DNA of 64,000 nucleotides, from contig NC_022792.1 in NCBI RefSeq assembly GCF_000504085.1, positions 992,001 through 1,056,000 on the forward strand, written 5' to 3'. The stretch comes from Pseudothermotoga elfii DSM 9442 = NBRC 107921 (GTDB taxonomy: Bacteria > Thermotogota > Thermotogae > Thermotogales > DSM-5069). Positions 1 through 64,000 of this stretch are shown piece by piece. Numbering within the stretch: position 1 is the first letter of the stretch; every line of letters begins with the position of its first letter. Under the pieces are notes generated by a model that saw only the letters and a program-made list of their open reading frames with translations, was not told where the DNA came from and did not search any database. A program made the position numbers and the translations under genes.

Positions 1-387
1 GCCTTCATTTCTTTTACTGATTCAGGCAGACAAGTTTTGATGGACGCTAAGAGAGAAGCAGGAGGACTTCATGCAGCGGCATCACCAATGGAACTGGTCC
101 TTTCTGCCTTAACTGGTTGTACGGGAATGGATGTTGTTTCAATACTTGAGAAGATGAAAGTGCTTGACGATATTGAGAAGTTTTCCATGGAAGTTTCCTC
201 CGAGCGATCCCAGGACCATCCGAAAGTTTATACAAAAATACACCTTAAATATATATTTAAATTCAAAGGTGAAGCACCCGTAGATAAAGTGGAAAAAGCT
301 GTAAATCTTTCTCAGGAGAAATACTGTAGCGTTGCTGGAATGTTGAAAAAAGCTGCCGAAATTACCTATGAAATTGTATATGAATGA
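1..387 (+). CDS. OsmC/YhfA family peroxide-related protein, 5' truncated
   Basis: The reading frame is open from base 1, so the gene starts left of the window; 128 residues remain. The OsmC signature is clear: a Gly-Gly loop, then [17 protein letters not shown] with the first conserved cysteine, and KYCSVAG with the second. OsmC/YhfA-type proteins use this cysteine pair to reduce organic hydroperoxides, or serve in small thiol chemistry, in the cytoplasm. An internal TTG/ATG at 37-42 could be mistaken for the start, but upstream residues (FTDSGRQVL) continue the family pattern of the N-terminal strand. It lies 11 bases before the macro-domain gene and probably shares its transcript. Family assignment is firm; substrate is unknown. 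Confidence 0.85.
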
Positions 388-398
388 GGTGAAAATTT

Positions 399-955
399 GT
401 GATATTGAGAACTTTCAGGTATGAGGATGTGAGTGTAGAGATTGTTGAGGATGATATAACCAGACAGGAAACAGATATTATAGTAAATGCGGCGAACTCA
501 TACTTAAGGCATGGCGGCGGAGTTGCAGGGGCTATTGTAAAAGCAGGTGGCGAGGAAATCCAAAAAGAGAGCGATGAATATATAGAGAAGTACGGTTCGG
601 TGCCTGTTTCTGGTGTGGCGGTGACGGGGGCTGGAAAATTAAGAGCGAGATATATTTTCCATGCCGTTGGACCGGTATGGGGTGAAGGAAATGAGCACGT
701 AAAACTTTACAATACGGTCAAAAATGTTTTGCTTAAGGCTAATGAACTTAGAGAAAAATCCATAAGTATCCCGGCAATAAGTAGTGGTACATTTGGTTTT
801 CCAAAAAAGACTGCGCGGAGATTTTCTTAAGAGCGATTAAAGATTATTTAATATCATGCAAAGATAACTCCCTTAAAACAATAAGAATTTGCAATATAGA
901 TCATCAGACCTGCCAGATTTTTTTGGAAACCTTTGAAAGATTCTGGGGGTGGTAA
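399..955 (+). CDS. Macro-domain (ADP-ribose-binding) protein, interrupted by a -1 frameshift at 803-809
   Basis: Macro domains bind ADP-ribose or hydrolyse it from proteins and O-acetyl-ADP-ribose. Seen here: DIIVNAANSYLRHGGGVAGAI (nucleotide-binding loop), IFHAVGPVW and the second loop PAISSGTFGFPKK. In the starting frame (GTG 399, Shine-Dalgarno GAGGTGA at 386-392) translation stops at 828-830 after 143 codons. Stepping back one base at A AAA AAG (803-809) continues as DCAEIFLRAIKDYL and ends at TAA 953-955, giving 185 residues, the usual macro-domain length. The truncated form lacks the last helices. Alternatives are a sequencing error (6 A for 7), a pseudogene, or programmed frameshifting. 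Its end overlaps the next gene by 7 bases. Confidence 0.8.
803..809 (+). other. Candidate -1 slippery heptamer A AAA AAG in macro-domain gene
   Basis: The heptamer sits in the correct phase (ccA AAA AAG), the same sequence as the efficient E. coli dnaX site. After the slip the next codon is GAC at 809-811. No Shine-Dalgarno-like stimulator is visible 10 bases upstream, and only weak hairpins lie downstream. The signal therefore rests on the heptamer and the restored conserved C-terminus. Confidence 0.5.
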
Positions 956-1257
956 CCATTACAGATCAGAAAGAAGAAAAAATTGTCAAACTTTCGATGA
1001 TTGAATTGATATTGCTCAGTTTTAATACAATTGCTGCGCGGTGCTGGGCAAGACTTGGGCTTGTGAAAGATGAATATGGTGAAATGAGGCAGGATCTTAA
1101 AGAAGCCAGAATAGGCATTGATACACTTGATGCTATATTGAAAGCCTTAAATGGGAATATCGAAGATGAGATTTACAGAGAATTAGAAGGTATTGTATCT
1201 AACCTAAAACTTAATTATGTAAACCAATATAATAAATCAAAGGGCGAAAAAACGTGA
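949..1257 (+). CDS. DUF1844 family protein
   Basis: A 102-residue cytoplasmic protein of unknown function. The family signature is visible: KIVKLSMIELILLSFNT, then ARCWARLGLV, and KEARIGIDTLDAI near the middle, ending in a LKLNYV segment. The GTG at 949 overlaps the end of the frameshifted macro-domain frame; an ATG at 997 would cut into the conserved block, so GTG is preferred. The 3' end overlaps the YchF start by 4 bases, so the two are probably translationally coupled. No catalytic residues can be named. Confidence 0.8.
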   Translation: MVTITDQKEEKIVKLSMIELILLSFNTIAARCWARLGLVKDEYGEMRQDLKEARIGIDTLDAILKALNGNIEDEIYRELEGIVSNLKLNYVNQYNKSKGEKT

Positions 1258-2339
1258 AAAAAGCAGGTATAGTAGGTCTTCCAAATAGTGGAAAATCGAC
1301 GTTTTTTAACGCGATCACAGATCAAAATGTCCCGGCTGAAGAATATCCATTTTGTACTATTGAGCCAAACAATGGCGTTTTAACTGTTGTTGATGAGAGG
1401 GTCAATAAACTTGCGCAGATGGAAGGTTCGCAGAAAATCATCTATCCTTTCATTCAGATCGTCGATATAGCTGGTTTAGTAAAAGGGGCAAGCCATGGAG
1501 AAGGCCTTGGAAATCAGTTTTTAGATCATATAAGCAAGGTAGATTTGATTCTTCATGTTGTGCGTTGCTTCAAAATAGATGATGTTTCGCATCCAATGGG
1601 TGATGTTGACCCTGAAAGAGATATAGAGATTGTGGAAACTGAGTTGATACTGAAAGATCTTGAGACGATAGAAAAAAGAATGGCCAAGATATCAAAGCAG
1701 GCTAAATCAGGGGATATAGATTCGCGCAACGAGCTTATTTTTTTGCAACGATTGAAAGAACACTTAGAAAGCGGGAAATTATCTGTAATGTTTGAAAGAA
1801 ATGAAAGTGAAAGTAAGATAATAGACTCCCTGTTTCTTCTAACCGAGAAACCCGTTATATATATTGCCAACGTTGATGAGTGGGGTATTGACAGGGAACT
1901 AAATAAGAAAGTAGAGCGCGTTGCCAAAAACAAAGGATTCAGTTTTCTGGCAATTAATGCCCGCCTTGAGTACGAACTGAGGCAGATGGAAAAAGATGAA
2001 GCAAAAGAATTTCTCGAAGCGTATGGGTTTGAAAAATTCATTAAAGAAAGATTATTTGAAGAGATTAAAAAAAGCTTGAGATTAATATGTTTCTTAACTG
2101 CGACAAAAAATGAAGCTCGCAGCTGGGTTGTTCCTGAAAACAGCTCTGCTTACGAAGCGGCAGGACTTATACACACAGATATCCAAAAAGGATTTGCCAG
2201 GGCTGAAGTTATCTCTTTCAACGAACTCATAAATTTTTCTTGCATGAAGGAAGCCAAGGAAGCAGGGGCAATAAAAGCTCACGGAAAAGATTATTTGATT
2301 AAGGAGGGAGATGTTGTCCACTTTTTATTCCATAGTTGA
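1254..2339 (+). CDS. ychF: YchF/OLA1-type nucleotide-binding P-loop protein
   Basis: YchF is a universally conserved ribosome-associated P-loop protein that prefers ATP over GTP. At 361 residues it is of normal length. Seen: Walker A GLPNSGKST at residues 6-14, the family block EEYPFCTIEPN around residue 31, DIAGLVKGAS (G3), NVDE in the G4 region, and a C-terminal TGS domain ending GKDYLIKEGDVVHFLF. The G4 motif is not NKxD, as expected for this family. The start is GTG 1254, overlapping DUF1844. The 3' end overlaps the next gene by 29 bases. Confidence 0.96.
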   Translation: MKKAGIVGLPNSGKSTFFNAITDQNVPAEEYPFCTIEPNNGVLTVVDERVNKLAQMEGSQKIIYPFIQIVDIAGLVKGASHGEGLGNQFLDHISKVDLILHVVRCFKIDDVSHPMGDVDPERDIEIVETELILKDLETIEKRMAKISKQAKSGDIDSRNELIFLQRLKEHLESGKLSVMFERNESESKIIDSLFLLTEKPVIYIANVDEWGIDRELNKKVERVAKNKGFSFLAINARLEYELRQMEKDEAKEFLEAYGFEKFIKERLFEEIKKSLRLICFLTATKNEARSWVVPENSSAYEAAGLIHTDIQKGFARAEVISFNELINFSCMKEAKEAGAIKAHGKDYLIKEGDVVHFLFHS

Positions 2340-2691
2340 TCTTTTGAAAAATACACCTTTAATAGCAACTGTTTTGTCTTTTCTGGTTGCTCAAACTATT
2401 AAAGTGATATTTTCGAAGAGTTTCTCTATGTTCAAAAAATACGGTGGCATGCCAAGCGGCCACGCGGCTGCGATGTCGGGTCTTGCTTTTTCTCTGGCGA
2501 GATGTACCGGTTATGATTCACCAGCAACTGCTGTTGCCACTGCATTGCTTATGGTAGTTGTTGCAGATGCTGTTAATTTAAGACCATATGTGAGAGAAGA
2601 TCTCGGGCACACCTGGCTTCAAGCATTTGCAGGAATTGGTGTTGGCTTTACGGTTGCTCATCTTTTGCCAGCTAAAATTCCATTGTGGTGA
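2311..2691 (+). CDS. Divergent PAP2-like (DUF212/YuiD) membrane protein
   Basis: A 126-residue membrane protein of the DUF212 family, a divergent relative of acid phosphatase/vanadium peroxidase (PAP2) enzymes. Seen: hydrophobic segments near residues 15-33, 48-65 and 70-85, a GGMPSGHAAAMSGL core (the family's conserved Ser-Gly-His), and a C-terminal RPYVREDLGHTWLQ segment with a second histidine. The ATG at 2311 has an ideal AAGGAGGG site, although it lies inside ychF. The reaction, if any, is unknown. The stop overlaps the region used as the ComM ribosome binding site. Confidence 0.85.
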   Translation: MLSTFYSIVDLLKNTPLIATVLSFLVAQTIKVIFSKSFSMFKKYGGMPSGHAAAMSGLAFSLARCTGYDSPATAVATALLMVVVADAVNLRPYVREDLGHTWLQAFAGIGVGFTVAHLLPAKIPLW

Positions 2692-2696
2692 TTAAT

Positions 2697-4205
2697 ATGC
2701 CAGCCAAATTGTCTTCAGTAACAGTTGTTGGATTGAATGTAACGCCAATAGAAGTAGAGGTAGATATCGACAGAAAAAGCATTATACATGATGTTGATAT
2801 AGTTGGTCTCGGTGATACAGCTGTCAAGGAAAGCAAAAAAAGAGTTAAAAGTGCTTTGAGAAACTCTGGATTCAAATTTCCTCAAGGTAAAGTTGTAGTC
2901 AATCTCGCGCCAGCTGATTTGAAAAAAGAAGGATCGCTGCTGGATCTTCCAATAGCTGTTGGAATATTACAAGCATCTGGAGTTTTGCAGAGAGCCGATA
3001 TTCTTGCCCTCGGGGAACTTTCTCTTGACGGAAAGATAAGGAGTGTTCGCGGAATTTTAACTACCCTGCTCTTTTTAAGTGAGATTCATTATGAAGGAAT
3101 AGTTGTCGTTCCAGAAGAAAATCTGCGGGAAGCTCAAATGGTTGACGGATTAAAATTATACGCGTTTGCGGAACTCAAAGAAGTTGTTGAGTTCATAAAT
3201 GGAGTTGTGAAATATGAACCAGTATCTTTTAGGGGAATACCTCCAGCTGAGTATGAATCTGAACTTGACTTTGCCGATGTAAAGGGCCAGGCAGTGGCAA
3301 AACGGGCACTTGAGATAGCCGCTGCTGGTTTTCATAATGTTTTGATGAGAGGGAGCCCTGGTTCTGGAAAAACAATGCTCGCCAGAAGAATTCCGAGTAT
3401 AATGCCTCCGATGACTGATGATGAAACTATAGAAGTTCTGAAAATCTACAGCACTGTTGGAATGATGAACTCGAATCGAATCTTCAGGCCATTTCGTTCC
3501 CCACATCATACTGCCTCGAGTGTTGCCATAATTGGTGGAGGAAACGATGCGAAACCAGGAGAAGTCACACTTGCACATAACGGTGTCTTATTCTTAGATG
3601 AATTTCCGGAATTTCGCAGGGATGTTATTGAAGCATTGAGGCAACCTCTCGAAGAAGGTACTGTTACCGTTGCAAGGGCAAAAATGACGATAACATATCC
3701 AGCGCGCTTTATGCTTGTTGCTGCAATGAATCCCTGCCCATGTGGGAATTACGGTGATCCAAAAGCAGTTTGCAGTTGTACCCCATACGATATAATAAGG
3801 TATAACAAGAAAATTTCAGGTCCTGTTCTTGACAGAATTGATATCATAATTCAGGTTCAGAAAATGGAATTTGATGAGTATTTTTCGAAACAGGCATCTG
3901 AAAGTAGCAATGAAATAAGAAACAGGGTTATTGCTGCGAGGGAAATTCAATACAGAAGGTACGCCGGTTACAATTTTTCGACTAACTCCAAACTTTCCTC
4001 AAAGTTGCTTCGCCACTTTATCCAGCTCGATGACAGAAGCGAAGATATTTTAAAATTAGCTACCATGAAATTTAACCTTTCTAACAGGTCCATCGATAAA
4101 ATTCTACGCCTTTCTCGTACGATAGCCGATCTCGATAAAAGTGATCGAATAAAGCTTAACCATGTAGCGGAAGCCATCCAGTATAAAACTCAGGATCACC
4201 TTTGA
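2697..4205 (+). CDS. comM: ComM/YifB-type AAA+ protein (magnesium-chelatase-like)
   Basis: A 502-residue protein of the YifB/ComM family; characterised ComM is a hexameric helicase that supports branch migration during natural transformation. Domain order: N-terminal Lon-protease-like fold with DTAVKESKKRVKSAL and VNLAPADLKKEGS, then AAA+ with Walker A GSPGSGKT (about residue 215), the RPFRSPHH block, Walker B LFLDEFPEF and the zinc-like cluster NPCPCGNYG...CSC. I chose ATG 2697 over GTG 2685 because GGTGA at 2687-2691 is correctly spaced. Whether this species is naturally competent cannot be told, but pilin-like genes lie at 13.7-16.5 kb. Confidence 0.93.
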   Translation: MPAKLSSVTVVGLNVTPIEVEVDIDRKSIIHDVDIVGLGDTAVKESKKRVKSALRNSGFKFPQGKVVVNLAPADLKKEGSLLDLPIAVGILQASGVLQRADILALGELSLDGKIRSVRGILTTLLFLSEIHYEGIVVVPEENLREAQMVDGLKLYAFAELKEVVEFINGVVKYEPVSFRGIPPAEYESELDFADVKGQAVAKRALEIAAAGFHNVLMRGSPGSGKTMLARRIPSIMPPMTDDETIEVLKIYSTVGMMNSNRIFRPFRSPHHTASSVAIIGGGNDAKPGEVTLAHNGVLFLDEFPEFRRDVIEALRQPLEEGTVTVARAKMTITYPARFMLVAAMNPCPCGNYGDPKAVCSCTPYDIIRYNKKISGPVLDRIDIIIQVQKMEFDEYFSKQASESSNEIRNRVIAAREIQYRRYAGYNFSTNSKLSSKLLRHFIQLDDRSEDILKLATMKFNLSNRSIDKILRLSRTIADLDKSDRIKLNHVAEAIQYKTQDHL

Positions 4206-4320
4206 TCTGAGAATTAATTTTAGCCTCTTAACTATCATGTAACCTAACATAATCTCATTTTGAATACAAATGGTGGAAAATATTATTGTGGCTTTTGCCA
4301 TTGACAGGAGGTGAGGAAAG

Positions 4321-4644
4321 ATGAGTTGGAAAGGTTGGCTCATCTTGATAGTGGCCCTCTGGCTAATTGTCTCAGTGCTGATACCGAACATCGCAGGCTC
4401 AAAAGGAGCAAATCTGGCTAATTTCCTCATCACTGGAATCATTTTTGCTGCTGTCAGTGCCATGGATTTTAAACAGACGAAAACTGTAGCATGGATAATT
4501 TTGATTGTAGGAATTTGGTTAATCATCTCGTCGTTCATTCCAAGCATAACAGGCTCAAAGACAGCGGCTATGACGAATGGATTGATTATGGGAATTATCA
4601 ACCTCATTCTCTCGTTCTTTATGAAAAAATCAAAAGCAAGTTAG
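4321..4644 (+). CDS. Small membrane protein with two SPW-like repeats
   Basis: A 107-residue protein with four predicted membrane segments arranged as an internal duplication. Repeat 1 (about residues 6-48) carries LILIVALWLIVSVLIPNI and repeat 2 (about 57-99) carries IILIVGIWLIISSFIPSI; each is followed by an AGSK or TGSK loop and a second helix. This is the SPW-repeat type of architecture, function unknown. Shine-Dalgarno ACAGGAGGTGAG ends about 6 bases before the ATG. It stands alone: 115 bases after comM and immediately before a strong terminator. Confidence 0.75.
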   Translation: MSWKGWLILIVALWLIVSVLIPNIAGSKGANLANFLITGIIFAAVSAMDFKQTKTVAWIILIVGIWLIISSFIPSITGSKTAAMTNGLIMGIINLILSFFMKKSKAS

Positions 4645-4646
4645 GC

Positions 4647-4676
4647 TAAAAACCCGGCTCTCGCCGGGTTTTTATT
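4647..4676. terminator. Bidirectional intrinsic terminator
   Basis: Perfect stem AACCCGGC (4651-4658) / GCCGGGTT (4663-4670) with loop TCTC, flanked by an A run on the left and TTTATTT on the right. It ends the SPW-protein transcript and, read in reverse, the MOSC-side transcript whose stop lies at 4672. Confidence 0.9.
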
Positions 4677-5124
4677 TGTCAGGAATACAAAATTCTACGA
4701 CATCATTTACCTTTATTTTTCCACCACGAAGAACTTTCAGGAAAATTCCCTCTGCTGGCATGACACACCTGCCAACAATTTTTGCTATTTCGCATTTATC
4801 ATGACATTGTTTGCCAATTTGAGAAATCTCGAGTTCTACTGTTCCAATAATAGCTCTGGTTTTTAGTGGCAATTTCCAAACTTCTACACCTTCAATCGTA
4901 ATGTTTTCTGCAAAATCTCCAGCATTTACATCAATTCCCCATTTTCTTGCCTTCTCTATACTTTCAATCGACAACATTGAAATCTGCCTATGCCAGTTTC
5001 CGGCGTGTGCATCACCTGATATACCATGATTTTCAACCAGAATAACTTCTTCAACTGGTGTTTTCTTCACACCTTTGACCTTGGAAACATTTATTGAAAT
5101 TATTTTACCGTAAATTTTTGTCAT
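4672..5124 (-). CDS. MOSC-domain protein
   Basis: A 150-residue stand-alone MOSC domain. MOSC modules carry sulfur or bind molybdenum cofactor and occur in Moco sulfurases. Seen: HGISGDAHAGNWHRQIS near the N-terminus, GDFAENITIEG in the middle, and the cysteine-rich block GKQCHDKCEI followed by GRCVMPAEGIF, then a GGKIKVND end. The ATG at 5124 has a perfect AGGAGGAG site. It is transcribed with MoaC 29 bases upstream, which supports a molybdenum or tungsten cofactor role. Confidence 0.9.
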   Translation of the reverse strand: MTKIYGKIISINVSKVKGVKKTPVEEVILVENHGISGDAHAGNWHRQISMLSIESIEKARKWGIDVNAGDFAENITIEGVEVWKLPLKTRAIIGTVELEISQIGKQCHDKCEIAKIVGRCVMPAEGIFLKVLRGGKIKVNDVVEFCIPDK

Positions 5125-5153
5125 GTACTGTGCTCCTCCTGTAATAACCGTTT

Positions 5154-5654
5154 CTATGTATTATCAGATGATAGCTCATTTCTTTTCCAGTGGCCAGATT
5201 TACCTCCGGATTTTTCCAGGAGGCATATTTTTTCTATAACCATACTTTTATCAATAGATTTACACATATCATAAATGGTAAGTGCTGCAACAGAGGCTGC
5301 TGTTAAAGCTTCCATTTCCGCACCTGTCTTTTCTCTACATTTGACTGTTGATATTATTTCTATCGAATTTTGTTCTTCTCTCAAAATGAATTCTATCTCT
5401 GCGTGAGTTAAATTGATATTGTGACATAGCGGTATTAATTCAGATGTTCTCTTCGCAGCCATTATTCCAGCAATCTTGGCTGTTGTTATAACATCTCCCT
5501 TTTTTACTTCGTTTTCTTTTATTTTAAATAGGGTTTCTCGATTCATCTGAACAATAGCAAGTGCTTTTGCGATTCTTTCGGTGTTTTCTTTAGAGGTTAT
5601 GTCAACCATCCGAATATTTCCTTTTTTATCAATATGGGAAAAATCCCCAGTCAT
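5154..5654 (-). CDS. moaC: Cyclic pyranopterin monophosphate synthase MoaC
   Basis: MoaC converts the MoaA product of GTP into cyclic pyranopterin monophosphate, the first committed intermediate of molybdopterin. At 166 residues it is standard. Seen: MVDITSKENTERIAKA, then the catalytic-region motifs IPLCHNI and KTGAEMEALTAAS (usually GVEMEALTA), DMCKSIDK and the C-terminal EKSGGKSGHW. No other moa gene lies in the window. Upstream lies cysK, with 56 bases between. Confidence 0.95.
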   Translation of the reverse strand: MTGDFSHIDKKGNIRMVDITSKENTERIAKALAIVQMNRETLFKIKENEVKKGDVITTAKIAGIMAAKRTSELIPLCHNINLTHAEIEFILREEQNSIEIISTVKCREKTGAEMEALTAASVAALTIYDMCKSIDKSMVIEKICLLEKSGGKSGHWKRNELSSDNT

Positions 5655-5710
5655 TTTTTTACCAGCTCCCTTTCCAGAAACTCAAATTCACTTTGCATTC
5701 TACCAAATTT

Positions 5711-6589
5711 TCACCGGTCAATGACACTGAGATATCTTTCATAATGATCCGGGGCTATTGTCACTATTACCGAATTCTCTGGCATATTCTGAGCGATCCT
5801 CATAGCAACCGAAATGTTTGCTCCACTTGATATTCCTACTGTTAAACCTTCTTTGTGCAATAAAAATTTGGTTGTTGCAATAGCTTCTTCGTCTTCAACA
5901 GTTACTATTTCGTCTATAACACTACGATCCAAAATTTTTGGGATAAAGCCAGCCCCAATACCCTGTATTCCATGCTTCCCGGCTACACCTTTCGAAAGCA
6001 TAGGAGATTTTGCTGGTTCGACTGCAACGATTTTGACTTTTTGCCCGTAAAGTTCTTTAAGCAATTTTCCAACACCTGTTATAGTGCCTCCTGTTCCAAC
6101 TCCTGCTACAAATACATTGATATGATAATTAGTTTGTCTGAGTATCTCGCAGGCGGTGGTAATTCTATGGGACAGAGGATTGTAGGGATTTTCGAATTGA
6201 TTTGGCATATAACCACCTGTTTCATCTCTTATTTCAATTGCTCTGTCTATTGCTCCTTTCATCCCTTTATCAGAAGGAGTCAAAATTACATCAGCGCCTA
6301 AAGCCCTCAAAAGAGATATCCTTTCCTTGCTTACATTTTCTGGCATGGTAAGAATAACTCTGTAACCTTTTAAAGCTCCTATGCCGGATAGAGCTATGCC
6401 TGTATTCCCGCTTGTTGGTTCAACAATCACATTGTTTTTAATTTTTCCGTGTTTCTCTGCTGCTTCTACCATAAAAAGTGCTGGCCTATCTTTAATACTG
6501 CTCCATGGATTATACTTTTCAAGTTTCACAAATACTTTCGGTTCGCTCTTTAACCTGATCATTGGTGTGTTGCCTATCAAATTGAGCAT
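5711..6589 (-). CDS. cysK: Cysteine synthase (O-acetylserine sulfhydrylase)
   Basis: A pyridoxal-phosphate enzyme that makes cysteine from O-acetylserine and sulfide. At 292 residues it is slightly short for CysK (about 310). Seen: IGNTPMIRL at the N-terminus, the PLP lysine in SSIKDR (about residue 34), the substrate loop PTSGNTG, the glycine-rich phosphate cup GVGTGGTITG, and a C-terminal GISSGAN serine ligand. ATG 6589 has a strong GAAAGGAGG site that lies inside cysE, so the two genes overlap by 71 bases. The pair is functionally matched, since CysE supplies the substrate. Confidence 0.96.
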   Translation of the reverse strand: MLNLIGNTPMIRLKSEPKVFVKLEKYNPWSSIKDRPALFMVEAAEKHGKIKNNVIVEPTSGNTGIALSGIGALKGYRVILTMPENVSKERISLLRALGADVILTPSDKGMKGAIDRAIEIRDETGGYMPNQFENPYNPLSHRITTACEILRQTNYHINVFVAGVGTGGTITGVGKLLKELYGQKVKIVAVEPAKSPMLSKGVAGKHGIQGIGAGFIPKILDRSVIDEIVTVEDEEAIATTKFLLHKEGLTVGISSGANISVAMRIAQNMPENSVIVTIAPDHYERYLSVIDR

Positions 6590-7145
6590 TGAAAACCTCC
6601 TTTCTCAAAATTTTTGCCGGGATTCCAACCGCAAGGCTATTTTCTGGAACATTGTGCAAGACCACTGCATTGGCTCCAATGGTTGCTCTGTCTCCAACGC
6701 TTATCGGTCCTAATATTTTTGCTCCAGCACCTATAACAACATCTTTTCCAATATCTGGATGTCTCTTGCCCGGGCAAACTTTTTTTGTTCCCAGTGTAAC
6801 ACCGTGATAAATTAATGTTCCTTTTCCAACCGTAGCGGTGCTCCCAATTACAACACCAATACCATGATCGATTACTACTCCCGGTTCAATGGTTGCTGCA
6901 GGATGAAGGTCCATAGAGAAAAGTACTCTTGAAAAGTAATGAATGACGTGGGCAAGAATTTTGAGTTTGTGTCTATAAAAAAAGTTCGAGAATCTGTAGC
7001 ATACTAAACCATGGAAGGAAGCGTTAAAAAATAACACATGGAATCTACTCGTTGATGAGGGATCAAGTTTTAAATAATAAGCTATATCTTCGGAAATAGC
7101 TCTAAAAACATTGATGAAATCTGACCAGAATCTGAATATTCGCAC
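6519..7145 (-). CDS. cysE: Serine O-acetyltransferase
   Basis: Transfers acetyl from acetyl-CoA to serine. The 208-residue protein has an N-terminal helical domain (FRAISEDIAYYLKLDP) and a left-handed beta-helix of hexapeptide repeats (HPAATIEPGVVIDHGIGVVIG, GTLIYHGVTLGT, HPDIGKDVVIGAGAKILG). The last 24 residues, after GIPAKILRK, overlap the cysK start. The only start in frame is GTG 7145; the good Shine-Dalgarno (GGAGGTG, complement of 7162-7168) lies 16 bases upstream and is better placed for an out-of-frame ATG at 7156 (see findings). Divergent from hflK. Confidence 0.93.
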   Translation of the reverse strand: MRIFRFWSDFINVFRAISEDIAYYLKLDPSSTSRFHVLFFNASFHGLVCYRFSNFFYRHKLKILAHVIHYFSRVLFSMDLHPAATIEPGVVIDHGIGVVIGSTATVGKGTLIYHGVTLGTKKVCPGKRHPDIGKDVVIGAGAKILGPISVGDRATIGANAVVLHNVPENSLAVGIPAKILRKEVFNAQFDRQHTNDQVKERTESICET

Positions 7146-7171
7146 CCCAGCAACATATAAACACCTCCAAA

Positions 7172-7200
7172 TTTAGTCTAATTTGAGTTTAACTTATAAT
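7172..7200 (+). promoter_or_regulatory. Possible promoter for hflKC
   Basis: A perfect TATAAT at 7195-7200 is preceded, 17 bases away, by TTTAGT (7172-7177), which matches the -35 consensus only in part. It lies in the 106-base divergent gap between cysE and hflK. Confidence 0.35.
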
Positions 7201-7251
7201 CTTAAAGTTTGTGTTTCAAAGTTCTGATATTCTGGAATGGGAGGTGTCAGA

Positions 7252-8172
7252 ATGAAAACTAAGGTAATTGTCCTTGTGATTGTAGTTGTAGCTTTGTTTT
7301 TGTATCTTGCGACAGGTGTTTATCAGGTTAATCCGTCGCAGGTTGCCTTAGTGAAAACTTTTGGCAAATATAGCCATACATCCGGACCGGGTATACATTT
7401 TCACGCACCATTTCCATTTCAGACTCATGTGATTGTTGATGTACAAACGGTCAGAAAACAGGAAATTGGATTCAGAACGGTGAGACCGGGGCAATATGTA
7501 CAAAAACAGGATGAAGCTTTGATTTTAACCAAAGATGGGAATATAGTTAGTGTTGAAGCAGTTGTTCAGTACAGAGTAAATGATCCAATAAAATTTGTTT
7601 TTAATGTTGAAAATCCCGAAGAACTTGTAAAATTTACAACTGAATCAGCTTTGAGAGATAGGATATCAAAAAGAACAGTGGATGATATTCTCACTTCAGA
7701 AAGAGATACCGTTGCGTATGAAACCCATCAAATTGCGCAGCAGCTGCTGGATCAATATGATGTAGGTGTAACAGTGCTGAATGTTTTACTTCAGGAAGTT
7801 GTCCCACCGCAACCGGTTATAGCGGCTTTCGATGATGTAAACAACGCAAAGCAGGACAAAGAAAGATACATTAATGAAGCAACAAAATATGCAAATAATT
7901 TAATACCTTCTGTCGAAGGTGAAACAAGAAAAATAGTTCTTGATGCGGAAGCTTATGCTCAGCAAAAAGTTTTGCAAGCTGTTGGTGAAACCCAAAGATT
8001 CCTGAGTATTTTAAAAGAGTACGAAACCTCTCCAGAAATAACTGAAATAAGATTAAAGATCGAAACACTCGAAGAAGTTTTACCGAAAGCAAAAAGAATT
8101 ATATTGCTGAGTGACGCACAAAATATCGCCCTGTTAAACTTTGAGGATTTGATAGGTGGTGGTTCTAAATGA
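7252..8172 (+). CDS. hflK: HflK-type SPFH/band 7 membrane protein
   Basis: Membrane-anchored SPFH protein. In characterised bacteria HflK and HflC form a cage around the FtsH protease in the inner membrane. Seen: one N-terminal membrane helix (residues 4-19, IVLVIVVVALFLYLAT), YQVNPSQVALVKTFGKY opening the band 7 domain, RVNDPIKFVF, and a C-terminal coiled region (NNAKQDKERYINEA). I chose ATG 7252 (GGGAGGTG at 7239-7246) rather than the ATG at 7237. Length is 306 residues. It overlaps hflC by 4 bases. FtsH itself is not in the window. Confidence 0.92.
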   Translation: MKTKVIVLVIVVVALFLYLATGVYQVNPSQVALVKTFGKYSHTSGPGIHFHAPFPFQTHVIVDVQTVRKQEIGFRTVRPGQYVQKQDEALILTKDGNIVSVEAVVQYRVNDPIKFVFNVENPEELVKFTTESALRDRISKRTVDDILTSERDTVAYETHQIAQQLLDQYDVGVTVLNVLLQEVVPPQPVIAAFDDVNNAKQDKERYINEATKYANNLIPSVEGETRKIVLDAEAYAQQKVLQAVGETQRFLSILKEYETSPEITEIRLKIETLEEVLPKAKRIILLSDAQNIALLNFEDLIGGGSK

Positions 8173-9017
8173 AAAAGATAGCGATTTTGATCAGTTTGGC
8201 AATTATAGTGGTGATAGCTATTATTTTTCTTGGCTTTTCGTTTTTCATAGTCGATCAAACTGAGTATGCCATTGTATTGAGATTTGGTGAAATAAGAAAA
8301 ATTATATCGGAACCCGGGCTTTATTTGCGAACCCCGTTTGTTGATAATGTTGTCAGATTTGGAAAAAGGTATCATATTTACGATATACCTGTTGAAAAAG
8401 TGATCACTCTGGATAAAAAAACTCTGCTGGTTGATTCTTATGCTATCTGGAGAATAGATGACCCAAAGAGATTCATTGAATCAATTAAAACTGTATCTCT
8501 TGCGCTTTCAAGAATAGATGACGTCGTTTATTCTGGCCTGAGAAACACGCTTGCAAAACTTGACTTCGATGATATCGTTACGGGTGAACGGGAATATCTG
8601 GCAGATATAACGAATTTTTCCAGAAGTAATCTTGCTGATTTCGGTATTGAGATTATAGACGTTCGTGTAAAGCACACCGATTTACCAACTGAAAACCAGC
8701 AGGCTGTTTTCGAGAGAATGAAATCAGAGAGGCAGAGTATAGCAGCATTGATAAGAGCAGAAGGACAAAAAGAAGCTCAGAAAATTAGATCAGAAGCAGA
8801 GAAAAAGGCTACCATATTGAGAGCTGAAGCAGTAAGTGAAGCTGAAAGAATAAGAGGAACAGGAGAAGCGAGCGCCACCAGAATATATGCAGAAGCCTTC
8901 GCTGCAAATTATGATTTCTATAGATTGCTCAGAACTCTTGAAAGTTATAAATCGATTATTCCTGATAGCGTGGTTCTGGTAGGTGAAGATCTTAGTATAC
9001 TGGATCAGATGAAATAA
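8169..9017 (+). CDS. hflC: HflC-type SPFH/band 7 membrane protein
   Basis: Partner of HflK, 282 residues. Seen: membrane helix at residues 4-25 (ILISLAIIVVIAIIFLGFSF), DQTEYAIVLRFGEI, SYAIWRIDDPKRF, and GIEIIDVRVKHTDLP, which is characteristic of HflC. A charged alanine/glutamate-rich coiled coil follows (about residues 185-245: EGQKEAQKIRSEAEKKA and similar). The start overlaps the hflK stop (ATGA), so synthesis is coupled and likely stoichiometric. The operon ends at the hairpin at 9021-9042. Confidence 0.93.
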   Translation: MKKIAILISLAIIVVIAIIFLGFSFFIVDQTEYAIVLRFGEIRKIISEPGLYLRTPFVDNVVRFGKRYHIYDIPVEKVITLDKKTLLVDSYAIWRIDDPKRFIESIKTVSLALSRIDDVVYSGLRNTLAKLDFDDIVTGEREYLADITNFSRSNLADFGIEIIDVRVKHTDLPTENQQAVFERMKSERQSIAALIRAEGQKEAQKIRSEAEKKATILRAEAVSEAERIRGTGEASATRIYAEAFAANYDFYRLLRTLESYKSIIPDSVVLVGEDLSILDQMK

Positions 9018-9020
9018 TTG

Positions 9021-9050
9021 AGATGGAGCTGAAGCTCCATCTTACTTTTT
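9021..9050 (+). terminator. Intrinsic terminator after hflKC
   Basis: Stem AGATGGAGC (9021-9029) / GCTCCATCT (9034-9042) closed by a TGAA tetraloop and followed by TACTTTTTATTT. It starts 3 bases after the hflC stop. The AT-rich gap to the peroxiredoxin gene carries a TATAAT at 9101-9106, but I see no convincing -35. Confidence 0.85.
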
Positions 9051-9150
9051 ATTTAATAATATTACTATTTTGATACGTTTTATATTAGATATGGATTTAT
9101 TATAATTTCCTTGAAATTTGTGTGCTATATTTAACATGGAGGTGATTTTG

Positions 9151-9783
9151 ATGGGTATACCACTTTTGGGTGAAAAATTTCCGGAAATGGAAGTTCTCAC
9201 AACACATGGAAAAATAAAACTTCCAGATGTTTATAAGGGAAAGTGGTTTGTGCTTTTCAGCCATCCGGCAGATTTTACACCGGTTTGCACAACAGAGTTT
9301 ATAGGCTTTCAGAAGAGATATGATGAATTTAAAAAATTGGGAGCAGAGTTAATAGGTTTAAGTGTTGATCAGGTTTTTTCTCATATCAAATGGGTAGAGT
9401 GGATCAAAGAAAAAGTTGGAGTTGAGATCGAATTTCCAATTATCGCAGACACAGGAAAAGTAGCCGAGACCCTCGGTATGATTCACCCTGCTAAAGGCAG
9501 CAATACTGTGAGAGCCGTTTTTGTTGTTGATCCTAATGGTGTTATCAGAACTATTCTTTATTATCCGCAAGAACTTGGTAGAAATATAGACGAAGTTGTT
9601 AGAATTGTTAAGGCATTTCAAATAGCAGACAGGAACAAAGTAGCTATGCCGGCAAACTGGCCAGAAAATGAATTGTTTAAAGATGAAGTTATAATTCCAC
9701 CGCCAACGACAGTTGAAGAGGCGAAAAAGAGAAAAGAGCAATATGAATGCCTGGATTGGTGGTTATGTCATAAGAAAATTTGA
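9151..9783 (+). CDS. Peroxiredoxin (Prx6/archaeal-type)
   Basis: Thiol peroxidase that reduces hydrogen peroxide and organic peroxides. Seen: [21 protein letters not shown] with the peroxidatic cysteine near residue 47, the Prx6-like block [16 protein letters not shown], and a C-terminal extension with two further cysteines in [10 protein letters not shown], as in archaeal-type enzymes where they can resolve the sulfenic acid. Length is 210 residues. ATG 9151 follows GGAGGTGATTTTG; the longer GTG-started frame is rejected. Next to ferritin genes, it fits an oxygen and iron defence set in an anaerobe. Confidence 0.93.
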
Positions 9784-9789
9784 AAATTG

Positions 9790-9818
9790 CCCCGGGCTTG
9801 TCGCTCGGGGTTTATAAT
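9790..9818 (+). terminator. Hairpin between peroxiredoxin and ferritin
   Basis: Stem CCCCGGGC (9790-9797) / GCTCGGGG (9803-9810), eight pairs including one G-U, loop TTGTC, then TTTATAAT. A weak intrinsic terminator. The TATAAT at 9813-9818 could also be a -10 for ferritin, but its best -35 (TTGCCC, 9787-9792) is 20 bases away, so that reading is uncertain. Confidence 0.6.
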
Positions 9819-9839
9819 ATACTCAGGAGGTTGATTGAG

Positions 9840-10328
9840 ATGATAGGTCAGATTATCTTGAAAGCTCTAAACGAACAGATAAAAAAGGAACTTGATTCTG
9901 CATATCTTTATTTATCAATGGCGGCTTATTTTGATTCCGAAAATCTCGAGGGAATGGCACACTGGATGAAATTGCAGGCCAAGGAAGAATTCAACCATGC
10001 TATGAAATTCTACAATCATATCAATGAACGTGGAGGAAAAGTAGAGTTTTTCGCCCTTGAAAAACCCCCCATGGACTGGAAAGATCCATATGAAGTTTTC
10101 AAAAATGTCTACGAACACGAGAAGAAAGTTACTGAAAGCATACACAACCTTGTTGACCTTGCAAAAAAAGAAAACGATCATGCGACTTACTCTATGCTTA
10201 TGTGGTTTGTTGATGAGCAGGTTGAAGAAGAAGCAAATGCATTGAAGATTCTGGAAATTCTGGAGAAAATCAAGGACAATTCTGTTGGTATAATAATGCT
10301 TGACAGACAACTTGCCAGCAGGGAGTGA
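9840..10328 (+). CDS. ftn: Ferritin
   Basis: Non-haem iron-storage protein forming a 24-subunit shell with ferroxidase centres. At 162 residues it has the standard length. Ligands seen: KELDSAYLYLSMA (Glu and Tyr of helix A), KEEFNHAMKFYNHI (Glu and His of helix B), the typical GGKVEF linker, EHEKKVTESI (helix C) and VDEQVEEEANAL (helix D). ATG 9840 has an AGGAGG site at 9825-9830; the upstream TTG-started frame runs through a terminator hairpin and is rejected. A second ferritin-like gene follows 4 bases downstream. Confidence 0.95.
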   Translation: MIGQIILKALNEQIKKELDSAYLYLSMAAYFDSENLEGMAHWMKLQAKEEFNHAMKFYNHINERGGKVEFFALEKPPMDWKDPYEVFKNVYEHEKKVTESIHNLVDLAKKENDHATYSMLMWFVDEQVEEEANALKILEILEKIKDNSVGIIMLDRQLASRE

Positions 10329-10332
10329 GAAA

Positions 10333-10815
10333 ATGTTTAATATTGACGAGATATTCGAAATTGCTGAGCAAATCGAGAGAAACGGAGTAATTTTTTATAC
10401 AAGAGCGGCTGAAAAGTTTTCGGAATACACGAAGAAATCAGTTTTCTTAAATCTTGCAGACATGGAAAGAAAGCACGAAAAAAGATTTCATGAGATGAGA
10501 TTAGAACTTGCAGGAAAAGAGAGGGAGATCTCTCAATTTTTAGATCCGCAAGGTGAGGCGATTCAGTACCTCAGATCAATAGCAAACAGTAAGGTTTTTG
10601 ATCTGATTTCTGATCCTGAAACTAAATTCAAAAATGTGCAATCAATTTCCGATCTTTTAAGAGTGGCTATAGATATAGAAAAAGACTCTATTATTTTTTA
10701 TCTTGGAATAAAGGAAGCAGTGAACGAAAAACTTGGCAAAGAAAAAATAGATCTAATAGTAAAAGAAGAAATGCAACATGTGGCGACTCTAACAGATTTG
10801 CTGGAGAGTTTATGA
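10333..10815 (+). CDS. Ferritin-like (rubrerythrin-type) di-iron protein
   Basis: A 160-residue four-helix protein with two pairs of iron-ligand-like motifs. First half: AEQIERNGVIFYTRAAE (Glu) and DMERKHEKRFHEM (Glu, Glu-x-x-His). Second half: AIDIEKDSIIFYLGI (Glu) and KEEMQHVATLTDLL (Glu-x-x-His). This is the ferritin-like rubrerythrin pattern without the rubredoxin domain. It probably acts in peroxide or iron handling beside ferritin. ATG 10333 is preceded by GGGAGTGAG. Exact reaction unknown. Confidence 0.82.
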   Translation: MFNIDEIFEIAEQIERNGVIFYTRAAEKFSEYTKKSVFLNLADMERKHEKRFHEMRLELAGKEREISQFLDPQGEAIQYLRSIANSKVFDLISDPETKFKNVQSISDLLRVAIDIEKDSIIFYLGIKEAVNEKLGKEKIDLIVKEEMQHVATLTDLLESL

Positions 10816-10827
10816 AAGGGGTAGTTT

Positions 10828-11127
10828 ATGGTTAGTAAAGAGCAGGTTCTTGATGCGTTGAAAAATGTTATTGATTTCGAACTTGGTCTTGATATTGTGA
10901 GCCTCGGACTTGTTTATGATATTTCTGTAGACAGTGATGACAATGTTTCCGTGACCATGACTATGACTACACCGGCCTGTCCGCTGGCAGGAATGATTTT
11001 GCAAGATGCCGAAGATAAAATAAGGCAGATAAATGGCGTTAAGGATGTAAAGATTGATCTCACTTTTGATCCACCCTGGACGCCAGACAGAATGAGCGAA
11101 GATTTGCGAGAAAAACTTGGTATATGA
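10828..11127 (+). CDS. DUF59/MIP18 family iron-sulfur assembly protein
   Basis: A 99-residue protein of the SufT/MIP18 (DUF59) family, implicated in maturation of iron-sulfur proteins. Seen: DALKNVIDFELGLDIVSLGLVYDI, the conserved cysteine block TMTTPACPLAGMI, and VKIDLTFDPPWTPDRMSE near the end. The stop overlaps the prmC start (ATGA). Following the peroxiredoxin/ferritin genes, an iron-sulfur repair role is a reasonable inference. Confidence 0.88.
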   Translation: MVSKEQVLDALKNVIDFELGLDIVSLGLVYDISVDSDDNVSVTMTMTTPACPLAGMILQDAEDKIRQINGVKDVKIDLTFDPPWTPDRMSEDLREKLGI

Positions 11128-11942
11128 CATTCAGGCAACTTTACATACTGATGAAAAATATGCTGGAAAGTGCCTCTGATTCACCTGCAACGGAGGCACT
11201 TTTGTTGTTGTCAAAGGCTGGAAACATGACCAAGGAGCAGATTTTGCTTTTATTTGAGGACGAAGTTCCTTATTCAATATCAGAAGAGGCTTTCAAATTA
11301 GCTGAATCACGCGCTTCTGGGATTCCTTTGCAGTACATAACAGGGAAGTGTTATTTCTACGGCCTGGAGCTTTCTGTCGAAGAGGGTGTTTTTATTCCGC
11401 GCGTTGAAACAGAAGTGCTGGTAGATATTGCACTTGATATTATCGGAAAGAACAAGCTTTCTACTGTATTGGATATTGGAACCGGATCTGGTGCCATCGC
11501 CCTTGCTATTGCATTGAACACTAACTGTAAAGTTTATGCGTCAGATATCAGCAAAAAGGCACTTTCAACAGCTATGAAAAATGCAGCTGATTACGCCGCA
11601 AAAATAGAGTTTTTCAGAGGTGCTTTTCTAACCCCTGTTAAACACATAATAAATGAGATACAGCTGATTGTTTCTAATCCTCCTTATATTCCTGTATCTT
11701 CAAAGTTACCGAAAGATGTTATACATGAGCCGCATGAAGCACTTTTTGCAGGCAATGATGGACTTGACTTCTATAGACAAATTTTTTCAGAGCCAGATCT
11801 TTTGAAAAACAAAATACTGATCATGGAATTTTCTCCAGATCAAAAAGAAGAGATACAGAAAATTTGCAACTATTTTGGAAAAATTTCATTTTTTAAAGAT
11901 CAATTTGGAAAAATTAGATTTTTTTCTCTGATTGTACAGTAG
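11124..11942 (+). CDS. prmC: Release factor glutamine methyltransferase PrmC (HemK)
   Basis: Methylates the glutamine of the GGQ motif in peptide-chain release factors using S-adenosylmethionine. The 272-residue protein has an N-terminal helical domain (residues 1-80) with IPLQYITGKCYFYGL and FIPRVETEVL, then a Rossmann methyltransferase domain with VLDIGTGSGAIALAIA and the diagnostic SNPPYIP catalytic motif, followed by HEPHEALFAGNDGLDFYR. All expected motifs are present. Translationally coupled to the DUF59 gene. Confidence 0.95.
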   Translation: MTFRQLYILMKNMLESASDSPATEALLLLSKAGNMTKEQILLLFEDEVPYSISEEAFKLAESRASGIPLQYITGKCYFYGLELSVEEGVFIPRVETEVLVDIALDIIGKNKLSTVLDIGTGSGAIALAIALNTNCKVYASDISKKALSTAMKNAADYAAKIEFFRGAFLTPVKHIINEIQLIVSNPPYIPVSSKLPKDVIHEPHEALFAGNDGLDFYRQIFSEPDLLKNKILIMEFSPDQKEEIQKICNYFGKISFFKDQFGKIRFFSLIVQ

Positions 11943-11983
11943 TAAAATACTTCGTGAGACTAACGATACGGAGTGAATAAACG

Positions 11984-13708
11984 TTGAAGAGGCTTTTAGG
12001 TTATGCAAAACCATATTTCTGGTTTTTTGTGCTTGCAATAATAACAGTTCTTATAGCCGCTGTTATTGATCTTTTACCACCGCAATTCATCAGAATGGCA
12101 ATAGATAATTATATGAATAACCCTGAGCTCAGTGCTGATCAGAGCTTGAAAGGTGTTTCTCAGATGGCGCTGATTCTTTTAGGCATATTTGGTATGCAAT
12201 TTTTACTGGGTTATTTGAGTACATACCTCAATTCTTTTCTGGGAAACAGGATCGTTTACGATATAAGAAGCGATCTTTATGGAAAAGTGCTTGATCTACC
12301 TATGTCTTTCTTTGATAAGAACCCATCAGGAAGGATCAATACAAGAATTGTTAATGATACTCAGAATATCCAGGAATTCTTCTCAACAGTTGTAACGGCT
12401 ATGGTTAAGGACGTATTCCTGCTTGCAGGAGTCATTTTTTTTATGCTCAGAATAAGCTATAGACTTCTTGCAAACATAGGGTTTATGTTTCCCGTAATAG
12501 TACTTGCCATATTTTTGTTCAGGTATTTCGATTTAAAAGTTTACAGGCAGGTACGAACCAATCTTGCAAGAGTCAATGCTTATCTTGCTGAACATATTAG
12601 TGGAATGAGTGTAATAAAACTGTTTCGGGCAGAGAAATATAAAGCTGTAGAATTCGATTCTGTGAATAGAGATCTTTATCGTTGTCTGGTAAAACAGCTC
12701 TATGTTTTTGCTATCTTTAGACCATTTATAGATTTCATACATTACCTCGTACTTAGTTTCGTAATATGGTTTGGTGCAAAGTACATAGTTGGTGGAACTA
12801 TACAGTTTGGCGAATTGTATGCCTTTGTCGCGTATATCGATACTTTTATGAGACCGTTGAGTGATATATCCGAAAAATATGATATAGTTCAAAATACTGC
12901 GGCATCCTGCGAAAAGATATTTTCGCTTATGGATGAAAAACCAGAGCCTCTCGGAAATCCAAATAATACTGAATTCATAAAAACAGGCCAGCTTACTTTC
13001 GAAAATGTTTGGTTCAGCTATAATTCTGAAAAATGGGTGCTAAAAAGTGTGAATATTTCTTTCAAACCTGGAGAGCTTACAGCTATTGTTGGTGAAACTG
13101 GTGCGGGAAAAACATCTCTGATGAACCTGATAAATGGTATGTACGTGCCTCAGAAAGGAAGAATTTTAATTGATGGAAAAGAAATGTTTGATTACGATCT
13201 CAGGAAAATTAGAAAGCAGATTGCCGCGGTCCCACAGGATGTTGTTCTTTTTTCTGGCACTGTTTTTGATAACATCAGATTGTTTCACGAAGAATATTCA
13301 AGAGACCAGGTCATAGAAGCACTGAAAAAAGTTTACGCTTATGACGTGATTAACAAGCTTGGTAACGGCATAGATACAAAAATAATCGAAAGAGGGTCTA
13401 CACTGTCGGCGGGAGAAAGACAACTTATTGTACTTGCGCGTGCTGTATTGTTTGATGCAAAAATCCTGATTCTCGATGAAGCCACAAGTAATATCGACGT
13501 TGAAACAGAATCAAGGATTGAAAAAGCTGTCAAAGATTTGTCGAAGGAAAAGACAGTTATAATGATCGCTCACAGATTATCCACCGTAAAGGGAGCGGAT
13601 AGAATAATTGTAGTTCACGACGGTAAGATAGTTGAAGAGGGCAAACACAGCGAGCTGCTTTCAAAAAAGGGAGTCTATTACAAACTCTATCAAATACAAT
13701 TTGCATAG
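11984..13708 (+). CDS. ABC-type multidrug/lipid exporter, fused membrane and ATPase domains
   Basis: A 574-residue half-transporter: six membrane helices in residues 1-310, then an ATPase. Seen: Walker A GETGAGKTS, Q-loop PQDVVLFSG, signature LSAGERQ (variant of LSGGQ), Walker B ILILDEATSNID with the catalytic glutamate, and H-loop IAHRLST. A single gene with an intact catalytic site suggests a homodimer, unlike the two-gene T. maritima TM287/288 pair; a partner elsewhere is not excluded. Start TTG 11984 after GGAGTGAATAAACG. Substrate unknown. Confidence 0.9.
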   Translation: MKRLLGYAKPYFWFFVLAIITVLIAAVIDLLPPQFIRMAIDNYMNNPELSADQSLKGVSQMALILLGIFGMQFLLGYLSTYLNSFLGNRIVYDIRSDLYGKVLDLPMSFFDKNPSGRINTRIVNDTQNIQEFFSTVVTAMVKDVFLLAGVIFFMLRISYRLLANIGFMFPVIVLAIFLFRYFDLKVYRQVRTNLARVNAYLAEHISGMSVIKLFRAEKYKAVEFDSVNRDLYRCLVKQLYVFAIFRPFIDFIHYLVLSFVIWFGAKYIVGGTIQFGELYAFVAYIDTFMRPLSDISEKYDIVQNTAASCEKIFSLMDEKPEPLGNPNNTEFIKTGQLTFENVWFSYNSEKWVLKSVNISFKPGELTAIVGETGAGKTSLMNLINGMYVPQKGRILIDGKEMFDYDLRKIRKQIAAVPQDVVLFSGTVFDNIRLFHEEYSRDQVIEALKKVYAYDVINKLGNGIDTKIIERGSTLSAGERQLIVLARAVLFDAKILILDEATSNIDVETESRIEKAVKDLSKEKTVIMIAHRLSTVKGADRIIVVHDGKIVEEGKHSELLSKKGVYYKLYQIQFA

Positions 13709-13722
13709 AAAACGCTGTTTTC
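13708..13722. terminator. Weak hairpin between convergent genes
   Basis: GAAAAC / GTTTTC with loop GCT sits exactly at the junction of the ABC exporter and pilin-gene stops, followed by A5 on the plus strand. It could end either transcript, but it is short and AT-rich. Confidence 0.35.
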
Positions 13723-14032
13723 AAAAAGTTGTATCTTTTAATGAATAGACATATCCGTTTTCTGTCTGCCTTACTTCTATAGCATCAAAAAATGCATATG
13801 AACCTGATAGATCATATCCAAGGATTTTGTCAAGAGTGTTGACGATTGTGCCTGAACTTTTTCCGGCAAAATTGCTTGTAACGTTAGAGAAGAATGTCAT
13901 TTTTTCAATCAATTTTTCACTTGATTTTGAAAAAGAAGCCACCGCTTGATTTATAGACAGCGAAAATATGAGTGCTGCTATTGCGATAACAAAAAGGCTT
14001 ATAATCAACTCGATTATAGAGTAACCTTTCAT
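13721..14032 (-). CDS. Type IV pilin-like / pseudopilin protein
   Basis: A 103-residue protein with a class III signal: short basic leader MKG, then YSIIELIISLFVIAIAALIF, with the conserved glutamate at position 5 of the mature form and a continuous hydrophobic helix. Prepilin peptidase would cut after the glycine. The globular part is small and unrecognised. The start overlaps the upstream gene's stop by 4 bases. It is the third and last gene of the operon, probably a minor pilin or pseudopilin. Confidence 0.8.
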   Translation of the reverse strand: MKGYSIIELIISLFVIAIAALIFSLSINQAVASFSKSSEKLIEKMTFFSNVTSNFAGKSSGTIVNTLDKILGYDLSGSYAFFDAIEVRQTENGYVYSLKDTTF

Positions 14033-15993
14033 CTTAATCTCAATCCTTCGAGCAAAATAGCTCCTGTCATTGGAGAGAATCCCCTCCTTGCTGAGTACAA
14101 CCGGTTGTCAAAAATGTTGAACTCTTTCAAGCCTTTGCTTCCATCCCACGTTGCTGTAACAGCTTCCGAGGCAATAGAGCCAAAAACAACTCTGTAGCCA
14201 AGCCCCTTGAAATTTCTGTAGTCAACCTCCAGAGTTGGAATCAATACGTTATTTCCATGTCCGGGTTTCCTGGTTCTGTCCCAGTACATGGTAAAGACAC
14301 TCATATCTAATCTTATATTTCTAATCTTCGAGCTGATTTTGTATCCATCATGCCAGGGGGTTGATATATCGCCTGTTGTTATGAAATTTAAATGATCTCT
14401 CGTGCTTGTCTGTGACAATTTCTTATACCATGCGTCCCAGAAACTTTTTCCATCGACAAGTTCAGAAGTCGGGCTCCCATCAGTGAGTTTGAGTCTACCG
14501 ACAACATTTCTTTGATTTGGAATAGGCGTACCATCATAGAAAAATGGGTTCATGTATACTGTATAACTTGCATTTGATGTTTCGACGATCATTGTTGAAT
14601 CATCGCGTGCGCTGTAATATTCAACATCGCTGTATATATTAACCACGTCCCATGGTGTCTGTTCTTGCTGTCTTCCTTTATTTCCCATCACGAGAACAGT
14701 CCAGTCTCCCATGAACACATTCTTGATCCATTTATTTTTCTCTCCCAATGCAATAGACGAATTGGTCGTATCACAAAAAAGACCAAGAAATCCATTAAAT
14801 GATGGCAAATTTGCAGTATACACGTTTGTATCTCCATTCGGTTTTGTTTCAGTTGCCACGATAGTTACAGGTACATTTGGAGGACCGGGATAAGGGATCA
14901 AAAGCTCTATTTCATAATTACTGTTATCTAATCTGAATTTGCCATCGTATCCGTAAAATTTAACTACCTGGGTATCTTCACCGTTGATTTTTTGAATAGT
15001 TGAAGTCATTATCAGATCTTCAGGCTGGTTTCCGGGGTCTTTTGAGTAAGTTAAAATTAAGCCTGCTGGGTTTTCAGGTGCCTGAAGCTGTCCGGTAACA
15101 AGATCGATTATATCTACTTTATCGATTGCGGTCATCTGAGCTTCCCAATAAGTTTTTCCCTGATAGGCATTTTTGAATGCGGCAACATCCTCATCAGAAA
15201 GGACCACTCTACCGCCTATGAAAATATTCTCTTCATTGAGATTTGAGTATTTTCTGAGCAATCGATAAAAAGTTTTTCCATAAAATCTCGGACCCGGGTT
15301 TCCTCCTATGCCAAGTCCGCCTTTTCCATTATCATCGACTCCAAACCAGCTTGGGCCATCTATTACTTCACCCGTGCTATAGTAAGCGTAAGAAGGTATT
15401 CCGTTTGGTAAGAAAACGGCATAGTTAAAAAATCCCTCAGGGCCAGTAAGTGCCCAGCACCAGGATGAATCTACGTTCACATAAAGAAGCACTGACCAGG
15501 ATCGCTCGTTAGATTCAGAAAAAGCAAGAACTTTCACTTTCGAAAGATCTGCGTTGATTAAACCTCGTTCTTTGCTCTTATTCAAAGCTTTCTTCAAATC
15601 AGAGTCAGTGCTGCCTGTTAGGAGCAAATTTTTGGCAACCGTGAATGTTATCTCTTCTGCATCTCCTTGGAAAAAACTTTGCCAGATTGTTTTTTCTACC
15701 GGTCCAGAGCTGCTAATTATGAATTCTTTTGCCGCGTCGAACTCTTGAGATTGAGGATGATCTGCAAGATAAAAACCGTTTGCAACACTGTATCTACTTC
15801 TTAAATATGCTGCTGCTGTTGCAAGGATTTTGAGAGCATCTGATTGATTTTCCATCTTCTGGATCGTTAAAGAAACCTTCCTTGTAGTTGCTTCAACTTG
15901 AGAAAATATGGCAATAGCTACTATCGATGATACAAAAACAAGTAGGATGCTCAAGACAACCACATATCCACCCTTTGATTTCACGGTGATCAC
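14029..15993 (-). CDS. Large exported PilX-like protein of the pilin operon
   Basis: A 654-residue protein with basic N-terminus MITVKSKGGY and one hydrophobic segment (residues 9-29, YVVVLSILLVFVSSIVAIAIF), resembling the PilX N-terminal region but without the +5 glutamate of true pilins. The rest is a large, soluble, probably extracytoplasmic domain rich in Trp, Gly and Asp (for example GGLGIGGNPGPRFYG and FLGLFCDTTNSS). It may belong to the DUF4900-type proteins I associate with Thermotogae, but I cannot confirm this. Coupled by 4-base overlaps at both ends. Role: possibly a tip or adhesin component of a pilus. Confidence 0.6.
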   Translation of the reverse strand: MITVKSKGGYVVVLSILLVFVSSIVAIAIFSQVEATTRKVSLTIQKMENQSDALKILATAAAYLRSRYSVANGFYLADHPQSQEFDAAKEFIISSSGPVEKTIWQSFFQGDAEEITFTVAKNLLLTGSTDSDLKKALNKSKERGLINADLSKVKVLAFSESNERSWSVLLYVNVDSSWCWALTGPEGFFNYAVFLPNGIPSYAYYSTGEVIDGPSWFGVDDNGKGGLGIGGNPGPRFYGKTFYRLLRKYSNLNEENIFIGGRVVLSDEDVAAFKNAYQGKTYWEAQMTAIDKVDIIDLVTGQLQAPENPAGLILTYSKDPGNQPEDLIMTSTIQKINGEDTQVVKFYGYDGKFRLDNSNYEIELLIPYPGPPNVPVTIVATETKPNGDTNVYTANLPSFNGFLGLFCDTTNSSIALGEKNKWIKNVFMGDWTVLVMGNKGRQQEQTPWDVVNIYSDVEYYSARDDSTMIVETSNASYTVYMNPFFYDGTPIPNQRNVVGRLKLTDGSPTSELVDGKSFWDAWYKKLSQTSTRDHLNFITTGDISTPWHDGYKISSKIRNIRLDMSVFTMYWDRTRKPGHGNNVLIPTLEVDYRNFKGLGYRVVFGSIASEAVTATWDGSKGLKEFNIFDNRLYSARRGFSPMTGAILLEGLRLR

Positions 15994-16499
15994 CTCACTC
16001 CAGGTGGGTAAATCGTCGATTCAATTACAAGATTGGAATCTTTATTGAAAGGATTTCTCGTCTTAGCAGTTAGTTTTACAGGCAAGTCTATCTCTGACGA
16101 AGGATCAGCTTTTTCAAACCTAATTTCGACATTTTCAACTTTAATTGTTTCTGAAAGGTTGTTCTCGTAATACAGAACCGTGTTTTCGTCGGCTACCTGA
16201 AGTTTGGCGTTGATTTTCTCGCCCGCAATTATTATATCAAAGGTTATTTCTGTAGAAGATGCTATTTTTACCGATATAGCATCCCCTGATGCCCTCAAAA
16301 GATATTGAGTAACTTTATTTGACGCTTCGGTGAGTCTTTTAAGCGCGTCGAGTACTTCAATATTTTGTTCTGCTTTTTTTAAATAATCATTCAGCACAAT
16401 TGACAAAACTATCAAGAAAACCGAAAACACGGCCAGTACAATAAGTAATTCAAATAAACTGAATCCTTTTTTCAAATACCTTACCTCCTGTGCCTTCAT
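15990..16499 (-). CDS. Prepilin-type N-terminal methylation protein
   Basis: A 169-residue pilin-like protein. Class III signal: basic leader MKAQEVRYLKKG, then FSLFELLIVLAVFSVFLIVL with the +5 glutamate. A helix with coiled character follows (KKAEQNIEVLDALKRLTEASNKV), then a small beta domain. It resembles GspJ/GspH-type minor pseudopilins. It is the first gene of a three-gene operon, with the Shine-Dalgarno AGGAGGTAAGG directly before the ATG, divergent from the OmpR-type regulator. Confidence 0.82.
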   Translation of the reverse strand: MKAQEVRYLKKGFSLFELLIVLAVFSVFLIVLSIVLNDYLKKAEQNIEVLDALKRLTEASNKVTQYLLRASGDAISVKIASSTEITFDIIIAGEKINAKLQVADENTVLYYENNLSETIKVENVEIRFEKADPSSEIDLPVKLTAKTRNPFNKDSNLVIESTIYPPGVR

Positions 16500-16543
16500 T
16501 TTATCACTTTTTGTTTAATTGATGGAATTGAATGAGAATTTAT

Positions 16544-16572
16544 GTTACAATCTCACAGGTTTCTGTTATAAT
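16544..16572 (+). promoter_or_regulatory. Promoter of the regulator/kinase operon
   Basis: GTTACA (16544-16549) and a perfect TATAAT (16567-16572) with a 17-base spacer, in the 143-base gap upstream of the response regulator. The predicted start near 16579 gives a leader of about 64 bases. Confidence 0.55.
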
Positions 16573-16642
16573 GTTAACATGGAGTGAGTTTCGAAAAAAC
16601 GTACTTTTCAGAAGGGGAGGTGTACCCGTAAAGGGTGAAAAT

Positions 16643-17362
16643 ATGGCGAAAAAGAAAATACTTGTTGTCGATGACGATCCGTCTATCATCGAGTTAGTGA
16701 GTTACAATCTGGCACGCGAAGGTTATGATGTTCTTAAAGCTTATGATGCAGAGGAAGCTTTAAAGGTTGTTGGGAACGAATCTGTTGACATGTTCATAGT
16801 GGATATCATGTTACCCGGAATGGACGGTTTCGAACTCGTCAGGCAGCTCCGTTCCATGGAAAAATACAGGAACACACCTGTAGTTTTCTTGAGTGCTAAA
16901 GGCGAAGAATTTGACAAAGTGCTTGGTCTGGAGCTTGGAGCAGATGATTATATTACGAAGCCATTCAGTATTAGAGAAATGATAGCTCGAATTAAGGCTG
17001 TTTTCAGGAGAATACAGCTGAGCGCACAGGAAAGAGAAGAAAGGCCTAAAAAGATAGTAGCAAAAGGTTTAGAAATTGACGTTGAAAGATATGAAGTTAA
17101 AGTCCATGATCAAAAAGTTAGCCTGACACCTCTTGAATTTGAGCTATTGAGATTTCTCGCAGAAAACGAGGGCAAAGTTTTCAGCAGAGATGTTCTTTTA
17201 GATAAGCTCTGGGGTTATGATTATTACGGAGACACACGAACTGTGGATGTTCATATAAGAAGATTGAGAACAAAAATTGAAGAAGATCCATCAAATCCAA
17301 AGTATATAATTACAGTTAGAGGAAAAGGCTACAAATTCAGAGACCCAGGGAAGGAAGAATAA
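16643..17362 (+). CDS. OmpR/PhoB-family response regulator
   Basis: A 239-residue two-component regulator. Receiver domain: ILVVDDDPS with the acidic pair, phospho-acceptor Asp in FIVDIMLPGMDGFE (about residue 54), Thr/Ser-equivalent in VVFLSAKGEE, Lys in YITKPFS. C-terminal winged helix: LTPLEFELLRFLAEN, RDVLLDKLWGYD, TVDVHIRRLRTKIEEDP and VRGKGYKF. I chose ATG 16643 (AAGGGTG 5 bases upstream) over the much longer upstream frame. It resembles phosphate-type PhoB and is followed directly by a PhoR-like kinase. The leader has an unused strong Shine-Dalgarno at 16612-16622. Confidence 0.93.
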   Translation: MAKKKILVVDDDPSIIELVSYNLAREGYDVLKAYDAEEALKVVGNESVDMFIVDIMLPGMDGFELVRQLRSMEKYRNTPVVFLSAKGEEFDKVLGLELGADDYITKPFSIREMIARIKAVFRRIQLSAQEREERPKKIVAKGLEIDVERYEVKVHDQKVSLTPLEFELLRFLAENEGKVFSRDVLLDKLWGYDYYGDTRTVDVHIRRLRTKIEEDPSNPKYIITVRGKGYKFRDPGKEE

Positions 17363-17365
17363 TGC

Positions 17366-18631
17366 GTGCTGGTTTTTTTTGCAATCCTTGTTGCATCGGC
17401 AGCAACCTTAATTTTCTATGAACTTATAACATCCAAAAGAATTGAAAAATATAAGAGATTTGTTGTTAGGGTGGCGGAGTTGGCAGATGTTCCTGATGAC
17501 TCGCCACCTTATTATGTTTTGGAATCTTTGAGGAAAAAAATCAAAAATCTTGAAGATGAACTATCGATGGCTCAGAAAAGTCGAGAAAATACGCTGACGC
17601 TCCTTGACAGTATAATGGATCCAATCTTGTTTGTGGACAGTAGCAGCGGAGAGATATTATTTGCCAACACAGCTGCACAAAAGATGTCGCGACCAATAGT
17701 TACAACCAGAAAAATATACGAAGCTCTCGAAGATTATTACTTAATCGAAATGTTTGATGAAGCTGTCAAAAGCTGGCATATTCAGGAAGGCAACGTAGTT
17801 ATGCACGTTGAGGGGAAAAAGAGATATTATTCCTGCAAAATGACACCTGTGTTATTGCCTCGCGGTGAGAGAAGGGTAGTTATATTGTTGCATGATATGA
17901 CAAAAGAATACGAATTAAATGAGATGAGACGCGAATTTGTATCTAACGTTTCACACGAGCTACGTACTCCTCTGACATCCATTCACGGCTATGCCGAAAC
18001 ACTTTTGAACGATCCTGATATGGATGCAGAAACGAGAGACAGATTTCTCAAGATTATAGAAAATGAGTCTGCCAGAATGTCGAGGTTGATAAATGATCTA
18101 CTGGATCTGGAACGATTGGAATCTGGGGAAGCGAGATTTGATTTTCAAAAGATTGACCTTTGCTCCGTTGTTAAGTATGTTGTGTCTATAACTGAACCTT
18201 TATCAATTGATTATGATGTTAAGGTTGAATATGATTGTGAAGAGGTAACTATTGACGGAGATCAGGATAGATTGATTCAAATGTTACTCAATTTAGCGGA
18301 TAATGCTGTAAAATATACATCACTCAAAGAATCTGGCGAGAAAAAGGTTTCTATTTCTGTTAAGAAAGAAGGTTCGCAGGCTGTAATTAGGGTATCAGAT
18401 ACCGGTCCGGGCATGCCGAGAGATGCATTAAACAGGATTTTTGACAGGTTTTACAGAGTCGATAAAGGACGAAGCAGAAAAATGGGAGGCTCTGGCTTAG
18501 GACTTTCTATAGTTAAAACAATCGTTGATCGGCATAATGGACAGATTTTTGTTGAGAGCGAGCCCGGCGCAGGAACAAGTTTTACTGTAAAATTACCTGT
18601 TGAAAGGATCGATCTGGATGAGAATGTATGA
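17366..18631 (+). CDS. PhoR-like sensor histidine kinase
   Basis: A 421-residue membrane kinase: one N-terminal helix (residues 2-20), a linker helix, a PAS domain (about 75-180, LLDSIMDPILFVDSSSG), HisKA with VSNVSHELRTPLTSIHGY (phospho-acceptor His about 198), and HATPase with LNLADNAVKY (N box), VSDTGPGMP (G1), FDRFYRVD (F box) and GGSGLGLSIV (G2). The start is unusual. The frame begins at GTG 17366, but a TAATG-coupled ATG at 17362 is out of frame by one T in the T8 run at 17373-17380 (see findings). No large periplasmic sensor. Confidence 0.9.
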   Translation: MLVFFAILVASAATLIFYELITSKRIEKYKRFVVRVAELADVPDDSPPYYVLESLRKKIKNLEDELSMAQKSRENTLTLLDSIMDPILFVDSSSGEILFANTAAQKMSRPIVTTRKIYEALEDYYLIEMFDEAVKSWHIQEGNVVMHVEGKKRYYSCKMTPVLLPRGERRVVILLHDMTKEYELNEMRREFVSNVSHELRTPLTSIHGYAETLLNDPDMDAETRDRFLKIIENESARMSRLINDLLDLERLESGEARFDFQKIDLCSVVKYVVSITEPLSIDYDVKVEYDCEEVTIDGDQDRLIQMLLNLADNAVKYTSLKESGEKKVSISVKKEGSQAVIRVSDTGPGMPRDALNRIFDRFYRVDKGRSRKMGGSGLGLSIVKTIVDRHNGQIFVESEPGAGTSFTVKLPVERIDLDENV

Positions 18632-19910
18632 CATCATAAAGAAGAAGAGAGATGGCTACGAACTTACGAGTGATGAAATAGATTTCGTAATTAAGGGGTA
18701 TGTGAACGGAAAAATACCGGATTATCAAATGGCTGCTTTTCTTATGGCAGTGTATTTTCAAAAAATGAGTGAGAGAGAAACATATGATCTAACTATTTCC
18801 ATGGCAAATTCCGGAAAAATGCTCGATTTATCCAGTATAGATGGATTTAAAATCGATAAACACTCCACAGGTGGTGTTGGGGATAAGACGACTCTGGTCG
18901 TACTCCCAATGGTAGCGTGTTTTGGCTTGAAGATCGCTAAAATGTCTGGCAGGGGACTCGGACATACAGGTGGCACCATTGACAAACTTGAATCAATTCC
19001 TGGTATGAGGACAAATCTGAAAGAAGATGAATTTTACAGCATAGTTCGTGATATTGGTTTCTCTATTGCGGGGCAAACAGGTGAACTTGTTCCAGCTGAC
19101 AAAAAAATATACGCCCTTAGAGATGCAACAGCTACTGTGGATAACATATCGCTCATTGCTTCAAGTATTGTGAGCAAAAAGCTGGCAGGCGGTGCAGATG
19201 GTGTAATTTTTGATGTAAAAGTGGGATCAGGAGCTTTCCTGAAGACAGTTGATGAGGCGAGAAGATTAGCCAATTTGATGATAAATATCCTCAGAAAATT
19301 TGGCAGAAAAGCATCAGCAGTGCTGTCAAATATGGATCAACCACTTGGGAGAATGGTGGGAAACTCTCTCGAGGTAATAGAAGCAATAGAAACTCTTAAG
19401 GGAAAAGGGCCTGACGACTTTACTGAGCTGTGTTTGATTCTTTGCAGAGAGATGCTTGATCTTGCCGGATTGAAGGCAGAAGAGGATGAAATTTACGATA
19501 CAATTCATAGTGGAAAGGCTTTGGGCAAATTTGCAGATTTTCTCAGAATGCAAGGCGGCAATCCTGAGGTAATAGAGAATTATGATTTACTTCCCGTGAG
19601 CAGCAAAACTATGGATGTCAGAATTGGTGAGTCAGGTTATGTAAACAGAATAGATGCAGAATTAATTGGGGTTGCATCTATGTTACTTGGCGCTGGCAGA
19701 GTCAAAAAGGAAGACGAAATCGATCCAGGCGTTGGTTTAGAGGTGCTCAAAAAGGTTGGAAATTTTGTTGAAGCGAATGAACCTGTCGCAAGGATCTACG
19801 TTTCTGAAAAAAGTGATATTGATTCGGCTATAAAATTGATAAAAAGTGCCTATAAAATCTCGAATGATCGACCACAGAGTCCTGAAATTTTGCTTGAGGT
19901 GATCAAATGA
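18618..19910 (+). CDS. pdp: Pyrimidine-nucleoside (thymidine) phosphorylase
   Basis: Phosphorolyses thymidine, uridine or deoxyuridine to the base and (deoxy)ribose 1-phosphate. At 430 residues it has the family length. Seen: KKKRDGYELTSDEIDF, IPDYQMAAFLMAVYF, the phosphate-binding KHSTGGVGDKTTL, the signature MSGRGLGHTGGTIDKLES, and GGADGVIFDVKVGSGAF. The start MRMYD at ATG 18618 fits family N-termini and overlaps the kinase gene by 14 bases. Its substrate spectrum complements the nucleoside operon at 47.4-53.6 kb. Confidence 0.94.
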   Translation: MRMYDIIKKKRDGYELTSDEIDFVIKGYVNGKIPDYQMAAFLMAVYFQKMSERETYDLTISMANSGKMLDLSSIDGFKIDKHSTGGVGDKTTLVVLPMVACFGLKIAKMSGRGLGHTGGTIDKLESIPGMRTNLKEDEFYSIVRDIGFSIAGQTGELVPADKKIYALRDATATVDNISLIASSIVSKKLAGGADGVIFDVKVGSGAFLKTVDEARRLANLMINILRKFGRKASAVLSNMDQPLGRMVGNSLEVIEAIETLKGKGPDDFTELCLILCREMLDLAGLKAEEDEIYDTIHSGKALGKFADFLRMQGGNPEVIENYDLLPVSSKTMDVRIGESGYVNRIDAELIGVASMLLGAGRVKKEDEIDPGVGLEVLKKVGNFVEANEPVARIYVSEKSDIDSAIKLIKSAYKISNDRPQSPEILLEVIK

Positions 19911-21559
19911 AACGTTTTCTAATCTTCGCCTTTTTTATACTGTACAGTTCTATTTTGATTTCACAAGTACTTGTTGGAGTAAATGGAAAATTTGTCACTG
20001 TTCAAGAATATAATGGTTTCATCGACATAAAATCACTTGAATCCTTAGGCTTTTCAATAGTGATTTCAAATAGATCTGAAAGGGCATACCTTATTTATAA
20101 AAATCAGATCATTATTGTTGAGAAAAGCGGGACAGTGACGGTGGATTTTTTAGATATTTATGAAAATGCTGCACTATATACATCGGATAAAATAATGATA
20201 AGTGTTGATTTACTTTCGAAAATTTTAGGACTTTCAAAATATGTAACTCCAGCAGGCATGGAAGCCTTTATTGATAAAGTATGTGTTCTCACCTCTGTAG
20301 ATTATTCTCATAATGAATTGAAACTCGATTTTATGGGTTCTCCTTTTGAAGAAATGCTTGAGATAAAGTCCGAAGAATCGAAAGTGGTTCTCGAGCTTTC
20401 GCCCGTTTTATCTGAGGTCGTTTCTACAGATCAGATTAAAATCAACCAGAATGGTTACAAATTGCAGATGGAAATTTTTCTTGATACCGAAGCAAAACCG
20501 GTTCTTTCGACAAAACTTCAGGACAATTCTTTCGTAATTACTGTGAGCTTTCCTCAGCTTGGCAGAGAACAGATTGCAAAAGGAGTCTACTGGGAGCAGA
20601 AAGTCGAGAAAATTGGAAATAAGGATATGCTTGTAAATTACCTGTGGATAGATCCACAGTTTGTTGATCTCAAACCTGAGATCAGTTCTGGGGGAATAGG
20701 TAGTCTTGAAAGTGTTGAAAAAATGGTCATTAGAAAAAATGCAGTAGCTGGTGTTAATGCAAATTATTTTGATACTAACACAGGATTACCAATCGGTTTG
20801 CTGATTGTAGATGGTAAAATTTTATCTATGCCATATGGTGATAGACCTGTATTTATTCAAACTTTTTCGAACGAGGTTTATATAAGCAGAATATATTTTG
20901 ATGTGAATATTAAAGTAGGGCAATTACTTTTTCTTGTTAAAGGAATTAACACGATCGCCCAAGGTGAAGTTCTTATATTTACTCCGGAGTTTGGTCTCTC
21001 GATTCCTTATCGAGATGAAATGGTCTATTTTTCCGTTGTTGATGGAAAAGTTAATGGCACTGGATGGCTATCGAAAGCTCCCAAAAATGGTTTTGTACTT
21101 GCTATTTCATCGAAATATAAAAAATATCTTGAGGGGATTCAAATCGGTGATACCGTTGAGTATATCGTGAACACAAACTTTCCTTATCCCATAAAACATG
21201 CAATAGAAGCAGGTCCTCTGATTCTTTATGAAGGTTCACCAATACCAGATAGAAATGACGAAAAGAACAGGTATGGGGGAAGCATTGCAAGGGCGAGTGC
21301 AACCAGAACATTAGCCGCTACTCTTCCAGATGGTAAAGTGGTGCTGGCTGTAATCAATGATCAAGATGGTTCTGGGGGAGTCAATTACGACGAGCTTGTT
21401 GAATTTTCCTTAAAAAAAGGTTTTTATTCGGCTATGAATTTCGATGGTGGAAGTTCATCGATAATGGTTATTTTTGACAGAGTAGTTAGTAAGGTTCCAA
21501 CAGGTTGGGTAAGGGCAGTTCCTGCATCCTTGCTTGTTGTAAAAAAGGACAACAAATAA
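19907..21559 (+). CDS. Exported phosphodiester glycosidase (NAGPA-like) family protein
   Basis: A 550-residue protein with an N-terminal signal (MKRFLIFAFFILYSSILISQ). The N-terminal third resembles beta-rich copper amine oxidase-like or peptidoglycan-linked repeats. The C-terminal half is the NAGPA/phosphodiester glycosidase domain: KNAVAGVNANYFD, a central DRPVFIQTF region, GGSIARASATRTLAATLPDGKV split by a loop, and FDGGSSSIMV near the end. Such proteins act on glycoconjugates in the cell envelope. Start overlaps the phosphorylase stop by 4 bases. Substrate unknown. Confidence 0.82.
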   Translation: MKRFLIFAFFILYSSILISQVLVGVNGKFVTVQEYNGFIDIKSLESLGFSIVISNRSERAYLIYKNQIIIVEKSGTVTVDFLDIYENAALYTSDKIMISVDLLSKILGLSKYVTPAGMEAFIDKVCVLTSVDYSHNELKLDFMGSPFEEMLEIKSEESKVVLELSPVLSEVVSTDQIKINQNGYKLQMEIFLDTEAKPVLSTKLQDNSFVITVSFPQLGREQIAKGVYWEQKVEKIGNKDMLVNYLWIDPQFVDLKPEISSGGIGSLESVEKMVIRKNAVAGVNANYFDTNTGLPIGLLIVDGKILSMPYGDRPVFIQTFSNEVYISRIYFDVNIKVGQLLFLVKGINTIAQGEVLIFTPEFGLSIPYRDEMVYFSVVDGKVNGTGWLSKAPKNGFVLAISSKYKKYLEGIQIGDTVEYIVNTNFPYPIKHAIEAGPLILYEGSPIPDRNDEKNRYGGSIARASATRTLAATLPDGKVVLAVINDQDGSGGVNYDELVEFSLKKGFYSAMNFDGGSSSIMVIFDRVVSKVPTGWVRAVPASLLVVKKDNK

Positions 21560-21575
21560 ATGTGGAGGTGGATAT

Positions 21576-23636
21576 ATGAGTAGGCCAATCGACAAAAAAA
21601 GAAACATAGCACTGATAGGGCATAACGGATCAGGAAAGAGTTTATTGCTCAGTGCTATGTTATTTAACTCTGGCCTGATGGATCGAATTAACTCAAAACT
21701 AATTGATACAGATCCGATTGAAGAATCTAAAGGATCAAGTGTTTCTTCTCATGTATATTCCTTCGATTGGAACGATTTTAGTTTCACAGTTATTGATACT
21801 CCTGGTTTTGGTGATTTCATCTCTGAAGTTATAAATTCTTTGTTTGTCAGCGAAAACGCCCTGAGTGTTGTGAATGCTGTCGCCGGAGTAGAAATCCAGA
21901 CAGAGCGAACCTGGCAGATGGCTGAAGATATGAAAAAACCTGTGATGGTTTTTATAAATCAAATGGACAAAGAACGAGCAAATTTCGAAAGTGCCGTGAA
22001 TGAGCTTGCCTCATCTTTCGATAGAAAAATAGTTGCTGTTACTCTTCCAATAGGGAGCGAGGCAAATTTCAGAGGATTAATCGACCTCATATCCGAGAAA
22101 GCTTATGTATACAACTCTGGAAAACGCGAGGAAATCCCCGTACCTTCAGAATTTTCCGAAAAAGTTCAGGAGTTAAGATTGAGGCTCATTGAAGACGTTG
22201 TTGAATCAGATGATACACTCATGGAAAAATACCTCGATGGGCAGGAAATAGGTTCTGAAGAATTAATACATGCTATGATCAAAGCCTACAAGACCTGCCA
22301 AATAGTTCCTGTTATTTGTGGGTCTGCTGAAAAAAACATAGGTATTGACCTGATTTTGGATTATGTTTCTCTACTTGGTGCGAGTCCATCTGAAACAACT
22401 TCGTACATGGCGAGGCTTGATTCTGGAGAAGAGGTCGAAATTAAACCTTCTGAGACAGAACCATTCTGCGCATATAATTTTAAAACAGTGGTCGATCCAT
22501 TCGTGGGACGTGTCAGTTATATAAAAATCATAGCCGGTGCAGTGAAACCTGGCGATACGTATGTGAATGTCAATCGAGGTACATCGGATAAATTTGGTCG
22601 AATTTATCTTCCACGTGGAAAAGATCAGATAGAAGTGGACCAGGCTTCATGTGGGGATGTAGTTGTTTTACCAAAGCTCAAAGAAGGTTCCGTCGGTGAA
22701 ACGTTTACACACAAAGATCGAAAACTAACTATTGTAACCCCGGCATTTCCAGAACCAATGTTCTCAAGATCAGTTAATCCAAAATCCAAATCAGATATTG
22801 ATAAAATTAGTAATGGATTATCAAGGCTGTCTGAGACAGACCCTGCATTCAAATGGGAATACGATCCTGAAACCGGAGAGACAGTAGTTTCCGGTTTAGG
22901 GAATATCCATTTAGATGTAATGATTGAAAGATTGAAAAGCACCTTTGGCGTGGATGTAGAAGTGGGAAAGCCAAAGATAGCTTATAGAGAAACTATTACG
23001 AAAAAAGCGGTAGCCGAATACAAACATAAAAAGCAAACAGGAGGTCATGGACAGTACGGACATGTCAAAATAGAGCTGGAACCACTTCCGCGAGGAGCGG
23101 GTTTTGAATTTGTCGATAAAATCTTTGGTGGAGTCATACCAAAGAATTTTATTCCCTCTGTTGAGAAAGGTATCGTTGAAGCAATGAAAAGAGGCTCTGT
23201 GGCTGGTTATCCGGTTGTTGATGTTCGAGTAACGCTTTTCGATGGTTCATATCATGAAGTTGATTCCTCAGATATATCTTTCCAGATCGCAGCCATTCAA
23301 GCATTCCGAAAAGGTATGGAAGAAGCAAGACCAGTTTTGCTGGAACCTATAATGGAAGTCGAAATATTCTGTCCCGATGAAGTTGCAGGAGATGTCATAG
23401 GTGAGGTAACAAGCAGAAGAGGAAGGCCGCAGGGAATGGAATCAATCGGGAGGGGTATGTCAAAAGTGAAGGCAGAAGTTCCTCTAGCAGAAATGCTTGA
23501 TTTTTCTGGAAAGCTTTCTGGAATTACCAGTGGTCGTGGTTATTTCACGATGAAATTTGTACGATACCAGGAAGTTCCACCCAATATTCAGGAAAAAGTA
23601 ATCCAGGAGAGAAAGCAAGAAAGTCAAAATGCATGA
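21576..23636 (+). CDS. Elongation factor G-like translational GTPase (EF-G2 type)
   Basis: A 686-residue EF-G paralogue. Seen: P-loop IGHNGSGKSLL, G3 DTPGFGDF, G4 NQMDKE, G5 CGSAEKN, and domain IV GGHGQYGHVKIELEP with a C-terminal domain (GEVTSRRGRPQGME). The switch I region reads EESKGSSVSSHV in place of the canonical ERGITI, so hydrolysis control probably differs from translocation EF-G. This matches the EF-G2/FusA2 type found beside a main EF-G in many bacteria. ATG 21576 follows GTGGAGGTGG. Confidence 0.9.
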   Translation: MSRPIDKKRNIALIGHNGSGKSLLLSAMLFNSGLMDRINSKLIDTDPIEESKGSSVSSHVYSFDWNDFSFTVIDTPGFGDFISEVINSLFVSENALSVVNAVAGVEIQTERTWQMAEDMKKPVMVFINQMDKERANFESAVNELASSFDRKIVAVTLPIGSEANFRGLIDLISEKAYVYNSGKREEIPVPSEFSEKVQELRLRLIEDVVESDDTLMEKYLDGQEIGSEELIHAMIKAYKTCQIVPVICGSAEKNIGIDLILDYVSLLGASPSETTSYMARLDSGEEVEIKPSETEPFCAYNFKTVVDPFVGRVSYIKIIAGAVKPGDTYVNVNRGTSDKFGRIYLPRGKDQIEVDQASCGDVVVLPKLKEGSVGETFTHKDRKLTIVTPAFPEPMFSRSVNPKSKSDIDKISNGLSRLSETDPAFKWEYDPETGETVVSGLGNIHLDVMIERLKSTFGVDVEVGKPKIAYRETITKKAVAEYKHKKQTGGHGQYGHVKIELEPLPRGAGFEFVDKIFGGVIPKNFIPSVEKGIVEAMKRGSVAGYPVVDVRVTLFDGSYHEVDSSDISFQIAAIQAFRKGMEEARPVLLEPIMEVEIFCPDEVAGDVIGEVTSRRGRPQGMESIGRGMSKVKAEVPLAEMLDFSGKLSGITSGRGYFTMKFVRYQEVPPNIQEKVIQERKQESQNA

Positions 23637-23639
23637 TAA

Positions 23640-23664
23640 AGGGGGGAAATTCCCCCTATTTTTA
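23640..23664 (+). terminator. Hairpin after the EF-G paralogue
   Basis: AGGGGG (23640-23645) / CCCCCT (23652-23657) with a 6-base loop, then ATTTTTAA. The U tract is short and runs into the Shine-Dalgarno of the next gene, so termination may be partial. Confidence 0.6.
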
Positions 23665-23676
23665 AGGTGATTTTGG

Positions 23677-23958
23677 ATGCACGTAGCTGTTTTGAGTTAT
23701 AAATTGAGATTGTTTGGCATAGCCAGTCTCAAAGAAAAGCGCTCATTATTGAAAAAACTTATCAATGAGATTAGAGCAAAATTCAATGTATCTGCATGTG
23801 AGATTGGATACAGTGATTCAAAAACATGGTCAGAATTGGGAGTTGCGATCGTTTCTTCATCACAAAGCATACTCGATGCCGTGGTTGAGGATATAACAGC
23901 ATTGATAGAAAACACCATGGGCCTTGAGATAGTTGAAATTGAAAGAGAAGGTTGGTGA
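23677..23958 (+). CDS. DUF503 (YlxP-like) small protein
   Basis: A 93-residue protein of the DUF503/YlxP family, linked elsewhere to ribosome assembly or 30S binding. Seen: LRLFGIASLKEKRSLLKKLINEIRAK split by a turn, the conserved EIGYSDSKTWSELGVAIVSS block, and a C-terminal EIVEIEREGW. The stop lies 1 base before the HD hydrolase start. Confidence 0.85.
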   Translation: MHVAVLSYKLRLFGIASLKEKRSLLKKLINEIRAKFNVSACEIGYSDSKTWSELGVAIVSSSQSILDAVVEDITALIENTMGLEIVEIEREGW

Positions 23959-23959
23959 G

Positions 23960-24586
23960 ATGGATCAGATTTTTCGGGAGTTACATAAAATTTCTGATTT
24001 GTTGCTCAGCAATAAACGTTTTTTACACATCAAATCCTGTGTAGATTTTGCCGTACAACTTGCAAAAATTCATGAAGTAGATGAGGATCGTGTGGCTGTT
24101 GCTGGATTTGCGCATGATATCTTTAGAGATGTAAAACCGGATGTTCTTTTGAGAATGGCTGTTGCGTACAGAATTAGAATTACAAAGCTCGAAAGATTGA
24201 ACCCGATTCTCCTGCATGGTAAAATTGCGGCAGAATTTGTCAAAAGAAGGTTTAATCTGCGCGACAGAGAAATTCTACAGGCTATTGCATACCACACAAG
24301 CGGCAAGGAAAATCTTGCAGACATAGGAAAGATTGTTTTTCTGTCAGATTCACTTGAGGAAAACAGAATCTATGACAATATTAATTGGCTAAGGCAAGTA
24401 GCAAAACAAGATTTGAACCAGGCACTTTTTTTGATAGTTGAAAACAAAATACAGTATGCAATTAAGAGAGGTTTATTTATCTTGCCTGAAACTGTGAGGA
24501 TGTGGAATTGGCTGATAGAATTGCAAAAGGGAAATTCCAACTGGAACTGGCGTGGTTCAGCGGTAGATTTAAATAAGAGCAAATGA
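23960..24586 (+). CDS. HD-domain hydrolase, YqeK-like
   Basis: A 208-residue metal-dependent phosphohydrolase-type protein. Seen: RFLHIKSCVDFAVQLAKIH (first His), GFAHDIFRD (His-Asp pair), LLHGKIAAEF and AIAYHTSGKENL, then KIVFLSDSLEENR, the order typical of YqeK, which splits symmetrical diadenosine tetraphosphate. The family's usual rsfS and nadD neighbours are not here. I chose ATG 23960, which leaves the DUF503 stop intact, over the longer overlapping frame. Confidence 0.8.
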   Translation: MDQIFRELHKISDLLLSNKRFLHIKSCVDFAVQLAKIHEVDEDRVAVAGFAHDIFRDVKPDVLLRMAVAYRIRITKLERLNPILLHGKIAAEFVKRRFNLRDREILQAIAYHTSGKENLADIGKIVFLSDSLEENRIYDNINWLRQVAKQDLNQALFLIVENKIQYAIKRGLFILPETVRMWNWLIELQKGNSNWNWRGSAVDLNKSK

Positions 24587-24622
24587 GGTTAAGTGATTCA
24601 TATTTGAATTTATTTAACCAAT

Positions 24623-24665
24623 ATTAGCTTACGAAAAAAAGCAGTTATTGATGAAAGAAGCTAAT
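24623..24665. repeat. Inverted repeat upstream of 24697 gene
   Basis: ATTAGCTT (24623-24630) and AAGCTAAT (24658-24665) are perfect 8-base inverted repeats 27 bases apart in a 110-base gap. There is no U tract after it, so it is not an obvious terminator. A TTGACA at 24666-24671 follows but has no matching -10. Confidence 0.4.
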
Positions 24666-24696
24666 TTGACAGCAGTCGTGAGGGAGGCATGAGATT

Positions 24697-25374
24697 ATGA
24701 AAAAAAGAAGAAGCGGCTTCTTGTGGTTTCTGTTAGTGGCTGTTATTGCTGCCGGAAGTTTTGGCCTGTGGTTTTTGCTAAGTTCAAATGCTATCAAGAA
24801 CTCGGAAGAATTTTTGTCCGAGACTGTCCATTTTGCTTTTGTATGCAAAGATGACAATGTGGCTTATTTCATACGAGTTGACACAACTAAGAGAATGATA
24901 TACATTTTAAGATTTCCACAGTACTCTTTTAATCCATTGACCAACAGATCCCTGGACGTACAAAACCCACTGGAAGTTTTCAGCTTCTCAGAAGCAATGA
25001 TCGAGTCAACTTCAAACAGAAGATATTACGCCGTTGTAAGCAAGGAACAGATCTCGAAATTTTCAAAACAGGTCTTGGGCCAGGAGGAGGATAATTTTGA
25101 AAACCTTCTGAAGAAGCTATCAAACAGGAATTCAAAAACCTTTGATTATTTGTTTTTTAAACAATGGGTGTCAGCACTAAAGCCAGAGACAACTTTTACC
25201 CCTGCTGGCCTTGCAAAATTAATGTATGAGTTGCAAAGGAATGCCTCAAGATATTACTATCCTGAATCTATTACCGATAAACCCATACAGATTGTTGTTG
25301 ATGGGAAAACATATCAGCGGGTTTACCTGGATGCAAATAGTATACAGTCCATAAGAGATGATATAAAAAAATAG
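24697..25374 (+). CDS. Membrane-anchored extracytoplasmic protein, function unknown
   Basis: A 225-residue protein with one N-terminal membrane helix (residues 9-28, LWFLLVAVIAAGSFGLWFLL) after a basic MKKRRS leader. The exported part (AFVCKDDNVAYFIRVDTTKRM, then YILRFPQYSF) loosely follows the beta-strand pattern of LytR-CpsA-Psr domains, where a Ser-Ile-Pro-Arg-Asp motif would stand, but the catalytic arginines are not recognisable. LCP genes often follow yqeK, which supports a degenerate relative. That is inference only. Confidence 0.5.
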   Translation: MKKRRSGFLWFLLVAVIAAGSFGLWFLLSSNAIKNSEEFLSETVHFAFVCKDDNVAYFIRVDTTKRMIYILRFPQYSFNPLTNRSLDVQNPLEVFSFSEAMIESTSNRRYYAVVSKEQISKFSKQVLGQEEDNFENLLKKLSNRNSKTFDYLFFKQWVSALKPETTFTPAGLAKLMYELQRNASRYYYPESITDKPIQIVVDGKTYQRVYLDANSIQSIRDDIKK

Positions 25375-25377
25375 GTA

Positions 25378-25415
25378 TTGAAAATTCCGACAAAAAGAGT
25401 ACAATATTTGTCGGA
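25378..25415 (+). promoter_or_regulatory. Promoter with dyad over the -10 and Shine-Dalgarno of the glutaredoxin gene
   Basis: TTGAAA (25378-25383) and TACAAT (25400-25405), spacer 16. A perfect 9-base inverted repeat, TCCGACAAA (25386-25394) / TTTGTCGGA (25407-25415), surrounds the -10. Its right arm overlaps the GGAGGTGG ribosome binding site. It may be an operator or, if transcription starts further upstream, a hairpin that hides the ribosome binding site. Confidence 0.5.
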
Positions 25416-25424
25416 GGTGGCTAA

Positions 25425-25661
25425 ATGTATAAAATAACAGTTTATACCGCGCCAGGTTGCCCTTATTGTGTCAAAGTGAAAAGCTATCTCAGGGAACTTG
25501 GTCTTAAATTTACAGAGGTAGATGTATCAAAAAGCCAAAAAGATGCTGAAAAACTTGTGAGAAGGACCGGTCAAACAGGTGTCCCTGTTGTTGAAATAGG
25601 GAACCAGCTTGTAATTGGTTTTGATAGAGCGAGAATAGATAAACTCCTCGGAGTGAGATAA
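25425..25661 (+). CDS. Glutaredoxin-like protein (NrdH/Grx type)
   Basis: A 78-residue thioredoxin-fold redox protein. Seen: YTAPGCPYCVKVKSYL with the active-site CPYC, TEVDVSKSQKDAEKLV, the cis-proline loop TGVPVVEIGN, and GFDRARIDKLL at the end. It transfers electrons between thiols, possibly to ribonucleotide reductase or peroxiredoxin. A single-base gap (stop 25659-25661, TTG start 25664) joins it to comB. Confidence 0.92.
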   Translation: MYKITVYTAPGCPYCVKVKSYLRELGLKFTEVDVSKSQKDAEKLVRRTGQTGVPVVEIGNQLVIGFDRARIDKLLGVR

Positions 25662-25663
25662 AA

Positions 25664-26338
25664 TTGATTGATGTTCTGTTTTTACCTGAACCTGTATCAC
25701 AGCAACATGTTTGTGTTGTTGTGGATGTTTTGAGAGCAACAAGTACTATTGTCACAGCACTTGCGAATGGTGCCAGATGTGTGGTACCTGTCAGGAAGAT
25801 AGCAGAGGCTAAAAAGAGAAAAGCGGAAAATATTCTGATCTGTGGGGAAAGAAAAGGAATAAAACCAAAAGGGTTTGATCTCGGAAATTCTCCTATAGAG
25901 TATTTCACTGTGAAAGACAAAGAGGTTATTCTCACAACAACAAATGGCACAAGAGCTATATCAATGATCAATTCACAGAAATTGTATGCAGCTTGTTTTC
26001 TAAATTTACATGCAGTTATCGAACAGCTGAGAAATCATGACCATGTGACAATTGTATGTTCCGGGCAAAAAGGAAAGATTGCGTATGAAGATGTACTCTG
26101 TGCCGGTGCAATTGTCTATGAACTAAATGATAAATTGACGGATGGAGCAAGAATATCAAGAGAATTATGGAAGCAATCCAGGAGAAAGGATCTTTCAAAA
26201 CTTCTCTTTGAATCGCAGCATGCTCAAGAACTCGCTGAATATGGATTCTCGTCAGATATAACATTCTGTTCTCAAACAGATTTATACAGCATTGTACCGG
26301 TTTTTGTTGAAGATCGCTTTATAAAACAAGCCCCATAG
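25664..26338 (+). CDS. ComB-family 2-phosphosulfolactate phosphatase-like protein
   Basis: A 224-residue protein of the ComB family, whose characterised members remove phosphate from 2-phosphosulfolactate in coenzyme M synthesis. In bacteria without coenzyme M the role is unclear. Seen: VVVDVLRATSTIVTAL, GERKGIKPKGFDLGNSP, ILTTTNGTRAI, and CAGAIVYEL. Start TTG 25664 is the only one that keeps the first strand. The stop lies within the terminator stem at 26324-26348. Confidence 0.82.
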   Translation: MIDVLFLPEPVSQQHVCVVVDVLRATSTIVTALANGARCVVPVRKIAEAKKRKAENILICGERKGIKPKGFDLGNSPIEYFTVKDKEVILTTTNGTRAISMINSQKLYAACFLNLHAVIEQLRNHDHVTIVCSGQKGKIAYEDVLCAGAIVYELNDKLTDGARISRELWKQSRRKDLSKLLFESQHAQELAEYGFSSDITFCSQTDLYSIVPVFVEDRFIKQAP

Positions 26339-26348
26339 GGGCTTGTTT
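26324..26348. terminator. Bidirectional terminator between comB and tpi
   Basis: Perfect 11-base stem AAACAAGCCCC (26324-26334) / GGGGCTTGTTT (26338-26348), loop ATA. It carries the stops of the converging comB and tpi genes. The T-rich right arm and A-rich left arm supply U tracts in both directions. Confidence 0.85.
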
Positions 26349-27105
26349 ATACTAACCAGGAGGCTATCTTTGCAAGTTCAACAAACTGATCATCAAGACT
26401 TGCTCCACCTACCAGGCCGCCATCAATATCCGGCTGAATCATTAACCCAAGGAAATTATCAGGCTTAATGCTACCTCCATATAAAATGGGTATCTGCTGA
26501 GCAAATTCCTGACCATAAAGTTGTTCAAGCAACTTTCGTATAAACATATGCACTTGTTGAGCCTGATGTGGTTTTGCAACTATCCCCGTTCCAATAGCCC
26601 ACACTGGCTCATAAGCTATTACAATCTTTCTGACATCATCTTCGTTCAGACCAAACAATGCTTGTCTCAGCTGAGATTCAATGACGCAAAAGGTTAATCC
26701 CTTTTCCCTCTCTTCTTTTGTTTCACCAATACATATGATTGGTTTCATACCATTGCTGAGTACAGCTTTGATCTTTTTGTTGATCATTTCATCTGTTTCA
26801 CCAAAAATGTGACGACGTTCGGAATGGCCGATGATTACATATTCAATATTCAATTCCTTAAGCATCACAGGAGAGATTTCACCGGTGAAGGCTCCAAAAT
26901 TTTCGTAATAACAATTCTGTGCACCTATATGTAAGTTACTTCCCTTGAGTATTTCTGTAATATCGGAGAGGCAAACAAAAGGCGGGCACAATACTATCTT
27001 GAAATTCATACCCGCCAGATCCTGAACAAGTTTATTAACAAAGAATTTAGCCTGTTCATTAGTTTTGTTCATTTTCCAGTTACCAGCTAATATGACTCTA
27101 TCTAT
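26347..27105 (-). CDS. tpiA: Triosephosphate isomerase, without its own start codon (C-terminal half of a PGK-TIM fusion)
   Basis: Interconverts dihydroxyacetone phosphate and glyceraldehyde 3-phosphate. The frame opens after a TAA immediately upstream and begins [17 protein letters not shown]. The only ATG (27072) lies inside GNWKMNKT and would remove the first strand and the active-site Asn and Lys. Other catalytic parts are intact: [10 protein letters not shown] (His), [13 protein letters not shown] (Glu), [11 protein letters not shown]. Expression therefore needs a -1 shift from pgk at 27105-27113, giving 252 TIM residues and a 649-residue fusion, as described for T. maritima PGK-TIM. Confidence 0.93.
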
Positions 27106-28295
27106 TTTTTTTTATCAGCAATACTCCTTATACCTGGGAGATCCTTTCCTTCAAGAAATTCGAGTGATGCTCCTCCTCCTGTCGAGACATGCGAATAAGC
27201 TGATTCCAAACCGAATTTGGCAACAGCTGCCGCAGAATCTCCCCCGCCTATAACAGTTGTTCCTTTTATTTTGGCTATCATTTCAGCAACAGCTTTCGTT
27301 CCCCCTGCAAAATCTTCAATTTCGAAAACGCCCATAGGACCATTCCAAACGACAGTCTTAGCGTTTTTCAAAGCTTCTTCGAATACTTTTATTGTTTTTG
27401 GACCTATATCCAATCCCATCCACCCATCATCTATTCCATCTTTTAAGTCAGCTGTTTTCTTCTCAACGCCGGCTTCTATTTTTTGGGCAACGATGGCATC
27501 CACAGGGAGGACTATCTCAACTTTCTTTTCCTTTGCTTGCTCAAGTATTTGTTTTGCAAGATCCAGTTTGTCATTTTCGACCAGGGAGGATCCGACTTTT
27601 AATCCCTGGGCTTTGAGAAATGTGAACATCATAGCCCCACCGATGAGGAGTTTATCAGCTTTGTTTAAGAGATTAGTTATTACCCCTATTTTATCCGATA
27701 CTTTCGCACCACCAAGCACAACTACATATGGGTGATCTGGTTCATAAGTGACCTTGTTCAGAAAATCAATTTCCTTTTCCATAAGGAACCCTGCGACACT
27801 GGGTATGAAATTTGCAATACCGACATTTGAGGCGTGTGCCCTGTGTGCTGTACCAAACGCGTCATTTACGTGAATATCAGCAAGCTCCGCCCAGGCTTTA
27901 GCCAATTCCTGGTCGTTCTTTTCTTCGCCAGGATGAAATCTGGTATTTTCAAGTAAAAGTACATCGCCAACCTTCATATTTTTCACAGCTTCTTTTACTT
28001 CTTCACCAACTACATGTGGAACAAAGATTACATTCAAACCTGATATATTTTTTAAATGCTCCGCGATCGGCTTTAAACTATACTTTGGATCAAATGATCC
28101 TTTTGGCCTGCCCAAGTGAGAAAGCAATATAACTTTTGCTTTTTTCTCGACAGCATATTTGATTGTTGGAAGAGCGGCTGTGATTCGTGTGTCGTCAGAT
28201 ACTTTTCCATCTTTACCGATAGGGACGTTAAAATCAACTCTCATTATCACTGCTTTATTTGAAAGATCTATATCTTTTATTGTCAATTTTTTCAT
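27102..28295 (-). CDS. pgk: Phosphoglycerate kinase
   Basis: Transfers phosphate from 1,3-bisphosphoglycerate to ADP. At 397 residues it is full length on its own. Seen: [80 protein letters not shown], and the C-terminal [13 protein letters not shown] and [17 protein letters not shown] 28295 follows AGGAGGTGAT. Stop TAG at 27102-27104 comes directly after the A9 run. Expected products are free PGK and a PGK-TIM fusion. Upstream is gap, across a hairpin at 28320-28345. Confidence 0.97.
27105..27129 (-). other. -1 frameshift signal joining pgk to tpi
   Basis: The pgk frame ends GAT AAA AAA AAA TAG (A9 is the complement of 27105-27113). Re-reading one A gives ATA GAT AGA, the tpi frame. A Shine-Dalgarno-like AAGGAG (complement of 27124-27129) stands exactly 10 bases upstream of the run, the spacing of the stimulator in E. 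coli dnaX. One extra A from RNA polymerase slippage would have the same result. Confidence 0.85.
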
Positions 28296-28319
28296 CTTAT
28301 CACCTCCTGTTGACTTGTG

Positions 28320-28345
28320 AAAAGAGGGGATAACACCCCTCTTTT
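28320..28345 (-). terminator. Hairpin between gap and pgk
   Basis: Perfect 10-base stem AAAAGAGGGG (28320-28329) / CCCCTCTTTT (28336-28345), loop of 6. On the transcribed strand the U run is inside the right arm. It may act as a partial terminator or an RNA-processing/stability element that sets gap and pgk-tpi levels apart. Confidence 0.6.
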
Positions 28346-28348
28346 GAG

Positions 28349-29386
<1,038 letters not shown>

Positions 29387-29425
29387 TCATCTTTGTTTAA
29401 AATGGTGATCACTTTGTGTAAAATC

Positions 29426-29770
29426 TCACAAACCAGGTAATCCACTCAACCCAACTATTTTTGAAAGCTCCTCCTCGCGTTTTTTTGTTACCTCTCGCAA
29501 CGCCTCATTAATAGCCGCAACTATCAAGTCATTGAACATTTCTCTATCTTCCAGCAAAGAATCTTCATACTCAATAGAGACAATTTCATAATTGCACTTG
29601 GCTGTTACCTTTACTGCTCCGCCACCCGATGTAGATGAAACTTCTATGTTTTCAAAAGAATTTTCGAGTTTCTCAATCTCGTCTCTCATTTTTTGTTGAA
29701 TCTGCTCAAACCCGCTACTCTTATCAATTTTGCCATAACTTTTTCCACCAAACCCTTTTATTTTTTTCAC
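29426..29770 (-). CDS. YbaB/EbfC-type nucleoid-associated protein
   Basis: A 114-residue DNA-binding protein of the YbaB/EbfC family, usually encoded after dnaX. Seen: QQKMRDEIEKLENSFENIEV, the family beta segment GGGAVKVTAKCNYEIVSIEY, and a C-terminal helix EALREVTKKREEELSKI. The N-terminal 20 residues are basic and glycine-rich. The start is GTG 29770, 6 bases after dnaX. The usual recR is not here; gap follows instead. Confidence 0.9.
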   Translation of the reverse strand: MKKIKGFGGKSYGKIDKSSGFEQIQQKMRDEIEKLENSFENIEVSSTSGGGAVKVTAKCNYEIVSIEYEDSLLEDREMFNDLIVAAINEALREVTKKREEELSKIVGLSGLPGL

Positions 29771-29776
29771 TCAACT

Positions 29777-31174
29777 TCACTCCTCTATACGAATTTTTCC
29801 CGGAAAACTTTCCTGGAGTTTCTGGAGGATTCTCCTTTCTCGGTCTTCGTCCAAGCGTATATCTACCACGCAGTTTCTTTTCACATATGTTTTAAACAAA
29901 TATTCAACTTCAAGGATTTTTTCCCTCAGATACTCGTACTGAAATCTCTGTGAAGGTAGTAAGGATATCTCAATACTATCTCCTCTGTCTGAGATTTTAG
30001 ACTGTAACAAAGCTATACAAATAGCCATATCGCCCTGTTCCTTCAAATAACTCAGAAGTTCCTCTATTTTGCTTTTTTCTTTTGAACTTTTTTTCTCTTC
30101 TACGGGTTCTGATTTTTCGGTTGATTTATTTTTGATTTCATAATCATGCTCAATTTTTTCAGGTGATTCAAACTTCGAAGCAAGATTCATCGAAAGGAGT
30201 TTGCAAATAGCTTTTCTATTCTCACTATATTTGAGCTCTCTGAGAATCAAAACCAAATTTTCACCAATTGATATTAGATCTCTTGATGGATTTCGTGAAA
30301 TTTCTTCTTCTATGATTTCGATAGATGACTGCAATAACTGATCGACATCTAAGCCACTTCTATGTACCTCATCCACCAGTTCCCCGACTTCTTTTACCAG
30401 TCCGTTTCTGATGGCTTTAATGTACCTTTGAACTATTTCATCTGGTACGAGTCCAAGGGCTTTTTCCACGACCTGTGGCGTTATCACTTGACCATCAGCA
30501 TAATTTGCAATTTGCTCTAAGTAAGATAACGCATCACGCATACCGCCAGATGCTCTTCTAGCTATCATTCTTGCTGCGTCCTCATGCAACTCTATCGACT
30601 CAAAATGGGCAACCTTTCTGATGTTTTCAAGGATAGCATCTTCGCTAAAATTTCTGAATTCTATGACCTGGCATCTCGATATTATCGTTTGTGGTACTCT
30701 TTCAAGATTGGTTGTCGCGAGCACAAAAAGTACTTTTTCAGGAGGCTCTTCAAGAGTTTTCAGTAAAGCATTAAATGCTTCACGAGTTAACATGTGAAAC
30801 TCATCAATTATATAAATCTTGTGCGACGAGAGCATTGGTTTAAATCCAACTGCGTCTCTGATTTTGCGAATTTCATCAATACCTCTGTTTGAAGCTGCAT
30901 CAAGCTCTATAACATCTGGGTGCGTTCCTCTGTCGATAGAGAGACAACTTTCGCATTCACAGCATGGCTCATATCCCTTTCTGTTTGAGCAATTCAGAGC
31001 CTTCGCGAGAATTCTCGCAACAGAGGTCTTGCCGGTTCCCCGGGGGCCTGAAAATATATATGCATGTGATATCTTATTTTTGAGTAATGCATTTTGGAGA
31101 ACCAATTTTGCTTGAAGCTGGTCTATTATTTGATCGAAGTTCTTTGGCCTATATTTTCGATAAAGGGCTTCCAT
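29777..31174 (-). CDS. dnaX: DNA polymerase III gamma/tau subunit
   Basis: Clamp-loader ATPase. The 465-residue protein has MEALYRKYRPKNFDQII, Walker A SGPRGTGKTS, four zinc cysteines (CSNRKGYEPCCECESC), sensor region DEFHMLTREAFNALLKTLEEPP and ISRCQVIEF. A lysine/glutamate-rich linker starts near residue 340, then a C-terminal tau-like domain. The linker carries A7 (complement of 30088-30094) and A6 runs; a +1 shift at A7 would end at TAG 30064-30066 and leave about 369 residues, a gamma-like form (see findings). ATG 31174 has AAAGGAGG. Confidence 0.95.
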   Translation of the reverse strand: MEALYRKYRPKNFDQIIDQLQAKLVLQNALLKNKISHAYIFSGPRGTGKTSVARILAKALNCSNRKGYEPCCECESCLSIDRGTHPDVIELDAASNRGIDEIRKIRDAVGFKPMLSSHKIYIIDEFHMLTREAFNALLKTLEEPPEKVLFVLATTNLERVPQTIISRCQVIEFRNFSEDAILENIRKVAHFESIELHEDAARMIARRASGGMRDALSYLEQIANYADGQVITPQVVEKALGLVPDEIVQRYIKAIRNGLVKEVGELVDEVHRSGLDVDQLLQSSIEIIEEEISRNPSRDLISIGENLVLILRELKYSENRKAICKLLSMNLASKFESPEKIEHDYEIKNKSTEKSEPVEEKKSSKEKSKIEELLSYLKEQGDMAICIALLQSKISDRGDSIEISLLPSQRFQYEYLREKILEVEYLFKTYVKRNCVVDIRLDEDRERRILQKLQESFPGKIRIEE

Positions 31175-31228
31175 GTGGTTCCTCCTTTGATTAAATTATA
31201 ACAGATAAGACTTTTGTGGAGGTGCAAA

Positions 31229-31780
31229 ATGGTATATTCGAGATTAAAAACAGGCTTTTTATTGATTCTCGTATTTTTCAGTGTCACATTTGTAGCTAAC
31301 ACGACTCCGAGCTGGTTTAAGGAGCTCGTTATAGAAAGCCGATCTGGTCACGGTCTGATCGTGGATGAACAAATAATAGATGATTTGTATGAGAGTATTA
31401 TTGAAATATCAGAAAAATATGATCTTGATCCTTTGATAATAATAGCCCTAATAAAAGTGGAAAGTGAGTTCAGGAATGTTGTTGGCATGTATGGTGAGCT
31501 TGGTTTAGTTCAAATCAAACCACAGACAGCACAATTTGTCGCGCAAATCTACGACTTATCTGAGCCTGAAGAAGGATGGATAACCCTGCTTTGGAACTAT
31601 GAGTTGAACATTGAATACGGTGTCTTATATCTCAAATATTTGATTCAAAGAACTTCCGGCAATCTTTTAAAGGCGCTTGAGTTGTACAATGGTGGTAGTA
31701 TGAAAACAGAGTATGCCAACAGGATTTTTCAGCAATACAAGGAGTTGATGGCCTATCAGATTACTGATAGTAGAAGATGA
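31229..31780 (+). CDS. Exported lytic transglycosylase (SLT domain)
   Basis: Cleaves peptidoglycan glycan strands outside the membrane. The 183-residue protein has a signal segment (residues 9-25, FLLILVFFSVTFVANT) and an SLT core: YDLDPLIIIALIKVESEF with the catalytic glutamate, GELGLVQIKPQTAQFV, and ELYNGGSMKTEYANRI. I chose ATG 31229 (GGAGGTG 5 bases before). Its last 9 codons overlap the next gene, and an AAGGAG at 31739-31744 inside it probably serves that gene. Divergent from dnaX. Confidence 0.9.
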   Translation: MVYSRLKTGFLLILVFFSVTFVANTTPSWFKELVIESRSGHGLIVDEQIIDDLYESIIEISEKYDLDPLIIIALIKVESEFRNVVGMYGELGLVQIKPQTAQFVAQIYDLSEPEEGWITLLWNYELNIEYGVLYLKYLIQRTSGNLLKALELYNGGSMKTEYANRIFQQYKELMAYQITDSRR

Positions 31781-32414
31781 TCCGAAAATAGCCCGTCTTT
31801 TGCAGATTCTTTTTGAAAATAACGGCTATGAAGTATATGTGGCTCATAATGGTGAGGATGGATGGCAAACATTTTTACTGGAAAATCCAGTGGTTGTTGT
31901 GCTTGATCTGATGCTCCCAGGTATGGATGGTTTTGAGGTTTTGGAAAAAATAAGATCAACCGATGCAGAAGTTGGTATAGTTATTCTAACTGCCAGAGGT
32001 GAGGTTGAAAATAAGATACGCGGCTTGAAAAAAGGAGCCGATGATTATCTCCCAAAACCTTTTCACCTGGATGAATTGCTGGCGCGTGTCGAAGCTGTAG
32101 CCAGAAGGGTTAGAAAAACAGATTTGTTGAAAATAGGTCCATTGACATTTGATATGAAATCGAAAATTCTTAGCTTTCCTGATGGCAGAGAAACAATTCT
32201 TTCAGACAGGGAAAGTGCTCTTTTATACCACCTCTATGTTAACATGAGAAAAGTTGTGAGTAGAGATGAATTGCTCAAAGAAGTATGGGGAAACAACAGT
32301 TATATAAGCCGAAACATAGTTGATGTTTATATAAAGTACTTGAGGGATAAATTTGGAGAATACGCAGATTTTATTAAAACTGTGAGAGGGACTGGTTATG
32401 TTCTCGACGCTTAA
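31755..32414 (+). CDS. OmpR-family response regulator without a canonical start codon
   Basis: About 219 residues. Receiver: LLIVEDDPKIARLL (acidic pocket), VVVLDLMLPGMDGFE (phospho-acceptor), VILTARGE, YLPKPFH. Winged helix: LSDRESALLYHLYV, RDELLKEVWG, VDVYIKYLRDKFGE, VRGTGYVL. The frame is open from 31749 but has no ATG, GTG or TTG before TTG 31800, which would delete the acidic pocket. The best fit is ATC 31755 (giving MRLLIVEDD), 10 bases after AAGGAG 31739-31744; CTG 31764 is an alternative, or a frameshift from ATG 31748. The end overlaps the kinase by 17 bases. Confidence 0.85.
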   Translation: MRLLIVEDDPKIARLLQILFENNGYEVYVAHNGEDGWQTFLLENPVVVVLDLMLPGMDGFEVLEKIRSTDAEVGIVILTARGEVENKIRGLKKGADDYLPKPFHLDELLARVEAVARRVRKTDLLKIGPLTFDMKSKILSFPDGRETILSDRESALLYHLYVNMRKVVSRDELLKEVWGNNSYISRNIVDVYIKYLRDKFGEYADFIKTVRGTGYVLDA

Positions 32415-33693
32415 ATGGAAAATGGTATTCTGGTATACGACATTTTTTTCGATAATTCTTGGCTTTGGATTGATTAGTGCTTATAAGCTGGTGAAAAATA
32501 TACATTTAAACCGATCTGTCGAGTCTTTGAGGCAGAATGTTCTTCAATTTCTCAGAATGCCCGGGGTTATGAGAAATTTTGCTTTACCCCCAGGTGTAGC
32601 TATTATTGACGAAAATGGTAATTTAATAGCGGGCTCTATAAATACTGAGCATGAAAATTTTGATCATTTTCTTTCTCGTGTTTTCTCAGTTAAAAATCCC
32701 GCCTACATAAAACTGGGTGAAGATGAATATCTTGTTTTCAAAGCAAAGTTCGTTGTTCTTAACAAAGAAAGAGATTATTACCTGCTCTCTCCGGCTGGAG
32801 GCATGGGTGATTTTCTTAGAATTCTTGCCAGGTCCTTTTTCATGCTATGGGTGATTTTCAGTGTTTTTTCTTTTGTACTTGGGAATTATTTTGTAAACAA
32901 ATCTCTCACACCAATGCGTCGAATAACAGATGAACTGAAAGATATAAATGCTGCGGATTTAGCCAAGAGAGTCCATGATCCTGAAACAAATGATGAGGTT
33001 TCAAAACTGGCAAAGACAATCAATGAGATGCTTGACAGGCTCCAGGTTGGATTTGAAGCACAGAATGATTTCATAAATGATGTTTCCCATGAGTTGAAAA
33101 CGCCGCTGGCAACTATACAGGGTTATGCAGAATTGATGCAAAAGTTTTCATACAACAAAGAAATAGTTATTGAGTCTGCCAGAACGATCCAGGATACTTC
33201 TATTAAACTTGCAAAGCTGGTTGAAACTCTGCTATCGCTTTCGAAACCTGTTACGAAAGTAGAATTTCAAAATATAGAGCTCAACACTTTTTTACATAAC
33301 CTTGCAGAGCAGTTTCGATTACAGTTCAAGGAATTTTCAATATATGTCGAAGGTCAAGGTTGTGGATACGCAGACCCGAGGGTACTTGAAATCATTGTAA
33401 AAGCATTGGTTGAAAATGCTGTGAAGTTTTCAAAAGACAGAAAAGAAATAATTCTCAAATGTGGTGATAGCTGGGTAAGTGTAAAAGATTTTGGAATAGG
33501 TATGAGTGAATTTGAAAAAAACAAAATATTCCACAAGTTTTACAAAGGGGATAAATCTCGATCAAGCGAAGGATATGGATTGGGATTATCACTGGTGGAA
33601 AAACTTGCGAAAACCATGAATTGTAAGATTGAAGTAGAAAGCGAACTCAACAAAGGCAGTGAATTTATCGTAAAAATGCCACCGTGCAACTAA
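32398..33693 (+). CDS. Membrane sensor histidine kinase with HAMP domain
   Basis: A 431-residue kinase. Membrane helices at about residues 9-29 and 143-166 enclose a sensor of about 110 residues. Then a HAMP domain (TPMRRITDELKDINAADLAKRV), HisKA with INDVSHELKTPLATIQGYAEL (phospho-acceptor His) and HATPase with VKALVENAVKFSK, VKDFGIGMS, FHKFYKGDKS and GYGLGLSLV. It is of EnvZ/CusS-like layout and is translated from inside the regulator gene, so the two form a pair. The stimulus is unknown; neighbours act on the cell wall. Confidence 0.93.
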   Translation: MFSTLKWKMVFWYTTFFSIILGFGLISAYKLVKNIHLNRSVESLRQNVLQFLRMPGVMRNFALPPGVAIIDENGNLIAGSINTEHENFDHFLSRVFSVKNPAYIKLGEDEYLVFKAKFVVLNKERDYYLLSPAGGMGDFLRILARSFFMLWVIFSVFSFVLGNYFVNKSLTPMRRITDELKDINAADLAKRVHDPETNDEVSKLAKTINEMLDRLQVGFEAQNDFINDVSHELKTPLATIQGYAELMQKFSYNKEIVIESARTIQDTSIKLAKLVETLLSLSKPVTKVEFQNIELNTFLHNLAEQFRLQFKEFSIYVEGQGCGYADPRVLEIIVKALVENAVKFSKDRKEIILKCGDSWVSVKDFGIGMSEFEKNKIFHKFYKGDKSRSSEGYGLGLSLVEKLAKTMNCKIEVESELNKGSEFIVKMPPCN

Positions 33694-33704
33694 GGAGGGA
33701 CGAT

Positions 33705-34595
33705 ATGAAAGTAGGTGGACAGGCTGTAATCGAAGGTGTTCTGATGATGGGCAAAAAAGTTGTTGTTGCGGTTAGGAACAGTGAGGGAAAGATAGTAATA
33801 GAGGAAATAGCAAAAAAATCTCCTTCACAATCGAAGTTCTTCAAAATTCCTTTTCTAAGAGGAATTGTTAGTCTATTTTACTCTCTCTATTATGGAATAT
33901 ACGCTCTGGACAGATCAGCCGAGATAAGCTCCGGACAGAAAATGAAAAAATCAGAAACATTCTGGTCTATTTTTTTAGCTGTAGTGATGGCTGTCGGTTT
34001 ATTTATAATCTCTCCTGTCATGATAACAAATCTCCTGGGATTCTTAAAACAAAATGAGTTTTTGTTTTCACTCACAGAAGGCTTAATAAGAATCGCGATG
34101 TTTCTTATCTACGTCGGTATTATCTCATTTTTGAAAGATGTAAAAAGAATTTTCCAGTATCATGGAGCAGAACATATGAGTATACATACATACGAGGCCG
34201 GAGAAGAGTTGACCGTCGAAAATGCAGTAAAACATAGTACTATTCATCCAAGGTGTGGTACAAATTTTGCTATGATTTTTCTTATAGCCTCTATAATTGT
34301 TTTCAGTTTGCTGGGTATAGTAAAACCGAACAGTTTGGCCTGGAGAGTAGTGATTAGAGTTGTCTTTATACCACTGGTCATAGGTGTTGCGTACGAGTTT
34401 CTCAGAATTTCTGCCAGAAGATCAAAGATCAGCAAGATCTTCATTTTGCCAGGCCTGCTTCTGCAGAAATTAACAACTGCCCAACCTGATGAATCGCAGT
34501 TAGCGGTTGCTATCGCGGCGCTGAAGGAAGCAATAAGCGAAGAAAACAGCGCAGATGCACAAGTAGATCACGAAGGACCAGAGTTTTTTGGATAG
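33705..34595 (+). CDS. DUF1385 (YqhQ-like) membrane protein
   Basis: A 296-residue membrane protein of the YqhQ family, function unknown. Seen: VGGQAVIEGVLMMGKKVVVAVR at the N-terminus, three to four membrane helices between residues 85 and 240, FQYHGAEHMSIHTYE with conserved histidines, and HPRCGTNFAMIF. ATG 33705 has AAGGAGGGACG. Its last 96 bases overlap, tail to tail, with the transferase gene on the other strand; the family's usual end (TTAQPDESQLAVAIAAL) is inside the overlap, so the overlap is real coding sequence. Confidence 0.9.
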   Translation: MKVGGQAVIEGVLMMGKKVVVAVRNSEGKIVIEEIAKKSPSQSKFFKIPFLRGIVSLFYSLYYGIYALDRSAEISSGQKMKKSETFWSIFLAVVMAVGLFIISPVMITNLLGFLKQNEFLFSLTEGLIRIAMFLIYVGIISFLKDVKRIFQYHGAEHMSIHTYEAGEELTVENAVKHSTIHPRCGTNFAMIFLIASIIVFSLLGIVKPNSLAWRVVIRVVFIPLVIGVAYEFLRISARRSKISKIFILPGLLLQKLTTAQPDESQLAVAIAALKEAISEENSADAQVDHEGPEFFG

Positions 34596-35375
34596 GCCGA
34601 GGAGGTTACAAAGCAGCGAAAAAGAGAGTAGAACAATTAAAGTCTTATAGATATTGGTTTTTTTGATCAATAGATGATGGGTATGTTCTTTATCTGCAAC
34701 GAGTGGATTTTTGTGTTTTATTATTCGGCGCGTAAAGCTGCTCAGTATCTCGAAAGCCGGATATCCGAGAAAGATTGTGGCAAATCCCAGATCGCCATCA
34801 AAAAATTCAAGCACCCTCATGGGAAGATATATTCCAAGCAATGTTGCGCCACTATTACCAAGGAAAGATTTTGCTCTGGGCAAGTTGAATGGTAAAAACC
34901 CCGCAACGGCCAAAGCAAGGCTGTATTCTTTTGATAGGAGTGAACTTATCATTGTTGTGGAACATGCAAGTCCATCTATACCGTCTATCATGTTGATTGC
35001 ATTGAGCATTGACATGAACCAGAATAATTCAATTACTCTGCCCAATGTATTGTTTAATGTTATTCCAAAAAAAGTTATTTTCTGAGAAACCACAAAAAGA
35101 GCGCTCAGGGCTATTAAGAATTGAACAGGTAACTTGATTTTGTAAGACAAATCTTCTATATCATCCAGAAATCCGAGTGAAAAAGCTAAAACAACTGGAA
35201 TTATGGTTAAGAGATTTTTTTCAGTTACAAGTAGTGCAATGAATATAGCTACACCACCAGTTAATGGTATGGGTATGGTGTGAATCTTTCTTGAGTTTGG
35301 CATATCGAGAGGAAATTTTCTTGCAAAAAATCCCACGAAAAGCAGATTTAAAAAGAATGAAACAATAAAAGTCAT
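34500..35375 (-). CDS. WecA/TagO/MraY-family polyprenyl-phosphate sugar-phosphate transferase
   Basis: A 291-residue integral membrane enzyme that moves a sugar phosphate from a UDP-sugar to a lipid carrier. Seen: GGVAIFIALLV, the metal-binding GFLDDIEDLSYKIKLPVQF, NAINMIDGIDGLA, an FLGNSGATLLG loop and the cytoplasmic KEHTHHLL motif. Many hydrophobic helices throughout. It follows the PglF-type dehydratase by a 4-base overlap, so together they probably start an envelope glycan. It converges with and overlaps yqhQ. Confidence 0.9.
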   Translation of the reverse strand: MTFIVSFFLNLLFVGFFARKFPLDMPNSRKIHTIPIPLTGGVAIFIALLVTEKNLLTIIPVVLAFSLGFLDDIEDLSYKIKLPVQFLIALSALFVVSQKITFFGITLNNTLGRVIELFWFMSMLNAINMIDGIDGLACSTTMISSLLSKEYSLALAVAGFLPFNLPRAKSFLGNSGATLLGIYLPMRVLEFFDGDLGFATIFLGYPAFEILSSFTRRIIKHKNPLVADKEHTHHLLIKKTNIYKTLIVLLSFSLLCNLLGLSKKLWSFVIYLCICAVFFAYCFLQRRDSNR

Positions 35376-37171
35376 TTTTTCCCCTCTTCAATGGATCTCA
35401 GAAAGCGTTTCACGTATTCTATCAATTCTCCAGGTTTGTCTATTGACAGTTTTATCATTTCTTCAAGTGATTTACAGAGTTCTTCATAAGCTATCTTCTT
35501 TTTTGTTTTCACCATTTTGACCTTTGGATGCTTCGTTGCCTCAACGAACTCATCTTCATAGAATAATTCTTCAGACATTTTTTCGCCACTTCTACTGCCT
35601 GTGTAAACAATCTTTATATCTTGCTCTGGTATCAACCCATTGAGCAAAATCATTGTTCTTGCAAGTTCATCTATGGATATGGGTTTACCCATGTCAAGAA
35701 CAAAAAGATCTTTGTTTGTTCCAAAACTTCCAGCTTGTAAAACCAGAGATACTGCTTCTGAAAGGCTCATAAAATATCTCACCATGCGCTGATCTGTTAC
35801 TGTAACAGGGCCACCTTTTGAAATTTGGTCCATGAATTTTGGAACTACACTTCCTCGACTACCTATAACATTGCCAAACCTCACAATAACGAAATTGGTT
35901 TTGCAACCCTGATTCATTGAGAGAAGAAGTAATTCAGCTAATCGTTTTGTTGCACCCATTATTGAAGAAGGATTAACGGCTTTATCTGTTGATATGAATA
36001 TCATTTTTTCGGCTTCAAATTTACAGCACAATTCAGCAACGATTTTTGTTCCGAGTGTATTTACCTTCAGGGCTTCATAAGGATTTTCTTCCATCAACGG
36101 GACATGTTTATGTGCAGCAGCATGGAAAACTATCTGTGGCCTTGTTAGTCGAAAAACTTGTTCCATTCTGGTTGGATCTGATATATCTGCTATTACCCTT
36201 ATTCTTTCTACGGATGGATTTTCTACACGGAGTTCTTCGTCAATTTTATATATGCTATTTTCTCCTTTACCAAGCAGTATAAGAGTAGAAGGTTCAAGTT
36301 TTGATAGCTGCCTGCATAATTCACTTCCTATGCTCCCGCCGGCACCGGTAACCATTATTCTTTTACCGTTTATGTACGATTTTATTTGCTGCAGATCAAC
36401 TTTTACTTCTTCTCTTCCAAGCAAGTCTTCTATTTTTATTTCCCTGAGCGATCCCACTCTTGCTTGACCATCTGTTAATTCATATATGCCAGGAAGAGTT
36501 CTTATCTTTACTCTTCTTGGATTTATCAGAGAAATGATCCTCCTCATCTGCTCAGCTGTGGCTGAAGGTATAGCTATAATAACTTCGTCGATTTTGAGCA
36601 TCTCTACAATTTCCATAGCTCTATCAGCGGGACCGTACACAGGCACACCATGAATTTTCCTGCCTATCTTTCTTGGTGAATCGTCGATGAATCCAACTAC
36701 CTTGCCGAGCTGTGGGCGGTGTTCAAAATCTTCAAGTAGCATGGTTCCGGCACTACCTGCACCAACTATCAGTACACGTTTTCCTGCTGAGGGTGGGACG
36801 GTGTTTAGCCATTGCCAGAAAAATCTGCTCGCTATGAGAATCATTGTTGAGCCGAGAAAAGTCATCATTCCAACTGATCGGGGCAAAACAACAAAATTCG
36901 TCAGGTGAAAAAAAACCACATTTAAAAGATATGCGATAATTGTTCCTCTCATCAACAGCACCATATCTTTAAAGGAAGCATAAAGCCAAACTATTTTGTA
37001 TGTCCCATTCGCAATATACACAATGGCAGCTATTGTGCAGTAAATAGGTATACTTAAAAAATATTTTGCAAGCTCAGGCCAGTCGAAGCCTAATCTCACA
37101 AAAAGAGCTACTACACCGGCAAAAAAAGTCAAGCTAATGTCGATAAGGAAAAGTGCCATCTTCCTTTTCAC
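35372..37171 (-). CDS. Membrane UDP-sugar 4,6-dehydratase (PglF/WbpM/CapD family)
   Basis: A 599-residue enzyme: four membrane helices (residues 5-115), a first Rossmann fold (LIVGAGSAGTML, about 135) and a second, catalytic one (VTGAGGSIGSELCR, about 272). The catalytic stretch STDKAVNPSSIMGATKR has Met instead of Tyr before the Lys, the pattern of the WbpM/PglF subgroup that makes 4-keto-6-deoxy sugars from UDP-GlcNAc. YRSGEKMSEEL-type end motif (GSRSGEKMSEELF) is present. Likely feeds protein or envelope glycosylation. Confidence 0.93.
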   Translation of the reverse strand: MKRKMALFLIDISLTFFAGVVALFVRLGFDWPELAKYFLSIPIYCTIAAIVYIANGTYKIVWLYASFKDMVLLMRGTIIAYLLNVVFFHLTNFVVLPRSVGMMTFLGSTMILIASRFFWQWLNTVPPSAGKRVLIVGAGSAGTMLLEDFEHRPQLGKVVGFIDDSPRKIGRKIHGVPVYGPADRAMEIVEMLKIDEVIIAIPSATAEQMRRIISLINPRRVKIRTLPGIYELTDGQARVGSLREIKIEDLLGREEVKVDLQQIKSYINGKRIMVTGAGGSIGSELCRQLSKLEPSTLILLGKGENSIYKIDEELRVENPSVERIRVIADISDPTRMEQVFRLTRPQIVFHAAAHKHVPLMEENPYEALKVNTLGTKIVAELCCKFEAEKMIFISTDKAVNPSSIMGATKRLAELLLLSMNQGCKTNFVIVRFGNVIGSRGSVVPKFMDQISKGGPVTVTDQRMVRYFMSLSEAVSLVLQAGSFGTNKDLFVLDMGKPISIDELARTMILLNGLIPEQDIKIVYTGSRSGEKMSEELFYEDEFVEATKHPKVKMVKTKKKIAYEELCKSLEEMIKLSIDKPGELIEYVKRFLRSIEEGKK

Positions 37172-37172
37172 T

Positions 37173-38681
37173 TCACCACCTCGTTGTCAGCTCCAGGCCA
37201 TTATCTGGTAAAATATTGTATTTTTTAAGGATTTGCCGGATATCCTGCGTTACATACACTCGCACTATTTGAACGAGGTTACTTGCCATCAATTGATAAG
37301 CAGGGTGTTCTTTCAGGTAATCTTCCATAGAGTAGATCTCTTCTCTTGAAGGGTCGTATAGAAAAACGTTGCTTTTTATGAACTCATTAGGATGTATTAA
37401 GGAAAGTTTGTATGGCGTATCGATTTTGAAAAATTCGTTGAAATTCTCCAATATTTCTGACAGAATCTGCCTGTCTTCTTCCGGTATTTCCGCAGATTTT
37501 TCGAGTTCCTCTAATCTTAGTTTTATTTTCTCAAGAGTGTTATTGGCTACTGCTTTGCTCATCACTGAAGGGTCCGCTCCAGAAGCGGTAAAACTTGTTT
37601 CAGTTAAAAGTTTCCACAGATTCCGCGACTCGAATCTTCTCAGCAATCTGTACGCTTTTATTAAAAGACGCTCTACATAATTGACTTCTGTCTTTTCTTC
37701 AAGGAGATCTTCTTCCTCTACATCATATTTTTCCAGGAGTTTACGGAATTCATTTTTGATCAAAGCGAATATAGACTGGTCTGTTAGTTCGAGAAATTCC
37801 TCAAGGTTATTAACTTTTTCGGCGAGCCTGAGGGGTTCGTAAATACAGGAAAGTATTTCCTGTATCATAAGGTCAGCTGCCCTCGATGTTTTATGAAAAT
37901 AAACATTTTTATACATCATAAATCTTCCAAACAAACTTGTATAAATTTGATCGAGTATTTTCACGTGGTAGCAAAGGATGGATTTGGAATCTTTCTCTTT
38001 TATGAAAGAATTCCTTATGATTCTATCGAGAGCTCCCACTCCAAAATGCCTCGTCCCGCTGTAATAAGAATCCCTTAAGAGAAAATCAAATCTATCTGCC
38101 CCAAGTGGGCCCTGAACAATATTGAATTCAACACTCCCGGATTCTTCTCCCTTGAAAATTTTGTTCACTAATTCCATCAATTTTCGAAAAACTTCTAAAG
38201 ATATCTCTTCTGTTTGCATTGTTTCGCGCAAATCTTCAGCAATGGCTTTTCTCATTCTGTTGTCCGAGATTCTCCTGTAAGAATCCATCATTTCATTTGG
38301 CATTAACTCTAATAATATTCTTTCCCTGAATTGATCGTGGCCATCGTTAAATCCCATTCTCCTGTAAACTATGTCATCGAATTGATGACTGAATGGACCA
38401 TGACCTATATCGTGCAATAAACCAGCAAGTCTTATAATTCTTCTCTTAGCGGGTTCTTCAAATAACTTTGATGCATACAAACCGCAAATATGCATAACAC
38501 CAAGTGAGTGTGCAAATCTGTTATGAGTTGCTCCGGGATAAACCAGTTCGGCTCCAACAAGCTGAGATAAATAGCGAAGTCTTTGAACAGGCCTTGTGTC
38601 AATTGCCAGAATCTCCAGGGGGTACAGAAAAATTTCTGAATGTATAGGATCACGCGAAACCTTATAGTACAAGTTCGTCAC
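37173..38681 (-). CDS. HD-domain phosphohydrolase (dGTPase-like family)
   Basis: A 502-residue cytoplasmic protein. Metal-binding HD motifs: THNRFAHSLGVMHI and GLLHDIGHGPFSHQF, with a further YSGTRHFGVGALDR region, as in the SAMHD1-like/YdhJ family. Some members cleave dNTPs; for this one the substrate is unknown. The C-terminal half is helical and rich in Glu/Lys (EEEDLLEEKTEV). It ends 1 base before the dehydratase start and is probably the first gene of this minus-strand operon. Confidence 0.85.
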   Translation of the reverse strand: MTNLYYKVSRDPIHSEIFLYPLEILAIDTRPVQRLRYLSQLVGAELVYPGATHNRFAHSLGVMHICGLYASKLFEEPAKRRIIRLAGLLHDIGHGPFSHQFDDIVYRRMGFNDGHDQFRERILLELMPNEMMDSYRRISDNRMRKAIAEDLRETMQTEEISLEVFRKLMELVNKIFKGEESGSVEFNIVQGPLGADRFDFLLRDSYYSGTRHFGVGALDRIIRNSFIKEKDSKSILCYHVKILDQIYTSLFGRFMMYKNVYFHKTSRAADLMIQEILSCIYEPLRLAEKVNNLEEFLELTDQSIFALIKNEFRKLLEKYDVEEEDLLEEKTEVNYVERLLIKAYRLLRRFESRNLWKLLTETSFTASGADPSVMSKAVANNTLEKIKLRLEELEKSAEIPEEDRQILSEILENFNEFFKIDTPYKLSLIHPNEFIKSNVFLYDPSREEIYSMEDYLKEHPAYQLMASNLVQIVRVYVTQDIRQILKKYNILPDNGLELTTRW

Positions 38682-38702
38682 TCCTTTTAATCCTCACAGT
38701 AC

Positions 38703-38750
38703 ATTATACTCCAAGCAATTGAATTCGACTACATTTTTTCGTAGTATAAT
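38703..38750. promoter_or_regulatory. Divergent promoter region, HD hydrolase and DUF2344
   Basis: TATAAT elements point both ways: complement of 38703-38708 for the minus strand and 38745-38750 for the plus strand. Between them lies ACTAC...GTAGT (38728-38745). Neither has a good -35, so this is a tentative call. Confidence 0.35.
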
Positions 38751-38778
38751 TATTGAGTCTAATATTTCAGGAGGAAAA

Positions 38779-39414
38779 ATGTTTGCAATCGTAAGATACA
38801 AAAAATACGGGTTGATAAGATTTCTTTCAGCGATAGAAACTTCAAATGCGATCGAAAGAAACTTGCGGCGCTCTGGATTGCCTTTGATTATGACAGAGGG
38901 GTTTCATCAGAAGGTAAAAGTGTCATATCTGGACCCTGTGCCAACAGGTGTGATCAATTTAGCGCTGTATGTGAGGATTGCATTTAAAAATAAAGTAGAA
39001 GCCCTCAACAAATTGAAGAGAACATCTCTTTGTGGTCTTTATCCAGTCAAATTATGGTGGACAGAAATGAATATGAACAGGCTTGTTACTTCCTATGAGT
39101 TTAGACTGATCATTCCAAAAAGCAGTGTGGATATTTCCAAATATGATGAAGAAAAACCACTGGAAGTGCCTGAAAAAAGAAAATATGGCCTTATGAAAGA
39201 TTTTTTTCATCAGGTGTCTTTTGACTTTAAAGGTGATTTTGCTGTGATAAAATATTTACAACCAAAGGATAAAATGGTTCACGCCAAATATTTGTACGAA
39301 TCTATTTTAAACAGAAGAGATGGTTTTCTGCTGATTGAATGCACAGAGGCTTTTTGTAATGAAAGACCATTATCTGAGATTCTGGAGGAATCTTCATGGG
39401 ATACAGAGTGTTAG
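38779..39414 (+). CDS. DUF2344 (radical-SAM-associated) family protein
   Basis: A 211-residue protein of the DUF2344 family, usually fused to or beside a TIGR03960-type radical SAM protein. Seen: YKKYGLIRFLSAIETSNAIERNLRRSGLP and MTEGFHQKVKVSYLDPVPTGV. In relatives the first motif has a histidine (FLSHLD), here Ala-Ile. ATG 38779 follows CAGGAGG. No radical SAM gene is nearby. Its 3' end overlaps the receiver gene by 19 bases. Function unknown. Confidence 0.75.
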   Translation: MFAIVRYKKYGLIRFLSAIETSNAIERNLRRSGLPLIMTEGFHQKVKVSYLDPVPTGVINLALYVRIAFKNKVEALNKLKRTSLCGLYPVKLWWTEMNMNRLVTSYEFRLIIPKSSVDISKYDEEKPLEVPEKRKYGLMKDFFHQVSFDFKGDFAVIKYLQPKDKMVHAKYLYESILNRRDGFLLIECTEAFCNERPLSEILEESSWDTEC

Positions 39415-39770
39415 TTGTGGATGATTCTGAGGTTTTAAGAAAAATAGTTAGTTTCAATTTAATCAAAGAAGGTTATTCCGTGCAGGAGGCAAAAGACGGC
39501 AGAGAAGCGCTTGAAAAATTGAGACAGGAAAAACCAGATCTGGTAATACTTGATATTATGATGCCGTATATAGATGGTTTTGAAGTCCTCAGAACAATGA
39601 GAAAAGATGAGAATTTGAAAGAAATCCCGGTAATAATGTTGACGGCAAAAGGTGGCGAAAGTGATCCAAAAACGGCTCTTGAACTTGGCGCAAATAGCTT
39701 TTTGACAAAACCGTTCAGCCCTTTGAAATTGCTCGAGGAAGTTAGAAGGGTGATTCAGCGTGGAAAGTGA
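39396..39770 (+). CDS. Stand-alone receiver protein (RR468-like)
   Basis: A 124-residue CheY-like receiver with no output domain. Seen: VLVVDDSEVLRKIVSFNLIKEGY, phospho-acceptor in VILDIMMPYIDGFE, Thr in VIMLTAKGGE, Lys in FLTKPFSP. Sequence and length closely resemble T. maritima RR468, the structural partner of kinase HK853, from memory. Overlapping the phosphatase gene by 11 bases, it most likely controls that enzyme. Confidence 0.92.
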   Translation: MGYRVLVVDDSEVLRKIVSFNLIKEGYSVQEAKDGREALEKLRQEKPDLVILDIMMPYIDGFEVLRTMRKDENLKEIPVIMLTAKGGESDPKTALELGANSFLTKPFSPLKLLEEVRRVIQRGK

Positions 39771-41121
39771 CCTTAAGGAAATTTATGAACGTATTTCAAA
39801 AGCCGTTGAGCTCCCCCCTTACAAAGGATTTGCGAGTTTGAAAGATATAGCGAACGCTATGGATAAAATTTTAATTGAGCTCAACGAACGCCGTAAAGAT
39901 TGTACAAAGCTTTTGGAAGAACACATAGAGGAACTATCGAAAACATACCAGGAAATAGCCACTCTTTTTGAACTCAATAATTTGCTTGCCAACGTAATGG
40001 ATCCGGAAGAAAAATTGGATGCCCTTGTAGAACTCTTAAAGCAAACTATTCCATTTTTTGCTATTTCAATTGAGCTGGATGTTATGGACAAACATACGAA
40101 TTATGAGCAGTTGTTTGATTTTGATAGAGATTTGTTCGAAAGGTCTATTAGACTGATCGAGCAAGATGATCAGGTTTTGCTAATAGAACCATCTCAGAAT
40201 AATTTAGTGCGGAATCTTTTATCTGTTCCTGTAAAAAGTAGTGATATTGTATGGGGGAGGATTACCCTGGTTGAAAGATCTCCGGATTTTTTTACAGCAG
40301 CAGACAGAAAAATTCTCGAAGCTACTGCTCAGTTATTGGCTTCAATATGTGAAAGATATGTCAGACTTAAAAGAGAAGTTGAAAGGCAGAGGCTCAAAGA
40401 GCAGCTTGAGATAGCAAGGCAAATTCAAAAAAAGCTTTTTCCTTCGAGGTTGCCATCTTTGAGTTACGTAGAAATCAGTGCCGATAGCATACCAGCAATA
40501 CAGGTTGGAGGAGATTATTATGATATCCTTGTAAAGGACGACAAAGTTTTCGTGACAGTTGCTGACGTATCGGGGAAAGGTATACCAGCAGCATTGATGA
40601 TGACTTCTTTGAGAAGTGCTCTAAGGACTTTGTACAGGACAATTGATGATATTTCTAAGCTCGCTATTGAGTTGAATAATGCGCTGTGTGATGATCTTGA
40701 GGAAGATCGGTTTGTGACAATGATATTGCTTTGCTTACATTCGAACGGCGTTCTTCAACTTGTCAATGCCGGGCATAATCCTGTATTATTATTATCCGGA
40801 TCTGATTTGAAATCGATTCGGGCTCAAGATATGCCGCTTGGGATAATAAAGGATATAACGTATAAAATGTTTGAAGCAAAGATGAAACCTGGCGATCTTC
40901 TTGTTGCGTATACGGATGGTGTTACTGAAGCAAGAGATAAGAACGGAAATGAATATGGATTCGAAAGATTATATAACCAGATTCTAATGACCAGAGAGAA
41001 AACAGCAGTTGAAATTATCGAAAGGATAAAAGCAGACGTTGATGATTTTTCGTACGGTACTCAGAGACATGACGATACAACTATAACGGTGATAAAATAT
41101 CTTGGAGAGAATCTAACTTAG
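39760..41121 (+). CDS. SpoIIE/RsbU-type PP2C phosphatase with GAF-like domain
   Basis: A 453-residue cytoplasmic Ser/Thr phosphatase. Order: N-terminal coiled coil (residues 35-75), GAF-like sensor (about 75-205), connecting coiled coil ([25 protein letters not shown]), and PP2C domain with [43 protein letters not shown] and HDDTTITVI. Metal-binding aspartates are all present. Relatives act in partner-switching control of sigma factors. No anti-sigma or antagonist gene is adjacent. Start is GTG 39760. Confidence 0.92.
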
Positions 41122-41132
41122 GAGGGAAGAAA

Positions 41133-41894
41133 ATGTCAGGTCACAACAAGTGGGCGAATATAAAACATCGAAAAATGGCCCAGGACGCGAAAAAATCGCA
41201 ATTATTCACTAAACTTATTCGTGAATTGATCGTTGCCGCTCGCGAAGGCGGAGGAGACCCGGAAACGAATTCAAGGTTACGAACAGCAATTGAAAAGGCC
41301 AAAGAAGCTAATATGCCAAGAGAAAATATCGAAAAGGCAATCAAGCGTGGAACAGGAGAGCTTGAAGGTGTAGAATACCAGGAAATTATCTATGAAGCTT
41401 ATGGTCCAGGTGGAGTAGCTCTGTACATACGCGCTCTTACAGACAACAAAAATCGAACCGCTCAAGAACTTCGGCATGTATTGAGCAGGCACGGAGGAAG
41501 CCTCGCAGACCTTGGAGCGGTGGGGTGGATTTTTGAGAGAAAAGGCATAATAAGTGTTCCGCGCGATCAGGTTGCCAATGTAGAGGAACTTGTCATGATG
41601 GCAATAGACGCAGGCGCAGAGGACATAGACGATCAGGACGACCCAGTTAGAATCACAACTTCGCCGGATAATCTCATGAGCGTGAAAGAAGAACTTGAAA
41701 AAAATGGGTATAAGGCTGAAGCGGGTATATCTTACGTTCCCAAAAATACTGTTCAGGTCACAGGCAAGGATGCTGAAAAAATTCTGGCATTGCTTAATGC
41801 ACTTGAAGATATGGATGATGTTCAAGATGTTTATTCGAATTTCGAAATGGACGACGCAGAAATGGAGGCTATACTTTCTCAGATGAATCAATGA
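41133..41894 (+). CDS. YebC/PmpR family protein
   Basis: A 253-residue protein of the YebC family, recently linked to translation of proline-rich stretches and earlier described as a transcription regulator. Seen: [38 protein letters not shown], the [13 protein letters not shown] core, [11 protein letters not shown], and the C-terminal [14 protein letters not shown]. It is full length with a GGAGGGAAG site. It overlaps the next gene by 4 bases. Confidence 0.96.
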
Positions 41895-42658
41895 AAAGAA
41901 TCTGGCTGGTATTTCTACTGATACCACTGAGCTGTTTTGCTGCCACGGTAAATCTCGATTTTGCGCCTGGTAGTGCTCGGTGGTTTGGCTTTACGCTATT
42001 GCCACATATTGAGTTCTGGAAAGTCCAGGCCGATCTGGCTTTTACCGGTGGTGTTGTCAGTGATTCTAAAGAACCGGTGTTGTTTCCTTTGCTTAAGCCT
42101 TTCGATAGCCTTAAATATCTTTCGCTTGATTTTGATACGTCTGGGATCAAATTTTCAATGCCGGATATGAGCTGGCTTCGTTACAGCAACGTAGATTACG
42201 AGCCTTATACGACAAGCCTGTGGGCATTTAATGGGGCAATTGGAGGAGTTGTACAGGAAGATTATTCGATATTTTTCAGGTCAAGTTATTTTTCCATATC
42301 GTTGAGTAACAATGGAAGTTATCATCTTGGTGTGCCATTAAAGTTTTATAACTTTGAGCTCGAACCTTTTGTTTCCAACTATGGTTATGGTTTAGAAATC
42401 GTTTATCAGAACGCTTTAATTTTCGTTATACCAAATGTAGGCATGAGATTCGCTCTGGCATTAAACAGAATGTACTTTTTTCTACAATACATGGGATTTG
42501 AAACAAAAATAGGTTTTGGATGGTTTAACAAAGATGAATGGATCATTGCGACAAATGAATCAATTGATTTTAGAAAAAAAATACTGGATATTTACCTGAT
42601 TGCGAAATTTGAGAAGGAGAGATGGTATGCAGGACTTTCTTTCCCAGTTTTCTGGTGA
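41891..42658 (+). CDS. Exported beta-rich envelope protein, possibly outer-membrane
   Basis: A 255-residue protein with a signal peptide ([17 protein letters not shown], cut before ATV). The mature part is strongly aromatic with alternating beta strands ([23 protein letters not shown] split by a turn) and ends in an aromatic residue (FPVFW), a feature of outer-membrane barrels. It may be part of the Thermotoga toga, but I recognise no family. Start overlaps yebC (ATGA). The 3' end overlaps cheR by 32 bases. Confidence 0.6.
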
Positions 42659-43442
42659 GCTACCCCTGGAAGATTTTCAATGGTTCGTTAGAGAAGTCAA
42701 CAGATATTTTGGACTCGACCTGTCTGGTTATAAACCTCACAGGGTAAAACGGAGAATAGAAATATTGATAAGAAAATATAAACTCAACTCGTTTCAGGAA
42801 TACTTAAGGTTTTTGCTTGCAAATGAGCAAGCGAAAGAGGAATTTCTTGACAAATTGACTATAAACGTCACTGAATTTTTCAGAAATCCAGAAAAATGGT
42901 GGGAGCTCAGAGATAGGCACCTACCAGGGCTCTTAAATGCTTCGAGAGGGCATTTCAAAGCCTGGAGTGCTGGTTGTGCAAGCGGTGAGGAGCCGTATTC
43001 TCTTGCTATTTTACTGGAAGAATTAAGAGCTCCGTTATCTGCCTCGATCCTGGCAACTGATCTTGATGAAAGAGCCCTGGAGGAAGCAAGATCAGGTATT
43101 TATGAAGCAAGATCAATGGTTAGTACACCAAAATCATATCTCGACAAATATTTTGATCTTTTAGATGGGACTTACAAAATAAAAGAAAACGCCAAGAAAA
43201 GGGTTCTGTTCAGAAAACATAATATGCTCCAGGATCCTTTTCCTGAATCCGTAGACCTTATAATTTGCCGAAATGTAGTTATATATTTTGAACCAGAAGC
43301 AAAAGATAAGCTCTACAGAAATTTTGCGAAATCTCTTAAGCTCGGTGGAATTTTGTTTGTTGGAAGCACCGAGCGTATTTTCAATTATGCCGAACTTAAT
43401 TTGAAAGTAATAAGCCCTTTTTTCTACCAAAGGGTGAAGTGA
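42627..43442 (+). CDS. cheR: CheR-type chemoreceptor glutamate methyltransferase
   Basis: Methylates glutamates of chemoreceptors with S-adenosylmethionine. The 271-residue protein has the N-terminal CheR_N helices (YFGLDLSGYKPHRVKRRIEILIRK split by a turn), LTINVTEFFRNPEKW, the cofactor site WSAGCASGEEPYSLAI, ATDLDERALEEARSG, and LIICRNVVIYFEPE. ATG 42627 has GAAGGAGAG. The longer frame inside the previous gene is rejected. No other chemotaxis gene is in the window. Confidence 0.94.
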   Translation: MQDFLSQFSGELPLEDFQWFVREVNRYFGLDLSGYKPHRVKRRIEILIRKYKLNSFQEYLRFLLANEQAKEEFLDKLTINVTEFFRNPEKWWELRDRHLPGLLNASRGHFKAWSAGCASGEEPYSLAILLEELRAPLSASILATDLDERALEEARSGIYEARSMVSTPKSYLDKYFDLLDGTYKIKENAKKRVLFRKHNMLQDPFPESVDLIICRNVVIYFEPEAKDKLYRNFAKSLKLGGILFVGSTERIFNYAELNLKVISPFFYQRVK

Positions 43443-43443
43443 T

Positions 43444-43905
43444 ATGTTCTGGGTAACCTTTGTGATACTAATGGATCAGCTTTCAAAAATGATAGTTGAG
43501 AAATATCTTGTTCAGCCGTTTTTTGCTATTCCGGGGATTTTGTGGTTTACATATACTCGTAATACAGGTATAGCTTTTGGAATGTTTTCAAGATCTCCCT
43601 GGGTTCTCTGGATAACATTTGCAGTCACATTCCTTCTTGCGGCTTTGCCAATTTTTATTAGATGTTCTCTGCTTACCAGAGTAGGTTTACAAATGGTGGT
43701 TGGTGGTGCTATAGGTAACATGATTGATAGATTTCGATTTGGTTATGTTGTGGATTTTATAAGCGTGAGATATTTTCCGGCAATATTCAATATTGCAGAT
43801 TCATTCATAACTATTGGAGGTATATTGATTTTACTGAGCCTTTTGAGGGGAGAGAGAAGTTTTGCAGATGACGGTCGAGAAAAGCGAAGTGAACCTAAGA
43901 CTTGA
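43444..43905 (+). CDS. lspA: Lipoprotein signal peptidase (signal peptidase II)
   Basis: A 153-residue membrane protease that removes signal peptides from diacylated prolipoproteins. Seen: DQLSKMIVEKYL, TRNTGIAFGMF, the catalytic aspartates in GNMIDRFRFGYVVDFI and FNIADSFITIG, and four hydrophobic helices. It is slightly short at the N-terminus, starting almost directly with helix 1. It overlaps the pseudouridine synthase gene by 38 bases, a common lspA-rluD pairing. Confidence 0.95.
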   Translation: MFWVTFVILMDQLSKMIVEKYLVQPFFAIPGILWFTYTRNTGIAFGMFSRSPWVLWITFAVTFLLAALPIFIRCSLLTRVGLQMVVGGAIGNMIDRFRFGYVVDFISVRYFPAIFNIADSFITIGGILILLSLLRGERSFADDGREKRSEPKT

Positions 43906-44764
43906 TCTCTTCCTCCTCCAGAGGATACCAAAAGCGATTTCCAGAAGTTTTGTGCAAAGGGCCATAAAAGAGGGAAAAGTGACTGTAAATGATGTCATCC
44001 GCAAGCCGAACTATCGGGTAAAATTCGGTGATGTGGTAAAAATTTCCATACCGAGTAACGCCCAGAGCATCTCAATAGAACCCGAACCAATACAGATTGT
44101 TGTTATTTACGAAGATGAAGATATTATAGTTGTAAACAAGCCTGCTGGTATGATTGTTCATCCTATACCTTCACACAATTCCGGTACATTGGTTAATGCT
44201 CTTTTATATCATTGCAAGGATTTGAAAGGTATTGGTGGTGAGTTGAGACCGGGAATTGTTCACAGATTAGACAAAGATACATCGGGAGTTATGGTTGTAG
44301 CCAAAAATGATTTTGCGCATCATAATTTGTCGAATCAATTTAAAGACAGGAAAGTTTTCAAAATGTATCTTGCGCTGGTAAGCGGAAAGGTGGAGCATTT
44401 GGAAGGAGATATACAAATTTCCATTGCCCGTCATCCAGTTTTGCGCACAAAAATGGCTGCCAGTGAAATCGGGAGAATCGCTGTTACACATTATAAAGTT
44501 ATCAAATATTTTGAACATGCGACTTTGCTCATGGCATTTCCAAAAACTGGTCGGACACATCAAATAAGAGTACATATGAAATGTATAAATCACCCCATAT
44601 TAGGGGACAAATTGTATGGAAAAGGTTCAGGCGCTTCAAGGCAAATGCTCCACGCAACCAAACTTGGTTTCTACCATCCAAGAACACATGAGTGGATTGA
44701 ATTTATCGCGCCTCTTCCAGAAGATTTTAAAGAGACTATTCGGTTAATTTCATCCGGAGTGTGA
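43868..44764 (+). CDS. rluD: RluA/RluD-family 23S rRNA pseudouridine synthase
   Basis: A 298-residue enzyme with an N-terminal S4 domain (VNLRLDLFLLQRI, SRSFVQRAIKEGKVTVN) and a catalytic domain with VVNKPAGMIVHP, the active-site Asp in GIVHRLDKDTSGVMVVAK, KTGRTHQIRVHM and HPILGDKLYG. ATG 43868 is preferred to TTG 43862. Exact rRNA target not provable; RluD type is the best fit. It is coupled to dnaE by a GTGA overlap. Confidence 0.9.
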   Translation: MTVEKSEVNLRLDLFLLQRIPKAISRSFVQRAIKEGKVTVNDVIRKPNYRVKFGDVVKISIPSNAQSISIEPEPIQIVVIYEDEDIIVVNKPAGMIVHPIPSHNSGTLVNALLYHCKDLKGIGGELRPGIVHRLDKDTSGVMVVAKNDFAHHNLSNQFKDRKVFKMYLALVSGKVEHLEGDIQISIARHPVLRTKMAASEIGRIAVTHYKVIKYFEHATLLMAFPKTGRTHQIRVHMKCINHPILGDKLYGKGSGASRQMLHATKLGFYHPRTHEWIEFIAPLPEDFKETIRLISSGV

Positions 44765-47304
44765 AAGCCGTGATCGCTTGTATAGTGTCACCCTACTCTT
44801 TTGAAGGATCTATTCTGAGACTTGAAGAGGTTGTCAATGCAGCAAAATCATTTGGCTTGAAATCGCTCATGCTTGCTGATCAAAATTTTCATGCCTGTGT
44901 ACACTTCAATAAAATTTGTCGTAGTAATGGAATTATCCCCGTTCATGCCCTGAGAATTGATGAAAAAATCTTTTACGCGCAGGACCGCGACCAGTATGAA
45001 GAATTGATTAAAGCATATAACGAATCATCTCAGCCCAAAACGCCATGGGTAAATATTGATTCAGTCAAATTGATCTATTACCTCAGAGAATCAGATTATG
45101 AAGCACACGCTTTTTTATGCCAGTTATTATCCGTTCAACCAAAAAAAGGCGCTTATTTTGAAAATAATCTTACAGATGTCGCAGACGCGTTGAATTGCAA
45201 GCCTTATGACCTGAAAGTGCAGATGAGTTTTCCAAAACCCGAAAAAGGATGGCTGAGAAATTTTTCAAAAAAAGTACCACCGGGCTATCAGCCCAGATTC
45301 GAATCCGAAGTTGAGATAATAGAAAAAATGAATCTCGAGTCGTATTTTTATACCGTTAAAAAGATAGTGGATACTGCCAGGTCCATGAATATTTGCGTTG
45401 GTCCTGGAAGAGGAAGTGCTGTTGGATCGTTGGTTGCATTCATTCTTGGTATAACCCAAATCGACCCTGTTAAACATGATTTGCTTTTTGAACGATTTTT
45501 GAACGAGTACAGACAGGAACCTCCAGATATTGATATAGATGTTGAGGATAGAAAAAGATCTATGCTCATAGAACAGTTAATACGCGTGTTTCCCTTTTGT
45601 GCTCAAATTTCCAGTTTTTCTACACTGTCTTTAAAATCCATAAATGCTGAGGCCAGGAGGTTGAATTTGACTATCAAAGATGAACATATCAAATTACTGA
45701 ACAAACTTCCGTACCGAAGAAGCGTGCATGCTGCCGGCCTAATCATAGCAAATGAAGTTTTGAACCTCCCCATGGTGAGAGATTCCAATTTTCGCATACT
45801 TGAGTACGACATGGATTCCTTACAGGGAATAGGCGTTACAAAGATAGATTTGCTTGGTTTGACAACTCTAACAATGATTTCTAATATGAAAAAAACTCTG
45901 AAAATAGATTCTGTGCCTGTAGATGATTTTTCAACCTATGAAATGATATCTTCTGGAAAAACAACAGGGATCTTTCAGCTTGAATCATTGCCAGTTCGAT
46001 CGCTTTGCAGACAAGTAAGGCCTCAAGAGTTTAACGAACTCTCGGTATTACTTGCAATCAACAGGCCAGGCCCACTAATTGCAAGGCTAAATCGAATATA
46101 TGCTGAAAGAAAAAGAGGATGCAATAGAGAATACCACGAAGATCTTTTTCCTGAAACATTTGGAGTAGTGATATATCAGGAACAGATAATGAAACTTGCA
46201 ATGAGCATGGCAGATATGTCTCCTGCTGAATCAGATTTATTTAGGAAGGCCATGTCCCATAAAGATAGATTGATAATGAAAGCAGCTGTAGAAAAACTAA
46301 GAAATAAAATGATTGACAAAGGATACAGTAAATCCTTTGTGAATGAGCTTGCAAACATTCTTATCCAGTTTTCCTCTTACGCTTTCAATAAATCCCACAG
46401 TGTAGCGTATGCTATGTTGAGCTATCAACTCGCTTATATAAAGAACCATTTTCCAAAAGTTTTCTTTCAACATTATATAAAAGAACATTCAAATGATCCT
46501 TCGAAGGTTTTCGCCGCTGTTCAAGAATTGAGAACCACAGGTTTTGAGGTTATTCAACCATCTGTTAATCCTGTTGATTTGAAAGAAGACCAATTTCAGT
46601 TACCCATGGAAGCAATTGCTGGTGTGGGATCATCGGTCGTACAGCTTTGCCAGAACAGAGCACCTTTTGAGGATATACAGGATTTTGCTAAAAAGACTTC
46701 TTTACCACTTTCTACAATTCAGAGGTTAGCTCACGCTGGCGCCTTTGATTGCATTTATCACACGCGTGAAAATTCTATAAAGGCGTTTAACAGTTTTCAA
46801 AAGGGTTTTGACCCATCGTTGTTAGAAATTTCCACTGTTTTTGGTAAACGAGAAAGCAGGTTTGATACTAATATGACGCACATAGATATCTTAAAGCTTG
46901 AAGAGCAGGTATATGGTTTTCCGCTAACGCCATTCAAAACGTATCTATCAAGAAAATTTGCACCTCTCAGTGATGTCTATTCTTATGCCAGAACACTACC
47001 TGTTTCTGTAAATATTGAGAAAGGATATGCGTGTGATAGCCTTTCTGTCATTCGGATTAGAGAAAATCTTCAAGATGGAGAGTATCTAATTATATTGCGA
47101 GCTAATGGATCAATTGAGGCTCATTATGATTTGTCGCAGGTAAAATCGATAGTTTATGAATTTTATGGTTGTTTTGACGAGAAAGATTTTGAACAGGCTT
47201 CTGAATATGAAGATACCCAGGTGGTGTTGCTTGGAAAAAAGGTGTTGATTAATTCTACGCGTCCAAGACTTGAGAGTTATAAAATCAGGGTAATTTCCGC
47301 TTAA
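44761..47304 (+). CDS. dnaE: Short DnaE-type DNA polymerase III alpha subunit
   Basis: An 847-residue polymerase, against about 1160 in E. coli. Catalytic motifs: GPGRGSAVGSLVAFILG, PPDIDIDVED (metal aspartates), HAAGLIIA, KIDLLGLTTL, TGIFQLES, NRPGPLI, YQEQIMKLAM and KAMSHKD, AFNKSHSVAYAML. The N-terminal PHP domain is reduced: LMLADQNFHACVHFNKIC keeps the fold's outline but lacks the metal-binding histidines. T. maritima also has a short DnaE besides PolC, so this may not be the main replicase. Start GTG 44761. Confidence 0.93.
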   Translation: MKAVIACIVSPYSFEGSILRLEEVVNAAKSFGLKSLMLADQNFHACVHFNKICRSNGIIPVHALRIDEKIFYAQDRDQYEELIKAYNESSQPKTPWVNIDSVKLIYYLRESDYEAHAFLCQLLSVQPKKGAYFENNLTDVADALNCKPYDLKVQMSFPKPEKGWLRNFSKKVPPGYQPRFESEVEIIEKMNLESYFYTVKKIVDTARSMNICVGPGRGSAVGSLVAFILGITQIDPVKHDLLFERFLNEYRQEPPDIDIDVEDRKRSMLIEQLIRVFPFCAQISSFSTLSLKSINAEARRLNLTIKDEHIKLLNKLPYRRSVHAAGLIIANEVLNLPMVRDSNFRILEYDMDSLQGIGVTKIDLLGLTTLTMISNMKKTLKIDSVPVDDFSTYEMISSGKTTGIFQLESLPVRSLCRQVRPQEFNELSVLLAINRPGPLIARLNRIYAERKRGCNREYHEDLFPETFGVVIYQEQIMKLAMSMADMSPAESDLFRKAMSHKDRLIMKAAVEKLRNKMIDKGYSKSFVNELANILIQFSSYAFNKSHSVAYAMLSYQLAYIKNHFPKVFFQHYIKEHSNDPSKVFAAVQELRTTGFEVIQPSVNPVDLKEDQFQLPMEAIAGVGSSVVQLCQNRAPFEDIQDFAKKTSLPLSTIQRLAHAGAFDCIYHTRENSIKAFNSFQKGFDPSLLEISTVFGKRESRFDTNMTHIDILKLEEQVYGFPLTPFKTYLSRKFAPLSDVYSYARTLPVSVNIEKGYACDSLSVIRIRENLQDGEYLIILRANGSIEAHYDLSQVKSIVYEFYGCFDEKDFEQASEYEDTQVVLLGKKVLINSTRPRLESYKIRVISA

Positions 47305-47326
47305 AGGCATCATGCCGTTATTTTTT
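47305..47326 (+). terminator. Weak terminator after dnaE
   Basis: GGCA (47306-47309) / TGCC (47313-47316), loop TCA, then GTTATTTTTT. The stem is only 4 bases, but it directly follows the stop and precedes a 6-T run. Confidence 0.4.
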
Positions 47327-47398
47327 CACAATATGTGGGCTATCTCAATAGAATTTTGGTAGAATCTTTTTGTTAAAAACAGCATGGGAGGAGATAAA

Positions 47399-48322
47399 GT
47401 GCATTTGATACTTGATTGTGACCCGGGTCACGATGATGCATTTGCGTTGTTGATTGCCGGAGCGTCAAAGGAGCTTGGTTTGACTGGAGTAACGACGGTA
47501 GCTGGAAATTCTTATTTGCATAACACAAGTAGAAACGCGAGAACCATCCTCGATTTGTTTGACATAGATTTGCCAGTTTTTGCAGGGCGTGAAAAACCTC
47601 TGTTAAGAAATATAGTGATTGCTCCAGATATTCATGGTCAATCTGGCCTGGAAGGAGCAAATCTCCCAGCAATGAAACGGCCTATAGAAAAAACAAATGC
47701 AGTTCAATTCATGGCTGAGACTATAGAAAAGTACGATGATGTGACTCTTGTTGCTACTGGCCCTTTGACAAATGTTGCTCTTCTTATCTTGATGCATCCT
47801 CATTTGATTCACAAGTTAAATTCTATTGTTCTAATGGGTGGAGGTATATCATTTGGAAATGTTACGCCAGTTTCGGAATTCAATATTTTTGCGGATGCGG
47901 AAGCGGCAAAGATTGTTTTTGAATCTGGCGTACCTATTGTGATGGTTCCCTTAGATCTCACTCATCAGGTAATAGTTACTGATGAAGAGATTTTTCGTAT
48001 AAGATCACTTGGCCAGAAATTCGAAATTCTTTCAGATTTGTTGATTTTTTTCAAATCAGCTTACAAAAAGGTTTTTGGAATAGAAGGTGTACCCTTACAC
48101 GATCCATGTACTGTGATGTACCTTCTTAGCCCCGAAATCTTTGAGTCAAAGGAATATCACGTTGATATAGAGACAAAAGGTGAACTTACATATGGGCAAA
48201 CGGTAGTTGATCTGTGGAATACATCGGGAAAAAAGGCCAACGCCAGGGTTCTGCTGAGCGTAAAAAGAGAAAGATTTTTTCAAATATTCTTCGAAAAAAT
48301 TAGCCTTTTGAAAGGGGTGTAA
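47399..48322 (+). CDS. Inosine-uridine preferring nucleoside hydrolase
   Basis: Hydrolyses nucleosides to base and ribose. The 307-residue enzyme has the calcium-binding motif LDCDPGHDDAFAL at the N-terminus, VTTVAGNSYLHNTSRNA, HGQSGLEGANLP, ATGPLTNVALL, VLMGGGISFGNVTPVSEFN, and LHDPCTVMYL. I chose GTG 47399 because GGGAGGAG lies 5-6 bases upstream; the ATG at 47384 has no site. First gene of a six-gene nucleoside operon. Confidence 0.93.
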   Translation: MHLILDCDPGHDDAFALLIAGASKELGLTGVTTVAGNSYLHNTSRNARTILDLFDIDLPVFAGREKPLLRNIVIAPDIHGQSGLEGANLPAMKRPIEKTNAVQFMAETIEKYDDVTLVATGPLTNVALLILMHPHLIHKLNSIVLMGGGISFGNVTPVSEFNIFADAEAAKIVFESGVPIVMVPLDLTHQVIVTDEEIFRIRSLGQKFEILSDLLIFFKSAYKKVFGIEGVPLHDPCTVMYLLSPEIFESKEYHVDIETKGELTYGQTVVDLWNTSGKKANARVLLSVKRERFFQIFFEKISLLKGV

Positions 48323-48325
48323 GTC

Positions 48326-49069
48326 ATGGTAGATCCAAGGTATCACATAAGAGTTAAACCTGACGATGTGGGAAAATATGTGATTGTTGTTGGTGACAGG
48401 GGAAGAGTAGAGCGCGTGGCTAAATATCTTCAAGAAGCAACAAAGGTTGGGGATAACCGGGAATATCTCACTTACACAGGTTACCTTAAAGGTGAAAAGG
48501 TCAGCGTTATGTCTACAGGGATGGGTTCGCCAGCCATGGCTATAGGCATTGAAGAGCTTGCCACCACAAATGCAAGAGTAGTAATTCGCGTTGGAACAAC
48601 CGGGGCATTGCAAAAAGGTTTAAATCTTGGCGACAGTCTGATAGTTACTGCATCAGTCAGGATGGATGGTACAACTAACCAGTATATAATTCCCGAATAT
48701 CCTGCAGTAGCTGATTTTTCTGTTGTGAATGCTCTGATAGGGGCCGCAAAACGCGTGGAAAATCCTTATCACGTTGGAATAGTTTTATCAACAGATTCTT
48801 ATTATGGAAAAGCTTTTGATGAAGAAAAGCATGGTCATCTGGAGAAACAGTTGATCAAAGCCGGTGTTTTAGGAGTAGAAATGGAGATAGGAGCACTTTA
48901 TGTGATTGGATCGTTGAAAAAACTCAAAACTGGTGCGATATTAACTGTTCGCGAAGAATTGACAGATGAAGGGTATATCCAGGCTGGGGAAAAATTTGAA
49001 CAGGGTCTGGAAAAATCTATAATGATAGCCTTGAAAGCCATAGAAATTCTCATCGAAAGAGGTGCATGA
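48326..49069 (+). CDS. udp: Uridine phosphorylase family enzyme
   Basis: Phosphorolyses uridine (or another nucleoside) to base and ribose 1-phosphate. The 247-residue PNP/UDP family protein has VIVVGDRGRVERVAKYL, STGMGSPAMAIGIEEL, VVIRVGTTGALQ (phosphate site), the substrate loop GVLGVEMEIGALYVIG and AILTVREELTDEG. Uridine over purine preference is inferred from the family pattern. It is 3 bases after the nucleoside hydrolase and 1 base before the binding protein. Confidence 0.88.
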   Translation: MVDPRYHIRVKPDDVGKYVIVVGDRGRVERVAKYLQEATKVGDNREYLTYTGYLKGEKVSVMSTGMGSPAMAIGIEELATTNARVVIRVGTTGALQKGLNLGDSLIVTASVRMDGTTNQYIIPEYPAVADFSVVNALIGAAKRVENPYHVGIVLSTDSYYGKAFDEEKHGHLEKQLIKAGVLGVEMEIGALYVIGSLKKLKTGAILTVREELTDEGYIQAGEKFEQGLEKSIMIALKAIEILIERGA

Positions 49070-49070
49070 G

Positions 49071-50135
49071 ATGAGAAAAATTTTGGTTTTTCTGCTTGCT
49101 ATGATTGTGATTTTTTCTATAGCGGAACCACTTAAAGTCGCCTTGCTTTTGAACGGAAGACTTGGTGACAAGTCTTTTCTCGATTCAGCGGGCAGGGGCC
49201 TCGAGATGGCTGTTGAGGAACTGGGGATTCAGGGAAAGGTTATTGAGGCAAATTACAATCCGGCGAACTGGAGACCGTATCTGGAAGATATATCTGATCA
49301 GGATTACGATGTGATAATAGTTGGTACGTGGCAAATGCAAGAGATACTTGAAGAAGTAGCTCCCATGCATCCTGAAAAAAAGTATTTTATATTTGATGCT
49401 TCTGTAGATTACAACAAAAGCAAACTTGATAACGTGTATTCGATGATCTACAAACAAAACGAAGGGTCTTTCCTGGCTGGTGCACTGGCAGCATTGATTA
49501 CCACATCTGGAATTCCAAAAACCAATCCGGAACCAGTTATAGGTTTTTTAGGTGGAGTGGATATACCTGTTATCAATGATTTCCTTGTAGGTTATATTGA
49601 AGGAGCAAAATATGTAAATCCAGAAATAAAAGTACTTATTTCTTATGTTGGCAGTTTCAACGATCCAGCCAAGGGAAAAGAGATCAGTTTGGCTATGTAC
49701 CGTCATGGCGCAGATATTATATTCAACGTTGCTGCAAACACGGGGATTGGTTTGCTTGAAGCAGCAAAAGAGGTCGATCGGTGGGTTATAGGAGTTGACT
49801 CTGATCAGGCTTTGATGTATGAATCTACGGATCCAGAAATTTCAAATCATATTGTCACTTCTATGATGAAAAATGTCGATAATTCCATTTTCAGAGGGTT
49901 GAAGTTACATTTACAAGGAAAATTAGGCTATGGTCAGGTTGAGTCACTTGGTATAGCTGAGGGGGGTGTCGGAATAGCTGACAACAAATATTACAGGCAA
50001 ATTGTTCCGGAACATCTCAGAAGCGAGATAGCACAGATAGAAAAGAAAATCATCTCTGGTGAAATAAAGGTTGGTACCGTTTTTGAAATGTCTCAGGAAG
50101 AATTAAATCAGTTAAGGGCAAGTGTGAAACCATGA
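49071..50135 (+). CDS. BMP-family nucleoside ABC transporter binding protein
   Basis: Periplasmic binding protein of the basic membrane protein family, 354 residues. The signal peptide MRKILVFLLAMIVIFSIA lacks a lipobox cysteine, so it is a soluble or loosely held protein. Seen: LNGRLGDKSFLDSAGRGLE (ligand loop), VIGFLGGVDIPVINDFLVGY, and DIIFNVAANTGIGLLEAAKE, VIGVDSDQ. ATG 49071 has GAAAGAGGTG. The two downstream permeases match the family's nucleoside import partners. Confidence 0.92.
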   Translation: MRKILVFLLAMIVIFSIAEPLKVALLLNGRLGDKSFLDSAGRGLEMAVEELGIQGKVIEANYNPANWRPYLEDISDQDYDVIIVGTWQMQEILEEVAPMHPEKKYFIFDASVDYNKSKLDNVYSMIYKQNEGSFLAGALAALITTSGIPKTNPEPVIGFLGGVDIPVINDFLVGYIEGAKYVNPEIKVLISYVGSFNDPAKGKEISLAMYRHGADIIFNVAANTGIGLLEAAKEVDRWVIGVDSDQALMYESTDPEISNHIVTSMMKNVDNSIFRGLKLHLQGKLGYGQVESLGIAEGGVGIADNKYYRQIVPEHLRSEIAQIEKKIISGEIKVGTVFEMSQEELNQLRASVKP

Positions 50136-50156
50136 GAAATTTTTGCATGACTTAAA

Positions 50157-51698
50157 ATGATGTATGCACTTGAAGCAATAAACATTACGAAGGTTTATCC
50201 AAATGGCATTGTAGCCAATAAAAATGTGTCTATATCCGTTGAGATTGGAAAAATACACGCAATTGTTGGCGAAAATGGTGCCGGGAAAACCACATTGATG
50301 AGGATTTTTTTTGGAATGGAAAGACCAACCAGCGGTGAAATCAAAGTTTTTGGGAAAAAAGTAAACCTGAACTCACCAAAAGATGCCATTGCGTTAAATA
50401 TTGGCATGGTTCATCAACATTTTATGCTTGTTCCATCCTTTACAGTTATTGAAAATATAATACTTGGCATTGAACCCAGGAAGGGTTTATTTACTGTCGA
50501 TTTTGAAAAAGCCAGACGAATAGTCACAAAATATATGGAAAAACTTAATTTTCAGGTCCCTCTTGAGGAAAAAGTGATGGATTTGCCCGTGGGAGTAAAG
50601 CAAAGAGTGGAAATACTCAAAGCTCTTATCCGAAATGCGAAAATATTGATTCTTGATGAACCTTCATCAGTTCTGACATCTCAGGAAACGAAAGAGTTGT
50701 TTGATGTTTTAAAAAATTTAGCACGATTCGGGATAACGGTGATTTTTATAACGCACAAACTGAATGAAGTGAAGCAAATAGCAGATAAGATAACGATAAT
50801 GCGTGATGGCCGGGTTGTTGGAACTTATGATAATAATGAACTGAGTGAATCGGACATTGTCAAGTTAATGATAGGAAAGAAATTTGAGCATAGTATTAAA
50901 AAGGTAAAGAGATGTCCTGGAAAGATTTTGCTGGAAGTCAGGAATCTTAATTATTTTCGTGAAGACGGTGTGCAGATTCTAAAAAATATAAGCTTTTCAC
51001 TGAGAGCCGGTGAGATTCTTGGCATCGCCGGGCTTGAGGGCAACGGGCAGAAAGAACTTGTTGAAATACTCACAGGGTTGAGAGAAAATGCGACTGGTGA
51101 GATATATGTGGATGGGATAAATACATTGAACGCTTATCCCTGGCAGATCAGAAAAATGAAGGTTGCCTATATTCCTGAAGACAGAATTGAAATAGGTTGC
51201 GCACCTGATCTTTCAATAGCAGAAAATCTCGTATCAAATAGATGCGGTTCTAACCTGTTTTTTCGTACTTTTCTTTACAGAAAAAAGCAGGCCTATCAGT
51301 TCTCTCAAAAGATCATGCGGGAATTCTCAATAAAGGCAGAAAGTCCACGAACTGCTATGAAAATGCTTTCGGGTGGTAACATTCAAAAGGTAATTCTTGC
51401 CAGGGAAATGACAGTTGATGCCAGAATAATAATAGCCAGTCAACCAACTCATGGGATAGATGTTGCTTCCAGCGAGCTTATTAGAAAAAAACTTTTGCAA
51501 ATGAGAAACGATGGTAAAGCTGTTCTTTTAATTTCAACAGATCTTCAGGAAATTTTACAGATTTCAGATAGGATACTCGTCTTTTATAGAGGAGAGATCA
51601 CTGCCCATTTTCAAAATGAGAATCTAACAGAAGCGGAAATTGGTTATTATATGCTTGGCATCAGGAGAGAAAAAACACCTTTAGAGGGATCATCATGA
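50157..51698 (+). CDS. Nucleoside ABC transporter ATPase (two ATPase domains)
   Basis: A 513-residue protein of the YufO/NupA type. Domain 1: Walker A GENGAGKTT, signature-equivalent LPVGVKQRVEILKAL, Walker B ILILDEPSSVLT, ITHKLNEV. Domain 2: degenerate Walker A GLEGNGQKEL, signature LSGGNIQKVIL, and IIIASQPTHGID in place of Walker B, normal for this family, so only one site hydrolyses well. It sits between the binding protein and permease 1, overlapping the latter by 4 bases. Confidence 0.94.
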   Translation: MMYALEAINITKVYPNGIVANKNVSISVEIGKIHAIVGENGAGKTTLMRIFFGMERPTSGEIKVFGKKVNLNSPKDAIALNIGMVHQHFMLVPSFTVIENIILGIEPRKGLFTVDFEKARRIVTKYMEKLNFQVPLEEKVMDLPVGVKQRVEILKALIRNAKILILDEPSSVLTSQETKELFDVLKNLARFGITVIFITHKLNEVKQIADKITIMRDGRVVGTYDNNELSESDIVKLMIGKKFEHSIKKVKRCPGKILLEVRNLNYFREDGVQILKNISFSLRAGEILGIAGLEGNGQKELVEILTGLRENATGEIYVDGINTLNAYPWQIRKMKVAYIPEDRIEIGCAPDLSIAENLVSNRCGSNLFFRTFLYRKKQAYQFSQKIMREFSIKAESPRTAMKMLSGGNIQKVILAREMTVDARIIIASQPTHGIDVASSELIRKKLLQMRNDGKAVLLISTDLQEILQISDRILVFYRGEITAHFQNENLTEAEIGYYMLGIRREKTPLEGSS

Positions 51699-52753
51699 AA
51701 AAAAAGCTCACAGTGATAGAAACTTTGAGAGTTATTTTAACAGTTGTACTTGCATTTGCAATAGGGTATATTTTTTTAACCCTGGCTACTGATAATCCAG
51801 AAGAAGCTTTCAGGTGGTTTCTCACAGGGTCATTCTCTTCTCAAAGAAGATTTGTTGAAGTTCTCAATAACTCCGTACCATTAATGTTAACTGGTCTGGC
51901 GATATCGATTGTCTTTCAAACAAAAATTTTCAATATAGGCGCAGAAGGACAGTTTTTTTTCGGGGCTTTTGGAGCAATGGTTGCTGCACTGAGTTTTCCG
52001 AAAATACCATTTTTTCACGTGGTTTTTACTTTAATAACTTCATCAATTTTTGGGGCGATGTGGGCTTTTGTACCAGCAGCTATCAAAAGTAAATGGAGAG
52101 CAAGTGAGCTTGTTTCATCGTTGATGATGAATTATATTTCTTATTATCTTGTAATTTATCTTGTAAACAATTACTTCAGAGATAGATCAGTGGGGGCACT
52201 TGTGTCTTACAAATTTCCTGAGACTGCCTGGCTTGCTGTGCTGAGCAGATACAGACTCAATTCGGGATTTTTAATAGCCATCGCGATATGTGTGCTAACA
52301 GGATTGATGATTTTCAACACAAGATATGGTTATGAAATCAGGGTTGTAGGTGCCAACAAGAAATTCAGTTTCTACAGTGGAATAAAAACTACGAATGTGA
52401 TATTCTGGGTGCAGATCTTTTCAGGGGCGCTATCAGGATTAGCCGGAGGAATAGAGATATCGGCTATGTACAGAAGATTCGTCTGGCAATCTTTGCCTGG
52501 TTATGGGTTTGATGGCATAATTGTAGCAATACTTGCTCGAAACAATCCTTTCCTGGTAATACCTGCTGCACTTTTTATTGCTTATATGAGAATAGGAGCC
52601 AGCGTCATGGGAAGAATGACTGGTGTGGCACCTGAAATTGTTGTGGTACTTCAGGGAATAATGATACTTTTAATCACGGCAGAGGCGTTGCTTTTTAGCT
52701 TCAAACGGAAAATTATCGAAAAAGAGTCGATAAAAGATGAGAGATTTTCTTAA
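51695..52753 (+). CDS. Nucleoside ABC transporter permease 1
   Basis: A 352-residue membrane protein of the YufP/BPD-transp-2 family. Hydrophobic helices span the length; the family pattern VPLMLTGLAISIVFQTKIFNIGAEGQF and RVVGANKKFSFYSGIKT is clear, with GALSGLAGGIE near the middle of the second half. It is coupled by overlaps of 4 and 17 bases to its neighbours. Confidence 0.92.
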   Translation: MKKKLTVIETLRVILTVVLAFAIGYIFLTLATDNPEEAFRWFLTGSFSSQRRFVEVLNNSVPLMLTGLAISIVFQTKIFNIGAEGQFFFGAFGAMVAALSFPKIPFFHVVFTLITSSIFGAMWAFVPAAIKSKWRASELVSSLMMNYISYYLVIYLVNNYFRDRSVGALVSYKFPETAWLAVLSRYRLNSGFLIAIAICVLTGLMIFNTRYGYEIRVVGANKKFSFYSGIKTTNVIFWVQIFSGALSGLAGGIEISAMYRRFVWQSLPGYGFDGIIVAILARNNPFLVIPAALFIAYMRIGASVMGRMTGVAPEIVVVLQGIMILLITAEALLFSFKRKIIEKESIKDERFS

Positions 52754-53648
52754 TTCGTCTTTTTATTACAGTATTCTCAGAGTATCCACCCCCATTATAT
52801 TATCAACAATGAGCGCCTTGCTCAGTTCAATAACAGGCACAATAAACATTGGCATTGAAGGTATGATGCTAATGTCTGCATTCTGGAGTGCAATTATTGC
52901 CTCTATCAGCCAGAATCCCTGGATGGGGCTCATATTCGGCGTTACTTCGGCTACTGCGCTTGCTATGTTACTTGCGTACTTTCACCTGAAATTAGGGGTA
53001 GATCTCATAATAGGTGGAGTTGCATTAAATCTTTTTTCATCAGGTTTTACTGTTTTCTTACTGGATGCAATAACTGGAGATAAAGGTTCATCTGCCTCAA
53101 TGAAAAGTTTTCCTCTCCCACGTATTGAGATTTCTTTTATCAAAGATATACCATTTATCGGAAATATCCTGAGTAATCACAACATTTTGACCTATGTTGC
53201 TATTTTTTCGGTGTTTGTGGTAGATTACTTTATTCGCAAAACCCCTGCAGGTATGAGAATGAGATCTGTAGGTGAAAATCCCGACGCCGCCGTGTCTGTG
53301 GGAATATCTGTAAAGAAGATGAAGTTCATTTCTCTCACATTGAGTGGTTTTTTTGCTGGTCTGGGCGGTGCCTTTCTCTCGATGGGCTACGTATCGTGGT
53401 TTGTACGCGATATGACTTCGGGTAGAGGTTTCATTGCACTTGCTGCACAGGCACTCGGCGGCAATTCAGCTTTCTTAGGCGCATTAGGAGCTCTATTGTT
53501 TGGCACAGCAGAAACAACGGGAATTAGCCTTCAATCACTGAGAATCCCTTCTGAAATAGCCAACATATTGCCATTTGCTCTAACGCTGGTAATTCTGATT
53601 ATTTACGCTCAAATAAAAGTTAAATCACATTCAAGAGTTCAGCAATAG
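52737..53648 (+). CDS. Nucleoside ABC transporter permease 2
   Basis: A 303-residue membrane protein of the YufQ family, second half of the translocation pore. Seen: TGTINIGIEGMMLMSAF, YFHLKLGVDLIIGGVALNLF, MRSVGENPDAAVSVGISV (ATPase-coupling loop) and ARGFIALAAQALGG-like GRGFIALAAQALGG. Last gene of the operon; it ends 3 bases before the convergent kduD stop, with no hairpin between. Confidence 0.93.
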   Translation: MRDFLNSSFYYSILRVSTPIILSTMSALLSSITGTINIGIEGMMLMSAFWSAIIASISQNPWMGLIFGVTSATALAMLLAYFHLKLGVDLIIGGVALNLFSSGFTVFLLDAITGDKGSSASMKSFPLPRIEISFIKDIPFIGNILSNHNILTYVAIFSVFVVDYFIRKTPAGMRMRSVGENPDAAVSVGISVKKMKFISLTLSGFFAGLGGAFLSMGYVSWFVRDMTSGRGFIALAAQALGGNSAFLGALGALLFGTAETTGISLQSLRIPSEIANILPFALTLVILIIYAQIKVKSHSRVQQ

Positions 53649-53651
53649 TGA

Positions 53652-54422
53652 TCATCTCGATAACCATCCTCCATCCACAGCAAGCACAGTACCGGTTACA
53701 TAATCAGCGGCTGAGCTTGCTAAGAAAACAACTGCGCCTTTCAAATCATCGGGCTTTCCCCATCTACCCATGGGTATTCTGGATAAAATCTCCATCGATC
53801 TATTTCTATCGTTTCTCAACGCCGCTGTATTATCCGTTTCCATATAACCTGGTGCAATTGCATTAACAGTGATACCGTATCTTGCCAGTTCATTTGCAAA
53901 AATACGGGTAAGCCCAACTATGCCATGTTTCGATACTGTGTAGGCAGTAGTAAAAATCCCTCCCTGAAAAGACAACATCGAAGCGACATTAATTATCCTG
54001 GCCTTTATACCATTCTCGATGGCATATCTGGAAAAGTACTGTGAGAGTAAAAATGCCGCTTTTAAATTAATGTTCAAAACTTTATCCCAGTCTTCAACGC
54101 TGTACTCTGTTACAGGGGCCCTTTTTATTACACCGGCATTATTTACAAGAATATCAACTCTCCCGAATTTTTTGACAGCACTTTCAACAATTGAGCCTAT
54201 CTTTTCGAATTGGCTTAGATCCATTCCTATGGCAAAATATCTTCTTCCGATTTTTTCGATAGCCATTTTTGTTTCAGATTGCTCAGCTTCTGACCTACTA
54301 ACCCCAACAATATCAGCGCCCGCTTCAGCAAGAGCAATTGCCATAGCCTGACCAAGACCACGAGAAGCGCCGGTGACAATGGCAACTTTTCCTTCAAGAG
54401 AAAATAATTTTAGAACATCCAT
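53652..54422 (-). CDS. kduD: 2-deoxy-D-gluconate 3-dehydrogenase-like SDR (KduD type)
   Basis: A 256-residue short-chain dehydrogenase. Seen: NAD-binding TGASRGLG, NNAGV, catalytic Ser in NVASMLS, YTVSK (Tyr-Lys), and the KduD-type end IPMGRWGKPDDLKGAVVFL with VDGGWLSR. KduD acts in pectin or uronate breakdown. ATG 54422 follows GAGGTGATC; GTG 54431 is less likely. It is next to a pseudouridine synthase gene, not uronate genes, so the physiological substrate is uncertain. Confidence 0.85.
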   Translation of the reverse strand: MDVLKLFSLEGKVAIVTGASRGLGQAMAIALAEAGADIVGVSRSEAEQSETKMAIEKIGRRYFAIGMDLSQFEKIGSIVESAVKKFGRVDILVNNAGVIKRAPVTEYSVEDWDKVLNINLKAAFLLSQYFSRYAIENGIKARIINVASMLSFQGGIFTTAYTVSKHGIVGLTRIFANELARYGITVNAIAPGYMETDNTAALRNDRNRSMEILSRIPMGRWGKPDDLKGAVVFLASSAADYVTGTVLAVDGGWLSR

Positions 54423-54427
54423 CAAGA

Positions 54428-55132
54428 TCACCTCACTGTTATATCAAGCAAATTCATCAACTCATTTAATTCATTTTCGTCAAGTTCTCTATAATTTCCC
54501 GTACTCATATTTCCCAGATTGATGTTCCCGATTCTGATTCTTTTTATCTTTCTGTAAGTTAATCCCATAATTTTTATCATTTTCTTGACCTGGTGATATT
54601 TGCCTTCTGTGATAGTAAGGGTCATTATATTAGACGACAATAATTTGATTTTTGCAGGTTTGAATCTATTTTGTGCCAGAACGATACCATTTTCTACAAT
54701 TTGAATTTTCTCTGCTGTAAGATTTCCTTCAAACCATATCATATACTCCTTCTCCACATGAAATTTTGGGCTTATCAGCCTGTGAGTGAACAAGCCGTCG
54801 TTTGTTAAAATCAACAGCCCTTCCACATCTCTATCCAGCCTGCCCGCAACATGCATTTGGTCAATAAACGGATGATCTATCAGATCAAAAACAGATGGCT
54901 GGGCGTTAGTCTTATCGCTAACAAAACCAGCTGGTTTGTTGAAAATTAAATATATTTTTCTATAAGGAACGACAGTTTTTCCCATGTATTCAACGATATC
55001 TGTTTCGTTTATGTGAAAAGATATATTTTTTACAATTTCTCCATTAACCGATATTTCTCCTTTTTTTATAATTTTTCTGACCTCACTTCGAGTTCCTATT
55101 TTTGCATTTGCGAGAAATCTGTCCAGCCTCAT
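54428..55132 (-). CDS. RsuA-family pseudouridine synthase
   Basis: A 234-residue RNA-modifying enzyme. Seen: N-terminal S4 domain (MRLDRFLANAKIGTRSEV, GEISVNGEIV), LIFNKPAGFVS, catalytic Asp in HVAGRLDRDVEGLLILTNDG, TEGKYHQVKKM and the end IKRIRIGNINLG. RsuA (16S), RluE and RluF share these motifs, so the site is not decided. The 5' part overlaps the RND exporter gene by 50 bases. Confidence 0.9.
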   Translation of the reverse strand: MRLDRFLANAKIGTRSEVRKIIKKGEISVNGEIVKNISFHINETDIVEYMGKTVVPYRKIYLIFNKPAGFVSDKTNAQPSVFDLIDHPFIDQMHVAGRLDRDVEGLLILTNDGLFTHRLISPKFHVEKEYMIWFEGNLTAEKIQIVENGIVLAQNRFKPAKIKLLSSNIMTLTITEGKYHQVKKMIKIMGLTYRKIKRIRIGNINLGNMSTGNYRELDENELNELMNLLDITVR

Positions 55133-57149
55133 TATTTTTCACCAGCCTTTGAACAATAAGTGGTTCTGAGAATAAAGTAAAACAAACTCCGAAACCAATG
55201 CCAAGTGATAGCAGAAGGGATATATTTCTGAAAAGGGCAAGTTTTGAAAAGCTCATAACTGTAAAACCTGCTATCAAGCCAAGAGCATTGGTAAGTATGG
55301 GCATACCAACGTTGGAAATTGTTTTCGAGATGTCTCTTGTCATTCTCATATCGTGAGCCAAGTGAATTGAGTAATCTACTACAAGACCTACCAGAATACT
55401 GGCTACAATAGACGTTGCGATATCGAGTTTTAGGTTAAAAAGCACGATGAAATCAAAATTGAAAAGAGCTGTTAAAGCTACAGGGATAGCAATAACTATA
55501 GAGAGCCAGAATTTTCTAAAAGCTATTATAATCATCAAGAATATCAAGATCAAAGACGTAATTAGACTCTGTAACTGGCTTTGCAAGATCTGAGAATTTA
55601 TTTGATCAACAACAAAAGCCGCACTTGCCACGGTGAATTTATATTCTCTGTAATCACTTAATATTTTTTCAAGTTGCTGTTTAAGTTTCCCGGCATGTGT
55701 GTATGCATCATTTGTTATATTTACAACTAACCTGACTGTTTGTGCATTTGAAACAAAATATCCAACAGCCGGTTGTAAACGGGAAAGCATTGCTAATGTT
55801 GGCACAGGATATGACTGGGGAAATTGAACTGCCGAGACCCCTTCAAGGTCACTTATTTTCTCGATAATTTGTTTAATAATTTGTCCGTCTTTGACTGTGA
55901 AAATTGAATTTTTCTCCATCATTATGAAAACAGGTTCGCGATAGGAAAATTCTCTTTCGAGTATCTTCATGGCTTTGCCGATTTCGCTATTTTTCGAAAA
56001 GTACGAAACCTGATCCATTCCTATCTCAATTTTTCCAAGGCTAAATGGTGTAATAATCACTGCAATTATTATTGCAACAATGAGAGTTTTTCCAATTAAG
56101 CTTCCTTTTATAGTCACAGAAATCGCTTGAGGATTTCTCTTGTTTTCACTGTACAGTAATTCGTATCCAGATGTAAAAAGTATCAGAAACACCAGTGCAA
56201 GTCCAGATGAAACCATCAACCCCAGCTGTCTGAAAGCCGATATTTTAACAAAGAGGAAAGACAGGAACCCTATTGCGGTGGTAATCATTGAGAAAAATAT
56301 GGGCTTAAACATTTTTTTTCTAACGTTCTTTCCAAATCTAAGTATACCATTGTAAAAATGGAGCCCATAAGCAGAACCTATTACCAGAACAAAGCTGATT
56401 GTCATGACTGTCATTACATTCAATTCAGAACCGATCAACGCCACGCATGAATAAACAACAATTGTTGCAAGTAGTGGAACAAGCAGAGAAACGAAACTCG
56501 CTTTTATTGAGCGTGTCTGAAGATAAAAAACTATCAATATAGCAAGAAACATCATCGCCGGATACAGGACCATCTGTTTTATTATTTCTTTGAAAAGTTG
56601 ATCGTTTATAACAGTTTGACCAAACAATATTGGAGACAGCTGAGGATATTCCTTCAGCAAAGCCTCTATTTTTCTCAGTGCAGGTTTCTGATCATCAAGA
56701 GGCTTTAGAATGCAGTTTAAAAGCAGGTATTTGCCGTCACTGGAAATGAAAGATTTTGCTTCTTCATCACCAACTATCTCCCTTTTCAAGCTGGAACCAT
56801 CAAAATATGGAGTTTTAAAGACGTAATTTGTCACGCTCAGGACAGTTTTGATGTCCTCTATTTTTAAAAGTTTTTCCTGAAGTTTTAAAACATCTTGAAG
56901 GGATTCTCTGTCAAAAAATGTTTTCTCAGAATAGAGAATGAGTATGATCTGTGTTCCATCAGAAAATTTTTCTGATACATCCAGCAAAGCTTTAACATCC
57001 TGATTATCTATCTTTTCAATGGGCTCTCCTGGCCTGTATCCCGGAAGGAAAACCATGTAATCAGCATTTATTTTGATTCTAAAAAAAGCATAGACAGCGC
57101 AAAGTATGGATAAAATCAAGAAGATAATGGTAAACCTGTATCTTTTCAT
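55083..57149 (-). CDS. RND/MMPL-family membrane exporter
   Basis: A 688-residue transporter with 12 predicted membrane helices in two halves of 6, each with a large extracytoplasmic loop (residues 35-190 and 375-530). Seen: a start with helix at 5-22 (RFTIIFLILSILCAVYAFF), VLVIGSAYGLHFYNG, and VGLVVDYSIHLAHDMRM in the second half, the SSD-type pattern of MMPL/hopanoid exporters. ATG 57149 follows GGGAGGAAG. It has a near-perfect promoter upstream. Substrate unknown. Confidence 0.88.
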   Translation of the reverse strand: MKRYRFTIIFLILSILCAVYAFFRIKINADYMVFLPGYRPGEPIEKIDNQDVKALLDVSEKFSDGTQIILILYSEKTFFDRESLQDVLKLQEKLLKIEDIKTVLSVTNYVFKTPYFDGSSLKREIVGDEEAKSFISSDGKYLLLNCILKPLDDQKPALRKIEALLKEYPQLSPILFGQTVINDQLFKEIIKQMVLYPAMMFLAILIVFYLQTRSIKASFVSLLVPLLATIVVYSCVALIGSELNVMTVMTISFVLVIGSAYGLHFYNGILRFGKNVRKKMFKPIFFSMITTAIGFLSFLFVKISAFRQLGLMVSSGLALVFLILFTSGYELLYSENKRNPQAISVTIKGSLIGKTLIVAIIIAVIITPFSLGKIEIGMDQVSYFSKNSEIGKAMKILEREFSYREPVFIMMEKNSIFTVKDGQIIKQIIEKISDLEGVSAVQFPQSYPVPTLAMLSRLQPAVGYFVSNAQTVRLVVNITNDAYTHAGKLKQQLEKILSDYREYKFTVASAAFVVDQINSQILQSQLQSLITSLILIFLMIIIAFRKFWLSIVIAIPVALTALFNFDFIVLFNLKLDIATSIVASILVGLVVDYSIHLAHDMRMTRDISKTISNVGMPILTNALGLIAGFTVMSFSKLALFRNISLLLSLGIGFGVCFTLFSEPLIVQRLVKNNEAGQISRKCKNRNSK

Positions 57150-57181
57150 ATCTCTTCCTCCCATTTTTTCACACTGAGTAG

Positions 57182-57210
57182 ATTATATAGTTAAAATTTT
57201 TAACTGTCAA
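57182..57210 (-). promoter_or_regulatory. Consensus promoter with an internal dyad, RND exporter
   Basis: On the minus strand, TTGACA (complement of 57205-57210) and TATAAT (complement of 57182-57187) are separated by exactly 17 bases: a perfect sigma-70-type promoter. The spacer is a perfect inverted repeat GTTAAAA-T-TTTTAAC (57190-57204), a likely operator. The start codon is 33 bases beyond the -10. Confidence 0.8.
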
Positions 57211-57281
57211 TATCTTTAATATTAGTAAACCTCACATATATTGACCTGATATTTCAATTAGGGTTCGAGGTAATTCAGCCG

Positions 57282-57385
57282 GGGCAAATATGATATCATC
57301 AGAAGTGAAAAGATTCACCTGAGGTGGAGGAATTGCCCAACACCGAGGGGAATCTCCCCCTCGTTGTTGGAGGGGTTTTTCTTTT
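57282..57385 (+). promoter_or_regulatory. Structured hydF leader with terminator/antiterminator (riboswitch-like)
   Basis: Terminator: CCCCTC (57357-57362) / GAGGGG (57370-57375), loop GTTGTTG, then TTTTTCTTTT. Antiterminator: CCAACA (57337-57342) with TGTTGG (57365-57370), plus CGAGGGG (57344-57350) with CCCCTCG (57357-57363), using the same CCCCTC. Upstream, GGGCAA (57282-57287) / TTGCCC (57333-57338) encloses an inner hairpin GTGAA/TTCAC (57305-57318), like an aptamer closing stem. The 3' arm of that stem overlaps the antiterminator at 57337-57338. No known riboswitch class recognised. Confidence 0.6.
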
Positions 57386-57398
57386 AAGGAGTGATTGT

Positions 57399-58610
57399 AT
57401 GGATTTATCTGCCGGATTTAGAAGATATGTGGCCATAGCTGGTAGAAGAAATGTGGGAAAGTCTTCTTTCCTGAATGCGATTATTGGTCAAAATGTGTCT
57501 ATAGTGAGTGATATAGCCGGGACCACAACTGACCCGGTTTACAAAACCATTGAACTCAATCCCGTTGGCCCTGTTACTTTTATAGATACCCCGGGATTCG
57601 ATGACACTGGTGAACTTGGTAGATTGAGAATTGAAAGGGCAAGAAAAGTTCTCTATCGAGCTGATTGTGGAATCCTCCTTGTTGATAGCTTACCGACGCG
57701 TTACGAAGATGATATCGTTTCTCTGTTCAGGGAAATGGAGATACCATTTTTAATAGTTGTCAATAAAGAGGATTTATTGAAGGAGAAAGTTGACGAGTTG
57801 CTCGGGGTTTATCAACAAAGATATGGTGTCAAGACAATCTCAGTTTCCTCCAAATTAATTAAAGGTTTTGAACTCATTGGAAGAAAAATCAATGAAATAT
57901 TACCCGATGATGATGAAGTGCCGTTTCTTTCTGATCTTATTGAAGGAGGAGATCTGGTTGTTGTAGTTGTTCCGATAGATCTTGGCGCTCCGAAAGGAAG
58001 GCTCATAATGCCTCAAGTTCATGCTATACGGGAAATAATTGATAGAGAAGCTGTAGCCCTTGTTGTAAAAGAAAGAGAATTGAGGTACACGCTGGAGCAA
58101 ATTCATATGAAGCCAAAACTTGTTATAACTGATTCTCAGGTTGTTATGAAAGTAGTTTCTGATATAGATGACGATGTTGAGCTCACCACTTTTTCGATTC
58201 TTGAATCGCGCCACAGAGGCGATCTGGCTTATTTTATTGATAGCGTAAAAACAATAGAGCATCTTCAAGATAATGATACCGTTTTAATAATGGAAGGTTG
58301 TACGCACAGGCCACTTACGGAAGATATTGGCAGAATTAAAATTCCAAGATGGCTTGTTAATCATACTGGAGTTAAACTTAATTTTAAGGTAATCTCAGGT
58401 AGAGATTTTCCCGACCTGAATGAAATTGAAGATACTAAACTCATAATCCACTGTGGAGGGTGTGTACTTAACAGATCTGCCATGATGAGAAGGATTCGTA
58501 TGGCAAAGAGACTTGCCAAACCTATGACAAATTATGGAGTTGTAATTTCATATCTCCATGGTGTGCTGGAAAGAGCAGTCAGGATTTTTCGAAGAGGTGC
58601 TTTAATATGA
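57399..58610 (+). CDS. hydF: [FeFe]-hydrogenase maturation GTPase HydF
   Basis: Scaffold on which the 2Fe subcluster of the H-cluster is built and passed to the hydrogenase. The 403-residue protein has a GTPase domain ([40 protein letters not shown]), a dimerisation domain, and the iron-sulfur motif [16 protein letters not shown] with [11 protein letters not shown] (CxHx...HCxxC). ATG 57399 has AAGGAGTGAT; GTG 57324 lies inside the terminator hairpins and is rejected. It overlaps the aspartase by 4 bases. HydE and HydG are not in the window. Confidence 0.95.
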
Positions 58611-59980
58611 GAAAAGAGAAGGATTATCTGGGTGAGATTGAAGTAGAAGATGATGTTTATTATGGAATTCATACTAAAAGGGCTCTTATCAATTTTCCAG
58701 CTACTAGCGAAAAGCTGGATGATACCTTTATCTGGGCATATTTTACAATAAAAAAAGCTTGTGCTTTGTTAAATGCAGAACTTGGATACTTGGATGAAAA
58801 AATTTCTGTGGCTATAACCCGGGCATGTGATGAATGGCAGTTTCTAAAAGATCACATTGTAATTGACCCACTTTGTGGCGGAGCTGGTACATCTGTGAAT
58901 ATGAATGTAAACGAGGTGATTGCGAACAGAGCTTCCGAAATACTCGGTCGAAGAAAAGGAGAATACATAGTTGATCCTATCCTTCATGTAAATTTGCACC
59001 AATCTACAAATGACACTTTCCCGACGGCAGGCAAAATAGCTGTGATTGTAAAGTTAAGAGAATTGATCAATGAAGTTATAAACCTCCAGGATAAGATTCA
59101 GCAGAAAGAAAAAGAATTTTACTCAATAAAGAAACCTGGAAGAACTCAGTTGATGGATGGTCCCCCCATAATGCTCGGTCAGGAATTTGGTTCTTTTGCG
59201 GATGCACTTGCAAGAGACAGGTGGCGTTTATACAAAGTTGAAGAAAGAATAAGAACTGTTAATATAGGTGGTACCGCTATTGGCACAGGGATAGGTGCTC
59301 CAAAAGAGTATATATTAAAAATCGTAGACAAAATACGGCAGCTCTGTGGTGTGAAAATATCAAAGGCGGAAAATCTCATAGATTCTACACAGAACTGGGA
59401 TGTTTTCTCTGAAGTTCATGGCCTTCTGAAATCTCTTGCTGTAAACCTTTACAAAATATCCAATGATATTAGACTTCTCGCAAGTGGTCCAAAAACAGCT
59501 ATTGGAGAAATTATTCTTCCACAAATTCAGGCAGGTAGTTCTATCATGCCCGGTAAGATCAATCCGGTTGTTTGTGAATATGTAATGCAACTTTGCCATG
59601 TTGTTTTTGCAAATGACGTTTTAATAGCTCACGCTTGCTCACTTGGTAATCTGGAACTCAATCAATTTGCTCCATTGATTGTCCATTATACGCTCAAATC
59701 ACTGGACTTTTTGAAGAATTCCTGTATAGCTTTGTCGGCGTATATACCTTTCATAAAAGCTGATGAAAGAAAGTGCAGTGAAAATCTCGAAAGATCAACA
59801 GCGCTTCTTACACCACTGATAAATATTTTCGGGTATAAGGAGGTTTCTGAGGCAATAAAAATAGCTAACTGGGACCTTTACCGAGCAATTGAGATCCTCT
59901 CAGAAAAAAGGCATATAGATCCACAGGAAATTATTCAAAATCTTAACATAGATAAAATGGCAGGGCTTGGTTATCACTGA
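58607..59980 (+). CDS. aspA: Aspartate ammonia-lyase
   Basis: Converts aspartate to fumarate and ammonia. The 457-residue protein of the fumarase/aspartase superfamily has [27 protein letters not shown]-type [31 protein letters not shown], and the signature [15 protein letters not shown] with the catalytic serine. Its start overlaps hydF (ATGA). Aspartase genes occur in hydrogenase-maturation clusters of other anaerobes, so a link, perhaps nitrogen supply for the cluster's bridging ligand, is inferred. Confidence 0.9.
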
Positions 59981-59996
59981 AAGTCTTGCCCTGCCA
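59958..59996. terminator. Hairpin at the end of aspA
   Basis: TGGCAGGGC (59958-59966) / GCCCTGCCA (59988-59996), perfect 9 bases, loop of 21, spanning the aspA stop and followed by GAATGAGTAATTTTATTT. The distance to the T-rich part is long, so it may stabilise RNA rather than terminate. Confidence 0.45.
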
Positions 59997-60008
59997 GAAT
60001 GAGTAATT

Positions 60009-62006
60009 TTATTTCAGATATTTGTTGAACCACTCAGTTATCTCTTTTAATCTTCTCACTCTGTGTTTGGGTTTTCCACCACGGCTTAACTCATGATTTT
60101 CACCTTTGAAAATAACTAATTTTGTGTCAACATTGTTGTACCTCAGGGATGTGAACATTTGGATAGCTTCAACGAGCCAGCATCTGTAATCTTCATCCGA
60201 ATGAATAAACAGTGTTGGTGTTTTTGCTCTGTCTGCATATTTCATGGGAGAATGCCACCACAGTTTCTCTTGATTGCTCCATGGCGTCGCAAGGTGCTGA
60301 TCCTCCACAAAAAAGTACCCTATATCTGTTGTGCCAAATTTTGATATCCAATTTGCAATGCTTCTTTGAGAAACAGCCGCTCTGAATCTATCTGTATGTC
60401 CAATAATCCAGTTCGTCATGAATCCTCCATAAGACCCACCTGTTACTCCCATTCTATTTTCGTCAATAAACTGATATCTTTTCAACGCTGCATCAACAAA
60501 ATCCATAAGATCTTCGTAATCAACAGTACCATATTTTCCCCTTATATCTGCAAACTCGTTTCCTCTTCCATCGCTTCCTCTCGGATTTGTGAATAGGACA
60601 ACATATCCTTCGCTCGCCCAAAATTGCATTTCGTGGAAAAAAACTTCTCCGTAGACTGTTTTTGGTCCTCCATGTATATCGACGATGGCGGGATATTTTT
60701 TTGCACCATCAAAGTCAACAGGCTTGATTATCCAACCTTCCAAGGTTGTACCATCTCTCGATTGAAAAGTAAATCTTTCTGGCTTAGAGAGATTGCGTTC
60801 TTTTACAAGCCATTCATTGAAAAATGTTATCTGTTGCTCTTTATTTTCCTTTACTGTGTAAAGTTCCTGCAATTTCATATTGCGCATGCCAACAAAAATA
60901 ATCTTATCTTCATACACATCGAAGCCATCTACTGAACCATCTTCCAGAGTGAGTTGATCGATATTTCCGTTTTCATCAATTTTGTAGAGATGGGAGCTGT
61001 GCCAGTCTGTGCTTATAAAATACAGATGATCACCATCGATTTTCGCAATGCGATTTGCACCATAACGGCAGTCAGAATTTACACTGTTTCTGAGGCTTCG
61101 GTCAAAATTTGGAGTAATAACTCTTGTGGTTCTGGTTTGAGGATCCAGGATGTAAAACCTTGGATTTTCATTTATTCCATATTTTCTCATATCTTTACCT
61201 GCAAAAATTATCTTATTTTTCAGGAAATAGGCTATTTCGTAATCAAAACGATCTTCGTGTGTTAGCTTCGTGAGTTTTTCATCTTCAAAGGTATAAAGAT
61301 GCAAATCAGATTTTATTTCCATCTTTTTCTCAAAGCGGTTTGATATAAACAGAAGTTTTTTTCTATCTGGATTTATTGAAAAATGCTCGACATTAGTATA
61401 CTCATCAGTTATAGGCAAAATTGTGCTGGAATTTTCATCATAGATATACAGTCTGGTTCTCTTTTTGTTTGTGAAACCGCTCCCGTTCGACCAGAAAGGA
61501 ATTTCGTCAACAACCTCGTAATCTTTTTCTTCTTTTGCTTTTCTTAACCATTCCTGTTTTTCTGCTTCGTTCATTTTTGAAAGATCAGGTATTTCTGGAT
61601 CGTACATAGCCGTAAACACAAACTTTTTTTGACCGATATACTCAATCTTTCTGACCATTAGAGGAATTTCAAAAGCTCTTTGGGCTTCTCCACCATTAAT
61701 ATTTATTTTGTAAAAAACAGTCAGTTGTTCTCCATTATCTTTTCGTTTCCTGTCTTTTTCGTTTCTTAAGGAAGCAAACAACAGTGTTTCCTTATCTAAC
61801 CATGTAAAAATTCTCTCATCTCCAAAAAATGTCACTTGCAGTAGTTGCGGATATTCTGTTTTGTAAAGCCAGATCTTCGAATTGTATTTGTTTTCATCCT
61901 GGTCCATTTCATGAACGGCAAACGCCAAATGCTTTCCATCTGGAGAAAAAGACAAATCTGATATAAATCTGTACTTTAAGAAATCATCGATTTTGAGTTT
62001 TTGCAT
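60009..62006 (-). CDS. S9-family prolyl oligopeptidase / acylaminoacyl-peptidase
   Basis: A 665-residue peptidase with an N-terminal beta-propeller (residues 1-400, repeats such as FSPDGKHLAF, FLKNKIIFAGKD) and a C-terminal alpha/beta hydrolase. Catalytic triad: Ser in GVTGGSYGGFM, Asp in HSDEDYRC, His in GENHELSRGG. No signal peptide. It probably trims short peptides in the cytoplasm. ATG 62006 follows AAAAGGAGGGG; the longer frame is rejected. Confidence 0.94.
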   Translation of the reverse strand: MQKLKIDDFLKYRFISDLSFSPDGKHLAFAVHEMDQDENKYNSKIWLYKTEYPQLLQVTFFGDERIFTWLDKETLLFASLRNEKDRKRKDNGEQLTVFYKININGGEAQRAFEIPLMVRKIEYIGQKKFVFTAMYDPEIPDLSKMNEAEKQEWLRKAKEEKDYEVVDEIPFWSNGSGFTNKKRTRLYIYDENSSTILPITDEYTNVEHFSINPDRKKLLFISNRFEKKMEIKSDLHLYTFEDEKLTKLTHEDRFDYEIAYFLKNKIIFAGKDMRKYGINENPRFYILDPQTRTTRVITPNFDRSLRNSVNSDCRYGANRIAKIDGDHLYFISTDWHSSHLYKIDENGNIDQLTLEDGSVDGFDVYEDKIIFVGMRNMKLQELYTVKENKEQQITFFNEWLVKERNLSKPERFTFQSRDGTTLEGWIIKPVDFDGAKKYPAIVDIHGGPKTVYGEVFFHEMQFWASEGYVVLFTNPRGSDGRGNEFADIRGKYGTVDYEDLMDFVDAALKRYQFIDENRMGVTGGSYGGFMTNWIIGHTDRFRAAVSQRSIANWISKFGTTDIGYFFVEDQHLATPWSNQEKLWWHSPMKYADRAKTPTLFIHSDEDYRCWLVEAIQMFTSLRYNNVDTKLVIFKGENHELSRGGKPKHRVRRLKEITEWFNKYLK

Positions 62007-62058
62007 GAAACCCCTCCTTTTCGTTCGCATTAAGTACTATTTTATCACTGCGATAGAA

Positions 62059-62088
62059 AAAAACAAAACCCGTGCCATAAGGCACGGG
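62059..62088 (-). terminator. Terminator of the GH130/sugar ABC operon
   Basis: Perfect 8-base stem CCCGTGCC (62069-62076) / GGCACGGG (62081-62088), loop ATAA. On the minus strand it is followed by TTTTGTTTTTTTC. It lies 24 bases beyond the GH130 stop. Confidence 0.9.
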
Positions 62089-62111
62089 GAGTAGAATTTC
62101 CATTTTTGATG

Positions 62112-62996
62112 TCAGTTTTCACACCAATTCAAAACTTCCTGAACATCTATTGTGGCTAAGGCAATATGGTTGTCCGCTGCTCCGTAATAGACAAAATATT
62201 TTCCTCCAAATTCAACCATGGCATCACTAAATACGACATTTGGAACTCCTCCAAAGATCTCCCAATCTTCCTTTGGTTCAAGAATTGGTTGTTCGCTTCT
62301 TTTAAGAACAACCCGGGGGTCGTTCAAATCAAGCAATATAAAACCAAGTCTATATACAGGCCTTTCACTTTTCTCAACACCATGGTACAGTAAGAGCCAT
62401 CCATACGGTGTCTTCAAAGGTGGCGCACCGGCACCAATTTTAAGATTGTCCCAGTAATCTGGCCTTGGCTTGGCTATGCTGACGAAATTATTCCAGTGGA
62501 CCAGATCGTCTGAATAAGCTATCCAGATATCTGGTTCTATTCTATGCAACATTACATATTTTCCATCTATCTTTTCTGGGAACAATGCGGCATCTTTGTT
62601 GTTCATATCCGGCAAAACCACGTTATACCTTTTCCAGGTTATAAAGTTCTTTGTCGATGCCAATGACACACGCGTCCCTCTGGGAGAATAGGCTGTGTAA
62701 ACCATATAATACTCCTCGCCAATTTTGGTAATTCTCGGATCTTCTACACCGTACAATTCCCATTGAGAAGCAGGTTTAAATACTGGTTTTTCCAATCTGT
62801 TGAAATTCACGCCATCAATACTTACAGCATAACCCAGTCTTGATACCATATCTTCTCCTTGAGCCCTGTAAATCATGTGGAACAGTTCGCCATCAAAAAC
62901 AACAGCGCAGTTGAAGACAAATTTGTTTTCCCATCCATGGTAAGAAACAGGACTCAATAATGGATTTGCTGGGTGTCTTAAGAGTTTCAACTCCAT
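62112..62996 (-). CDS. GH130-family beta-mannoside/glycoside phosphorylase
   Basis: A 294-residue five-bladed beta-propeller enzyme that cleaves beta-mannosidic bonds with phosphate. Seen: LLRHPANPLLSP, VFNCAVVFDGELFHMIYRAQGED-type region (split), GVEDPRITKIGEEYYMVYTAY, the catalytic Asp in NKDAALFPEKI, and GAGAPPLKTPYGWLLLYHG. The member activity (mannobiose or mannooligosaccharide) is not decided. It ends an operon with two sugar permeases, so it probably processes what they import. Confidence 0.9.
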   Translation of the reverse strand: MELKLLRHPANPLLSPVSYHGWENKFVFNCAVVFDGELFHMIYRAQGEDMVSRLGYAVSIDGVNFNRLEKPVFKPASQWELYGVEDPRITKIGEEYYMVYTAYSPRGTRVSLASTKNFITWKRYNVVLPDMNNKDAALFPEKIDGKYVMLHRIEPDIWIAYSDDLVHWNNFVSIAKPRPDYWDNLKIGAGAPPLKTPYGWLLLYHGVEKSERPVYRLGFILLDLNDPRVVLKRSEQPILEPKEDWEIFGGVPNVVFSDAMVEFGGKYFVYYGAADNHIALATIDVQEVLNWCEN

Positions 62997-63009
62997 TGAT
63001 ATACCTCCT

Positions 63010-63834
63010 CTATTTGAATGACATCGAGATTCCTTGAAGGAAATATTTTCTCAACAACAAAAATATTAAAACCATAGGCATCATTTGTAAAACAGAACCG
63101 GCAAATATTGGTCCGACATAACTTGCGTACTCATGATTGAAGGCAGCAAGTAATACAGAAAGTGGCATTTTGTTATAGTCTTTTATCACCATCAAAGGCC
63201 AGAGAAAGTTGTCCCATATTCCTATGAATGTAAACAATCCAACGATTGATGCAGTTGATCTGCTGAGTGGTAGCATCACTCTCAAAACTATCCAGATGCG
63301 ATTCGCACCATCTATTTTTGCCGCATCTATGTAATCGTCAGGTATAGATTTAAAAGATTGACTGAACATGAAAACACCCCATGCACTTACCAGGCTTGGA
63401 ACAATCAAAGCACTGTATGTATTTAGCATCCCGAGATTTTTCATCAGCACAAATAAAGGTATCAGGAACATAAACCCGGGAAAGAGCATCTGGTATATTA
63501 TGAAATTAAATGTATATCTGCTCAACCTGAATCTAACTTTTGATATGGCAAAACCAATGAAGGCAGATGTTATCACTACGGAAAATGTTACGGTACTCGA
63601 GATGAATATGCTGTTCATCAATGCCTTTACGAAGGGTCTTCCTATCTTTTCAGACATGAAGAAAATAAATCTATAGTGCTCAAGGGTGAAGTTTGAAGGA
63701 ATAAATGTCGTAAATATTTCTCTGGCGGGTTTAAAAGATGAAAAAACGAGCCAGAAGTATGGATATATCCAAACCACAGCCAATAAAAGCATCACAACGT
63801 GCAGAACAACTGAGGCAGATCTTTTTTTTCTCAT
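63010..63834 (-). CDS. MalG-type sugar ABC transporter permease
   Basis: A 274-residue membrane protein with six helices. Seen: SFKPAREIFTTFIPSNFTLEHY, and the ATPase-binding EAA-type loop DAAKIDGANRIWIVLRVMLPLS near residue 190. It is the second permease of a CUT1-type importer (MalFG). Its start overlaps the upstream permease stop by 4 bases. It precedes GH130 by 13 bases. Confidence 0.93.
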   Translation of the reverse strand: MRKKRSASVVLHVVMLLLAVVWIYPYFWLVFSSFKPAREIFTTFIPSNFTLEHYRFIFFMSEKIGRPFVKALMNSIFISSTVTFSVVITSAFIGFAISKVRFRLSRYTFNFIIYQMLFPGFMFLIPLFVLMKNLGMLNTYSALIVPSLVSAWGVFMFSQSFKSIPDDYIDAAKIDGANRIWIVLRVMLPLSRSTASIVGLFTFIGIWDNFLWPLMVIKDYNKMPLSVLLAAFNHEYASYVGPIFAGSVLQMMPMVLIFLLLRKYFLQGISMSFK

Positions 63835-64000
63835 TGAAAACTCACTTCCCTCTCAAAGATGCGGCGAATCAGCATTACTATGCCATAACTCATAAAAGCT
63901 GTCACTATTGCAACAGTGGTTGCATACGAGGGGTTAATCCTTCTGAACGCTGTGTCGTACATATATATTAGAAAAGTGGTTGTTTTTTGCATTGGACCGC
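63831..64000 (-). CDS. MalF-type sugar ABC transporter permease, 5' part beyond the window
   Basis: Only the last 55 codons are present, and the frame continues off the right edge. The remaining sequence, GPMQKTTTFLIYMYDTAF, then INPSYATTVAIVTAFM and a basic end RRIFEREV, is the typical C-terminus of MalF/UgpA-type permeases. The stop TGA overlaps the MalG-type start (ATGA). Confidence 0.85.
   Translation of the reverse strand, partial: GPMQKTTTFLIYMYDTAFRRINPSYATTVAIVTAFMSYGIVMLIRRIFEREVSFQ

What the first reader, a model, noticed from the sequence alone, without database searches (positions are those of the whole stretch)
57241..57398. Riboswitch-like transcription attenuator before hydF
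Two mutually exclusive hairpins compete for CCCCTC 57357-57362: a 13-pair antiterminator and a terminator with TTTTTCTTTT. An upstream closed stem (GGGCAA/TTGCCC) containing a hairpin overlaps the antiterminator by two bases, as an aptamer would. I know no described RNA regulator of H-cluster maturation genes of this form. The ligand could relate to hydrogen metabolism, iron-sulfur or amino acid state (aspA follows).
Basis: partly seen in the sequence, partly recalled or inferred. Interest (0 to 1): 0.65.

Follow-up and report, generated by a model that had tools for sequence, protein, structure and literature searches.

The report
New RNA switch for hydrogenase maturation genes
A short folded RNA at the start of the hydF message, unknown to RNA databases, recurs in front of the genes that build the active site of [FeFe]-hydrogenases in two bacterial phyla, where it probably turns those genes off; this points to an undescribed way of controlling biological hydrogen production.

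Summary
The true element is 57312-57354 (+): one stem interrupted by two symmetric 2x2 purine loops. Each strand reads 5'-CU-GA-N4-RA-GG-3'. Folding it breaks the antiterminator (57339-57368) and frees the terminator (57357-57375).

A covariance model finds it in 61 of 103 Thermotogota genomes, one or two copies each. Nearly all copies whose flanks I read precede TM1266, hydG, hydF or hydE. Covariation is strong (score 0.333, slid controls at most 0.135). In family f5 the P1 3' strand is instead a Shine-Dalgarno sequence.

Clostridia carry the same symmetric element. A model built only from clostridial copies finds Thermotogota copies (E to 8e-6), though not the window copy. In 291 clostridial genomes its 30 best genomes all have the hit in a TM1266 or hydG locus; weaker hits include hydF, hydE and aspA leaders and some false ones. 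Rfam has no match.

The sensed partner is open: I favour the TM1266-family protein (about 0.5; symmetric core, near-total co-occurrence). A small-molecule riboswitch is the main rival; two clostridial genomes have the RNA but no detectable TM1266.

The parts
57312..57354 (+). Sensor (aptamer-like) stem: GAUUC(A)CCU-GA-GGUG-GA-GG-AAUUGC-CC-AA-CACC-GA-GGGGAAUC
   Evidence: CM R1 match G000:C1:1049309-1049357, E 2e-15 (this copy is one of the 9 training sequences); structure from 9 then 74 relatives with covariation
57312..57320 (+). P1 5' strand, pairs with 57347-57354 (A57317 bulged)
   Evidence: P1 pairs vary on both sides in relatives (U-A, C-G, G-C, A-U)
57321..57322 (+). Internal loop 1, 5' GA, faces GA 57345-57346
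   Evidence: GA in 64 of 72 distinct copies
57323..57326 (+). P2 5' strand GGUG, pairs with CACC 57341-57344
   Evidence: second pair G-C in 45, A-U in 25 of 72 copies
57327..57328 (+). Internal loop 2, 5' GA, faces AA 57339-57340
   Evidence: purine-A in nearly all copies
57339..57368 (+). Antiterminator, uses the P2 and P1 3' strands of the sensor
   Evidence: duplex of sensor 3' strand with downstream sequence has z < -2 in 50 of 74 copies, but the script's offset cut this copy's C run, so the window is not scored fairly there
57357..57375 (+). Intrinsic terminator hairpin
   Evidence: terminators at the same place in relatives
57376..57385 (+). T-run of the terminator (TTTTTCTTTT)
57386..57391 (+). 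Shine-Dalgarno AAGGAG of hydF
57399..58610 (+). hydF, [FeFe]-hydrogenase H-cluster maturation GTPase, 403 aa
   Evidence: TIGR03918 E 2e-154; PF18128/PF18133 domains
58607..59980 (+). aspA-like aspartate ammonia-lyase, overlaps hydF by 4 nt
   Evidence: NF008909 E 5e-176; next to hydF in many relatives
57289..57294 (+). Probable -10 box TATGAT (start near 57301), inferred
   Evidence: -10-like hexamers cluster 10-35 nt upstream of the core in 73 copies; not measured

Best explanation
Positions 57312-57391 are a cis-acting attenuator that switches hydF-aspA off when its sensor stem is folded or bound. SHOWN by comparison: the sensor stem is a conserved, covarying RNA (P1, loop, P2, loop, P3) found mostly before H-cluster maturation genes, and its 3' strand is the same segment that forms the antiterminator. 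INFERRED: during transcription the sensor forms first; if its partner stabilises it, the antiterminator cannot form, the terminator 57357-57375 does, and transcription stops near 57385. If not, the antiterminator forms and hydF-aspA is read. Other copies give the same OFF logic by other means: the P1 3' strand is the Shine-Dalgarno sequence of the first gene, or of a small upstream ORF that runs into a terminator. LIKELY but unproven (about 0.5): the partner is the TM1266-family protein (TIGR03959/PF21699), a small 'putative regulator' with no recognised DNA-binding domain, usually the first gene behind the RNA, acting as a dimer on the two-fold symmetric core, so that the operon represses itself and hydF in trans. 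The confidence given is for the regulatory RNA and its OFF logic, not for the partner.
For: CM R1: 61 of 103 Thermotogota genomes, 1-2 copies in nearly all. Of 77 alignment rows read, 3 are false hits (one before a ribosomal protein gene, two on the reverse strand) and 2 have no recognised gene in the stretch held; the others precede TM1266-hydG, hydF, hydE or hydG. Covariation: 91.7% of cells paired, 9 pairs with changes on both sides, score 0.333 against at most 0.135 for slid controls. Symmetry: loop dinucleotides after CU are GA in 64/72 and 67/72; those before GG are GA/AA in 36/35 and 35/31. Antiterminator duplex z < -2 in 50 of 74. Clostridia: strict symmetric descriptor upstream of 19 of 90 TM1266 genes, 0 on the reverse strand, mean 0.6 and maximum 3 in 40 shuffle rounds. 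Model R3 from clostridial copies alone finds Thermotogota hyd leaders, L131 E 8e-6, L078 E 7e-5. In 291 clostridial genomes the best hits of 30 genomes all lie in TM1266 or hydG loci; of 20 further hits 13 lie before TM1266, hydG, hydE, hydF or aspA, 5 lie inside reading frames, 2 have no hyd gene nearby. TM1266 link: all 61 RNA-bearing Thermotogota genomes have TM1266; 5 hydG genomes of genus g29 lack both TM1266 and RNA, their congener G066 has both. In Clostridia 2 of 42 RNA-bearing genomes lack TM1266 against 54 of 246 hydG genomes (p 0.002; genomes are related, so p is only a guide). No Rfam match.
Against: No expression or binding data. TM1266 usually sits next to the RNA, so co-occurrence is partly linkage; for RNA copies not next to TM1266 in Clostridia the gene is about as frequent as in hydG genomes generally. 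Two genomes (G301, G121) have good copies before hydG and no TM1266 even at E 5 beyond an E 0.4 fragment, though completeness is unknown. The clostridial base-pair counts are partly circular because copies were chosen by a descriptor that requires pairing. The window copy is atypical (P3 ...CC-AA) and is not found by R3. In its own ensemble the antiterminator form is the minimum (-36.2 kcal/mol for 85-86 nt), so OFF needs a partner or kinetic trapping. Net charge of TM1266 is only about +1.
Confidence: 0.9

Rival explanations
1. The element is a small-molecule riboswitch: a metabolite or metal compound of H-cluster assembly binds the two purine loops and stabilises the stem; TM1266 is only a co-regulated gene.
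For: Classic riboswitch layout with three expression platforms giving the same OFF logic; RNA before hydG in two genomes without detectable TM1266; also before hydF, hydE and aspA.
Against: The core is two-fold symmetric and P2 sequence is free in Clostridia, unusual for a small-ligand pocket; RNA and TM1266 are missing together in genus g29.
Confidence: 0.3
2. The symmetric RNA is bound by another dimeric protein or maturase (for example HydF, HydG or a general regulator).
For: Symmetric core; the genes controlled are the maturases themselves.
Against: In genus g29 maturases are kept but the RNA is missing.
Confidence: 0.15
3. The first reader's aptamer (stem 57282-57287 with 57333-57338 enclosing a hairpin) is the sensor.
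For: The complementarity exists in the window.
Against: Its 5' arm is outside the conserved region and lies in the probable promoter in relatives; its 3' arm belongs to P3 and its loop in the conserved fold.
Confidence: 0.02
4. The hairpins are only a promoter-proximal terminator with an accidental alternative fold.
Against: Covariation, gene specificity and recurrence in two phyla.
Confidence: 0.02

Closest known systems
Riboswitch-type transcription attenuators (general kind)
   Same: Sensor 3' strand shared with an antiterminator; terminator or Shine-Dalgarno platforms.
   Different: No Rfam class matches; two-fold symmetric loops; partner unknown and perhaps a protein.
PyrR-type autoregulatory attenuation (RF00515)
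   Same: Proposed logic: first gene of the operon encodes the RNA-binding protein that favours termination (comparison from general knowledge).
   Different: Rfam PyrR model scores 15.8 bits against a cut-off of 54; sequence and fold differ.
Kink-turn RNAs
   Same: Tandem G.A pairs in an internal loop.
   Different: A kink-turn needs a 3-nt bulge on one strand (general knowledge); here the loops are symmetric 2x2 and occur twice.
Rex control of hydrogenase genes (DNA level)
   Same: Same genes: in Caldicellulosiruptor bescii Rex acts on the unit 'CopG family regulator'-hydG (PMC6391272).
   Different: DNA operator and repressor; Rex-like sites often overlap the promoters of these leaders but the RNA element is separate.

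Membership tests
Any Rfam 15 family | Score at or above the curated gathering threshold | tested here: not met
   0 hits in the window; 19 loci with copies gave only a separate TPP riboswitch, which shows that the search works
PyrR-binding attenuator RF00515 | Covariance model score of at least 54 bits | tested here: not met
   15.8 bits, E 8.5
Riboswitch / attenuator (kind) | Conserved, covarying sensor domain in the 5' leader | tested here: met
Riboswitch / attenuator (kind) | Sensor overlaps a mutually exclusive expression platform | tested here: met
Riboswitch (strict sense) | Direct binding of a small molecule without protein | not testable with these tools
   needs in-line probing or binding assays
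Protein-binding autoregulatory leader | Regulator encoded in the controlled operon, RNA present only with it | tested here: inconclusive
   61 of 61 Thermotogota genomes, 40 of 42 clostridial genomes; two exceptions and linkage
Kink-turn | Asymmetric 3-nt bulge followed by tandem GA | tested here: not met
   2x2 loops in A4
Rex operator in the window | TTGTGAANNNNTTCACAA upstream of or over the promoter | tested here: inconclusive
   57305-57318 has the GTGAA/TTCAC core but 4 mismatches overall; about a quarter of shuffles do as well or better

The most novel reading that the evidence does not exclude
TM1266-family proteins, with a solved structure (2NZC) and the name 'putative regulator' but without a demonstrated target in the literature I could search, are dimeric RNA-binding attenuation proteins. 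They bind a two-fold symmetric RNA before H-cluster maturation genes in Thermotogota and Clostridia, so that [FeFe]-hydrogenase maturation is set by RNA-level feedback.
Probability: 0.5. Interest if true: 0.85.

Novelty: new variant of a known kind. Interest (0 to 1): 0.8.

Why it matters
How cells set the level of [FeFe]-hydrogenase maturases is poorly known. A conserved RNA element across two phyla gives a concrete, testable control point, a candidate target for an orphan 'regulator' family, and an RNA with unusual two-fold symmetry. It may also help hydrogen-production engineering in thermophiles.

Tried and rejected
Rfam at gathering and permissive thresholds: nothing relevant. Thermotogota model R2 in Clostridia: 5 of 18 hits lie beside TM1266, most of the rest inside reading frames; this led to the symmetric descriptor and to R3. 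R2 on the first clostridial TM1266 leaders (L138-L141) and on L132-L136: no hit. Rex operator in the window: not better than chance. The duplex test used an offset that cut the C-run of the hydF-type leaders, so it under-scores those copies including the window. The 93-aa ORF searched in viral contigs: nothing. Literature searches for TM1266, for riboswitches with hydrogenase maturation, and in two genome-wide RNA discovery papers: no description.

Full report
1. The observation. The 85-nt leader is more stable than its shuffles (z -3.3). Energies for the window copy: sensor plus terminator -32.1, antiterminator helix alone -17.2 kcal/mol. Folding growing transcripts gives the sensor at 57356-57360, the antiterminator at 57372, sensor plus terminator at 57376-57380, and an extended antiterminator form (-36.2) at full length. 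So the switch is plausible but the resting state is not settled by energies.

2. The true sensor. DNA comparison shows conservation starting at about 57314-57316. Orienting hydF loci gave nine leaders. Of seven folded singly, six show one shared stem (the window copy's minimum is the antiterminator form): P1, a 2x2 purine loop, 4-bp P2, a second 2x2 purine loop, and P3. In the window this is 57312-57354. Nine sequences already show changes on both sides in P1. A covariance model (R1) searched over 103 Thermotogota genomes hit 61 of them, almost always one or two copies, best E 1e-18. The second copy in the window's own genome is G000:C1:1854663-1854707(-), before a TM1266-family gene followed by hydG, a 93-aa ORF and hydE. 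Alignment A4 of 74 copies: 91.7% of cells paired, covariation 0.333 against at most 0.135 when partners are slid. E-values are rough because calibration is short, and cells count related sequences.

3. Genes and platforms. Reading the sequence after each copy shows TM1266-hydG in most, hydF in others (the window type), hydE in one and hydG alone in a few. Three of 77 rows are false hits; two copies (L118, L125) have no recognised gene in the stretch held. Three platforms occur: (i) terminator/antiterminator, with the sensor's 3' strand complementary to the downstream segment (duplex z < -2 in 50 of 74); (ii) the P1 3' strand is the Shine-Dalgarno sequence (f5 copies such as L092, L093, L101); (iii) in genus g26, a Shine-Dalgarno sequence for a small ORF that overlaps a hairpin terminator (L106, L110, L112, L116). 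All predict OFF when the sensor is folded; this is inference. -10-like hexamers concentrate 10-35 nt before the core, so the RNA probably sits at the very 5' end of the message.

4. Clostridia. TM1266 occurs in 235 of 391 genomes of the class. Upstream of these genes I recognised the same design with other P2 sequences. A strict descriptor (two strands YY-RA-N3/4-RA-RR, complementary) is met upstream of 19 of 90 such genes, 0 times on the reverse strand, and 0.6 times on average in shuffles. Model R3, built from 22 clostridial copies, was then used in two ways. Across phyla, it finds all 8 Thermotogota loci offered besides the window and its duplicate L055, at their hyd leaders; it misses the window copy. 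Across 291 clostridial genomes, the hits of the 30 best genomes all lie in TM1266 or hydG loci (three loci are cut by contig ends, so distances there are not exact, and some of the 30 were in the training set). Of 20 further hits, 13 precede TM1266, hydG, hydE, hydF or aspA, 5 lie inside reading frames and 2 have no such gene nearby. The base-pair count of A5 (98.5%) is circular for P2 because the descriptor required it; the outermost P1 pair was not required and is formed in 19 of 22.

5. What binds it. Symmetry: the loop dinucleotide after CU is GA in 64 and 67 of 72 copies on the two strands, and that before GG is GA or AA in nearly equal shares on both. This is what a two-fold symmetric protein would select. 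All 61 RNA-bearing Thermotogota genomes have a strong TM1266 match. Five hydG genomes of genus g29 have neither TM1266 nor RNA, while G066 of the same genus has both; that may be a single deletion of adjacent elements. In f11 and in g26 TM1266 lies elsewhere in the genome, yet RNA and gene are both kept. Against: in Clostridia 2 of 35 TM1266-less hydG leaders carry good copies (G301, G121), and copies not linked to TM1266 show no clear excess of the gene. In total 2 of 42 RNA-bearing clostridial genomes lack TM1266 against 54 of 246 hydG genomes. I hold the TM1266 partner at about 0.5 and a small-molecule riboswitch at about 0.3.

6. Known or new. No Rfam family, nothing in the searchable literature. 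PMC6391272 reports Rex acting on the hydG unit of C. bescii; PMC7039931 lists TM1266, hydG, hydE and hydF of T. neapolitana in its table of genes responding to CO2 (values 5.98, 6.39, 7.52, 1.28). I therefore call it a new class within the known kind of attenuating leader RNAs. Most subscription papers were not searchable, so an earlier description cannot be excluded.

Noticed in passing
window 57399-58610; L084 (G008): hydF of this genome is 75% identical to G008 and g5 proteins but only 51-52% to its congeners G001/G002, where hydF sits in the TM1266-hydG-hydE operon; in G008 that operon holds two hydF fragments while an intact hydF with its own leader lies elsewhere. Suggests replacement of hydF together with its RNA.
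   Followed up: partly
L078:3673-3954 (-): A 93-aa ORF between hydG and hydE is conserved in most Thermotogota hyd operons but matches no Pfam or NCBIfam family.
   Followed up: partly
upstream of Thermotogota copies, e.g. L119, L099, L117: 35 of 73 leaders have a Rex-like site with at most 3 mismatches near the promoter; about 5% of shuffles do.
   Followed up: partly
L178, L172, L213, L192, L216, L219: Two copies of the element in tandem before clostridial TM1266 genes.
   Followed up: no
L106, L110, L112, L116, L118: Small ORFs whose Shine-Dalgarno sequence is the element's P1 3' strand and which overlap a hairpin terminator, in genus g26 and a relative.
   Followed up: partly
L320 (G197:C1:499394-499430): The element precedes an aspA-hydF pair, tying aspartate ammonia-lyase to H-cluster maturation.
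   Followed up: partly
L078:5770-5880 (+): TPP riboswitch (RF00059) on the opposite strand beside the TM1266 operon leader.
   Followed up: no
G000:C1:884177-884392 and similar in other Thermotogota: Weak second PF21699-like matches (E about 1e-4 to 1e-7) in most Thermotogota genomes with TM1266, identity unknown.
   Followed up: no
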